From an uncultured Verrucomicrobiales bacterium (GTDB lineage Bacteria; Verrucomicrobiota; Verrucomicrobiia; Verrucomicrobiales; Akkermansiaceae), in assembly GCA_937944055.1 (NCBI GenBank), contig CALDZJ010000077.1, positions 1-39,185 on the forward strand: a stretch of 39,185 nt of DNA. The letters run 5' to 3'. Positions 1-39,185 of this stretch are shown here, one piece after another. The number at the start of each line of letters is the position of its first letter. Positions within the stretch are counted from its first letter, which is position 1. The notes under the pieces were generated by a model that had not been told where the DNA came from, searched no databases, and worked only from the letters and a program-made list of their open reading frames with translations. A program made the translations under genes and the position numbers.

Positions 1-312
1 CGCGAATACTGGAATGGCATGGTCCCCACTTTAAAAGTGGCCGATGAACTCCGCCACCGCCTCGGAGTAATACTCCGCTACATCACCTCCGCGTACCGCT
101 CGCCCGAGTATAACGCGCAGTGCCCCGGAGCCTCACCCCGCTCCTACCACACCAAAAACATTGCGCTGGATCTCGTCTACGATTGCCCAGCCAGCGTCGC
201 CATGACCGAGGCCCGAAAGATGCGTGACGAAGGACTCTTCAAGGGCGGCCTAGGCCTCTACAAGACCTTCATCCACATCGACACCCGTGGACGAAACGCG
301 AACTGGGGATAG
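1..312 (+). CDS. M15-family peptidoglycan peptidase, C-terminal part (5' end outside window)
   Basis: The reading frame is open from base 1, so the ATG at 19 is probably internal and the gene begins upstream. The visible part has the signature of zinc D,D-carboxypeptidase-like proteins of the M15_3 type: a YRSPEYN segment, then SYHTKNIALDL, matching the SxHxxxxAxD zinc-binding motif, and a closing FIHIDTRG, matching the HxD that supplies the last zinc ligand and catalytic residue. Such enzymes cut peptidoglycan stem peptides. The role is inferred from these motifs; no signal peptide can be judged because the N-terminus is missing. The downstream MauE-like gene starts 67 bp after the stop. Confidence 0.8.
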   Translation, partial: REYWNGMVPTLKVADELRHRLGVILRYITSAYRSPEYNAQCPGASPRSYHTKNIALDLVYDCPASVAMTEARKMRDEGLFKGGLGLYKTFIHIDTRGRNANWG

Positions 313-379
313 CCTGCTCAACACTGGCCAATCACTCATCAAATCTTCAAAAAACCAAGGCTCAAAAAAATCACGATTT

Positions 380-943
380 ATGTCACAGAAATCCTGCTGT
401 AGCAGCTCCGAAGTCTCTGAAGCATCTCAGACGACCCAGCCAGCCCAAGCGCACTCCCTACCTCTCTCCGCCTACACTCCGCTCATCGTCATCATTATCG
501 CCACCCTCCTCTCAGCGAGCGCCCTCGAACTCTCCAGCCCTGCCTCCTCCTTTCACCGTTGGATGCACCACTTCATGGGGCTCTTTCTCGTCATCTTCGC
601 GATCGTGAAACTCTTCAATCTCCGCGCCTTCGCAGCCGGCTTTGCAAAGTATGATCTGCTCGCAGCCCGCTCTTCCAGCTACGCTCGTTTCTACCCCTTT
701 CTCGAGCTCAGTCTCGGCCTTTCCTACCTCGCCTTTCATCAAGAGTGGCCCGCCAAACTTACCTACCTCGCCACCATCCTTATTCTCAGCTTCGGCACCC
801 TTGGAGTGCTCGATACGATCCGTAAAAAGAAACAAATCGACTGCGCCTGCATGGGCCAATTACTAAAAGTTCCTGTCTCCACCGTTACCCTTACCGAAAA
901 TTTAAGCATGAGCGCGATGGCTCTCCTCATGCTTCTTAATTAA
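380..943 (+). CDS. MauE/DoxX-like membrane protein
   Basis: 187 residues from the ATG at 380. The frame is open further upstream to 287, but that part overlaps the preceding gene and has no family character. A Cys-rich start (KSCCSSSE) is followed by about four hydrophobic segments, near residues 30-50, 60-80, 105-125 and 165-185. A conserved CACMGQLLKVP stretch lies in the last loop. This layout matches MauE/DoxX-like proteins, which in known cases support disulfide chemistry or maturation of periplasmic redox proteins. No redox partner is adjacent, so the substrate is unknown. It follows the M15 peptidase gene on the same strand. Confidence 0.65.
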   Translation: MSQKSCCSSSEVSEASQTTQPAQAHSLPLSAYTPLIVIIIATLLSASALELSSPASSFHRWMHHFMGLFLVIFAIVKLFNLRAFAAGFAKYDLLAARSSSYARFYPFLELSLGLSYLAFHQEWPAKLTYLATILILSFGTLGVLDTIRKKKQIDCACMGQLLKVPVSTVTLTENLSMSAMALLMLLN

Positions 944-1021
944 GGATCCAGCGCCCCAGCACTTCCACGCAAGTTGCGAAAAGGGAATTTCCAAAATCCA
1001 CGAATCGTCTAAACTTCCAGC

Positions 1022-1831
1022 ATGATTCGCACCCTTCTCCTCGCCGCGCTCATCCTCCCTAGCAATGCTTCTGAGTGGATTCCCCTCTTTAACGGGAAAG
1101 ACCTGAAAGGCTGGACTCCTAAAATCGCAAAGCAGGCACTCGGTGAAGATCCTTACCGCACCTTCCGCGTAGAGGATGGTATTTTGAAATGTGAATACGA
1201 TGCTTACCCCGCCTTTGACGGGCAATTTGGCCACCTCTTTACCAATTTCTCTTACTCGCACTACCTCTTCCGGCTCGAGTATAAATTCACCGGGAAGGCC
1301 CTTCCTGATGCTCCTCATTACGTGAATCTCAATAGCGGGATCATGATCCATGCTCAACCTCCGCAGTCCATGACGCTTCAGCAAGGCTTCCCCGTAAGCC
1401 TCGAATTCCAATTCTTAGCGGACGAGGGAAAAGGAAAACGCCCGACCGGAAATCTCTGCACCCCCGGCACAAATGTCGAAATCAAAGGAAAGCTCATCAC
1501 CCAACACATTGTCACTTCCGCGGCCCAGACCTTAGATGCTGATCAGTGGGTCCCAATCGAGATCGAAGTACGAGGAAACCAAGAGGTCATCCACCGCGTG
1601 AATGGAAAAGAAGTTTTGCGTTACCAAAAACCACAAATCGATCCCGCAGGCCGCATTGTCTCCACGAAAGATCTGCTCAAGGCCGGGCAAGGACTCCAAC
1701 TCTCGCATGGCCATATTGCCCTCCAAGCTGAGGGCCAGCCGATTTGGTTCCGCAAGATCGAGATCAAGCCGCTTGAGCCCCTTGATCCGCTTGAGCCCCT
1801 TGAGCCAGAGGAGAGCGAAGCGAAGGACTAA
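1022..1831 (+). CDS. DUF1080 / 3-keto-disaccharide hydrolase family secreted protein
   Basis: 269 residues starting MIRTLLLAALILPSNA, a typical Sec signal peptide, with cleavage likely near residue 17. The mature protein opens with WIPLFNGKDLKGWTPK, the hallmark start of the DUF1080 beta-sandwich family, and later has the NSGIMIHAQ stretch and a WFRKIEIKPL terminal strand. Characterised relatives hydrolyse 3-keto-glycosides, and the family is strongly expanded in Verrucomicrobia, Planctomycetes and Bacteroidetes. The last 18 residues are a low-complexity LEP/LDP tail encoded by an 18 bp tandem duplication. It appears to stand alone: the next gene is on the other strand. Confidence 0.85.
   Translation: MIRTLLLAALILPSNASEWIPLFNGKDLKGWTPKIAKQALGEDPYRTFRVEDGILKCEYDAYPAFDGQFGHLFTNFSYSHYLFRLEYKFTGKALPDAPHYVNLNSGIMIHAQPPQSMTLQQGFPVSLEFQFLADEGKGKRPTGNLCTPGTNVEIKGKLITQHIVTSAAQTLDADQWVPIEIEVRGNQEVIHRVNGKEVLRYQKPQIDPAGRIVSTKDLLKAGQGLQLSHGHIALQAEGQPIWFRKIEIKPLEPLDPLEPLEPEESEAKD
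1771..1806 (+). repeat. 18 bp tandem duplication at 3' end of the DUF1080 gene
   Basis: Two adjacent 18 bp units (1771-1788 and 1789-1806) differ at one base and encode PLEPLD/PLEPLE. The unit is a multiple of three, so the frame is kept. This lengthens only the acidic, proline-rich C-terminal tail. Confidence 0.8.
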
Positions 1832-1970
1832 TTGAATGGGAGCTCCAGCTGCTTCGCATGCACTCTGCCACGACAAAGGCGTAGTTTACGACGTAAGCCC
1901 CAGACCCGACTGCGGCTCACTCTGACTCTCCAACGGGCCCACCCAAGGCGGATCTTCCAATAAGTTTTAC

Positions 1971-1984
1971 TGTTCACGAGAACA
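1971..1984. terminator. Possible weak bidirectional terminator
   Basis: A small hairpin with a 5 bp stem (TGTTC/GAACA, loop ACGA) lies between the converging DUF1080 and parC genes, with T-rich or A-rich flanks on both sides. The rest of the 182 bp gap (1832-2013) shows no other clear signal. The stem is short, so this is a tentative call. Confidence 0.25.
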
Positions 1985-2013
1985 ACTTAACTTTTGAACA
2001 CTATTTAGCAAGC

Positions 2014-4020
2014 TTAACTTTCACTAAGATCGCTCGAACTTGCTCTGACGACTCGATCTACCGGGAGTTTCGTGACGATATTCCCCTTGGAGCCTCGGCT
2101 CTTAACGCCGATTTCACCAAAGACAAAAGGACGAGAAACATTCCGAAGTCGCAGTGCTGGCTTCAAGTGGACCACCACCGCATTCGCCGCGCTCTCCTCC
2201 TCGCTGTCATGGACCGCAAAGTAAATCACGCGGGTCCCCTTCGTGCCCTTCCCCATTGGATAGATTTTATCACGCGTCACTCCGCCTGCTTTGAAACGCT
2301 TAGCGAAGTAGGGCCCATCACGCCCCTCTCGGTAAATCATAGAGTAAATTTTAGGCTCCTCTTTTCGCAGCACTGAGACGTGCACCGGCCGCTTCCCAAC
2401 AAAGATCTTATCCGCCACCTTCGTCACCCGCATCTCCCCATCGAGAGAAAAAATGATGATGTCATCAAGGGTAGAGCATTTTTCCAGCGCCTCTTCTTTC
2501 TTTAGAGAAATACCAGCGAAACCATTCTTGCGGTCCAGATAGAGAGTCTCACTCGCTACCACCACTGCGGAACGCTTCACCACGCCAAATTCGGCGATCT
2601 CAGTCCGGCGCTCCTTACCCTTCCCATATTTTTTGATCAGTGATTTAAAATAAGCGATCGAGTAGCGGGTGATGTTTTTAATGTTCTTTTCCGTCTCTTC
2701 GATCCTCTCTTCTAGCCCCTTAATCTCCTCATCCGCACGGAAGCTATCATACTTGGAGATTCGCTTAATTCGAATCTCAGTGAGGCGGATAATATCATCG
2801 CGAGTCACCTCGCGTTTGAGCGATTTTTTAAACGGCTCCAAGCCTTGATCAATCGCCTCGAGGACCGCTTCCCAAGTCTCGCATTCCTCGATATCTCGGT
2901 AGATGCGATTCTCAATAAAGATGCGCTCCAGCGAGCTGTAGTGCCACTTATCGTTGAGCTCTCCGAGTAAAATCTGCAACTCTAGGAGAAGAAGATCTTT
3001 CGTCATGAAAGCGCAATTTTTTAAGATCTCCGTCACCGGCATGAAGTGCGGACGCCCGTCATGAATCACACAGGAATTCGGCGAAATACTCACTTCGCAA
3101 TCGGTAAAGGCATAGAGCGCTTCACGCGTCATCTCAGCATCAGCTCCGGCTGGGAGATGGACGAGAATTTCGACATTTTCCGCCGTGTTATCCTCGATTT
3201 TTGAAATCTTAATCTTCCCTTTCTCGTTCGCACTCACGATGGAATCCATCACTCCACCAGTGGTCGTCCCGAAGGGGATGGAGCTGATGCGGATCAGCTT
3301 TGCTTTCACCACCTCGATATTTGAGCGCACCCTAACCTTGCCTCCCCGCAGCCCATCTCGATAGTCACTGACATCGATCAAGCCCCCCGTGTGGAAATCC
3401 GGAAAGAGCTCGAAGGCCTGTTTGCGAAGCGCGCAAATGCAGGCTTCGATGAGCTCGATAAAATTGTGCGGGAGAATTTTGCACGCTAAGCCGACGGCGA
3501 TCCCCTCCACTCCTTGAGCCAAGAGAAGCGGGAACTTCATCGGGAGAGTCACAGGCTCTTTATTGCGGCCATCATAACTCCGGGTCCAGTTCGTCGTCTT
3601 CGCGTTAAAAGCCACCTCGAGTGCGAAAGGCGTGAGGCGCGCCTCAATGTAACGAGGCGCAGCGGCTCGGTCTCCGGTGAGAACATTTCCCCAGTTTCCT
3701 TGGGTATCGATTAGCAAATCCTTCTGACCGAGCTGCACCATGGCATCTCCGATCGAGGCGTCACCGTGCGGATGATACTTCATGGTGTTTCCCACCACGT
3801 TAGCGACCTTATTATACCGGCCATCTTCCAGCTCCTTCATCGAGTGCAGAATCCTCCGCTGCACTGGCTTCAGACCATCCCCCAAGTGTGGCACCGCGCG
3901 CTCCATGATCACGTAACTCGCGTAATCTAGGAAATAATCCTTGTACATGCCACCAAGGGACAAGTCGCTCGGAACCACTAAGTCCTTGATGTTTTCTTCC
4001 GCTTCTTCGCTCTCGTCCAT
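2014..4020 (-). CDS. parC: Topoisomerase IV subunit A (ParC-like)
   Basis: 668 residues from an ATG. The N-terminal breakage-reunion domain contains DGLKPVQRRIL, KYHPHGDASIGDAM and DRAAAPRYIEARLTP, where Arg123-Tyr124 is the catalytic pair that attacks DNA. A coiled-coil region lies near residues 400-460. The C-terminal beta-pinwheel is short and ends in a GVKSRGSKGNIVTK-like blade rather than a classical GyrA box, which favours topoisomerase IV over gyrase. The enzyme decatenates daughter chromosomes together with the B subunit encoded at 6308-8161. The segments resemble Bacteroidetes-type ParC. The position equal to quinolone-target Ser80 of E. coli ParC is Ala88 here. A secreted-protein gene separates it from its partner. 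Confidence 0.9.
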   Translation of the reverse strand: MDESEEAEENIKDLVVPSDLSLGGMYKDYFLDYASYVIMERAVPHLGDGLKPVQRRILHSMKELEDGRYNKVANVVGNTMKYHPHGDASIGDAMVQLGQKDLLIDTQGNWGNVLTGDRAAAPRYIEARLTPFALEVAFNAKTTNWTRSYDGRNKEPVTLPMKFPLLLAQGVEGIAVGLACKILPHNFIELIEACICALRKQAFELFPDFHTGGLIDVSDYRDGLRGGKVRVRSNIEVVKAKLIRISSIPFGTTTGGVMDSIVSANEKGKIKISKIEDNTAENVEILVHLPAGADAEMTREALYAFTDCEVSISPNSCVIHDGRPHFMPVTEILKNCAFMTKDLLLLELQILLGELNDKWHYSSLERIFIENRIYRDIEECETWEAVLEAIDQGLEPFKKSLKREVTRDDIIRLTEIRIKRISKYDSFRADEEIKGLEERIEETEKNIKNITRYSIAYFKSLIKKYGKGKERRTEIAEFGVVKRSAVVVASETLYLDRKNGFAGISLKKEEALEKCSTLDDIIIFSLDGEMRVTKVADKIFVGKRPVHVSVLRKEEPKIYSMIYREGRDGPYFAKRFKAGGVTRDKIYPMGKGTKGTRVIYFAVHDSEEESAANAVVVHLKPALRLRNVSRPFVFGEIGVKSRGSKGNIVTKLPVDRVVRASSSDLSES

Positions 4021-4063
4021 CGTTTGTTAAGGAATCTTAAGCACCTGAACACGCCAGCCCAAT

Positions 4064-4091
4064 AAAAAAGGGCAGGAATTGACCTATTCCT
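4064..4091 (-). terminator. Rho-independent terminator after the lamin-tail protein gene
   Basis: Read on the minus strand, a 6 bp stem (AGGAAT/ATTCCT, 6-base loop, 4074-4091) is followed after four bases by six consecutive T at 4069-4064. It sits 30 bp past the stop of the gene at 4121-6199 and before the parC start, so it should reduce read-through into parC. Confidence 0.45.
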
Positions 4092-4120
4092 TGATTAGAG
4101 ACTCAATATCAGCGAGTTGA

Positions 4121-6199
4121 TTATTGCTCCGACAAGCGATAAAAATGCTTTTCATCCCCCTGCGGAAGAGAGGTCGAGAAAGTGAAATTCGTGGATCCAT
4201 CAGGATTATCAGACTCCACGAAGCCCCCCGTAAGATCGAGCCAAGATTCATTATCCCCGAGAGCATCCGAGGTCTCGATTTTCCAAAGCTTCGATCCCAA
4301 ACCCGTGGCCACGATGACCGCAGTGACCCCATCTGCCTCAACAAAGAAATTCACGATTCTCACTTCGTCATACTCCACCGGAGGCTCGCCTTCTCCTCCG
4401 TTCTCGGCCCCCGGCGAGTCAGTCGCGGGCTCCTCTTCTGAGCCAAAGGGCCCAGCAAACCATGCACCAGTGCCGTCGGGAGAACGGAACACGTGAGCTG
4501 GGACAAAGTCAGTCTCAGAAGTGACATCCGCTCCGGGAAACCCGAGCGAAACGGCGTATCCCAGCCCCACCACCGCAGGGGCATCTCCCGGTTCGACGAT
4601 CGAGACCGCATCGAGCACATCACTCCATGGCTGGTTGTCCAAGACGCCATCATTGTCCACGTCAAGGTCCTCATTAGTGGATCCGGTAAAATCGGTCACC
4701 AAGAGGAAAGTCGAAGAATCACCATTCTCGAAAATGTTAATCCCTGCGGTGAAATCCGGAGTCCCTCCCAGGATGTTGTCATTGGCAATTAAGAAGTAGT
4801 TCCCCGTCGCATTGAGGCCCGTGAGTTCATAGGCTCGGTCGATATTCCCTGAGCTATCAGTTCCCCCGCGGTCCCCAATCACAATCAACCAAACCCGATC
4901 AAGCGAAAAATCAGCAGTGGCCCCATAAATCTCCAAATATTCCTCCGTATCAGCTCCCACATTATCAGTTCTCAGCTCGTTAATCACGATAGCCGGTGCG
5001 GTGAAGGCTTCATCATCCGTCACGATCATGTTCACTTCTGCGCTTGAGATGATGGCAGCTGGATCACTCGCCCTTACGGTGACTGATTGCGCTCCATCGC
5101 TCTCCTCATCATTGATCGCGTTCACCACGAAGCTCGCCATCGTCGCACCGGCCGGAATCATCACACTCGCCGGCACACTCAATTCCGACGCATCATCACC
5201 GCTAAGATCGAAGACATAACCTGCATCACTCGGCGCGCTGACCTCGATCGTCACCACTGCACTTCCGCTGTCTTCAGAAATACGAACCGGCTCAGCGGCC
5301 ATCATGATCGTAGGAATTGGCTCTTCATCATCTTCAACAAGCAGCACAAAAGTCCCTGAAAAAATACCCCTAGCCGAGGCCGTAAGAGTGGCGCTTTGCA
5401 CCGAGTCTTGTTCCGTATCATCCACCGCAGTCACCGAAAAATTCGCAGAATCTTGGCCCGCCGCAATCGTAACACTCGCTGGGACCTCCACCTCCGTGGT
5501 GTCACTACTGACAAGATCCACCGTGATCGCCTCAGAAAGATCCCCCGTCCGGGTTACAGTTCCAATCGCGGCTCCAGCTCCCGCACCCTCTGAGAAGGTG
5601 GCAGGATCAACGCTCACAGTGAGAACTTCACCCGCAAAAGGACTTCCATCACTCCGCGTTCCTGGAGAAAACGCTCGGGTTCCATCACCGAGCGCAAGGT
5701 GCTCCACATAGCTCGTTCCCGTCAGTTCAGGATCTAAGTTCAGCGAGGTGTTATTGCCCCCCTCTCCTCCATACTCGAGAGTCACTACGGCCTCGTTACC
5801 CGCGTTCAAAATCGTGATCGTGTCGCCCGAGTTGTTCAGCCCCAGCGTGCCTGAAGACGCAAGCATCACGATCGCGCCCCCGAAGTTCCCGCTCGGCGTC
5901 CCTCCTCCAAAAACGACCAATGCTTGACCGTCAGCCAGCACCGTAGAGCCGGTAAAAGCATGCCTGACCCCCACTCTGTCGCTAATGGCCCAGCCATCCA
6001 GATCGAGTGCCCCCCCACTCGTATTCACAAGCTCGATGAATTCATCCTGCGCACTCGAACCATCTCGAAAACCATCGCCATTCGCATCGCCTAAATCCCC
6101 CGGAGGTGGATCAGCTAGAATCTCATTAATGACAAGCTGCGCCGAAAGACGAGCCGAGAATAAGCTACAAAATATCAGAGAAAGGAAAAATTGCTTCAT
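4121..6199 (-). CDS. Secreted lamin-tail / Calx-beta multidomain protein
   Basis: 692 residues with a signal peptide (MKQFFLSLIFCSLFSARLSA). Immediately after it comes a lamin-tail-like domain, roughly residues 21-150 (QLVINEILADPP, DEFIELVNTSGGALDLDGW). Two Calx-beta-type repeats follow at about 195-390; each has a VPASVTI or VPASVMI strand and ends in the acidic VEDDEEP or VTDDEA. A second lamin-tail-like segment (APAIVINELRTDN, EYLEIYG) and a C-terminal beta domain ending in HFYRLSEQ complete it. Such proteins are extracellular or surface-attached, and Calx-beta units usually bind calcium. No catalytic motif was seen, so an adhesion or structural role is only inferred. The gene lies between parE and parC on the same strand. 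Confidence 0.75.
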   Translation of the reverse strand: MKQFFLSLIFCSLFSARLSAQLVINEILADPPPGDLGDANGDGFRDGSSAQDEFIELVNTSGGALDLDGWAISDRVGVRHAFTGSTVLADGQALVVFGGGTPSGNFGGAIVMLASSGTLGLNNSGDTITILNAGNEAVVTLEYGGEGGNNTSLNLDPELTGTSYVEHLALGDGTRAFSPGTRSDGSPFAGEVLTVSVDPATFSEGAGAGAAIGTVTRTGDLSEAITVDLVSSDTTEVEVPASVTIAAGQDSANFSVTAVDDTEQDSVQSATLTASARGIFSGTFVLLVEDDEEPIPTIMMAAEPVRISEDSGSAVVTIEVSAPSDAGYVFDLSGDDASELSVPASVMIPAGATMASFVVNAINDEESDGAQSVTVRASDPAAIISSAEVNMIVTDDEAFTAPAIVINELRTDNVGADTEEYLEIYGATADFSLDRVWLIVIGDRGGTDSSGNIDRAYELTGLNATGNYFLIANDNILGGTPDFTAGINIFENGDSSTFLLVTDFTGSTNEDLDVDNDGVLDNQPWSDVLDAVSIVEPGDAPAVVGLGYAVSLGFPGADVTSETDFVPAHVFRSPDGTGAWFAGPFGSEEEPATDSPGAENGGEGEPPVEYDEVRIVNFFVEADGVTAVIVATGLGSKLWKIETSDALGDNESWLDLTGGFVESDNPDGSTNFTFSTSLPQGDEKHFYRLSEQ

Positions 6200-6219
6200 G
6201 AGATCAAAGAGGGATTACA

Positions 6220-6240
6220 GAATTATGCATAACATAATTC
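6220..6240. promoter_or_regulatory. Inverted repeat upstream of the lamin-tail protein gene
   Basis: A perfect 8 bp inverted repeat (GAATTATG, 5-base spacer, CATAATTC) is centred 31 bp upstream of the ATG at 6199. On the minus strand it contains CATAAT, one mismatch from a -10 box, so it may be an operator overlapping the promoter. The assignment is by position and symmetry only. Confidence 0.35.
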
Positions 6241-6286
6241 GTGCCATCTCTATCCCAAAACCTACACCGAGCAAACTCTCTTCTGT

Positions 6287-6302
6287 GTGACAGCCCTGTC
6301 AC
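6287..6302. promoter_or_regulatory. Perfect 7 bp palindrome directly after parE
   Basis: GTGACAG and CTGTCAC are separated by CC, five bases beyond the parE stop on the minus strand. As RNA it would form a 6 bp stem with a GCCC loop, but no T-run follows. It could be a protein-binding site or a transcript-end stabiliser. Confidence 0.3.
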
Positions 6303-6307
6303 CTCGC

Positions 6308-8161
6308 CTAAACCTCGGCCGAGTCAACGTCATCACGGAGATTTTCGATGATAAAGCCCTGACGATCAGGCGTGTTTTTCCCCATATAAAAGGTCAGCAT
6401 CTCTTTAAGACCCTTGCCTTCTTCCATTTGCACCGGATCAAGTCGCATCTCTTTTCCGATCATGAACTTGAACTCATCAGGAGAAATTTCACCCAGTCCC
6501 TTAAAGCGCGTAATTTCAGGATTACGGCCTAACTCTGTCATCGCAGCCTCGCGCTCACCCTCATCATAACAGTAAATCGTCTTCTTTTTATTGCGGACCC
6601 GGAAAAGGGGAGTTTGCAAAATATAGAGGTGCCCCTCCCGAATCAACTCGGGGAAGAACTGTAAGAAAAAAGTCAGCAAGAGCAGGCGAATATGCATCCC
6701 GTCAACGTCTGCATCCGTCGCAATCACGACCCGGTTAAACCTTAAACCCTCAATGTCATCTTCAATTCCTAAAGCCGCCTGCAAGAGAGCAAATTCCTCA
6801 TTTTCATAAACCACCTTCTTCGTCAGCGAGAAGGTATTCAGTGGCTTTCCACGCAGTGAAAACACCGCCTGCGTCTCCACATCGCGGCACTTCGTGATCG
6901 AGCCACTGGCTGAGTCCCCCTCGGTCAAAAAGACCGTGGTATCCTCACGGCGCTTATGCTTCGTATTCAGATGCGCCCGGCAATCACGTAGCTTCTTATT
7001 ATGGACCTTCGTCTGCCGCGCCCTATCCCGCGCCAGCTTCTTCACTCCACTTAACTCCTTCCGTTCCTTCTCTGCCGAGAGAATCCGCTTTTGGATCGCC
7101 TCCGCAACTGGCGGATGCTTGTGCAGGTAATTATCCAACTCCTCCTTCAGAAAATTCCCGATAAAAGTTCGCACCGTCTCCCCCTCGGGAGAAACCGTCG
7201 CCGAGCCGAGCTTCGTCTTCGTCTGACTTTCGAAAACAGGCTCCTCTATCTTCACGGCAATGGCGCCCGTGATGCCTGCCCGAATGTCCGAAGGGTCATA
7301 ATTTTTCTTATAAAATTCCCGGACCACCTTCACCAAAGCCTCCCGAAAAGCCGCTAAATGCGTTCCGCCTTGTGTGGTATTTTGGCCATTCACAAAGGAG
7401 TAATAATCCTCACTACTGCCCGGCCCGTGAGTGAAAGCGACATCGATATCACTCCCTGTCAAATGGATCGGATCGTAAAGCGGAGCCTCCTCCATTTCCT
7501 CCGTCAGAAGATCTAAAAGCCCATTCTTCGACTTAAATTTCGTCCCATTATAAATCAGGGCGAGCCCCGGATTCAGATAGGAATAATATCGGCACATCTT
7601 CTCCACAAAGGGAGCTCTGAAGCTGGTGCGCTTTGGGAAGACAGAGCGATCCACGTCGAAGGCCAGCCTCGTCCCCTCTTTCGCCTTATCCGCGCGCGGC
7701 TTCTTCATCTCCTCTACCACCTCGCCCTTGGAGAACTCAATCGCCTTCGTCTTCCCCTCCCGCCAGGCTTGGATTTCAAAAAATTCACTCAGCGCATTCA
7801 CCGCCTTAATCCCCACCCCATTTAAACCGACCGACTTCTTGAAAGCCTCACTATCGTACTTCGCCCCTGTATTAATTTTTGCCGCACAATCCATCAGCTT
7901 CCCCAGCGGAATCCCCCGCCCAAAGTCCCTCACCTCCACATGCCCATCCTCCGCAATCTCAATTGTAATCTCCTTACCGTGCCCCATCACAAACTCATCC
8001 ACCGAGTTATCTAAGGCCTCCTTGAGCAAAATATAAATCCCATCATCTGCCGAGGATCCATCACCGAGTTTTCCAATATACATCCCCGGGCGCAAACGAA
8101 TGTGCTCCCTCCAATCGAGGCTCTTGATATCGTCTTCAGTGTAGCTGGGGGCAGCGGCCAT
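6308..8161 (-). CDS. parE: Topoisomerase IV subunit B (ParE-like)
   Basis: 617 residues from the ATG at 8161; a TTG two codons upstream is also possible. The N-terminal GHKL ATPase has [10 protein letters not shown] (Mg/ATP), DFGRGIP and [16 protein letters not shown]. The Toprim domain carries LTEGDSASG and [11 protein letters not shown], the metal-binding Glu and DxD residues. The protein ends soon after the FKGLGE and MGKN(T)PDRQGFI motifs, the normal length for ParE. It works with the ParC subunit encoded at 2014-4020 to pass duplex DNA and unlink chromosomes. The GLNGVG version of the ATP lid is typical of Bacteroidetes-like topoisomerase IV, so ParE is preferred to GyrB. It is divergent from trpF. 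Confidence 0.9.
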
Positions 8162-8309
8162 GCCCAAAGAGTATTTAACTTTTCCAAAGCATCAAGAATT
8201 CTCTTACGCCACCATCTCCGGCCCTCCCCCCTATCCTGAACCGGCCTCAGCTCTAAAACTTCCAAGTTAAGGATTGGCCCTTCTAGCTCGAAGGTTCAAA
8301 TTCCACCCG

Positions 8310-8981
8310 ATGCTCGCCGAATTTCTCTCGCAAAAGACCCCTTCTTTAAAAATCTGTGGCATCACCACGGAGCACGATGCCCTCCGCCTCGCTGAACTTC
8401 AAGTCACAGCCCTCGGGCTCAATTTCTGGCCTCATTCCAAGCGCTACTGCTCCCCTGAAGCAGCCTCCTCCTTCTCCCCTCAACTAGCCGGCCGTATTCT
8501 CCGCGTCGGGGTCTTCGTCAACAACTCCCGCCCTCTCGCTTCTGAGCTCATTGCGCGAAACCTCATCGATCTCGTGCAGTTGCATGGCGACGAAACCCCT
8601 GATGACATCACCTACTTCCTAGAGCGCTCCATCCCCGTGATCCGCGCCGTTTCCGCCACCAAACTCCCCGACTACCAGCTCCCCACCAAAAATTTCGCCC
8701 TCCTGATCGATACCCCAGCAGGTTCAGATTACGGCGGCACCGGAAAAACCTTCGACTGGTCACTCGCCTCTGATTTTATTGAAAAAAACCCCCAGTGTCC
8801 GGTCATTCTCGCTGGCGGCCTCAGCCCTGAGAACGCCTCTCAAGCCCTCCAGCAGGTTCACCCCTGCGCCCTAGACATCGCCTCCGGAGCCGAACTCTCT
8901 CCCGGCATTAAAGACTTCGCAAAAGTGAACGCCCTCCTCGCTTCTCTTGCTAAGGCCTCAGCCCCTTCCAGCCCGTCATGA
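8310..8981 (+). CDS. trpF: Phosphoribosylanthranilate isomerase
   Basis: 223 residues from the ATG at 8310; an in-frame TTG at 8274 would add 12 residues with no family similarity. The TIM-barrel signatures are clear: SLKICGITTEHDA at the start (catalytic Cys), LVQLHGDE, LLIDTPAGSDYGGTGKTFDW (catalytic Asp) and ILAGGLSPENA followed by ALDIASGAE. It converts N-(5-phosphoribosyl)anthranilate to the ribulose form in tryptophan synthesis. No other trp gene is in the window. Its stop overlaps the crcB start in an ATGA, so the two are probably translationally coupled. Confidence 0.93.
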   Translation: MLAEFLSQKTPSLKICGITTEHDALRLAELQVTALGLNFWPHSKRYCSPEAASSFSPQLAGRILRVGVFVNNSRPLASELIARNLIDLVQLHGDETPDDITYFLERSIPVIRAVSATKLPDYQLPTKNFALLIDTPAGSDYGGTGKTFDWSLASDFIEKNPQCPVILAGGLSPENASQALQQVHPCALDIASGAELSPGIKDFAKVNALLASLAKASAPSSPS

Positions 8982-9370
8982 TCCCAGTCCTCATTTTCTT
9001 AGGAGGCGGACTCGGCTCCCTTGCCCGCTACGCTCTTTCCTCCGGCATTCAGAATCTCGCCACCAAAACCGCGCTACACCGCTTCCCTCTTGGCATCCTC
9101 AGCTGTAATCTCCTCGGCTGCTTTCTCATCGGCTGCCTCTTCGGCTACTTCACTCATAAGTCGGCTCCGCCCTGGGTCTTCCCTCTCTTAGCGAGCGGCT
9201 TCCTCGGCGGCTTCACCACCTTTTCCACCTTCGCGAAAGACACTCACTCCCTCTGGACCACGAGTCTTAGCACCCACGCCCTTCTCCAGATTTTTCTCTC
9301 CATCACCCTCGGCCTGATTGCGGTGAGCCTCGGCATGAAACTCGGCATCAAGATCACTCACGCCTCTTGA
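8978..9370 (+). CDS. crcB: Fluoride ion channel CrcB/Fluc
   Basis: 130 residues with four hydrophobic segments and all family motifs: GGGLGSLARY near the start, GILSCNLLGCFLIG in helix 2, and GFLGGFTTFSTFAKD, which contains the Phe/Thr/Ser track of the fluoride pore. It forms a dual-topology dimer in the inner membrane that exports fluoride. The ATG overlaps the trpF stop by four bases. No fluoride riboswitch is visible, as expected for a gene inside an operon. Confidence 0.93.
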   Translation: MIPVLIFLGGGLGSLARYALSSGIQNLATKTALHRFPLGILSCNLLGCFLIGCLFGYFTHKSAPPWVFPLLASGFLGGFTTFSTFAKDTHSLWTTSLSTHALLQIFLSITLGLIAVSLGMKLGIKITHAS

Positions 9371-9434
9371 CAGCCCCTCCTTCCACCCTCCAATAAGCCT
9401 TCACTCAAGCCTCAGCTCCAGCCACCATCCTCCC

Positions 9435-11693
9435 GTGCCTCTCTCCGCAAGCGTTCTCATCGATGGCCCCTCAGAGCTCGTCTTCGACTACGCCATCCCA
9501 GAAAATCTCAAAGTTCTCCCCGGCTGCCGCGTCCGCATCCCCCTGCGCAATCGCCCCGCCACCGGCACCGTCCTGCGTATTGCTGATAAGCCAGCAGGCG
9601 ACTTCGCCCTCCGCTTCCTCACCGACCTCGTTGACCCAGAGCCCCTCGTCACAGCCCCCCTCCTCAAGCTCGCCGAATGGATCACCGCTTACTACGGCAC
9701 CCCCCTAGAGCAAGTCATCCGCTCCATCATCCCCTCCTCAATCCGAGGAGAAAAAAACTCCGCGAAAACTCGCCGCGCCGCCACTCTCATCAAGGCCCCC
9801 AGCGAAGAAGAGCTCGCCACCCTCGCCAAGCGCGCAAAACGCCAACACCAAATCATCACGCTCCTCTCCCTCACAGATCAAGCCATCCCCCTCACAGAAC
9901 TCGGTGGCCCCTCAGCCGCTCCTTCTTTAAAAGCACTCGCCACAAAAGGCTGGGTGAAACTCCTCGATCTCGAGGTCCGGCGCGACCCCGATGCGCACGA
10001 GACCTTCGTCCCCACAGAACCTCTCACCCTCAACCACGAACAAGCCGAATGCCTAAAAGTGGTCCAAGCCTCACTCAACCTCCCCTCAACCTCCCCTCAA
10101 CCAAACCCCAATCACCCAGTAACCAATCACCAATCTCCCATCCTCCTCCACGGCATCACCGGATCTGGTAAAACCGAAGTCTACCTTCAAGCCACCAAAG
10201 CCGCCCTCGATCTCGGCAAGCAAGTCATCGTCCTCGTCCCAGAAATCGCCCTCGCCCCGCAAACGGTGCAGCGCTTTAAAGCCCGCTTCCATGATCTCGT
10301 CGATCAAATCGCGGTCCTCCACTCGAACCTCTCCCAAGGCGAACGCTTTGATGAATGGCACCGCATCCGAGCCGGCAAGGCCCGCATCGTCATTGGCGCA
10401 CGCTCCGCCATATTCGCCCCCGTAAAGAACCCCGGCCTCATCATCGTGGATGAAGAGCACGAACCCGCCTATAAACAAGAAAACCCACCCAAGTATCACG
10501 CCCGTGACCTCGCCGTAGTCCGCTGCCATCTCGAAAAATGCTCCGTTCTTCTGGGCTCCGCCACCCCCTCACTCGAGACATACCGCAACACCCAACTCGG
10601 TAAATATCAGCTCGTCAAACTCACCGAGCGGGCCGATGGAGCCTCCCTGCCCCTGACCCGCGTGGTCGATATGCGCATCGAAGCTAAAAAGCAGAAAGGC
10701 CGTGACGCCATCATCTCTGACATTCTTCGTACTTCCATCGAGAAACGGCTCGAAGCGAACGAGCAAGTGATCGTCTTCCTGAATCGCCGTGGCTTCGCCC
10801 GTTCCCTTCAGTGCCCGCCCTGCGGTCACGTCATCGAGTGCAAGCACTGCGCCATCCCCCTCACTTACCACCGTTCTGAAGAGCGCCTCATTTGCCACAT
10901 CTGCGGCCACCAAGCAGTAGTCCCTCGGACCTGCCCGAACTGTCATGACCCCGCGATTCGCCAGCAAGGATACGGCACCGAAAAGGCCGAGATCATTTTA
11001 CGGAAAATTTTCCCGAGCGCCAAGATCGCACGTTTGGACACTGACACGACTCGCCGTAAAAACACACTGCGCGATACTCTGCGCGACTTCCGCGCTAAAA
11101 AAATCAACATCCTCCTCGGCACGCAAATGATTGCCAAAGGGCTCGATTTCCCAAATGTCACTCTCGTAGGAGTCCTGAATGCAGACCTCTCACTCTACGC
11201 TCCAGATTTCCGTGCCGGGGAGCGCACTTTCCAACTCCTCACCCAAGTAGCGGGCCGAGCAGGCCGTGGTGATCTCGCCGGAGAAGTCATCATCCAAACT
11301 TCCACTCCCCATTCTCCCTCCATCCAGTTCGCTCGCCATCACGACTTCGAGGGCTTCCTCGCGCAGGAGCTCGAGATGCGCGAGCAATTTGGCTACCCTC
11401 CCTTCACGCACCTCGCCCTCCTCCTCGCCCGCTCCAGTCATGAACGCCGCGCCGAATTCACCCTCCAGACCCTGCACCGAAAATTGGCCGAGCAACTCCC
11501 AGAAGGCGTGATCTTAGGTGACCCCATCCCCAGCCCCCTCACGAAATCCCACTCACAATTCCGCTTCCAACTCCTCCTACGAGGACCAAATCCCCGCGCC
11601 CTCTCCCAGCACTTGAACAAAATCCTGCGCGCCACGCCCACGCCTGAGGACGTCATCGTCACCGCAGACCTAGACGCCTACGACCTCGGCTAG
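9435..11693 (+). CDS. priA: Primosomal replication restart helicase PriA
   Basis: 752 residues from a GTG at 9435. The N-terminal DNA-binding domain is followed by a superfamily 2 helicase core with Walker A GITGSGKTEVY, VPEIALAPQ, DEEHEPAYKQE (motif II), LGSATPSLE and, C-terminally, GTQMIAKGLDFPNV and AGRAGRGD. Between the helicase lobes are eight zinc-binding cysteines in four CxxC pairs (CPPC, CKHC, CHIC, CPNC). It restarts replication at collapsed forks. An unusual Asn/Pro/Gln-rich linker of about 20 residues, encoded by short repeats, sits just before Walker A (see the repeat entry). It is probably co-transcribed with trpF-crcB, 64 bp upstream. Confidence 0.93.
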   Translation: MPLSASVLIDGPSELVFDYAIPENLKVLPGCRVRIPLRNRPATGTVLRIADKPAGDFALRFLTDLVDPEPLVTAPLLKLAEWITAYYGTPLEQVIRSIIPSSIRGEKNSAKTRRAATLIKAPSEEELATLAKRAKRQHQIITLLSLTDQAIPLTELGGPSAAPSLKALATKGWVKLLDLEVRRDPDAHETFVPTEPLTLNHEQAECLKVVQASLNLPSTSPQPNPNHPVTNHQSPILLHGITGSGKTEVYLQATKAALDLGKQVIVLVPEIALAPQTVQRFKARFHDLVDQIAVLHSNLSQGERFDEWHRIRAGKARIVIGARSAIFAPVKNPGLIIVDEEHEPAYKQENPPKYHARDLAVVRCHLEKCSVLLGSATPSLETYRNTQLGKYQLVKLTERADGASLPLTRVVDMRIEAKKQKGRDAIISDILRTSIEKRLEANEQVIVFLNRRGFARSLQCPPCGHVIECKHCAIPLTYHRSEERLICHICGHQAVVPRTCPNCHDPAIRQQGYGTEKAEIILRKIFPSAKIARLDTDTTRRKNTLRDTLRDFRAKKINILLGTQMIAKGLDFPNVTLVGVLNADLSLYAPDFRAGERTFQLLTQVAGRAGRGDLAGEVIIQTSTPHSPSIQFARHHDFEGFLAQELEMREQFGYPPFTHLALLLARSSHERRAEFTLQTLHRKLAEQLPEGVILGDPIPSPLTKSHSQFRFQLLLRGPNPRALSQHLNKILRATPTPEDVIVTADLDAYDLG
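10074..10141 (+). repeat. Short tandem repeats inside priA
   Basis: 2.6 copies of an 11 bp unit (CTCAACCTCCC, 10074-10102) run into a degenerate 7-8 bp CCAATCAC-type repeat. The 11 bp unit shifts frame between copies but the whole stays open, giving the low-complexity linker NLPSTSPQPNPNHPVTNHQ. The second part resembles the intergenic repeat at 23492-23515. Confidence 0.7.
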
Positions 11694-11706
11694 GCTAGGC
11701 TAGGCT
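11688..11706 (+). repeat. GGCTA pentamer tandem repeat over the priA stop codon
   Basis: Three complete GGCTA units and a partial fourth. The TAG at 11691-11693 formed by the first junction is the priA stop. Because each junction makes the same stop, changes in copy number would not alter the protein. Confidence 0.7.
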
Positions 11707-11740
11707 GCGAGACGTAGCCGAGCAGCACATGGGAAAGCGC

Positions 11741-12244
11741 CTAAACGATCTGCAAGATCTTTGATGCCAACAGATAGAAAGCGTGCTCACTTTCCTGCTC
11801 CAAGCGCTCTGAAAACTGAGGCAGCCAAGCTAAATTATCCATCTTAAACTGGAGCGCATCCTCAGCTCCCAGCGAGCTATAAACGAGGAGTAAGAGCGCA
11901 ATGTGATCGACCGCTAAGCTCTGATAAGTGGCCGGAAGTTCAAGGAGGCCAGAATCCAGCATGAACTGGATCCGCCCCGCGATCTGATTGGATCTCTCAG
12001 CATCATAAGCAGCGGCCCGTGGCGGAACGGCTGGATTCAGACTAAAGAGGCGGCAAAACTCGAACGCTGCTTCCTCGAAGTCGCGCGGCGCCCAATCACG
12101 CTCCAGCAAATCCGCGGCGAAGGGCTCGATTTGCTTTAAAAGCGCGGCCGTTTCAGGCTGCTGCAGCGATGCGAGAATCGAGGCGTCGATCTCGTGAGCT
12201 AAGAGCGAAGCCGCCAACTGGGCCACCGCTGCTTCTGGTGTCAT
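11741..12244 (-). CDS. TorD/DmsD-like molybdoenzyme maturation chaperone (probable)
   Basis: 167 residues from the ATG at 12244, which has GGAG 11 bases upstream; a TTG at 12277 would add 11 residues. The all-helical sequence has the layout of the TorD family: an FEFCRLFSLNP segment (family: YxRLF...P), then LAVDHIALLLLVYSSL, matching the conserved DHxxxxL helix, and a final NLAWLPQFSERLEQ...HAFYLLASKIL helix. Members bind twin-arginine signal peptides or molybdoenzymes before export. No molybdoenzyme gene lies nearby, so the client is unknown. It is divergent from hisS. The call rests on motif pattern alone. Confidence 0.6.
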   Translation of the reverse strand: MTPEAAVAQLAASLLAHEIDASILASLQQPETAALLKQIEPFAADLLERDWAPRDFEEAAFEFCRLFSLNPAVPPRAAAYDAERSNQIAGRIQFMLDSGLLELPATYQSLAVDHIALLLLVYSSLGAEDALQFKMDNLAWLPQFSERLEQESEHAFYLLASKILQIV

Positions 12245-12484
12245 TTTTTTAAGCACTCCGTTTTCACTAACCTGCAATTCCCCTCAGCGCAATTTTAAGC
12301 ACTCATAAGAGGAACACAAAATGAAGCAGAATGAAGGGGGAATTTGCGATTAATCTCTGGGATCAGCTCCGGGGCATCATTTGGCTCATTCCCTTCCTTG
12401 AGCGAGGGAAACCTAGCAGTTCAAGCAACAATCCGCCTCGACAAGCGAGAATCGCCCCCTATTCTCACGCGCCCGCGAAAAATC

Positions 12485-12499
12485 GCAGGAGATTCCTGC
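12485..12499 (+). promoter_or_regulatory. Hairpin covering the AGGAG upstream of hisS
   Basis: A perfect 6 bp stem (GCAGGA/TCCTGC, loop GAT) ends six bases before the hisS ATG and pairs the only AGGAG nearby. Another 6 bp stem lies at 12389-12410. The 261 bp between the TorD-like start and hisS otherwise holds no gene. The AGGAG is 14 bases from the ATG, so its role as the ribosome site is uncertain. Confidence 0.35.
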
Positions 12500-12505
12500 A
12501 TCACT

Positions 12506-13780
12506 ATGGCCAAACCAGTCTTCCAATCGCTCCCCGGCTTCCGAGACTTCCGTCCCGAGGACTGCGCCGTGCGTAACTACCTCTTCCGGAATTTCCGCGA
12601 GGTCGCGCGGCGCTACGGCTTCGTAGAATACGAAACGCCCCTCGTGGAAGCGACTGAGCTTTACCTTAAAAAATCTGGCGGCGAGCTTGGAACCCAGCTC
12701 TTCCGCTTTGAGGACCAAGGCGGGCGCGACGTCACCCTCCGCCCTGAGGTGACCGCTTCACTTGGGAGACTTCTCACCGCCTGCCAACGTGACTACCCAA
12801 AGCCGCTCCGATGGTTTGAAATCGGCCAATGCTTCCGCTACGAGAAACCGCAAGCGGGACGGACCCGTGAGTTTTACCAATTTAATGTCGATCTACTTGG
12901 CGAGCCCTCAGCCACTGCCGATGCAGAATTGATCGCCCTAAGCATCGACCTGATGCGGGAGTTGGGCTTCCAAAAAGGGGACTTTGTCATTCGGCTTTCC
13001 GACCGCGCCTACTGGCAGACCTTTGCGGACTCTAAAAACTTGTCAAAAAAACAAGCCGCTGAGCTTCTGCAAATCGTCGACAAGCTCGAACGTGATAAAG
13101 AAGGCGCGCTTGCAGAGAAGTTAGAAGCCCTCGGCCTGAAGATCGAGGAGGTTCAAGACGCCATCAAATCCCCTCAGCAGCTGAGCGAGAATCTTAACAG
13201 CGTGTTGGCGAATCTCACTGCGCGCGGCATGCGAGAAGATGTCGAAGTTGACCTCTCCATCGTGCGCGGCCTCGCCTACTACACGGGGCTCGTCTTTGAG
13301 GTCTTCGATGCTAAGAAATCGATGCGCGCGGTAGCCGGTGGTGGACGCTATGATTCCCTCGTCTCCGCTCTCTCCGACGGCAAAGTCGACCTCCCCGCAG
13401 TGGGCTTCGCGATTGGTGATGTCGTCATTCGCGATCTCATCGAAAAGACGCCGCACGCACTCGAAAAGATGCAGACCGCCCTTCAAAATGAGAGTGCTTG
13501 TGATGTCTTTTTAGTCCTCGCTGATCAAGAAAAGCAGGAAGAAGCGCTCGCCCTCGCCAGCCAATTACGCGCTGCCGGGCTCGCCATTTCCTACTCTCTT
13601 TCTCCCGCGAAGTTTGCCAAGCAGTTCAAAGCCGCTGAGCAGGCGGGAGCCCCTCTCGCCCTCGTGATCGGTGAGGAATTCCCAGAAACCTCACTGAAAA
13701 TGATCGCCACTCGGGAGGAGATTAAAGTGACCGCCGATCAATCCCTCCCTGAAACCCTTTCTAAATACCTGAAAAAATGA
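12506..13780 (+). CDS. hisS: Histidyl-tRNA synthetase
   Basis: 424 residues from the ATG at 12506 (MAKPVFQSLPGFRDF). The frame is open upstream to 12344, but that part has no family similarity. Class II motifs are present: motif 2 as FEIGQCFRYEKPQAGRTREFYQ, and the histidine-specific LAYYTGLVFEVF and GGGRYDSLV. The C-terminal anticodon-binding domain covers about the last 95 residues (CDVFLVLADQE onward). It charges tRNA-His in the cytoplasm. The stop overlaps the aspS start in an ATGA, a pairing common to many bacteria, so the two enzymes are probably made from one transcript. Confidence 0.95.
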   Translation: MAKPVFQSLPGFRDFRPEDCAVRNYLFRNFREVARRYGFVEYETPLVEATELYLKKSGGELGTQLFRFEDQGGRDVTLRPEVTASLGRLLTACQRDYPKPLRWFEIGQCFRYEKPQAGRTREFYQFNVDLLGEPSATADAELIALSIDLMRELGFQKGDFVIRLSDRAYWQTFADSKNLSKKQAAELLQIVDKLERDKEGALAEKLEALGLKIEEVQDAIKSPQQLSENLNSVLANLTARGMREDVEVDLSIVRGLAYYTGLVFEVFDAKKSMRAVAGGGRYDSLVSALSDGKVDLPAVGFAIGDVVIRDLIEKTPHALEKMQTALQNESACDVFLVLADQEKQEEALALASQLRAAGLAISYSLSPAKFAKQFKAAEQAGAPLALVIGEEFPETSLKMIATREEIKVTADQSLPETLSKYLKK

Positions 13781-15576
13781 GAACGCACCATTGTAACGAA
13801 CTCCGCGCCGGAAACATCGATGAAACCGTAAGCTTGACGGGCTGGGTGAATTCCACCCGCGACCACGGTGGCGTGATCTTTATCGACCTCCGCGATCGGG
13901 AAGGCCTCACACAGGTTGTTTTCCGCCCAGATGATTCAAAAGAAGCAGCTCAACTCTCACACAGCCTGCGAGAAGAAGACGTGATCCAAGTCAGCGGATT
14001 AGTGGCCGCTCGCTTCCAAACGGATGAGATCGATAGCACGAATGCCGATCTTCTCACCGGGGAAATTGAAATCATTGCCAAGGAGTTAGTGATCATCAAC
14101 AAGGCAGAGGTTCTCCCCTTCCAACTTGATAAGGAGCTCTCAAATGAAGACCTCCGCTTAAAGCACCGCTACCTCGACCTCCGCCGTCCGCGCCTCGCTC
14201 GCAATTTACGCCAGCGCCACCTCATCACGAAGGCGGCCCGCGATCATCTTTCAGAGCAGGGCTTTATCGAGGTAGAAACGCCGATCCTCTCTAAGGCGAC
14301 TCCAGAGGGAGCGCGGGACTTCCTCGTTCCCAGCCGCATTAATCCCGGAAAATTCTACGCCCTCCCACAGGCTCCCCAGCAATATAAACAAATGCTCATG
14401 GTGGCGGGAGTAGAGAAGTATTTCCAAATCGCACGCTGCTTCCGAGATGAAGACCTGCGCGCAGATCGCCAACCTGAATTTTCTCAAATTGATATCGAGG
14501 CCTCCTTCGTGGATCAAGAAGACATCATTGGTCTCGTGGAGGGAATGCTCTCCTCCATGTTCGAGGAGGCACGCGGAGTGAAGGTGCCCACACCCTTCGA
14601 GCGTCTCACTTGGCATGATGCCATGAACCGCTTCGGCTCGGATAAGCCCGAACGCCGCATTGGCATGGAGATGATTGACCTCAGCGAGGAGTTAAAGGAC
14701 TGCGAATTCCGCGTTTTCTCCGGCGTGATCGGCAACGGTGGAGTGGTAAAGGCGATCAATGCGAAGGGCTTCGCCGACATTTCCACCGGACAGATCGATA
14801 AGCTCACGAAGCTCGCCCAAGAAGCAGGAGCGAAGGGCCTCGCTTACATTCAAGCACGCGATCTTGACCGCTCCACTTGGCGCTCCCCCTTCGTAAAGCG
14901 CATGACGGATGAAGAGATTGAAGCACTCCGCACGAGGCTAAATATCGAGCCCGGTGACCTCATCCTCTTCGCAGCGGACCAATGGCAACCCGCTTGTGAG
15001 GTCCTCGGCCGAATTCGTCTTGAAGTCGCCTCTCTCCAAAATCTTCTTCAGGAGAATACCGAGCTCGATTTCCTCTGGGTCACTGAGTTCCCACTCCTCG
15101 CTTATGATGAAGAGGAAGGCCGCTACGTCGCGGTCCACCATCCCTTCACTCGCCCGCTCAAAGAGGACGAAGAGAAGCTGCGCAAAGGCGAGCTGGATGG
15201 GCTCCGCGCGCAAGCTTATGACGTCGTCCTAAATGGTTATGAGCTGGGTGGCGGATCAATCCGGATTCACGAATCGGAGCTCCAAAGCTCCATGTTTAAG
15301 GCTCTCGGAATCAGCGATGAAGAGGCCAACACCGAGTTCGCGCACATTCTCGAGGCCTTTAAATTCGGGGCACCTCCACACGGAGGCATCGCCTTGGGCT
15401 TGGACCGGGTGGTGATGTTGGCTTGCCAAGAAGAGTCGATCCGTGAAGTCATCGCCTTCCCTAAGAACAATAAAGGTGGCGAAATCATGACCTCCAGCCC
15501 AGGCACCGCGACGCCTACCGCACTGCGAGATCTTCGCATCAAATCAACCTACCTCGAGAAGCCAAAATCGGAGTAA
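13777..15576 (+). CDS. aspS: Aspartyl-tRNA synthetase (probably non-discriminating)
   Basis: 599 residues, the length of bacterial-type AspRS. The N-terminal OB fold reads GWVNSTRDHGGVIFIDLRD. The class II core has FRDEDLRADRQPEFSQIDIE (motif 2) and GIALGLDRVVML (motif 3), with the bacterial GAD insertion at about residues 285-420 between them. It charges tRNA-Asp. His30 in the RDHGG loop matches enzymes that also charge tRNA-Asn, whereas strict enzymes usually have Leu there; such bacteria then need the GatCAB amidotransferase. The gene overlaps hisS by four bases. The porin-like gene starts 38 bp downstream. Confidence 0.95.
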   Translation: MRTHHCNELRAGNIDETVSLTGWVNSTRDHGGVIFIDLRDREGLTQVVFRPDDSKEAAQLSHSLREEDVIQVSGLVAARFQTDEIDSTNADLLTGEIEIIAKELVIINKAEVLPFQLDKELSNEDLRLKHRYLDLRRPRLARNLRQRHLITKAARDHLSEQGFIEVETPILSKATPEGARDFLVPSRINPGKFYALPQAPQQYKQMLMVAGVEKYFQIARCFRDEDLRADRQPEFSQIDIEASFVDQEDIIGLVEGMLSSMFEEARGVKVPTPFERLTWHDAMNRFGSDKPERRIGMEMIDLSEELKDCEFRVFSGVIGNGGVVKAINAKGFADISTGQIDKLTKLAQEAGAKGLAYIQARDLDRSTWRSPFVKRMTDEEIEALRTRLNIEPGDLILFAADQWQPACEVLGRIRLEVASLQNLLQENTELDFLWVTEFPLLAYDEEEGRYVAVHHPFTRPLKEDEEKLRKGELDGLRAQAYDVVLNGYELGGGSIRIHESELQSSMFKALGISDEEANTEFAHILEAFKFGAPPHGGIALGLDRVVMLACQEESIREVIAFPKNNKGGEIMTSSPGTATPTALRDLRIKSTYLEKPKSE

Positions 15577-15614
15577 AGTTTGACCAGCTTCCTGCCATCC
15601 CACACAGTCTTTTC

Positions 15615-16313
15615 ATGAAGATTTTAGCCAGACTTGGTGGGATTTTTTTAACCCTCGCAAGCAGCCTCCACGCCGAATCGGAAGAGGAGATTCCCCTCGG
15701 GATCGAGGCGGTGACCGGCCTGCGCACTCACTACATTCACCGTGGGTTTGAGCTAGCCGAGACTTCTCTCGACTTCCAACTCGAGGCGGAGCTTTCTCTC
15801 TCTGACTCATCTTCTCTTCACTTTGGCTTTTCTCATCTCGCCGAGAGCAGCGGTGACTTTTCTGAAAGCTCACTCTATGCGGAGTTCACCCATCAAGTGA
15901 GTAAGAAGCTCCTCCTCGGTAGCTCCCTGACCTATCGAGATCGCCACGCTAGCCTGCTGGAGAGCGGGATTGATCTAGGAATTTTTAGCTCTTATTCCCT
16001 GAATGATGACTGGCGCTGGCGTAATGAGCTCAACGCAGACTTCGGCGAAGGCGGGCTCTACTTCGCAAGCGAGCTGGAGTGGAGTCAGGTCATTTCAGAA
16101 GACTCCTTTATCACGATCGAGGGCGGTTTTAGCTTCGTTTCAGATTACCTTGATCGGGATGGCTTAAATGATTTCCACACTCGCATCGCCTTCACTTACG
16201 CGCTTTCAGAGCGAGTTGCGATCACTCCTTTTCTCGGGGCGAGCTTCCAGATCGAGGATCGTGAGGCTAGTGATGTAGCCTATGCGGGCCTCTGGTTTGA
16301 GGTTATTTTTTAG
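15615..16313 (+). CDS. Outer-membrane beta-barrel protein (TorF-type porin-like)
   Basis: 232 residues with a signal peptide (MKILARLGGIFLTLASSLHA, cleavage before ES). The mature part is a run of alternating amphipathic strands (for example SLDFQLEAELSLSDSS and KLLLGSSLTYRDRHASL) and ends in WFEVIF, the aromatic C-terminus recognised by the barrel assembly machinery. An early HYIHRGFELAE segment resembles the YxxRG motif of the TorF putative porin family. Transport specificity cannot be read from the sequence. Its 3' end overlaps the converging EF-hand gene by 11 bp. Confidence 0.65.
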   Translation: MKILARLGGIFLTLASSLHAESEEEIPLGIEAVTGLRTHYIHRGFELAETSLDFQLEAELSLSDSSSLHFGFSHLAESSGDFSESSLYAEFTHQVSKKLLLGSSLTYRDRHASLLESGIDLGIFSSYSLNDDWRWRNELNADFGEGGLYFASELEWSQVISEDSFITIEGGFSFVSDYLDRDGLNDFHTRIAFTYALSERVAITPFLGASFQIEDREASDVAYAGLWFEVIF

Positions 16314-17055
16314 GATTTGCTCGTCTTCCCGCTGCTCGGTGGGCTGCATGGGCACGGATTTCTGCGACGCTTAACTCGCTATTTTTATTACGATCCATCT
16401 CTTGGAACATTGCCTTCTTTCTCGCTTCAAGCTCCCCTTCTTGAGCTGCTTCCTCCGCTTCCTCCGCTCGGTCGTGAAGCGACGAGGCCTTGCTAAATTC
16501 CTCCCACGAGAGAGAGCCATTTCCATCCAGATCTGCTTCTTTAATTTTCCTTCGTGATGGGATCCTCCCCTCACGCCGCCGCTTTTTCCCTCCGCGGAAG
16601 CGTCCCTCATCTTGATCTAAAAAGCCATCAGCATTTTGATCTAAGCGTGCGAAAACTTCCTCCCGTTTCTTCATCGGCATTTTCGCGAAGGGCGGATGGG
16701 CCGAGAATTCATCTTTGCTGATACGTCCGTCTTGATCGCGGTCCGCCTTCGCGAGAGGATGGCGGCGTCCCCCATTCGGAGCCAGTTTCTTCAATTCCTT
16801 CAGAGAAATGAAACCGTCAGCATCTTTATCGAGGCGCTTAAAAATTTTCCCACGGGCTTCTGGGCTGAGTCGGCCCGTGCGCTCAGACGCGCTGAATTCT
16901 TCTTTCGAGATCTTACGATCCTCGTTTTGATCGTATCTTTCTAAAAAAGCAGTGGCCCGCAAAGCATGGCGCAAGGGGCGCTCCCGATCCTCATCTTGCG
17001 CGCAGACGGCTGAAAGGAGAGCGTAGGGAATCGCGAAGATCGTCAAATTTTTCAC
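16303..17055 (-). CDS. Secreted protein with six EF-hands
   Basis: 250 residues from a GTG, with a signal peptide (MKNLTIFAIPYALLSAVCA). Six EF-hand loops follow: DQNEDRKISKEE, DKDADGFISLKE, DRDQDGRISKDE, DQNADGFLDQDE, DLDGNGSLSWEE and DRNKNSELSVAE. Most have acidic or Asn residues at positions 1, 3, 5 and 12, so calcium binding is likely. Between the fourth and fifth loops is a very basic stretch (GGKKRRREGRIPSRRK), and the C-terminus is also basic. EF-hand proteins of this form are frequent in Planctomycetes and Verrucomicrobia; their function is mostly unknown. It runs tail-to-tail into the porin-like gene. Confidence 0.8.
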   Translation of the reverse strand: MKNLTIFAIPYALLSAVCAQDEDRERPLRHALRATAFLERYDQNEDRKISKEEFSASERTGRLSPEARGKIFKRLDKDADGFISLKELKKLAPNGGRRHPLAKADRDQDGRISKDEFSAHPPFAKMPMKKREEVFARLDQNADGFLDQDEGRFRGGKKRRREGRIPSRRKIKEADLDGNGSLSWEEFSKASSLHDRAEEAEEAAQEGELEARKKAMFQEMDRNKNSELSVAEIRAHAAHRAAGRRANPKK

Positions 17056-17078
17056 AGCGGCTTGGGTTGGCTAAGTTA

Positions 17079-17109
17079 GGCAGGAGCTGAATCGCTCAGA
17101 GGAACTGCC
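17079..17109 (+). promoter_or_regulatory. Stem-loop in the metF leader
   Basis: An outer stem GGCAG/CTGCC encloses a hairpin GAGC/GCTC and an asymmetric AGAGGAA bulge. It lies about 90 bp before the metF start, in the divergent gap shared with the EF-hand gene. It does not match a SAM, SAH or THF riboswitch that I can recognise, and could be chance. Confidence 0.25.
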
Positions 17110-17198
17110 AGATAGAACCACGGTAGGGGCAGAGAGTTGCATAAAAAAATGTATATTTCCGATAGACCCTCCAGCGGATTCTCATAAGATCGTGCACG

Positions 17199-18068
17199 AT
17201 GGAAATTCTCTCATCACTCCGGGCGGAAAGGCCCACTCTCTCCTTCGAATTTTTCCCACCGAAAAGCGATAAAGGGGCTGAAGAACTTTTAAAAACGGTC
17301 CATCAACTCGGAAAACTCGACCCTGCCTTCGTAAGCGTGACTTATGGCGCGGGCGGTGCAACACGCGAAAGAACGCGCGAGCTGGTCCAGCGCATCCTTA
17401 AGGAAACCGCAGTCCCTACCATTCCTCATCTCACCTGCATCGGGCATTCACGAGAGGAAATGGGGGAAATTCTCGACCAATATGCCGAGGACCAAGTGGG
17501 CACTCTTCTCGCTCTGCGTGGAGATCCTCCGCAAAATCAAGGTGATTACGACCGAGGACAGGATGATTTCCAGTTTGCGAGCGAGCTCGTTTCCTTCATT
17601 TCAAATCACCCTCATTCATTTGAAATCGGGGTTGCTGGCTTTCCCGAGGGACATCCTACGACCCAAAATCGCCTTATGGAGATGGACTACTTTAAAGCCA
17701 AGGTGGATCACGGCGCAGATTACATCTGCACCCAGCTCTTTTTCGATAATCACGATTTTTTTGACTATCGGGATCGTTGCTCGCTCCACGGGATCGACCT
17801 TCCCATTGTGGCGGGCATCATGCCCATCACCACCCTTACCGGAATGAAGCGCATGGCCGACTTAGCGGCGGGCAGCCGCTTCCCCGCTAGACTACTGCGG
17901 GCCCTCGACCAAGCGGGCGATGATCCCCAGAGCATCCGCCAAGCTGGAATCGATTACGCGATTCACCAATGCCAAGAGCTGATCGATGGTGCTGTCTCCG
18001 GACTCCACCTTTACACCCTGAACAAGAGCAGCGCGACTCAGGAAATCGCCCGAGCGCTCGACCTCTAA
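17199..18068 (+). CDS. metF: 5,10-methylenetetrahydrofolate reductase
   Basis: 289 residues, typical of bacterial MetF. The FAD-dependent TIM barrel shows SFEFFPPKSDKGAEEL (catalytic Glu), FVSVTYGAGGATR, HLTCIGHSREEM, LLALRGDPP, GVAGFPEGHP and YICTQLFFDN in the expected order. It reduces methylene-THF to methyl-THF, the methyl donor for methionine synthesis. It is monocistronic here: an EF-hand gene diverges upstream and the AsmA-like gene converges downstream across 122 bp with no strong terminator. Confidence 0.95.
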   Translation: MEILSSLRAERPTLSFEFFPPKSDKGAEELLKTVHQLGKLDPAFVSVTYGAGGATRERTRELVQRILKETAVPTIPHLTCIGHSREEMGEILDQYAEDQVGTLLALRGDPPQNQGDYDRGQDDFQFASELVSFISNHPHSFEIGVAGFPEGHPTTQNRLMEMDYFKAKVDHGADYICTQLFFDNHDFFDYRDRCSLHGIDLPIVAGIMPITTLTGMKRMADLAAGSRFPARLLRALDQAGDDPQSIRQAGIDYAIHQCQELIDGAVSGLHLYTLNKSSATQEIARALDL

Positions 18069-18190
18069 ATAGCAGATCCGCTTTCCACAAGACCACTTCT
18101 CTTTTCACCACAGCCTGTTCGCTCAAAAGCGGGCCCATTTTGACTCGCTGAAATCTCCGCTGAAGCGCGCAGTCTGATGGAAAGAATTTA

Positions 18191-19855
18191 TTACCCTCCA
18201 GTCGCCGACTTTGCCATAGCTTGGTCTAGGAGTCTCTGATGGGACTCGATGCTGATCTTAGAGAATTGATGATTTCTCAGCGGAATCTGAATCCATCTCC
18301 AGCCCTCTTCATCAGCTGGGTATAATTTGGCGAGGTTTTCGTTTTCATCGAAAGAACTTGCTGGGACGGCTAAGCTCAAGCGGCCTGAAATCCGATGAAT
18401 CTCCATCTCCTCACGGAGGCGAACTTCTTCTAAATCGGTCTCGCTCGTTTGCTCGCCCCGAGCTGGCCTGGAGAATCTTTGTTCCTCTTCGGAGAGGATC
18501 CTCAGATCGAGATCATCTGGTCCGGCAGCTTCATTTTTAAAGAAATCAAGGCTCATCCGATCGTCCTCTAATTTTTGAGCCGCAGACGTGTCTGTTAAAT
18601 CGTTCGTAAAATTGTCCGTGAGAGTGATGCCCAGATAACTGGCCGCCTCCGCTTGAGTCGGAAGCTGGGTTTTAAATTCCCCCACAAGTTTTGCCGTTTC
18701 ACCCGCTCTCAGGTCGAGATTTTGAATCACCATTCCCCCCTCCTCGGTCGAAAAATCAAAAGATCCTTCGCTGAAATTGACCCGTCGGAAGCTCCTCTGG
18801 TTGTCTATGATCGAAATCGCCTTAAGCACGGGCCATTTTTCTCGGATCGTCAAGCTTGTCCCGGGACTTACCTTGGCTGAGCCTGCCATCTTGATGAAGC
18901 TATTGGTAGATCCACTGATCTTTAGATCTCCCGAAATATAGCCCTCCATAAAGTCCCGCGCTGTCACGTCAGGCAGCTGAAGCAGCTTATGGAGAGCAAG
19001 CTGCGTGAACTCGCCTTCTAGCGCAAAGGTCGGCTTTTCTAGCGGAGCCCCAATCGTGCCGGAGAGACTGACACTGCCTGATCCATGTTTCAGATCGAGA
19101 GAGACGATCTCAATCCCAGAGGCATCAATCAGCAACGATCCTTTGACGACCTCACAATCACGAAGCCAGTTTTGTTGAAATTTGCCCCCTGTCAGAGAGA
19201 CGATCCATTGACCGCCTTTCAGATCGGCTCGTAATTTTGCATTTTGGATACGCCCGTAAGTCAACTTTGAATAGCCCCACTCGCAGCTAAAATCATCGAT
19301 GACCACCGCAGTCACGCCACCACCTTCAAGGCTCGTTAAAAAGCCGGCATAGGCCTCCTCCACCTCCTCTTTAAAACCACCCGACTTTACGCTGAGAGCC
19401 ACTTCAGCAATGTCAACCGACTCGGGAGACCACTTCTGAGTCAGGCCCGTGAAGTAGGAAAGAGGCGCAGTATAACCAGTGATTTTCGCCTCATAAAAAA
19501 AGCTCTTTTCTCCCCCAGTCAATACCAGCCCACGGTAGCCCCCTGTTCCGCGAGAACGGACGAAGCCCTTCGCCTCTATTTCTTCAAGCCCCAGCGCCGA
19601 TTGGAGCTGCGCGCTCATTTTTTCTTCATAGGAATCACTCTTGAAGTGAGAACCTAGCACGAAGTAACCCAGTCCAGCGAACAGCGCCAAAGCGATCACG
19701 GATTTTGCAAAGACACTCCCTAAATGACCAATCAGGGAAGTGGCCCCAATGGTGCTAGCGTATCTCAATTGAAACAAGATCCCCTGACGACCGATCCAGT
19801 CCGCAAAGCGATTCTCATAATGTTTCAACTTTTCCTTTTCGGCAAGTTCTTCCAC
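18191..19855 (-). CDS. AsmA-like envelope protein (tentative)
   Basis: 554 residues from a GTG; an in-frame stop lies 24 bases upstream of it and a GGAGGG precedes it. The N-terminus (about residues 1-45) is cytoplasmic and charged, followed by one membrane helix near 48-68 (VIALALFAGLGYFVLG). The rest is beta-rich. The segment YISGDLKISGSTNSFIKMAGSAKV, split by FIK, then LKAISIIDNQ and later MVIQNLDLRAG resemble the C-terminal repeats of AsmA/TamB proteins, which span the periplasm and affect lipid transport. The final 130 residues are acidic and unlike that family. The gene is divergent from scpA. I am sure it is a membrane-anchored periplasmic protein, less sure of the family. Confidence 0.5.
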   Translation of the reverse strand: MEELAEKEKLKHYENRFADWIGRQGILFQLRYASTIGATSLIGHLGSVFAKSVIALALFAGLGYFVLGSHFKSDSYEEKMSAQLQSALGLEEIEAKGFVRSRGTGGYRGLVLTGGEKSFFYEAKITGYTAPLSYFTGLTQKWSPESVDIAEVALSVKSGGFKEEVEEAYAGFLTSLEGGGVTAVVIDDFSCEWGYSKLTYGRIQNAKLRADLKGGQWIVSLTGGKFQQNWLRDCEVVKGSLLIDASGIEIVSLDLKHGSGSVSLSGTIGAPLEKPTFALEGEFTQLALHKLLQLPDVTARDFMEGYISGDLKISGSTNSFIKMAGSAKVSPGTSLTIREKWPVLKAISIIDNQRSFRRVNFSEGSFDFSTEEGGMVIQNLDLRAGETAKLVGEFKTQLPTQAEAASYLGITLTDNFTNDLTDTSAAQKLEDDRMSLDFFKNEAAGPDDLDLRILSEEEQRFSRPARGEQTSETDLEEVRLREEMEIHRISGRLSLAVPASSFDENENLAKLYPADEEGWRWIQIPLRNHQFSKISIESHQRLLDQAMAKSATGG

Positions 19856-19949
19856 GGGCGGGAAACTACCCTCCCTTCATGGAATTTGCCACCCCAAATA
19901 ATTCTCTTTCCTTCTCGTATTTCACTCGCAGAGAACCCGGCGACCCGAT

Positions 19950-20699
19950 ATGTTTTCTCCCGTGGAATCAAGCGATTACAAGGTCAGTTTAGAAATCTTC
20001 GAGGGACCTCTCGATCTGCTTCTTTACTTGATCAAGAAAGACGAAGTCGACATCTATGATATTTCGCTCGAAAGGGTCACCACCCAATACTTCGACTACA
20101 TCGAGACCTTCAAGCTCTTGAACATCGACCTCGCATCAGAGTTCATCTCCATGGCCGCTAATTTGATGTATATCAAAAGCCGCACCCTTCTCCCTAAGCG
20201 CGAGCAACCTCCTGAGGAGGACGCCGAGGAAGACGATCCACGCTGGGAGCTCATCCGGCAGCTCATCGAATACAAAAAATTTAAGGACGCTGCGGGATTC
20301 CTGCACCGCCGGGAAGCCGAGCAAGAGCAGATCTTCGCTCACGCCCCTCTCAAGGAAAATAAACCAATCGATGAGGAGCCCGTGCCCCTCGCGGAAGCCT
20401 CAATCTTCGATCTCATCCGCGCCTTCCAGAACGTCCTAAAGCGCTTTGATGAAGCACGAGACTTCGGAGACATCGTCGATGATCGCTTCACCGTTAACGA
20501 TAAGATTGAATTCCTCATGACTAAGCTTGAACCCGGAGACTCCATGTCACTCCAAGCCATCTTCCAACAAGCAGCCTCCAAGGTCGAAGTCATCGTAACC
20601 TTCCTTGCCCTCCTCGAGCTCATGAAAATGAACCAATTCCGGGCCAAGCAAAGTGGCATGCTCGGTGAAATCCACATCGAACGCTCCGCCACTGATTAG
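19950..20699 (+). CDS. scpA: Chromosome segregation and condensation protein ScpA
   Basis: 249 residues. The kleisin N-terminus is clear: YKVSLEIFEGPLDLLLYLIKKDEVDIYDIS, written in two parts around the conserved FEGPLDLLL, followed by EFISMAANLMYIKSRTLLP. The C-terminal winged-helix segment (VEVIVTFLALLELMKMNQ) is also conserved. ScpA bridges the heads of the SMC dimer and recruits ScpB. scpB does not follow it; instead nadD begins 24 bp downstream, so the usual scpAB pairing is broken here. Confidence 0.92.
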   Translation: MFSPVESSDYKVSLEIFEGPLDLLLYLIKKDEVDIYDISLERVTTQYFDYIETFKLLNIDLASEFISMAANLMYIKSRTLLPKREQPPEEDAEEDDPRWELIRQLIEYKKFKDAAGFLHRREAEQEQIFAHAPLKENKPIDEEPVPLAEASIFDLIRAFQNVLKRFDEARDFGDIVDDRFTVNDKIEFLMTKLEPGDSMSLQAIFQQAASKVEVIVTFLALLELMKMNQFRAKQSGMLGEIHIERSATD

Positions 20700-20723
20700 C
20701 ATCAGCTTCCCTTCTTAAAACCG

Positions 20724-21308
20724 ATGTCCGAGCTCCAAAAAATCGCCTTCTTTGGGGGGACCTTTGACCCCATCCATCAGGGGCATCTTGAAGTCGCTCA
20801 AAAAGCAGTCCACGCGCTCCAACTTGACCAAGTCATCTTCATCCCGTGTCGGAGATCTCCACACAAGACTGAGGAACCGGGCGCCAGCGACCAGCAGCGC
20901 CTCGAAATGCTCAAACTCGCCACCGCGCCCTTCCCCTGGGCTAAAGTCGATGACTACGAACTCAAAAAACCACCGCCCTCCTACACTTGGGAAAGCGTCA
21001 AGCATTTCAAAAAACACCTCAAGGGGACTCCTCGCCTCTTCCTCCTCATCGGATATGATCAATGGGCTTCACTCCCCCGGTGGAAAAACATCGAAACCCT
21101 CGCACAAGACCTCGAATTCATCGTCGTCGGGCGAGAGCAACAAGCCACCCCCCGCCCAGGATATCGGGCCCACTTCATCGAGGGAAATCACCCCGCTTCT
21201 GCGAGCCAAATCAGAGCCCACCTTGGTGAAAAAAAGACCCCTCGCTGGCTAAGCGAAGACGTCCTCCGTTACATTTCAAAAAATGCCCTCTATTCCCCAA
21301 CTCCCTGA
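20724..21308 (+). CDS. nadD: Nicotinate-nucleotide adenylyltransferase
   Basis: 194 residues with the nucleotidyltransferase signature IAFFGGTFDPIHQGHLEVA at the start and the matching C-terminal SASQIRAHL (family: ISSTxIR). FIPCRRSPHKT is the nicotinate-mononucleotide recognition loop. It makes deamido-NAD from nicotinate mononucleotide and ATP. It lies 24 bp after scpA and is probably co-transcribed with it. Confidence 0.93.
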   Translation: MSELQKIAFFGGTFDPIHQGHLEVAQKAVHALQLDQVIFIPCRRSPHKTEEPGASDQQRLEMLKLATAPFPWAKVDDYELKKPPPSYTWESVKHFKKHLKGTPRLFLLIGYDQWASLPRWKNIETLAQDLEFIVVGREQQATPRPGYRAHFIEGNHPASASQIRAHLGEKKTPRWLSEDVLRYISKNALYSPTP

Positions 21309-21342
21309 CTTGCTTCCCGCTCTCATTTTCCATAAGCTCACT

Positions 21343-21368
21343 CATCAAGCTCTCCCATCAAGCTCTCC
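21343..21368 (+). repeat. 13 bp perfect tandem duplication before the TPR gene
   Basis: CATCAAGCTCTCC occurs twice in a row, ending six bases before the ATG at 21375. It fills the place where a ribosome-binding site would be expected; no AGGAG is visible. Confidence 0.7.
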
Positions 21369-21374
21369 ACCGTG

Positions 21375-22154
21375 ATGAAAAAAATTCTCTTAACCTTCCT
21401 CGCTCTCACCATTCTATCCTCCGCCCAAGAAAGCTCCAGCCAGCCTCAAGCAAATGAGGAAGAGGCCCAAAAGCCTAGATACCAAATCGAGCTAGAAGCC
21501 CTCACTGAACCGCAAAAAGAGAAGTACTTCATCCACTACTTCGAGTCAGACCGCCTATTCCAGCAGAAGCGCATCTTTGAATGCCTGAACGAGCTCTACG
21601 AGCTTCATAAGATCGTAGATACCAATCCCGCCTCTCTTAACCTCCTCGGTGCCTGCTATGTCGAATTTCGTAACTTTAACAAAGCTCGCTCAGCTTTCGC
21701 CAAGGCACTTAAGGAAAGCCCCGGAAATTTTAACGTCCGCTTCAACCTCGCCGAGGTCAGCTTCGTGACTCAAGACTTTAAGAAAGCACGGACCCAATTT
21801 CTCTCGCTCAAAAATGACGCACAATCTAGCCCAAAGTATAACAAAATGGGCCCTCTGGTCGACTTCAAGCTTCTGCTTTGCAACTTGAAGTTAAACAAGG
21901 TCGACGCCGCCAAAAGCATCCTCGACGGCATCGACTTCTTAGACGACTCCCCCCTCTTCTACTACGGGAACGCCGCTCTCGAATACTTTGAAAACCGCCG
22001 CCCTGAAGCTGAAATCTGGCTAGCCAGAGCGGATCGGATCTTCGGCGAAAATGGCGGAACCGCCGCCTGGCAAGATACCCTTATCGAGTTTGGCTACATC
22101 GAGAGCTTCTACGGCGGAGACCTCGAAGTAGACAGCTCGCCCATCGGTGAGTAA
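21375..22154 (+). CDS. Exported TPR-repeat protein
   Basis: 259 residues from the ATG at 21375; a GTG one codon earlier is less likely. A signal peptide (MKKILLTFLALTILSSA) is followed by a Gln/Ser/Glu-rich linker. Helical TPR units cover about residues 75-150 (PASLNLLGACYVEFRNFNKA, then FNVRFNLAEVSFVTQDFKKA) and probably continue to about 220. TPR proteins act as protein-interaction scaffolds. The partner is unknown. It stands 66 bp after nadD and converges on the dCMP deaminase gene. Confidence 0.75.
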   Translation: MKKILLTFLALTILSSAQESSSQPQANEEEAQKPRYQIELEALTEPQKEKYFIHYFESDRLFQQKRIFECLNELYELHKIVDTNPASLNLLGACYVEFRNFNKARSAFAKALKESPGNFNVRFNLAEVSFVTQDFKKARTQFLSLKNDAQSSPKYNKMGPLVDFKLLLCNLKLNKVDAAKSILDGIDFLDDSPLFYYGNAALEYFENRRPEAEIWLARADRIFGENGGTAAWQDTLIEFGYIESFYGGDLEVDSSPIGE

Positions 22155-22181
22155 GGGCCTCTTCATTCAGGCCGAGGGCCG

Positions 22182-22610
22182 TCACCCACCCACCTGCTCA
22201 AGCTTGATCCCATAAATCTTCGCAATTTCAGGGGCCTCAGAGTCTTGGTAAGCATCGCGATAATAAATCTCCTCGATGCCATAAGCACACAGAGTCTGCA
22301 TACATGGCGTGCAAGGCATCGTCGTCGTCGCCACCAACTTCGCCTCCCCACGCTTAAAAAGGCTGCATAAATTCACCTCCGCATGCAGCATAAACTTCTG
22401 GCGCCCGTCCCGATCATCCCAAAAGCCCCCAGGCGCATCAAAACCAGGCGCCAGCCCATTATACGCCGTCGCGATCACCCGATTATCCCAGTCCAGAGCA
22501 GCCGCCCCCACCTTACGAAAAGGGTCCTCTGAGCGTAGACTCGCCACCTCCGCCAAGGCCATCGCATACTCCGGGATAGACAATCTCGATTCGCTCACGC
22601 GTTTCATCAT
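22182..22610 (-). CDS. dCMP deaminase family protein
   Basis: 142 residues. The cytidine-deaminase zinc site is intact: LHAEVN (His76 ligand, Glu78 proton shuttle) and PCTPCMQ (Cys100 and Cys103). The conserved SxDPxxKVGA opening appears as SEDPFRKVGAAAL. Relatives deaminate dCMP to dUMP for thymidylate synthesis; ComEB of Bacillus is a close homologue type. Only 17 bp separate its ATG from that of the divergent metallophosphoesterase. dCMP specificity is inferred from the family. Confidence 0.82.
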   Translation of the reverse strand: MMKRVSESRLSIPEYAMALAEVASLRSEDPFRKVGAAALDWDNRVIATAYNGLAPGFDAPGGFWDDRDGRQKFMLHAEVNLCSLFKRGEAKLVATTTMPCTPCMQTLCAYGIEEIYYRDAYQDSEAPEIAKIYGIKLEQVGG

Positions 22611-22627
22611 GCAGACCCCTCCCCGTC

Positions 22628-23488
22628 ATGTCCAGCCAGCGAAATACAATCAACCTCAAGCGGATCACCCGCCGCTCCGCTTTTGGGATCCTTGGCATCG
22701 CGGTGCCCAGCGCGATCTGGGCGACCGGCATCGAGCCCAATCTTCTCTCCATCACCCGAAAGGAACTCACTCTCCCTCATTGGCCACAGGCGCTCGATGG
22801 ATTCCGCGTCGCGCAACTCACCGATCTTCATTTCCGCCCTGGATATGACGACGCCTTGATCGCCAAAGCGTGCAAAAAACTCGCGGACGAAAAACCAGAC
22901 CTCATCACCCTCACCGGAGACTTCGTCATCCGAGACCCCTCCTCACTTCCAGAACTCTTTCGTGCACTCAAAGGCATCTCAGCACAGCACGGAGTCATTG
23001 CCAGCCCCGGCAATCACGACCGCTGGCACTGCTCGACCAGTCAACTCAGAAAAGAAATCGAGGGCGCGGGATTCACCTACCTCCAAAATCAAGGGAGCAA
23101 AATTCACATCAAGGGGGAAAACATCTTCATCAACGGACTAGACTCAATCTGGGCCGGCCGCCCTGATCCCCGCAAAGCTTGGCAAAGTCGCCTGAAAGGT
23201 GAACCCGTCATCGCCCTCGTCCATGAACCGGATCCCTTTGCCGAGCTGCATCTTTCCCAGCCTCTCGACCTCCAGCTTTCCGGACACACCCACGGCGGTC
23301 AATGCCGTGTTCCCTTCACTCATTACTCCCCAGCCCAAGTGAACTTTGGTCGGAAATTCATCTACGGCCATTTTGAAATGAATCGTTCTCAACTCTTCGT
23401 CAGTCGTGGTCTCGGCACCGTAGGACCCCGCGTTCGTTTTGCTTGCAGTCCAGAACTCGCCATTCTCACACTCCGTTCCTCTCGCTAA
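22628..23488 (+). CDS. Membrane-associated metallophosphoesterase (YaeI-like)
   Basis: 286 residues. All calcineurin-type metal motifs are present in order: DLHF, GDFV, GNHDRW, then VHEPD and GHTHGGQCRVP. The N-terminus has twin arginines (ITRRSAFGILGIAVPSAIWA) before a hydrophobic stretch, so it could be a Tat substrate or a membrane-anchored protein facing the periplasm. Homologues include the YaeI-type phosphodiesterases and lipid A precursor hydrolases; the substrate is not determinable here. It is divergent from the dCMP deaminase gene. Confidence 0.85.
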   Translation: MSSQRNTINLKRITRRSAFGILGIAVPSAIWATGIEPNLLSITRKELTLPHWPQALDGFRVAQLTDLHFRPGYDDALIAKACKKLADEKPDLITLTGDFVIRDPSSLPELFRALKGISAQHGVIASPGNHDRWHCSTSQLRKEIEGAGFTYLQNQGSKIHIKGENIFINGLDSIWAGRPDPRKAWQSRLKGEPVIALVHEPDPFAELHLSQPLDLQLSGHTHGGQCRVPFTHYSPAQVNFGRKFIYGHFEMNRSQLFVSRGLGTVGPRVRFACSPELAILTLRSSR

Positions 23489-23491
23489 ACC

Positions 23492-23515
23492 CCCAATCAC
23501 CCAATCACCCAATCA
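23492..23515 (+). repeat. Three perfect copies of CCCAATCA
   Basis: The octamer repeats three times immediately after the stop codon of the metallophosphoesterase gene. It resembles the degenerate repeat inside priA (10105-10137). Confidence 0.8.
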
Positions 23516-23599
23516 ATAACACTCTTATAATCAGTCGATTAAATTCAAATCGAATAAATTCACCTTTTTCTTTGAACAAATCTCGAAGTCTGAGGTCTA

Positions 23600-23726
23600 C
23601 CATCCGTGAAAGCCGCAACCTAGTCGCAGTTTTCATGTAAGGGTGAACAGCAGTTGTCAGCTTCAATTACTTTTGAGGTTGATCGACTCAGCCACAGGGG
23701 ATCTTCGGATCCCCTGTGGTCTTTTC
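23600..23726 (+). ncRNA. Candidate structured small RNA (unknown family)
   Basis: Three adjacent hairpins are visible. Hairpin A (23605-23637) pairs 11 positions including G-U pairs, with one C-A mismatch and a 9-base loop. Hairpin B (23657-23682) is a continuous 10 bp stem, TCAGCTTCAA against TTGAGGTTGA with two G-U pairs and a 6-base loop. Hairpin C is the perfect terminator. A TTGAAC box at 23572-23577 lies where a -35 element would place a start near 23605, though the -10 (TCTACC) is poor. It could instead be a leader of the foldase gene, but the terminator is 180 bp from that ATG. It matches no RNA family I recognise. Confidence 0.4.
23692..23725 (+). terminator. Strong rho-independent terminator with UUCG loop
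   Basis: A perfect 12 bp stem (CCACAGGGGATC/GATCCCCTGTGG) with a TTCG tetraloop is followed by TCTTTT. It lies 204 bp past the metallophosphoesterase stop, far for that gene's own terminator, which suggests it ends a separate transcript. Confidence 0.8.
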
Positions 23727-23905
23727 GCCACGCGGCACTTTTTCTAAGCTCTAAGGCCGCTTCCCGCTGCAAGTCCCCCTTTCTGGAATTTTCCTCCCAG
23801 ATCGTGCGAAAATTACGCCATCAGACTTGCCCCCAGTCCTCATTCCTTCTTAACTCCTCGCGTCTCGGACAATGCTCCTCATTTTGTCCTACCGATCCTT
23901 CAGCC

Positions 23906-26356
23906 ATGATTGAAAATATCCGCAAATACACCGGTCTTATGATCGTCGTTCTCGTCCTCCTCTTCGTTGGGCTCGTCTTCCTCGGTGATGGAGTTAGTAA
24001 CTCCTTCAGCAGCAAGCCCGTCATGAAAGTTGCTGGCCAATCCATCTCCCAAAAAGAGTTCGACCGGAATCGAGCAGTTCTCGATCTCCCCTCATCTCTC
24101 TCCTTTAGCCCACTTCCACGGGAATCACGCGTTCTCGCCAGTCACTACCTTGGCGATTCCGTGATCGATTTCGATCGCGTCAGCCCCGGAGCCATCGTGG
24201 CCCAAATGGGACAATTCCTCCAATCCAGCTCCTCCCCAGATCGCTTCGTCACCAACCGCCTCAACGTCCGTAAAGCGGGCATCGAATACGGCGTCACGCC
24301 AAGCAATGAGGAAGTAGAAAGCTTCGTCGAAAATGTCCTCTTTGCTGATAACGAAGGCAACTACGATGTCGAAGCCTATAACGACTTCATCAAAAACCGC
24401 GTCACAAACCTCGGCGGCACGAAAGGCTTCAACCTATACATCAAAGACCTCCTCACCGCTCAAAATCTCTCCAAACTCCTCGGAGGTGGCATTGCCCCCG
24501 AGATGGAAACCGTAAAATCTCTCTACGAAAACCAGAAACAAGTCATCACCGCCGAGCAGATCATCATCGAGCCCGGCAGCTATGAGTCCAAGGTCAACCC
24601 CAGCGAAGAAGAAATCAAAGCCTTCTACGAAGAGAACAAGGCCAACTATAACTCGGACGAGCTGCGCCGCGTTTCTTACGTTCACATTCAGCCCAATTGG
24701 GAAGAAACTCTCGAAAAAGCAAAAGCTGAAAAAGCCAAAGCCGATCAACTCGCTGAAGAAGCCCGCAAAAAACGTGAAGAGGCCAAAATGAAGGCCGAAG
24801 CCGAAGCCCAAAAGGCCAACGCTGAAAACGCTGAAAGCACCGCAGCCCAAGACCCTCAGACAGACCCTCAGACAGACCCTCAGACAGACCCTCAGACAGG
24901 CACTCCGCAAGCTGATGATAAAATGGCCGCAACCACCGATAGAGAAACCGCGACCGACAGCGCACAGGCCCAAGAAGCCGCCCCTCCAGTCACCGCCCCA
25001 GTTAGCCCAGAGGCCCTTGCCCTCGTGACAAAACTCAAAACCATGGCCGTTTACTTCGATAGCTCCTCCGCCGCGGTCAAAGCAAGCGAGGAAGAAAAAA
25101 TCACCGAAGCTGCGCAAGTCATTCTCGAGTCAAAAGACGTCATGCAAGGACTCACCGTCGGAGGATATGCTGACCTCCAAGGGAACGCAGACTTTAACCG
25201 CGAACTCTCCCTAAAGCGCGCTAAGGCCGTGCGAGATCGCCTCATCGAAAAAGGCGTCCCTGCCTCTCGCCTCACCGTCAATCACTTCGGAGAAGACACT
25301 TCGAAAAGCGCCAAAGAAGACCTTTGGAAAAGCCGACGAGTCGAAATCTCTCTCACTAAGCCCGAGCCCGAGCCACTCGAAGGTGAAGAAGGCGAAGAAG
25401 GCGAGAAGGGCGAGCAAGCCCCCGACCCGAACGAGACCCCAGTAGAGGTGGTCGAAGAGCCCACAACTCCACCCACCCCCCAAGCTCCCAAAGCTCCCAC
25501 TCCCACTCCACCGAGCTCGGCCTTCGATCAGCTCAACACGGTTCTGAGAAACCAAGCGGTCGATGCCCTAGCCCCACAGGTCAATACCTTCTTCCAAAAG
25601 CTGGCCGACAATCTCGGTGAAGACTTAGAAGGAATCAGCAAAGAAGCTGGCTACTCCCTCACCACTACCGAGTTTTTCTCTAAGGAGAATCCGCCCAGCG
25701 AGCTCACGAAGGGCATTCAAGATAGCCCCGTGGGCTCACTCGCCAATGCCATCTTCCTCCTCCCCGCCAGCGGAGACTCGGACGAGAAACTGAGCGACCC
25801 TCATAAAACAAATAACGGCTGGTTCATCATCCGCCTTGATGAAGCGCAGGAATCCGTCCCCCTTAGCTACGAGGAAGCAAAGGTCCGTGTCACGGTTGAT
25901 CTTAAGAAAAAGCTCGCCCGCGAAATGATGGTCGAAGACGCAAAAACTCTGCGCGATCAGCTCGCCGCCGCCCTCAAGGAAGGGCAGACCTTCGAGCAAG
26001 CCGCTAAGGCCTCTGATCTGACCGTTGAGAAAAAACCAAAACTCGTCGCTGGTCAGAGCTTCCAAGGCCGCTTCTTCGGTGACCCAGCCTTCGAGCCTGC
26101 TCGCTCAACCAACCCCGGTGAAATTGCCCCCCTTGAACTCACCCCATCCGAGGAAGAGCCCGAGCAAGCCCTCATCATCTACGTCGCTAAACGCGAAATC
26201 GAAAAAGATGAGCAATACGCCACGCAGCTCGAAAACTCCTTCAGCAATCTCAGCCAAGCCTCACGCCTCGTCGCCTTTGAAAACTGGCTTAACGACCGCT
26301 ATCAGGAGAGCAACGTCGTCCCCCCAGTCCTGAGTGACAACGATCAGGTTCAATAA
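23906..26356 (+). CDS. PpiD-like periplasmic foldase with an internal OmpA domain
   Basis: 816 residues from the ATG at 23906 (MIENIRKYTGLMIVVLVLLF). One N-terminal membrane helix (about 9-27) precedes a SurA/PpiD-type chaperone domain (MKVAGQSISQKEFDRNR, about 38-265). A parvulin-like first strand, ELRRVSYVHIQPN, is then interrupted by a charged Ala/Lys/Glu coiled coil (about 270-312), four DPQT repeats (316-331), an OmpA-like domain (about 370-483) and a Pro/Glu-rich linker (about 484-535). The rest of the foldase follows (ADNLGEDLEGISKEAGY, NNGWFIIRLDEAQES). In the OmpA part, Asp423 and Arg438 keep the spacing of the diaminopimelate-binding pair. It probably chaperones exported proteins while holding peptidoglycan; that combination is inferred. 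The gene for a small TPR protein follows 5 bp later. Confidence 0.8.
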   Translation: MIENIRKYTGLMIVVLVLLFVGLVFLGDGVSNSFSSKPVMKVAGQSISQKEFDRNRAVLDLPSSLSFSPLPRESRVLASHYLGDSVIDFDRVSPGAIVAQMGQFLQSSSSPDRFVTNRLNVRKAGIEYGVTPSNEEVESFVENVLFADNEGNYDVEAYNDFIKNRVTNLGGTKGFNLYIKDLLTAQNLSKLLGGGIAPEMETVKSLYENQKQVITAEQIIIEPGSYESKVNPSEEEIKAFYEENKANYNSDELRRVSYVHIQPNWEETLEKAKAEKAKADQLAEEARKKREEAKMKAEAEAQKANAENAESTAAQDPQTDPQTDPQTDPQTGTPQADDKMAATTDRETATDSAQAQEAAPPVTAPVSPEALALVTKLKTMAVYFDSSSAAVKASEEEKITEAAQVILESKDVMQGLTVGGYADLQGNADFNRELSLKRAKAVRDRLIEKGVPASRLTVNHFGEDTSKSAKEDLWKSRRVEISLTKPEPEPLEGEEGEEGEKGEQAPDPNETPVEVVEEPTTPPTPQAPKAPTPTPPSSAFDQLNTVLRNQAVDALAPQVNTFFQKLADNLGEDLEGISKEAGYSLTTTEFFSKENPPSELTKGIQDSPVGSLANAIFLLPASGDSDEKLSDPHKTNNGWFIIRLDEAQESVPLSYEEAKVRVTVDLKKKLAREMMVEDAKTLRDQLAAALKEGQTFEQAAKASDLTVEKKPKLVAGQSFQGRFFGDPAFEPARSTNPGEIAPLELTPSEEEPEQALIIYVAKREIEKDEQYATQLENSFSNLSQASRLVAFENWLNDRYQESNVVPPVLSDNDQVQ
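24851..24898 (+). repeat. Four perfect 12 bp repeats encoding DPQT
   Basis: GACCCTCAGACA is repeated four times without change, in frame, in the linker before the OmpA domain of the foldase. Perfect identity at the DNA level suggests recent expansion; copy number may vary between strains without breaking the frame. Confidence 0.9.
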
Positions 26357-26361
26357 AAGAC

Positions 26362-26721
26362 ATGGCTGATCCCTCGACTGATTCCTCATCTCGCGATGCC
26401 GCATTCGATCTGGGGAACACTCACCTCGCCCTAGGCGAACTTGACAAGGCTGAAGCAGCCTACCGCCAAGCCATCACGCTCGACGATGGCTTCTTCGATG
26501 GCTGGCAGGCCCTCGGCATGACCCTCTTGAAGCTTGAAAAAGTCAAGGAAGCGATCGGCTGCGGCATCAAGGCCACCCTCCTAGAACCAGATGATCTCCT
26601 CGCTTGGACCGGACTCTCGCAAATGTACGTTCGCGATGGACAAATCGCGGAAGCCGAGCACGCCAAAGGCAATGCCCGCATCCTCTCCATGGGAGGCAAG
26701 GTCACACGGTTGAAATCCTAA
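26362..26721 (+). CDS. Small cytoplasmic TPR protein
   Basis: 119 residues without a signal peptide. Three TPR units are visible: AAFDLGNTHLALGELDKAEA, FDGWQALGMTLLKLEKVKEA and LLAWTGLSQMYVRDGQIAEA. It probably mediates protein contacts; no enzyme motif is present. The start lies 5 bp after the foldase stop, so the two are likely one operon and may act together. Its last codons and TAA stop come from the left arm of an inverted-repeat element (26713-26889), so the original C-terminus may have been altered. Confidence 0.75.
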   Translation: MADPSTDSSSRDAAFDLGNTHLALGELDKAEAAYRQAITLDDGFFDGWQALGMTLLKLEKVKEAIGCGIKATLLEPDDLLAWTGLSQMYVRDGQIAEAEHAKGNARILSMGGKVTRLKS

Positions 26722-26889
26722 TTCCTAAGTTCTGAAACTCTCAACAAATCAGAAACCGAACTAGCCTCCGCGACAAAGCCACCCAACTCATGAAAATCCT
26801 AGGTGCCATCGTCACCAAATCCAGAGGCAAGCTCTAGAAGTCCCACCCTCCTCTCCGTTTTGAGTTTCAAGTTTTAGAAATTAGGATTT
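26713..26889. mobile_element. MITE-like element with 28 bp imperfect terminal inverted repeats
   Basis: The left arm (26713-26740) and right arm (26862-26889) match as inverted repeats at 23 of 28 positions; the outer 11 and inner 8 bases are identical. They enclose 121 bp with no gene beyond a 15-codon frame lacking a ribosome site. The arms can also be read as degenerate 7 bp units (CCTAATT, TCTAAAA, CTTGAAA). A non-autonomous element and an RNA hairpin are both possible. No transposase or clear target duplication is visible. Confidence 0.45.
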
Positions 26890-26916
26890 CCACCCAGCAC
26901 TCACTTTCTACCTACA

Positions 26917-28479
26917 ATGTTTTATATCACCACCGCCATCGATTACCCAAATGGCAAACCACACATCGGGCATGCCTACGAGAAAGTCCTCGCAGATGTC
27001 CTCACCCGCTACCAGCGATTTAAGGGACAGCCCGTCTACTACCTCACCGGGGTCGATCAGCACGGACAGAAAATGGTCAAGACAGCCGAGGCCGAGGGCG
27101 TCAATGTCGCCACCATTGCCAAGCGGAATACGAAAGGCTTCATCAAGCTCTGGGAGAAACTCAACGTCCAATACGATGGCTGGGCTGAAACCACCGACGA
27201 GCAGCATAAAACCTGCGTCCAGGCCATCCTCACCAAGCTAAAAGAATCAGGGGCTCTCTATAAAAAATCCTACGCTGGCTTCTACTCCGTCCGCCAAGAG
27301 CAATTCCTCACCGACCGCGACCGCAACGAGGCTGGAGAATTCGGCCCAGAATGGGGCGAAGTGATGGAAATTGAAGAAGAGAACTGGTATTTCAAACTCT
27401 CGGACCATGCCGAATGGCTCAAGGCCACCGTCGAGTCAGATGACCTCAAAATCATCCCAGAATTTCGCAAGACTGAGGTTCTCAATGCCGCCGAGCGGGC
27501 CGGTGAAACCGACCTTTGCATCTCACGCCCCAAGGACCGCCTCGCTTGGGGCATCCCCCTTCCCTTCGATCCAGACTTCGTCACCTACGTCTGGTTTGAT
27601 GCCCTCATTAACTACCTCTCCTTTGCCGGATATCAGAAACCTGAGGGCTCAGAACTTCCGGACTTCGACTCACTCTGGCCCGCCGATCTCCAAATCATCG
27701 GTAAAGACATCCTCGTCCCAGCACACGCCATTTATTGGCCCTGCATGCTCCATGCGATGGGCTTCCAGGCCGCTGACATGCCCACCATCCTCGTGCATGG
27801 CTTCTGGAATGTCCGGGGGGACAAAATGTCAAAATCTCTCGGCAATATCGTAGATCCAGATGAACTCTCAGAGAAATTCGGCCCCGAGACCCTCCGCTAC
27901 TACCTCTGCCGTGACATCCGCTCCGGTAAGGATAGCGACTTCGATATCGAACGCCTCGTCATGCTCTTTAATACCGAGCTCGCCAATGATCTCGGGAATC
28001 TCCTGAACCGCTCCATCAACATGACCAAGGGCTTTTGTAATTCCACCATCAGCTCCACCCAGACCGAGGAGGACGAGGACATCGCCCTCCGTGAATCTTT
28101 AGCCAAAACAGCAGCCGCATACCGTGAGGCGATGGATCAATGTGAAATCAGCGTTGCCCTCCAAGCCATCAATGACCATGTCACACACTGCAATGGCTAC
28201 CTAGAGCGCCACAAGCCTTGGGAAATGAAAAAAGACGAAGCCCAGCTCCCTCGGGTCGGCGAAATTCTCTCGCACACCGCCGAGTCCTGCGCTCACCTCG
28301 CCCTTCTTCTCCGCCCCATTCTCCCCGCTGCCGCCGAAAAAATCCTCGCACAACTCAAGAAGGAAAACCTCAGCGAAATGCAGCTCGATAAGCTCAAGTG
28401 GGGACTCCTCGAAGCAGGCCACCAAACCGGGAAACCAAAGCCCGTCTTTCCCCGTATCCAGCTTGAAGAAAAGGACTGA
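26917..28479 (+). CDS. metG: Methionyl-tRNA synthetase
   Basis: 520 residues. Class I signatures are present: PNGKPHIGHAYEKVLADV (HIGH) and NVRGDKMSKSLGN (KMSKS), plus YVWFDALINY. The connective insertion reads YAGFYSVRQEQFLTDRD; the Cys residues that bind zinc in many MetRS enzymes are absent, so this is a zinc-free form. There is no C-terminal tRNA-binding (EMAP-like) domain. It supplies Met-tRNA for initiation and elongation. The stop shares one base with the next start (TGATG), which indicates translational coupling to the CoA-binding gene. Confidence 0.95.
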   Translation: MFYITTAIDYPNGKPHIGHAYEKVLADVLTRYQRFKGQPVYYLTGVDQHGQKMVKTAEAEGVNVATIAKRNTKGFIKLWEKLNVQYDGWAETTDEQHKTCVQAILTKLKESGALYKKSYAGFYSVRQEQFLTDRDRNEAGEFGPEWGEVMEIEEENWYFKLSDHAEWLKATVESDDLKIIPEFRKTEVLNAAERAGETDLCISRPKDRLAWGIPLPFDPDFVTYVWFDALINYLSFAGYQKPEGSELPDFDSLWPADLQIIGKDILVPAHAIYWPCMLHAMGFQAADMPTILVHGFWNVRGDKMSKSLGNIVDPDELSEKFGPETLRYYLCRDIRSGKDSDFDIERLVMLFNTELANDLGNLLNRSINMTKGFCNSTISSTQTEEDEDIALRESLAKTAAAYREAMDQCEISVALQAINDHVTHCNGYLERHKPWEMKKDEAQLPRVGEILSHTAESCAHLALLLRPILPAAAEKILAQLKKENLSEMQLDKLKWGLLEAGHQTGKPKPVFPRIQLEEKD

Positions 28480-28829
28480 TGAAAGTTGCCATCCTAGGGG
28501 CCAGCACCAAGACTGACCGATACTCCCACCGGGCTCAGAAGCTCCTCATGGAGCAGCAGCACGAAGTCATTCCCGTCAGCCCGCGAGGAGACGAGGTTCT
28601 CGGCATCCCCGGCAGCACCAAGGTTCCACCCGGGGTCGATACCCTCACTCTCTATCTCAGTCCCAAGAGGCTTCTCCCCCTGCTCGATGAACTCATTGCC
28701 GCCGCTCCTCGCCGCGTCATCTTCAACCCCGGAACGGAAAGCCCAGAAGCGGTCGAGCGCCTCAGCGCAGCCGGCATCGAGTGCCAAGAAGCCTGCACCC
28801 TCGTTCTACTCAACACGGGAGCCTTCTAG
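28479..28829 (+). CDS. CoA-binding domain protein (YccU-like)
   Basis: 116 residues forming a single Rossmann fold of the CoA_binding_2 type: MKVAILGASTKTDRYSHRA at the start (nucleotide-binding loop), then VIPVSPRG, RVIFNPGTESPE and a final CQEACTLVLLNTGAF. Homologues bind CoA in vitro, but their biological role is unknown. It is coupled to metG through the TGATG overlap, a position that does not explain its job. Confidence 0.85.
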   Translation: MKVAILGASTKTDRYSHRAQKLLMEQQHEVIPVSPRGDEVLGIPGSTKVPPGVDTLTLYLSPKRLLPLLDELIAAAPRRVIFNPGTESPEAVERLSAAGIECQEACTLVLLNTGAF

Positions 28830-28880
28830 GGAGGAAAATTGGAAAACTAAATCTTTCCAGCCCCCCTTCATGTCTTAGCC

Positions 28881-31028
28881 TTGGCCGTGCTCTTCGACCA
28901 GCGTATCGCCGAACTCCGCGCGGAACTTTCGCGCCATAATCAACTCTACTACCAAGACGCCGCACCCGAAATCTCGGACGCTGAATACGACCGTCTTTTC
29001 CGCGAGCTCGAGGACCTTGAAAAAGCAAATCCTGATCTCCACGATCCAAATTCACCCACCCAGCGCGTGGGCGGAGCGCCGCTCAAAGCCTTCCAACAGC
29101 GCTCTCACCTCCTCCCCATGCTCTCGATCGATGACCTCTTCACGGAAGGAGAAGTCGCCGAGTTTTTCACACGCCTTCAAAAAGGACTTTCGCTCGAACG
29201 CATTCCACTCACCGTGGAGCCAAAGATCGATGGCGTCGCCTGCTCGCTCGTCTACCGTGATGGCGCTCTCAACTACGCCCTCACCCGTGGCGATGGCTCC
29301 CGTGGCGATGACATCTCACAAAACGTCCGCACGATCCAAAGCCTCCCTCTCACCCTCGAGAACGCTCCGGGACTACTCGAAGTCCGTGGCGAGATCTTCA
29401 TGCCCTCCGCTGGCTTTGCCGAACTCAACGAACAACGCGAAGAAAACGGACTCGACACCTTCGCTAATCCCCGCAACGCCACCGCAGGCACCCTCAAATC
29501 TCTCGACCCAAAAGTCGTCGCCACCCGCCCTCTCGCTTTCCTCGCCCACGGAATCGGCGCGCACGAAGGCCGCCACATGGAAACAGAAGACGACTTCCGC
29601 CAACTCCTCGAGCAATTTCAAATCCCCCGTAATTCCCCAATCTGGCACGTTTCGACCTTAGAGGAAGTCCTCTCCGCGATCCGCGAGCTCGATCATAAAC
29701 GCCACCACCTCGGCCACGGCACCGATGGCGCCGTCATCAAAGTCCTCAACTTCGCACAGCGCGAGGCCCTCGGCTTCACCTCCCGCGCTCCTCGCTGGGC
29801 CGCGGCCTTCAAATACCCCCCTGAGCAAAAAGAAACCCTCCTCAAAGACATCACCATTCAGGTCGGCCGCACCGGCGTCCTCACCCCCGTGGCCGAGCTT
29901 GAGCCCGTCCTAGTCTCCGGCAGCACCGTGGCCCGCGCCACCCTCCACAATCAGGAGGAAATTGAGCGCAAGGATGTGCGCATTGGCGATACCGTCCTCA
30001 TCGAGAAAGCCGGCGAAATCATTCCTTCCGTCGTGCAAGTGATCCTCGCAAAGCGCCCCGCCGCTGCACTCCCCTATCACCTCCCCACGGTTCTAAATCA
30101 CCAGTGCCCCTCCTGTCAGGCCCCTATCGAAAAGGCCGAGGGCTTCGTCGCTTGGCGCTGTGTGAACTTCGAGTGCCCCGCTCAAGCCGTGACTGCGATC
30201 ACTCACTTCGCGAGCCGGAAGGCGTTGGATCTCGATGGGCTCGGCGAGTCTGTCGCGATCAAATTAGTAGAGTCAAAGCGAGCCTCCTCTCCGCTCGATC
30301 TCTTCTCATTATCGATCGAGGATCTTGGCGGACTGATGCTCGACCCCGCAAAATCAGCGGACGGACTCACAAAATCAAAAGAACGCCGCTTCGGCGAAAA
30401 ACGAGCCACCACGCTCATCAATTCCTTAGAAAAAGCCCGCCACGAAATGCCTCTCAGCCGCTGGCTCTTCGCAATGGGCATCTCCCAAATCGGGGAATCC
30501 GCGGCCCGCGAGCTCGCCCGCCTTCACGAAACACTCAGCGACCTTGCCGACTCTCAAATCGTCTCCGATCTCGCCGACCTCCCTGACTTTGAGGAACTCT
30601 CGAAATCAAAACGCAAAAAAGAGAACCACCCGCGTCTCAAAGATTACCAAATCGATGACAATCTCGGACCCGTAGCGGCCCAAAACCTTCGTGCCTTTTT
30701 CAAATCTCCGGCAGGCCAAAGCGTCCTTTCCAAACTCGCCGAACTCGGTATCGATCCGAAGTCCGACAACTACGCGCCCGATCCCGTCGCCGCCTCCGAA
30801 GGCCTTCCTCTCGCCGGAAAAACCTTCGTCATTACCGGCACTCTCTCGCAACCCCGCCCCGAGTTCAAAAAAGTCATCGAGGCCCATGGCGGAAAAGTCA
30901 GTGGCTCCGTTTCCTCAAAAACCGACTACCTCCTCTCCGGCGAGGGCGGCGGCTCAAAGAAAACGAAAGCGGAATCCCTCAATGTCCCCGTCATCGATGA
31001 AGAAGGCCTCCAAGCCCTCATTTCTTAG
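28881..31028 (+). CDS. ligA: NAD-dependent DNA ligase
   Basis: 715 residues from a TTG at 28881; a GTG two codons later (28887) is equally possible and there is no good ATG. The order is standard: Ia domain (NQLYYQDAAPEISDAEYDRLF), adenylation site EPKIDGVA with Lys115, OB fold, a four-Cys zinc finger (CPSC...CVNFECPAQ), HhH domain and a C-terminal BRCT domain (GKTFVITGTLSQPRPEFKK). The HhH region has an extra charged stretch of about 30 residues (FEELSKSKRKKENHPR). It seals Okazaki fragments and repair nicks. The last codons and stop are duplicated downstream by a 33 bp tandem repeat. Confidence 0.95.
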   Translation: MAVLFDQRIAELRAELSRHNQLYYQDAAPEISDAEYDRLFRELEDLEKANPDLHDPNSPTQRVGGAPLKAFQQRSHLLPMLSIDDLFTEGEVAEFFTRLQKGLSLERIPLTVEPKIDGVACSLVYRDGALNYALTRGDGSRGDDISQNVRTIQSLPLTLENAPGLLEVRGEIFMPSAGFAELNEQREENGLDTFANPRNATAGTLKSLDPKVVATRPLAFLAHGIGAHEGRHMETEDDFRQLLEQFQIPRNSPIWHVSTLEEVLSAIRELDHKRHHLGHGTDGAVIKVLNFAQREALGFTSRAPRWAAAFKYPPEQKETLLKDITIQVGRTGVLTPVAELEPVLVSGSTVARATLHNQEEIERKDVRIGDTVLIEKAGEIIPSVVQVILAKRPAAALPYHLPTVLNHQCPSCQAPIEKAEGFVAWRCVNFECPAQAVTAITHFASRKALDLDGLGESVAIKLVESKRASSPLDLFSLSIEDLGGLMLDPAKSADGLTKSKERRFGEKRATTLINSLEKARHEMPLSRWLFAMGISQIGESAARELARLHETLSDLADSQIVSDLADLPDFEELSKSKRKKENHPRLKDYQIDDNLGPVAAQNLRAFFKSPAGQSVLSKLAELGIDPKSDNYAPDPVAASEGLPLAGKTFVITGTLSQPRPEFKKVIEAHGGKVSGSVSSKTDYLLSGEGGGSKKTKAESLNVPVIDEEGLQALIS

Positions 31029-31074
31029 CCCCAAGGAGCGCTCCAAGTCCTCATTTCTTAGCCTCAAGGAGCGC
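31009..31074 (+). repeat. 33 bp tandem duplication covering the ligA stop codon
   Basis: Units 31009-31041 and 31042-31074 are identical except for two C/T changes. The first holds the last ligA codons and its TAG; the second carries a silent copy of them after the stop. Confidence 0.85.
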
Positions 31075-31099
31075 GGGCGTCCCGCCCGTCCCTTTCTTT
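31074..31099 (+). terminator. Probable rho-independent terminator of ligA
   Basis: A perfect GC-only 6 bp stem (CGGGCG/CGCCCG, loop TCC, 31074-31088) is followed by the pyrimidine-rich TCCCTTTCTTT. It lies between the converging ligA and trmD genes. The T tract is interrupted, so efficiency is uncertain. Confidence 0.5.
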
Positions 31100-31770
31100 C
31101 AACCTAACAAATCCGGCCGATTCTCCTTCGTCCGCTCAATTGCCTTCTCCTTTTTCCACTCCTCAATCTTAGCATGATGACCCGAGAGAAAAACCTCAGG
31201 CACCTTTAGCCCCCTATACTCAATCGGCTTCGTATAAGCCGGAGCTTCAAGCAAATTGGGATCCGAAAAAGACTCATCGACCGCCGAGCGCGCATCGCCC
31301 AAGGCACCAGGAAGGAGTCGCACAATCGCATCGGTCACCACCGCTGCCGCAATCGCTCCATTCGTAAGCACGTAGTCACCAATCGAAAGTTCCAGATCGA
31401 CCAACTCATCGATCACGCGATGATCCACTCCTTCGTAATGGCCACAGAGAAAAATGATGTGCTCTAACTCTGACAACCCGCGCGCCAGAGACTGCTTAAA
31501 AACTTGCCCCTGAGGAGTGAGCAAAATCACCTTCGTCTTTTCCTCACGCAGTTCCTCGATCGCCGCGAAAATAGGCTCCGGTTTCAGCAACATCCCTTGC
31601 CCACCTCCACAGAGATAATCGTCAGTTTTGAGATGCTTCCCGCTCGCCCAATCACGCAGATTATGCGCCTTAATTTCCACAATCCCCGCCTCCTGAGCCC
31701 GCTTCATCATGCTCTCGCCGAGTGGCGCAAGCGCAATCTCTGGGAAGAGCGTGAGAATATCGATCCTCAC
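31099..31770 (-). CDS. trmD: tRNA (guanine-37-N1)-methyltransferase
   Basis: 223 residues from a GTG two bases after the preceding stop. SPOUT/TrmD signatures are complete: RIDILTLFPE at the start, DDYLCGGGQGMLLKPEPI, FLCGHYEGVDHRV, ELSIGDYVLTNGAIAA (the trefoil-knot SAM site) and EYRGLKVPEVFLSGHHAKI. It methylates G37 next to the anticodon, preventing frameshifts. It usually sits with rpsP, rimM and rplS; here it instead follows an L,D-transpeptidase gene, with 2 bp between them. Confidence 0.95.
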   Translation of the reverse strand: MRIDILTLFPEIALAPLGESMMKRAQEAGIVEIKAHNLRDWASGKHLKTDDYLCGGGQGMLLKPEPIFAAIEELREEKTKVILLTPQGQVFKQSLARGLSELEHIIFLCGHYEGVDHRVIDELVDLELSIGDYVLTNGAIAAAVVTDAIVRLLPGALGDARSAVDESFSDPNLLEAPAYTKPIEYRGLKVPEVFLSGHHAKIEEWKKEKAIERTKENRPDLLG

Positions 31771-31772
31771 CT

Positions 31773-32372
31773 TTATTGAACAATGACAGGGGTTCCAATT
31801 TTGACATTCTCAAAGAAAGTCTGAGCCATTTTTTTCGGCAAGCGCACACATCCATGAGAGGCGGCATAACCCGGCAGGTGACCCACGTGCATTCCAATCG
31901 CTCCATTAAAACGCATGAAATACGGCATGGGAGCATTTTCAAAAACTTGCCCCGCTTTTGCGCGATGCTTCCGCGTGTCAGCATCCGCATTCACGACCTG
32001 TCCCGTAGCAGTATCTCGAATCACTCCGTAGAGTGACGATTTATGATTCGGGCTTTTTTGGGTGATCTTAAAGGCTCCGGCCGGAGTCGTATGGGTCGAT
32101 TTACCAGTGGAAATAGGGCTCATTCCTACGAGTTGAGATCCCTTATAAAAATAGGCTTTTTGCTCACTTCGCACGATCCGGATCGAGGCCGGACCAGCCA
32201 CCGAGTCACCATCCCAGTATCCCCGCTCATGCGCCATGGGCTGCGCTTGCGGGCCCGCCGCTTGTGAACGGAAAGCCGAAAGATACCCCCCTCCACTCTT
32301 GCTCACCGGAGCGAAGGAATCAGAGCACGATGGGAGCAGAAAGAACAGGGGGAGGAGAAAAAGAGATTTCAT
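31773..32372 (-). CDS. L,D-transpeptidase (YkuD) lipoprotein
   Basis: 199 residues with a lipoprotein signal, MKSLFLLPLFFLLPSC, whose lipobox Cys16 would be lipidated. The YkuD domain (about 62-199) carries the catalytic motif HVGHLPGYAASHGCVRLP with His173 and Cys175. Such enzymes make 3-3 cross-links in peptidoglycan or attach proteins to it. It starts 44 bp after rsmB and ends 2 bp before trmD, so it is probably in the same transcript, although its substrate lies outside the cytoplasm. Confidence 0.9.
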   Translation of the reverse strand: MKSLFLLPLFFLLPSCSDSFAPVSKSGGGYLSAFRSQAAGPQAQPMAHERGYWDGDSVAGPASIRIVRSEQKAYFYKGSQLVGMSPISTGKSTHTTPAGAFKITQKSPNHKSSLYGVIRDTATGQVVNADADTRKHRAKAGQVFENAPMPYFMRFNGAIGMHVGHLPGYAASHGCVRLPKKMAQTFFENVKIGTPVIVQ

Positions 32373-32373
32373 G

Positions 32374-32390
32374 ACTTAGTTCAGCTAAGT
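32374..32390. promoter_or_regulatory. Inverted repeat touching the L,D-transpeptidase start
   Basis: A 6 bp inverted repeat (ACTTAG, 5-base spacer, CTAAGT) begins two bases upstream of the ATG and fills the space where a ribosome site would be; none is visible. It may be an operator or an mRNA hairpin limiting translation. Confidence 0.35.
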
Positions 32391-32416
32391 AAAGTATCGC
32401 AAAAATCCCCCTCGGG

Positions 32417-33622
32417 TCAAGAGGCGGGATTACGATGAAGAAGCGCCGCGAAGGCACCGTCTGTCTGATCTTGAAAGGGCAGAATTTGCTTCGATTCGCC
32501 AAGCACGAAATCGGGATGCCCCTCGACGAAGCGCGTGACGAGGTCAATGTTCTCCTCCGGATCGATCGAGCAAGTCGAGTAGACTAAGCGCCCACCCGGC
32601 CTTACACAACGGGCGGCCTCGCTCAGGATCTTGCTTTGGATCGTGACGAGATTTTGGAGGTCGTTCTTTTGGAGACGCCAGCGGGCATCGACCCGGCGTC
32701 GCAGCACTCCGGTATTCGAGCAAGGGACATCGAGCAAAATCGCATCGAAGGAATCTTTCAACTCATCTGGGGCCGGTTCCGTCCAATCATGTGCTGCGAT
32801 CTCAGCAATTTCGACTCCGCAGCGAATGAGATTTTCACGCAGCCTCGGGAGGCGTTTCTCGTTTGAATCCATGCACAGCAGACGGCCCTCATTCTGCATG
32901 AGTCCCGCAAGGTGAATGGCCTTTCCCCCAGGTGCCGCGCAAGCATCCAGCACCGTTTCACCAGGTTTCGCTGCTAGGAGTTCTGGGGCGTGGGAAGTCG
33001 ATGGATCAGTAATATAGTAGTGCCCGGTCGCCATCGCCTCCGTGATATTCGCTGGCTCCGCAGCCCCTTCAGGAGGAGGATTTAGGAGATTCGGCCGATA
33101 GTAAGTCTCGGCCGGCTGATTATTCCAGTCCATCAGCGCTACTGTATTGTCTTTGCCAAAAAGCTTTTTCCAGCGCTTCCACATCCAGTGCGGATGAGAA
33201 TACTGGATCGCTAATTCCACCTCAGGGAGCTCACGTAGGAGCCTCATCCGACAATGCGCAGCCTTGCGCAGAACAGCATTGATCAGCCCCTGCACCGGCT
33301 TCCGTGCACACTCGACTGTTTCATAAATCGCCGCATGATCCGGAATCCTTAAGATGAGCAATTGAAAAAAACCCACCCGCAAAACGTCGCGAGTTTCAGG
33401 GTCTAATTTCCCTTTTCGGAAAAGCCCGATCCAATGATCAAGCAGACTACGATGACGGAGAACTCCGGTGAGGATCGCTTTGAAAAGCGCGCGATCTTGA
33501 GAAGAAAGATGATTTCTCTCCGCGTGCCTCTCAATGAGCGAATCCGCATAGACATGCCCTTTTGCCCAGGCTCGGAGAGCCGAAACCGCGGCTCGACGAA
33601 CGTTTTTTCCTGCTTTTGCCAT
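32417..33622 (-). CDS. rsmB: 16S rRNA (cytosine-967-C5)-methyltransferase
   Basis: 401 residues from the ATG at 33622 (MAKAGKNVRRAAVSALRAW). The frame is open to 33682, but that would run into the upstream gene. An N-terminal NusB-like RNA-binding domain (about 1-140) precedes the methyltransferase fold: LDACAAPGGKAIHLA (SAM motif I), LLDVPCSNTGVLRR with one catalytic Cys and VYSTCSIDPEEN with the other. It methylates C967 of 16S rRNA. It lies 23 bp after the small conserved gene. Confidence 0.92.
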   Translation of the reverse strand: MAKAGKNVRRAAVSALRAWAKGHVYADSLIERHAERNHLSSQDRALFKAILTGVLRHRSLLDHWIGLFRKGKLDPETRDVLRVGFFQLLILRIPDHAAIYETVECARKPVQGLINAVLRKAAHCRMRLLRELPEVELAIQYSHPHWMWKRWKKLFGKDNTVALMDWNNQPAETYYRPNLLNPPPEGAAEPANITEAMATGHYYITDPSTSHAPELLAAKPGETVLDACAAPGGKAIHLAGLMQNEGRLLCMDSNEKRLPRLRENLIRCGVEIAEIAAHDWTEPAPDELKDSFDAILLDVPCSNTGVLRRRVDARWRLQKNDLQNLVTIQSKILSEAARCVRPGGRLVYSTCSIDPEENIDLVTRFVEGHPDFVLGESKQILPFQDQTDGAFAALLHRNPAS

Positions 33623-33645
33623 AAAATCTTCTTTTTTAAAGGGCC

Positions 33646-33945
33646 TTAGCTTCCGGAAAGCGCAGCCGCGATTTGCCCCCACTCTTCATCCAGCGTGACC
33701 TGCGCGGACGGCATCGCTTTGCCAGCCCGATGATACCAGTAGGCCGCATTCCCTAGGTCGCCCTCCTCGCGATGAAGGTAAGCGTGAATCCAAGCCCCCG
33801 CAGGCTCTGGAACCTCCTCGCAAAGATCATGAGAAGCATCCCAGCGCCCCGCCTTACAAAGCCAAAGGGCTTTTAAAGCAAGTGAAAGTCCCGCAGGCGG
33901 CGCGGCATCAGATTCGGCCGATTGAGCAAGTTCAGCAGCAGTCAT
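33646..33945 (-). CDS. Conserved hypothetical protein, 99 aa
   Basis: An ATG-initiated gene immediately upstream of rsmB. The sequence resembles a family of short cytoplasmic proteins of unknown role known from many Proteobacteria and Verrucomicrobia; shared features here are LALKALWLCKAGRWDASHDL, then AWIHAYLHREEGDLGNAAYW followed by YHRAGK, and a C-terminal EEWGQIAAAL. The pattern suggests two helix pairs, similar to a degenerate TPR. No catalytic motif is visible. Coupling to rsmB is by proximity only. Confidence 0.65.
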   Translation of the reverse strand: MTAAELAQSAESDAAPPAGLSLALKALWLCKAGRWDASHDLCEEVPEPAGAWIHAYLHREEGDLGNAAYWYHRAGKAMPSAQVTLDEEWGQIAAALSGS

Positions 33946-34025
33946 GTCAGATGCTTCTTGTCAAAAAAGACCAAGAAAGAAAGCCGGAACTCAAGCCACC
34001 GCTCTCTTCCGCAAGCCCCTCGATC

Positions 34026-37000
34026 CTATCTACCCTCTAAGGGTTCATTTAAGGAGAAGGTCAAGCGGAGGAAGCTCCGCCCCTCAGTCGACTCGAAAAA
34101 TAAGCCCTCCAAGCGCCTCTCAAAGCTCACCGGCGACCAATCATCAAGATCATCCGAGGACTCCGCGCCGAGCGTCGCATCAATCCGCTCCGGTAAATCC
34201 GGCAAGGGAAGCATGAAACCATCTTCCACCCTCCGTAGATCAAAAAATCGATTCGAAGCACGTGATGAAGGATCCGTCCCAAGCAGATATTCGGCAATCT
34301 CGCTCAGTCCATCACCATCTGAGTCCCCGTTCAAGGGCACCTCGGCATCAAAGAACTGCGCCGCCCAGACCTCAAAGGTCAATTGATCAGTGATCGTGAA
34401 CTCTTCGCTCGCATTCTCCCCCGCCGCAAAGCCCAACTGATCGCTCGGAACAATCACCCGCAAGCTCTCCTCACCTTCTGTCAAACCATCATCGAAGGCC
34501 GAAAGCGAGACCGCCACACTCTGCTCGCCCGCCGGAATTGTCGCCCCTAAATCACCCAAAAAGTCAGCCCGTTCAGCCGATCCCTCAAATCCCAGAACCA
34601 CCTCAAGAGGCTGCGCCAGTGGCAGCTCGCTCGTCACATTGAGAATGACATTACCCTCTGGCCTATTTTCATCCAGCTCACCTTCCACCCTGATGAGATT
34701 CACCACAGGGCGGTGCACTTCACAATCCAGCACCATTCTCTCAAATTGTACGTTATCAATCCACCAGCCATCATCAGAACTCGATTGATCATGCACTAAG
34801 CGCCAACGCAACTGGACTGAATCACCAGCCCACTCAACCGGAAAATCAACCGTGGTCCTCATAAATTCCCCCTGCCGACCCGTCCAAGCATTCCGCCCAG
34901 CAATCGCGGAAGAAAAACCAGATCGAATTTGTAAATCATAGCCTCCTGTCACCGTCACCTCAGGATTTTCAATGAGATCAAACCACTCTCCCCCATTCCG
35001 AGAAGCCTCCAAAACGCCCCCATCGAAGGAGGTTTCAATCGCGTAGGAGTGCTCAAAACTCAAGATGCCACCGCCCGAAGTCAGCTCAAAGGTCGGCGTG
35101 AGTAATAAAGACTCCGAGACCGAACCGACCCCCGGCGCGAAGGCCGAGCGCAGTGCCGAGACAAAACGAGAAGAGCTAGGCCGCCAGTCCTCGCCATTTC
35201 TCGTTTCGATCGACTCCCAACCACTGGGAAGGCTCGAGGAAGCATCAAAGTTCTCATCTAGGTTCCGCTCCGTCAAAATCTCTCCCATTTTAAACTCCCG
35301 CTCAAAGGAAGCCAGCGACCCTAATTCATCCCCCACTTCCACTTGCAAATTCGCCAAATCACCACACTCACCTAGTCCCGCAAAGGTCAGCTCCACCGTT
35401 CCGCTCTCTCCTCCGGCCAGTTGCGGACTGACCGCGCTCGAGAAAAGGACCACATTTTCAGACCCACTCGCTGAGACGAACAATGATCCCGTCGGTAACT
35501 CCCCAATATTCTCCAACTCAATCTCAACCTTCACCGTCTCATTCGGATCAAGCCGCGCATTTTTGACCGAGCCAGACTCCGCAATGACACGCTCCTCACC
35601 CACGCGCAGTCGTGCCGCAGGATCCCGATCTCCCAAGCGCAAGGTAAGGCGATAAAGCTGCGCTCCATTCGTATCCCCACCGAAAACCCGCACGAAGTAA
35701 TCACCATCTTCTTGCAGCTCAAATTGATTCATCACCTCAACATCTCCGGCCCTAACTCGATTGACAAAATTCAAAACCGAGGTCTGATCCGGCGCAATGA
35801 GCTCGATCCCTAAATCATGAATGTCATTTGAGGAAAATTCCGTTCCCCCGCTACACCCATCCGCCGTCTCTGCTCCTTCTAAATACCTTCCCTCACCAGG
35901 TCTCAGTGCCACCGAGAGTTTCTGTCCCGCCAGGGCTGGGATCCGAAACACATCAACATCACGATCATCATCAATACTCAATCGTGAAATCTCAAAAGTC
36001 TGATCTGACTCCAACTCCATCAAGGTCGCATTCGAGATTGTATCATTATTCACGACCCCCTCACCAAGTTCTAAAGGATCTCCATAAAGCCGCTGAAGTG
36101 ATTGATATTCATCAAATCTAGGCCCCCTAAAGTTTGTCCCCAAAATCGGTTCCATCAACTTGGTTCGATTAATCGGACAAACATGCCCTAAGCCTAAACT
36201 GTGACCAAGTTCATGCGCGATCACATTGAAAAGACGGATCGAATTCGATGAAGTATTATCAAAGACATCATCAGAAGAATCAAAAATAATATCTCCAACA
36301 TCCGGTGCAAAGGCGAAGGCCAAGGTATTACTATTGCCATCTAAAGGGCGTGCCCCGATCCGGATATCGCCACGCACGCCACGCACCCCGACATTAAAAC
36401 TTCTCACCCCCACTCCATCATCCGCTGGCTCATAAATTAAGGTAATTCCACTCGCCTCGGCCATCACCTCAAAGGCGGCTTCAAAGATCTCAAACCACTC
36501 CTGATCCTCGGCCGGGCTTGACGTCTCACCACCATAGATCGAGGCCATCCAGGCCCGAAACTCCGATGGCGCGGTCGACTGAATGCTCAAACCGGGAACA
36601 CTCGTTCCATCCGCCACGATACTCCAAGTCACCGTAACCGGAGTCCCCTGCACTCCTCCCGTCGTTCCATTTGTCGCGGTCCGATTCCAATTTCCAGGCC
36701 CTAAAAATTGCTTCGCAAAAAGCGCGACCCCTTGACCCGCTAGCCCACTCAATTTCTCAGCCTCATGAAAAGCAGCCACTTTCTCTTCCGAGACTCCTGG
36801 CCCCCAGCATAACCACGGCTGCTCCCGAGGACTCGCAGAGCTAAAACCAGAGACGTAAGACCGGAGAAGTTCCAGATCCTCTTCCGAAAGATGTGCCAAT
36901 AAATCAGGAGAAATTTCTCCCATGATCTTCTCGACCAGACGCTCTCTCAACTCTTCCTCATCTTTAAAAATCGACTCCTTTCGCTTCTCGAAATTTTCCA

Positions 37001-37226
37001 AACTCTCACCTTCAAGTTTTTGAAAACTCGCTCTCTTAGAAAAGAACCTTCTTCGCTCCTCCCGCTCACGGGCCCTCACATCCACCCCACTAAGATTCAC
37101 CTCACCGCGCACACGCTGACCATTCACTTGAGCGTCCCCCGCCTCGAAGGAAGCGGACTGCATTCCTCCGCGGAGGACGAGCCATAGTAAAACTAATGGA
37201 AGAGTGAGAATGATTAAGCGAGGCAT
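34026..37226 (-). CDS. Large secreted matrixin-type metalloprotease
   Basis: 1066 residues with an N-terminal signal (MPRLIILTLPLVLLWLVLRG). A charged propeptide-like region runs to about 135 and contains a single Cys140 in PWLCWGPG. The catalytic domain (about 170-375) carries HELGHSLGLGH (His338, Glu339, His342, His348) and a Met-turn KLMEP (Met358), the metzincin/matrixin pattern. After it come a PPC-like domain (DRDVDVFRIPALAGQKL), a CARDB-like segment (about 540-650), an immune-inhibitor-A-like jelly roll (DDGWWIDNVQFE), a Calx-beta repeat and a calcium-loop tail (NGDSDGDGLSEIAEYLLGTD). It is probably exported and cleaves extracellular protein; the substrate is unknown. It is divergent from the DUF502 gene. 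Confidence 0.82.
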   Translation of the reverse strand: MPRLIILTLPLVLLWLVLRGGMQSASFEAGDAQVNGQRVRGEVNLSGVDVRAREREERRRFFSKRASFQKLEGESLENFEKRKESIFKDEEELRERLVEKIMGEISPDLLAHLSEEDLELLRSYVSGFSSASPREQPWLCWGPGVSEEKVAAFHEAEKLSGLAGQGVALFAKQFLGPGNWNRTATNGTTGGVQGTPVTVTWSIVADGTSVPGLSIQSTAPSEFRAWMASIYGGETSSPAEDQEWFEIFEAAFEVMAEASGITLIYEPADDGVGVRSFNVGVRGVRGDIRIGARPLDGNSNTLAFAFAPDVGDIIFDSSDDVFDNTSSNSIRLFNVIAHELGHSLGLGHVCPINRTKLMEPILGTNFRGPRFDEYQSLQRLYGDPLELGEGVVNNDTISNATLMELESDQTFEISRLSIDDDRDVDVFRIPALAGQKLSVALRPGEGRYLEGAETADGCSGGTEFSSNDIHDLGIELIAPDQTSVLNFVNRVRAGDVEVMNQFELQEDGDYFVRVFGGDTNGAQLYRLTLRLGDRDPAARLRVGEERVIAESGSVKNARLDPNETVKVEIELENIGELPTGSLFVSASGSENVVLFSSAVSPQLAGGESGTVELTFAGLGECGDLANLQVEVGDELGSLASFEREFKMGEILTERNLDENFDASSSLPSGWESIETRNGEDWRPSSSRFVSALRSAFAPGVGSVSESLLLTPTFELTSGGGILSFEHSYAIETSFDGGVLEASRNGGEWFDLIENPEVTVTGGYDLQIRSGFSSAIAGRNAWTGRQGEFMRTTVDFPVEWAGDSVQLRWRLVHDQSSSDDGWWIDNVQFERMVLDCEVHRPVVNLIRVEGELDENRPEGNVILNVTSELPLAQPLEVVLGFEGSAERADFLGDLGATIPAGEQSVAVSLSAFDDGLTEGEESLRVIVPSDQLGFAAGENASEEFTITDQLTFEVWAAQFFDAEVPLNGDSDGDGLSEIAEYLLGTDPSSRASNRFFDLRRVEDGFMLPLPDLPERIDATLGAESSDDLDDWSPVSFERRLEGLFFESTEGRSFLRLTFSLNEPLEGR

Positions 37227-37342
37227 AGAAAATGAGGAGTGAAACTCATCGTTAAATTAATAATCCAAAAATCCTAGCCTCTTCTGAGAAAAATCCAAGA
37301 GTTGTCAGATAGCTCAGCTCATGCTCATTCTCTGGCAAGCGA

Positions 37343-38089
37343 ATGAACGATGACCCTGACACCACAGCAGATCCCCTCGGCCCAGCTCGACCCGTGAAAC
37401 ACCCCTGGGTCCGCAAGATTATTAAGCCCTTCCTCGCCGGCATGGCCACCGTCATTCCAGTTCTCGCCACCGGCTGGATCGTGGTCCTCGTCTTTCGACT
37501 CCTTCACAAAATTGGCCTCACTCTCATCAACTCCCTTTTAGAGGCCCTCAACACGCTCCGCAGTACCCCGAATGGTTCACCGGAGGCTTGGACGCTCGAT
37601 GGCTTCCCCGGCGATGACTTCCTCTGGCTCCTCATTCCCCTCGCCCTCCTCTTTCTCGTCGGCATCGCAGTCACAAATCGACCCGGGAAAAAAATCACGC
37701 GCTGGATCGATGACACCATGGTTCGCATCCCTCTCTTCGGCTTCATCTACGCCTCCATCAAACAATTCGTCGATGCCGTCCGCAATCTCGGGGGACCTCA
37801 AAAATTTAAAGGAGTCGCCTATGTGGAATACCCCAGCCCCGGCTGCCGACTCATCGGCTTCATCACCGGAAATTTCCACGATCCTCAAACCGGCAAAGAC
37901 ACCACCTCAATCTTCATTCCTACCTCGCCAAATCCTATGACAGGCTTCGTCGTTCTGATGGATGATGAGAAAGTTTTCAAAAGCAGCATGAGCCTTGAGG
38001 AGGCTGGAAAAATGATTCTTTCCGCGGGCCTTGTCGATCCGGCCTCCTACGTTGTTGACGCCCCATTAGACGGGTTTCCGCGCCCTTAA
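37343..38089 (+). CDS. DUF502 family membrane protein
   Basis: 248 residues. Two membrane segments (about 30-52 and 93-110) flank a loop, followed by the conserved DUF502 core: RIPLFGFIYASIKQFVDA, then IGFITGN, SIFIPTSPNPMTGFVVLMDDE and the final MSLEEAGKMILSAGLV. The family is widespread and has no established function. Its 3' end overlaps the converging trmB by 24 bp. Confidence 0.88.
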   Translation: MNDDPDTTADPLGPARPVKHPWVRKIIKPFLAGMATVIPVLATGWIVVLVFRLLHKIGLTLINSLLEALNTLRSTPNGSPEAWTLDGFPGDDFLWLLIPLALLFLVGIAVTNRPGKKITRWIDDTMVRIPLFGFIYASIKQFVDAVRNLGGPQKFKGVAYVEYPSPGCRLIGFITGNFHDPQTGKDTTSIFIPTSPNPMTGFVVLMDDEKVFKSSMSLEEAGKMILSAGLVDPASYVVDAPLDGFPRP

Positions 38090-38686
38090 ACCCTGCAAGC
38101 GCTTTCCCTCAGCCTCCCACTGAATTTGAAAATCAGTCTTCGGGTAAAAAAACTCATCCTCCGCCCAAGCTAAGCGCTCCAAACCCCGAAAAGCATCCAA
38201 ATGCTCCTCACACCACTCGAAGTATTCGTCATGGTCAGTCTTGAACAAGAGTTCTCCTCCCGGTTTTAAAACTCGCTGCATCGCCTTCAGAAAAGGCTCT
38301 TGGAAAAGCCTCCGCCGGTGGTGCTTCACCTTGGGCCAAGGATCCGGACACAAGAGGTGCAGTCGATCTACCGAAGCCCCCGGAAGTAACCACTCTAATG
38401 TGTAGAGACTCTCCAAACGCAAGACCCTCACATTCTTCAACCCCCGCTTCTCCGCCCCCCGACACACCTTCCGCACCCGCCCGAGCAGACGCTCAATTGC
38501 CAAAAAATTACGTTCAGGATACTCCCCCGCCATCTCTAAGGTGAACTTCCCATCACCACATCCCAGATCGATTTCTAATGGCCCCTCCGTAGGAAAAAAA
38601 CTCGCCACATCAAGTTCTGAAAAATAATCCGGCGGGACCAATTCATTCGGCTCCGCAGGCCTCACTGAAAGCGTAGGTGAACTCAT
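38066..38686 (-). CDS. trmB: tRNA (guanine-46-N7)-methyltransferase
   Basis: 206 residues. The SAM-binding motif is LEIDLGCGDGKFTLEMA, followed by FLAIERLLGRVRKV and the family-defining LLCPDPWPKVKHHRRRLFQ, with KTDHDEYFEW near the end. It makes m7G46 in the tRNA variable loop. It lies 12 bp after the truncated gene at the right edge, on the same strand, so the two may be co-transcribed. Confidence 0.93.
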   Translation of the reverse strand: MSSPTLSVRPAEPNELVPPDYFSELDVASFFPTEGPLEIDLGCGDGKFTLEMAGEYPERNFLAIERLLGRVRKVCRGAEKRGLKNVRVLRLESLYTLEWLLPGASVDRLHLLCPDPWPKVKHHRRRLFQEPFLKAMQRVLKPGGELLFKTDHDEYFEWCEEHLDAFRGLERLAWAEDEFFYPKTDFQIQWEAEGKRLQGLRARKPV

Positions 38687-38698
38687 CTCCTCCGAACG

Positions 38699-39185
38699 CT
38701 ATTGTAATTTCCGGTAAAGACCACCGTAACTCAAAAACTTTTTCTCAGGGTCCGTTCGCCGAGCATCAAAACGACGAATCACCAAATCCTCCCGTGAGCC
38801 CGGAGTCCCCACAAAGCGATCCGCATCCAGATGCAAAGTCAGCTCATCAATGTTCAAGGGCCCCGTGATATTGCTAAATTTCAAAACCCCTCGGTAAGGA
38901 CCCTGCGAGGAATCATAAGTCGCAAAAAAGGCCCCGCTCCCAGAAGCTGATTCCACCACCGTTTCCTCTCCTAATTCCCGCCGCTCAATGTTCATATTAA
39001 GCGAGTAAGTCCCCCCAGCCAAGCCTCCTCCCTGAGTCCTTGGAAACACCAAATTCAAAGCACCAAATCCCCCCTCTGAAGTCACATTAAAGGTGAATTG
39101 AGCCCCATTAAAGTCCACATCCGCTGAGGGCCAAAACGGCACCCTCGTCGCAAAACCTCTAAAAAAAACCCTCGGCCTAAGTGAT
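38699..39185 (-). CDS. Unrecognised protein, C-terminal part (runs off the right edge)
   Basis: The frame stays open from the GTG at 39142 to the end of the window, so the true start is outside. The visible 161 residues are beta-rich and polar (FRGFATRVPFWPSADVDF, FTFNVTSEGGFGALNLVF, GTYSLNMNIERRELGEETVV) and have no catalytic motif I recognise. They resemble a lipocalin-like or outer-membrane beta structure only in general composition. No function is proposed. Confidence 0.6.
   Translation of the reverse strand, partial: SLRPRVFFRGFATRVPFWPSADVDFNGAQFTFNVTSEGGFGALNLVFPRTQGGGLAGGTYSLNMNIERRELGEETVVESASGSGAFFATYDSSQGPYRGVLKFSNITGPLNIDELTLHLDADRFVGTPGSREDLVIRRFDARRTDPEKKFLSYGGLYRKLQ

Follow-up and report, generated by a model that had tools for sequence, protein, structure and literature searches.

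An OmpA-like domain apparently acquired by a PpiD-type chaperone in a small branch of Verrucomicrobiota may tie the chaperone to the cell wall

In a stretch of 39,185 nucleotides from an uncultured Verrucomicrobiales bacterium (GenBank assembly GCA_937944055.1, contig CALDZJ010000077.1; the whole stretch is referred to as the window), one open reading frame of 816 codons on the forward strand, without interruption, specifies a foldase-like protein with an OmpA-like domain in its middle. The reading favoured here is that of a PpiD-like, probably non-catalytic chaperone for which a recently acquired OmpA module has a good chance of serving as a tether to peptidoglycan. Pfam searches of the protein detected OmpA at residues 383-469 (E=2e-14, 54.1 bits against a cut-off of 27.2), Rotamase_2 (E=2.9e-8) and, at residues 1-55, SurA_N_2 and SurA_N_3. 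Together with an AF2 model, they agree with the order of parts given in a preliminary description: anchor, SurA-type N domain, strand, coiled coil (one long helix in the model), DPQT repeats, OmpA, linker and the rest of the foldase. The features are listed in Table 1. The four DPQT units (residues 316-331) are encoded by four exact tandem repeats of 12 bases at 24851-24898, which are absent from the only other OmpA carrier detected, L125.

Table 1. Features of the foldase gene and its downstream neighbour (window positions)
Feature	Residues	Position	Strand	Basis or remark
PpiD-like foldase with OmpA insert, whole ORF	816 aa	23906..26356	+	ORF reading, Pfam, AF2
N-terminal hydrophobic helix, membrane anchor	9-26	23930..23983	+	AF2, sequence
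N-terminal chaperone (SurA_N/NC-type) domain	~1-205	23906..24520	+	SurA_N_2/SurA_N_3, AF2, hhalign vs E. coli PpiD
Two strands	212-221 and 253-261	24539..24688	+	AF2; hhalign to E. coli PpiD 181-243
One long charged helix	265-311	24698..24838	+	AF2
A/E/P/T-rich linker with DPQT x4		24839..25003	+	pLDDT <50 at 311-367
OmpA-like domain insert	367-485	25004..25360	+	Pfam core 25052-25312; homology
Asp423 codon	423	25172-25174	+	inside OmpA-like insert
Arg438 codon	438	25217-25219	+	inside OmpA-like insert
Second linker, with collagen-like motif		25361..25540	+	
Collagen-like Gly-X-Y motif	493-505	25382-25420	+	within second linker
C-terminal half: parvulin-like part and long C-terminal helix (771-801)		25541..26329	+	Pfam, AF2
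Rotamase_2	561-659	25586-25882	+	Pfam
Small TPR protein, conserved neighbour	119 aa	26362..26721	+	starts 5 bases after foldase stop

The AF2 model was built on an alignment of 76 rows and reached a mean pLDDT of 81.7 and a pTM of 0.60. Most of the foldase is predicted at pLDDT 82-98 on both sides of an interruption of roughly 280 residues, N domain and C half being mostly above 90; values below 50 also occur at residues 490-520. The OmpA part is weak in the full model (10-residue means of 39-89) and came out poorly when modelled alone from two sequences (pLDDT 58); its fold therefore rests on sequence homology, with matches to solved OmpA domains including YiaD (2k1s, E=5.1e-9). The structure prediction suggested earlier as a check is thus confident for the foldase halves, but of low to middling confidence for the OmpA-like elements.

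The best PDB match found by Foldseek is PpiD (8zht, the PpiD-YfgM complex of E. coli; E=1.4e-10, probability 1.00). It is the only match with E below 0.001, the next being a PPIase (8hm3), SurA and PrsA at 2.8e-3 and above; TM-scores to 8zht are low over the whole flexible chain (0.23/0.27, rmsd 24.9). By hhalign, the relation to E. coli PpiD scored 99%, while the cut-off of the NCBIfam equivalog PRK10788.1 was missed by far (48.3 bits versus 493), and the protein is therefore designated PpiD-like and not an equivalog. A profile of all 76 aligned proteins gave one PrsA match (4.7e-4), and a single-sequence phmmer search with the N part of the closest sister protein matched antibody chains only. 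Like E. coli PpiD, the protein has an N-terminal anchor helix, a SurA-like N domain, a parvulin-type part and a long C-terminal helix; unlike it, it contains a long linker and an OmpA domain.

Active parvulin prolyl isomerases are recognized by catalytic His residues together with a signature of the GGD[LM]G type. Inspection of the 816-aa protein by eye revealed no GGD, and Tyr and Phe occupy the two places where catalytic His is expected. A signature-like pattern was detected in one of 75 relatives (L098), in a context judged not to be parvulin-like, and a looser pattern in two of 37 class-level loci; E. coli PpiD does contain the signature-like pattern. The parvulin region of the preliminary description is upheld by Pfam as a parvulin-like fold, but not as a catalytic site. 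Chaperone rather than isomerase action is suggested by these residues, and the protein is probably non-catalytic. E. coli PpiD itself is described as working as a chaperone with a dispensable parvulin domain (PMC2956729).

E. coli PpiD is reported to consist of four nested domains, the NC domain enclosing the second, the second the third, and the third the innermost parvulin domain (PMC9643414). Judged by alignment and length, the 816-aa protein seems to be one nested layer short of this, and its two first strands would start two parvulin-like layers, a tentative layer count. These strands fit E. coli PpiD 181-243 far better than 222-276 by hhalign (52.1 versus 27.9), which would place OmpA in the parvulin slot. 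The full-length profile alignment, on the other hand, took the parvulin register of E. coli PpiD. The inner domain scored slightly higher against the E. coli parvulin domain (about 262-359) than against the third domain (46.9 versus 40.9), and the C part alone prefers 391-615 when offered the whole of E. coli PpiD, with a near tie when the registers are offered apart (57.8 versus 56.3). The idea that OmpA fills the innermost parvulin nest of a PpiD line shorter by one layer, a wall-anchored holdase having thereby arisen from a chaperone of the prolyl-isomerase type, is put forward as a tentative and rather doubtful refinement.

The OmpA part resembles the OmpA-like C-terminal domains of YiaD, Pal and A. 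baumannii OmpA (AbOmpA) in its Pfam match and in an Asp and an Arg at the spacing of the diaminopimelate (DAP)-binding residues of AbOmpA; in contrast to these proteins, the domain is located in the middle of a chaperone and not on a lipoprotein, on a barrel or at a C-terminus. GGYAD begins at residue 419 and LSLKR at 434, and Asp423 and Arg438 are indeed 15 residues apart as previously described. The genome contains a MurE gene product scoring over the cut-off with the motif DNPR, which we take as a mark of a DAP wall; such a wall is therefore predicted. DAP has been demonstrated in some Verrucomicrobia of subdivision 4, according to PMC5303756, and PMC5974059 describes its binding by the equivalent Asp and Arg of A. 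baumannii OmpA. From the conserved residues, the insert would bind peptidoglycan and tether the chaperone, the C part of which is presumably placed in the periplasm.

The foldase is not split by the OmpA domain as such. In members of the genus, the chain leaves the fold after strand 253-261 and re-enters near 545 (window protein numbering), and in OmpA-free relatives the same foldase halves are connected by a linker, so that the split first attributed to OmpA is made by a loop present in its absence. Besides a charged helix and stretches rich in A/E/P/T, this loop contains a collagen-like Gly-X-Y motif. Its length, calculated as total length minus the conserved part of about 528 residues, is approximately 120-265 residues in OmpA-free full-length members of the genus, linker length being highly variable; full-length proteins from outside the genus have 542-570 aa. 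Since OmpA-free members possess the loop as well, it probably predates the OmpA domain, which was inserted directly before the Gly-X-Y motif. Of 22 genus sequences, 19 have this motif and three are cut before reaching it; none of 54 from outside the genus has it. It is mostly followed by PAP (L076-L094, L125), and the surrounding linker is poorly alignable.

For the distribution of the fusion, named genomes were scanned, yielding 76 loci; one Flavobacterium OmpA match was dropped and the remaining 75 were aligned with the window protein. SurA_N_3 is present in all 76 proteins, Rotamase_2 in 68, and OmpA in two, the window protein and L125. Eight of the 75 relatives are cut by contig ends, and five of these eight (L090, L093, L097, L123, L147; 129-308 aa) are too short to reveal an OmpA domain. 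L125 (identical to L010, the same record) originates from the MAG of another species, comprises 799 aa and is 76% identical; its fusion is also a single ORF, lying on a 164,932-base contig and flanked by the genes that border the foldase in the window as well. An assembly artefact was rejected as unlikely on account of this second MAG with its matching flanks.

Among 27 genomes of the genus searched, OmpA was detected in the foldase of two (G000, which is the genome of the window, and G010) and not in 17 (G001, G002, G003, G006, G007, G008, G009, G013, G014, G015, G017, G018, G019, G020, G021, G022, G026). Eight could not be judged, the foldase being partial in G004, G005, G011 and G025 and not among the matches listed for G012, G016, G023 and G024. 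Of these eight, only G016 has an OmpA domain that exceeds 40% identity to the composite query, and it is encoded by a separate frame of 514 aa. G008 was considered as a hidden carrier and rejected; its two contig pieces share a linker stretch and show no OmpA. Two foldase copies (L087 and L091) were found in the MAG G014, for which contamination is listed as 5 and which is possibly a mixed bin. In the window's own genome (92% complete), the three matches to the protein are the protein itself and two OmpA matches, with no second long copy seen.

At class level, 188 genomes were searched. An OmpA profile made in this work, which picks up known positives, gave no match with ORFs of at least 200 aa in 37 loci (the 30 best and seven with long frames, some frames being cut at locus ends), and Pfam OmpA was absent from all ten class-level proteins scanned. 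In 141 genomes of the order, OmpA and foldase matches occurred together solely on the window's contig, among the matches listed (at most seven candidates per genome).

The insert could be traced to a donor family. Six separate proteins of the genus (open frames of 491-538 aa) end in an OmpA part with 60-70% identity to it, among them a protein of about 480 aa from the same genome (G000:C94), for which the value is 68-69%. These putative donors (about 480-500 aa) share the motif GYAD or GFAD and a tail of the type LW(K/R)SRRVEIS with the insert. A change from GHTD to GYAD, as noted in the preliminary description, did not take place in the chaperone, as the source family already has GYAD or GFAD. 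The N part of the donor proteins shows no relation to PpiD; by eye it looks BON-like, which Pfam did not support. The family extends to other genera of the taxonomic family, where 23 of 195 genomes match at E 1e-9 or better, a count that includes any OmpA. In a tree of 14 OmpA rows, the donor family encloses the inserts (100/100), which form a pair of their own (87/84). The pairing dropped to 47% with 13 rows (donor set without G024) and 50% with nine, and it was not recovered in a DNA tree of eight rows, which grouped the inserts with a G008 protein (80/90). Transfer of the domain from an OmpA-tailed donor family is well supported.

In a foldase tree of 27 of the 69 usable rows, calculated without linkers and OmpA, the window protein and L076 (genome G013), which lacks OmpA, are sisters (99/97), with L125 next (100/100). 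This topology is most simply read as a single gain before the three diverged, followed by a loss in L076; two independent gains at one site are less likely. Because the nearest sister does without it, the domain looks dispensable and not essential.

Selection on the insert was estimated by comparing its two carriers. They share 87% identity in the OmpA core, where pN/pS is 0.15, against 0.19 for the N domain, 0.21 for the C part, and 0.45 and 0.41 for the linkers, all ratios being rough because 51-76% of the synonymous sites differ. Such constraint could reflect folding stability instead of wall binding. Nevertheless, with the frame and the DAP residues intact despite this synonymous change, it argues against a neutral passenger, that is, a folding OmpA copy taken up by a permissive disordered linker, given no new role and now being lost. 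The absence of OmpA from the closest sister and from 74 of the 76 aligned proteins, the five short ones included, and the variable linker would suit such a passenger, which we regard as unlikely on balance.

The genes next to the foldase bear on another possibility, a wall sensor or cargo-delivery device, in which OmpA would place the chaperone at particular wall sites or pass clients on instead of acting as a plain tether. While the long helix and disordered linker would permit the required movement, the neighbouring genes tested do not differ between loci that have OmpA and loci that lack it, and this possibility appears improbable. The 119-aa TPR protein encoded downstream was matched in 22 of the 23 relatives checked and has no membrane anchor by eye; YfgM, the partner of E. 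coli PpiD, is likewise a TPR protein. In the genus loci checked, about 2.3-2.8 kb separate a phosphoesterase gene from the foldase gene, compared with 0.4 kb in the window (23489-23905). The interval of L125, the only one read (2433-4562), contains an ORF of 709 aa that looks thioredoxin/DUF255-like by eye. Finally, the SurA-OmpA-rotamase order as a family conserved across Verrucomicrobiota, in whose favour the second carrier may be cited, is hardly credible with OmpA in two of 76 aligned proteins, in no ORF of at least 200 aa from the 37 class-level loci, in none of the ten Pfam-scanned proteins and, among the matches listed for the order (141 genomes), together with a foldase match on no contig other than that of the window.

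As originally proposed, a chaperone of the inner membrane that carries a domain of the peptidoglycan-binding type persists as the best reading, but not as a conserved architecture. By analogy with E. coli PpiD, reported to act with YfgM at SecYEG (PMC9643414), the protein would be a periplasmic chaperone anchored in the inner membrane, its fold interrupted after strand 253-261 by the long helical and disordered loop of the genus. That loop would have received its OmpA domain, copied from the C-terminus of a separate OmpA-tailed envelope protein, in an ancestor that this genome shared with two close relatives. There it most likely holds the flexible arm of the chaperone on peptidoglycan, and clients leaving the inner membrane would be met between membrane and wall. 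No report of a PpiD-OmpA fusion was found in the open-access literature searched. In this small branch of Verrucomicrobiota, a folded domain appears to have moved from one envelope protein into a loop of another. The genome still carries the donor family, and OmpA-free sisters provide natural controls. Should the tether prove functional, one could ask directly whether it matters where an export chaperone sits relative to the wall.
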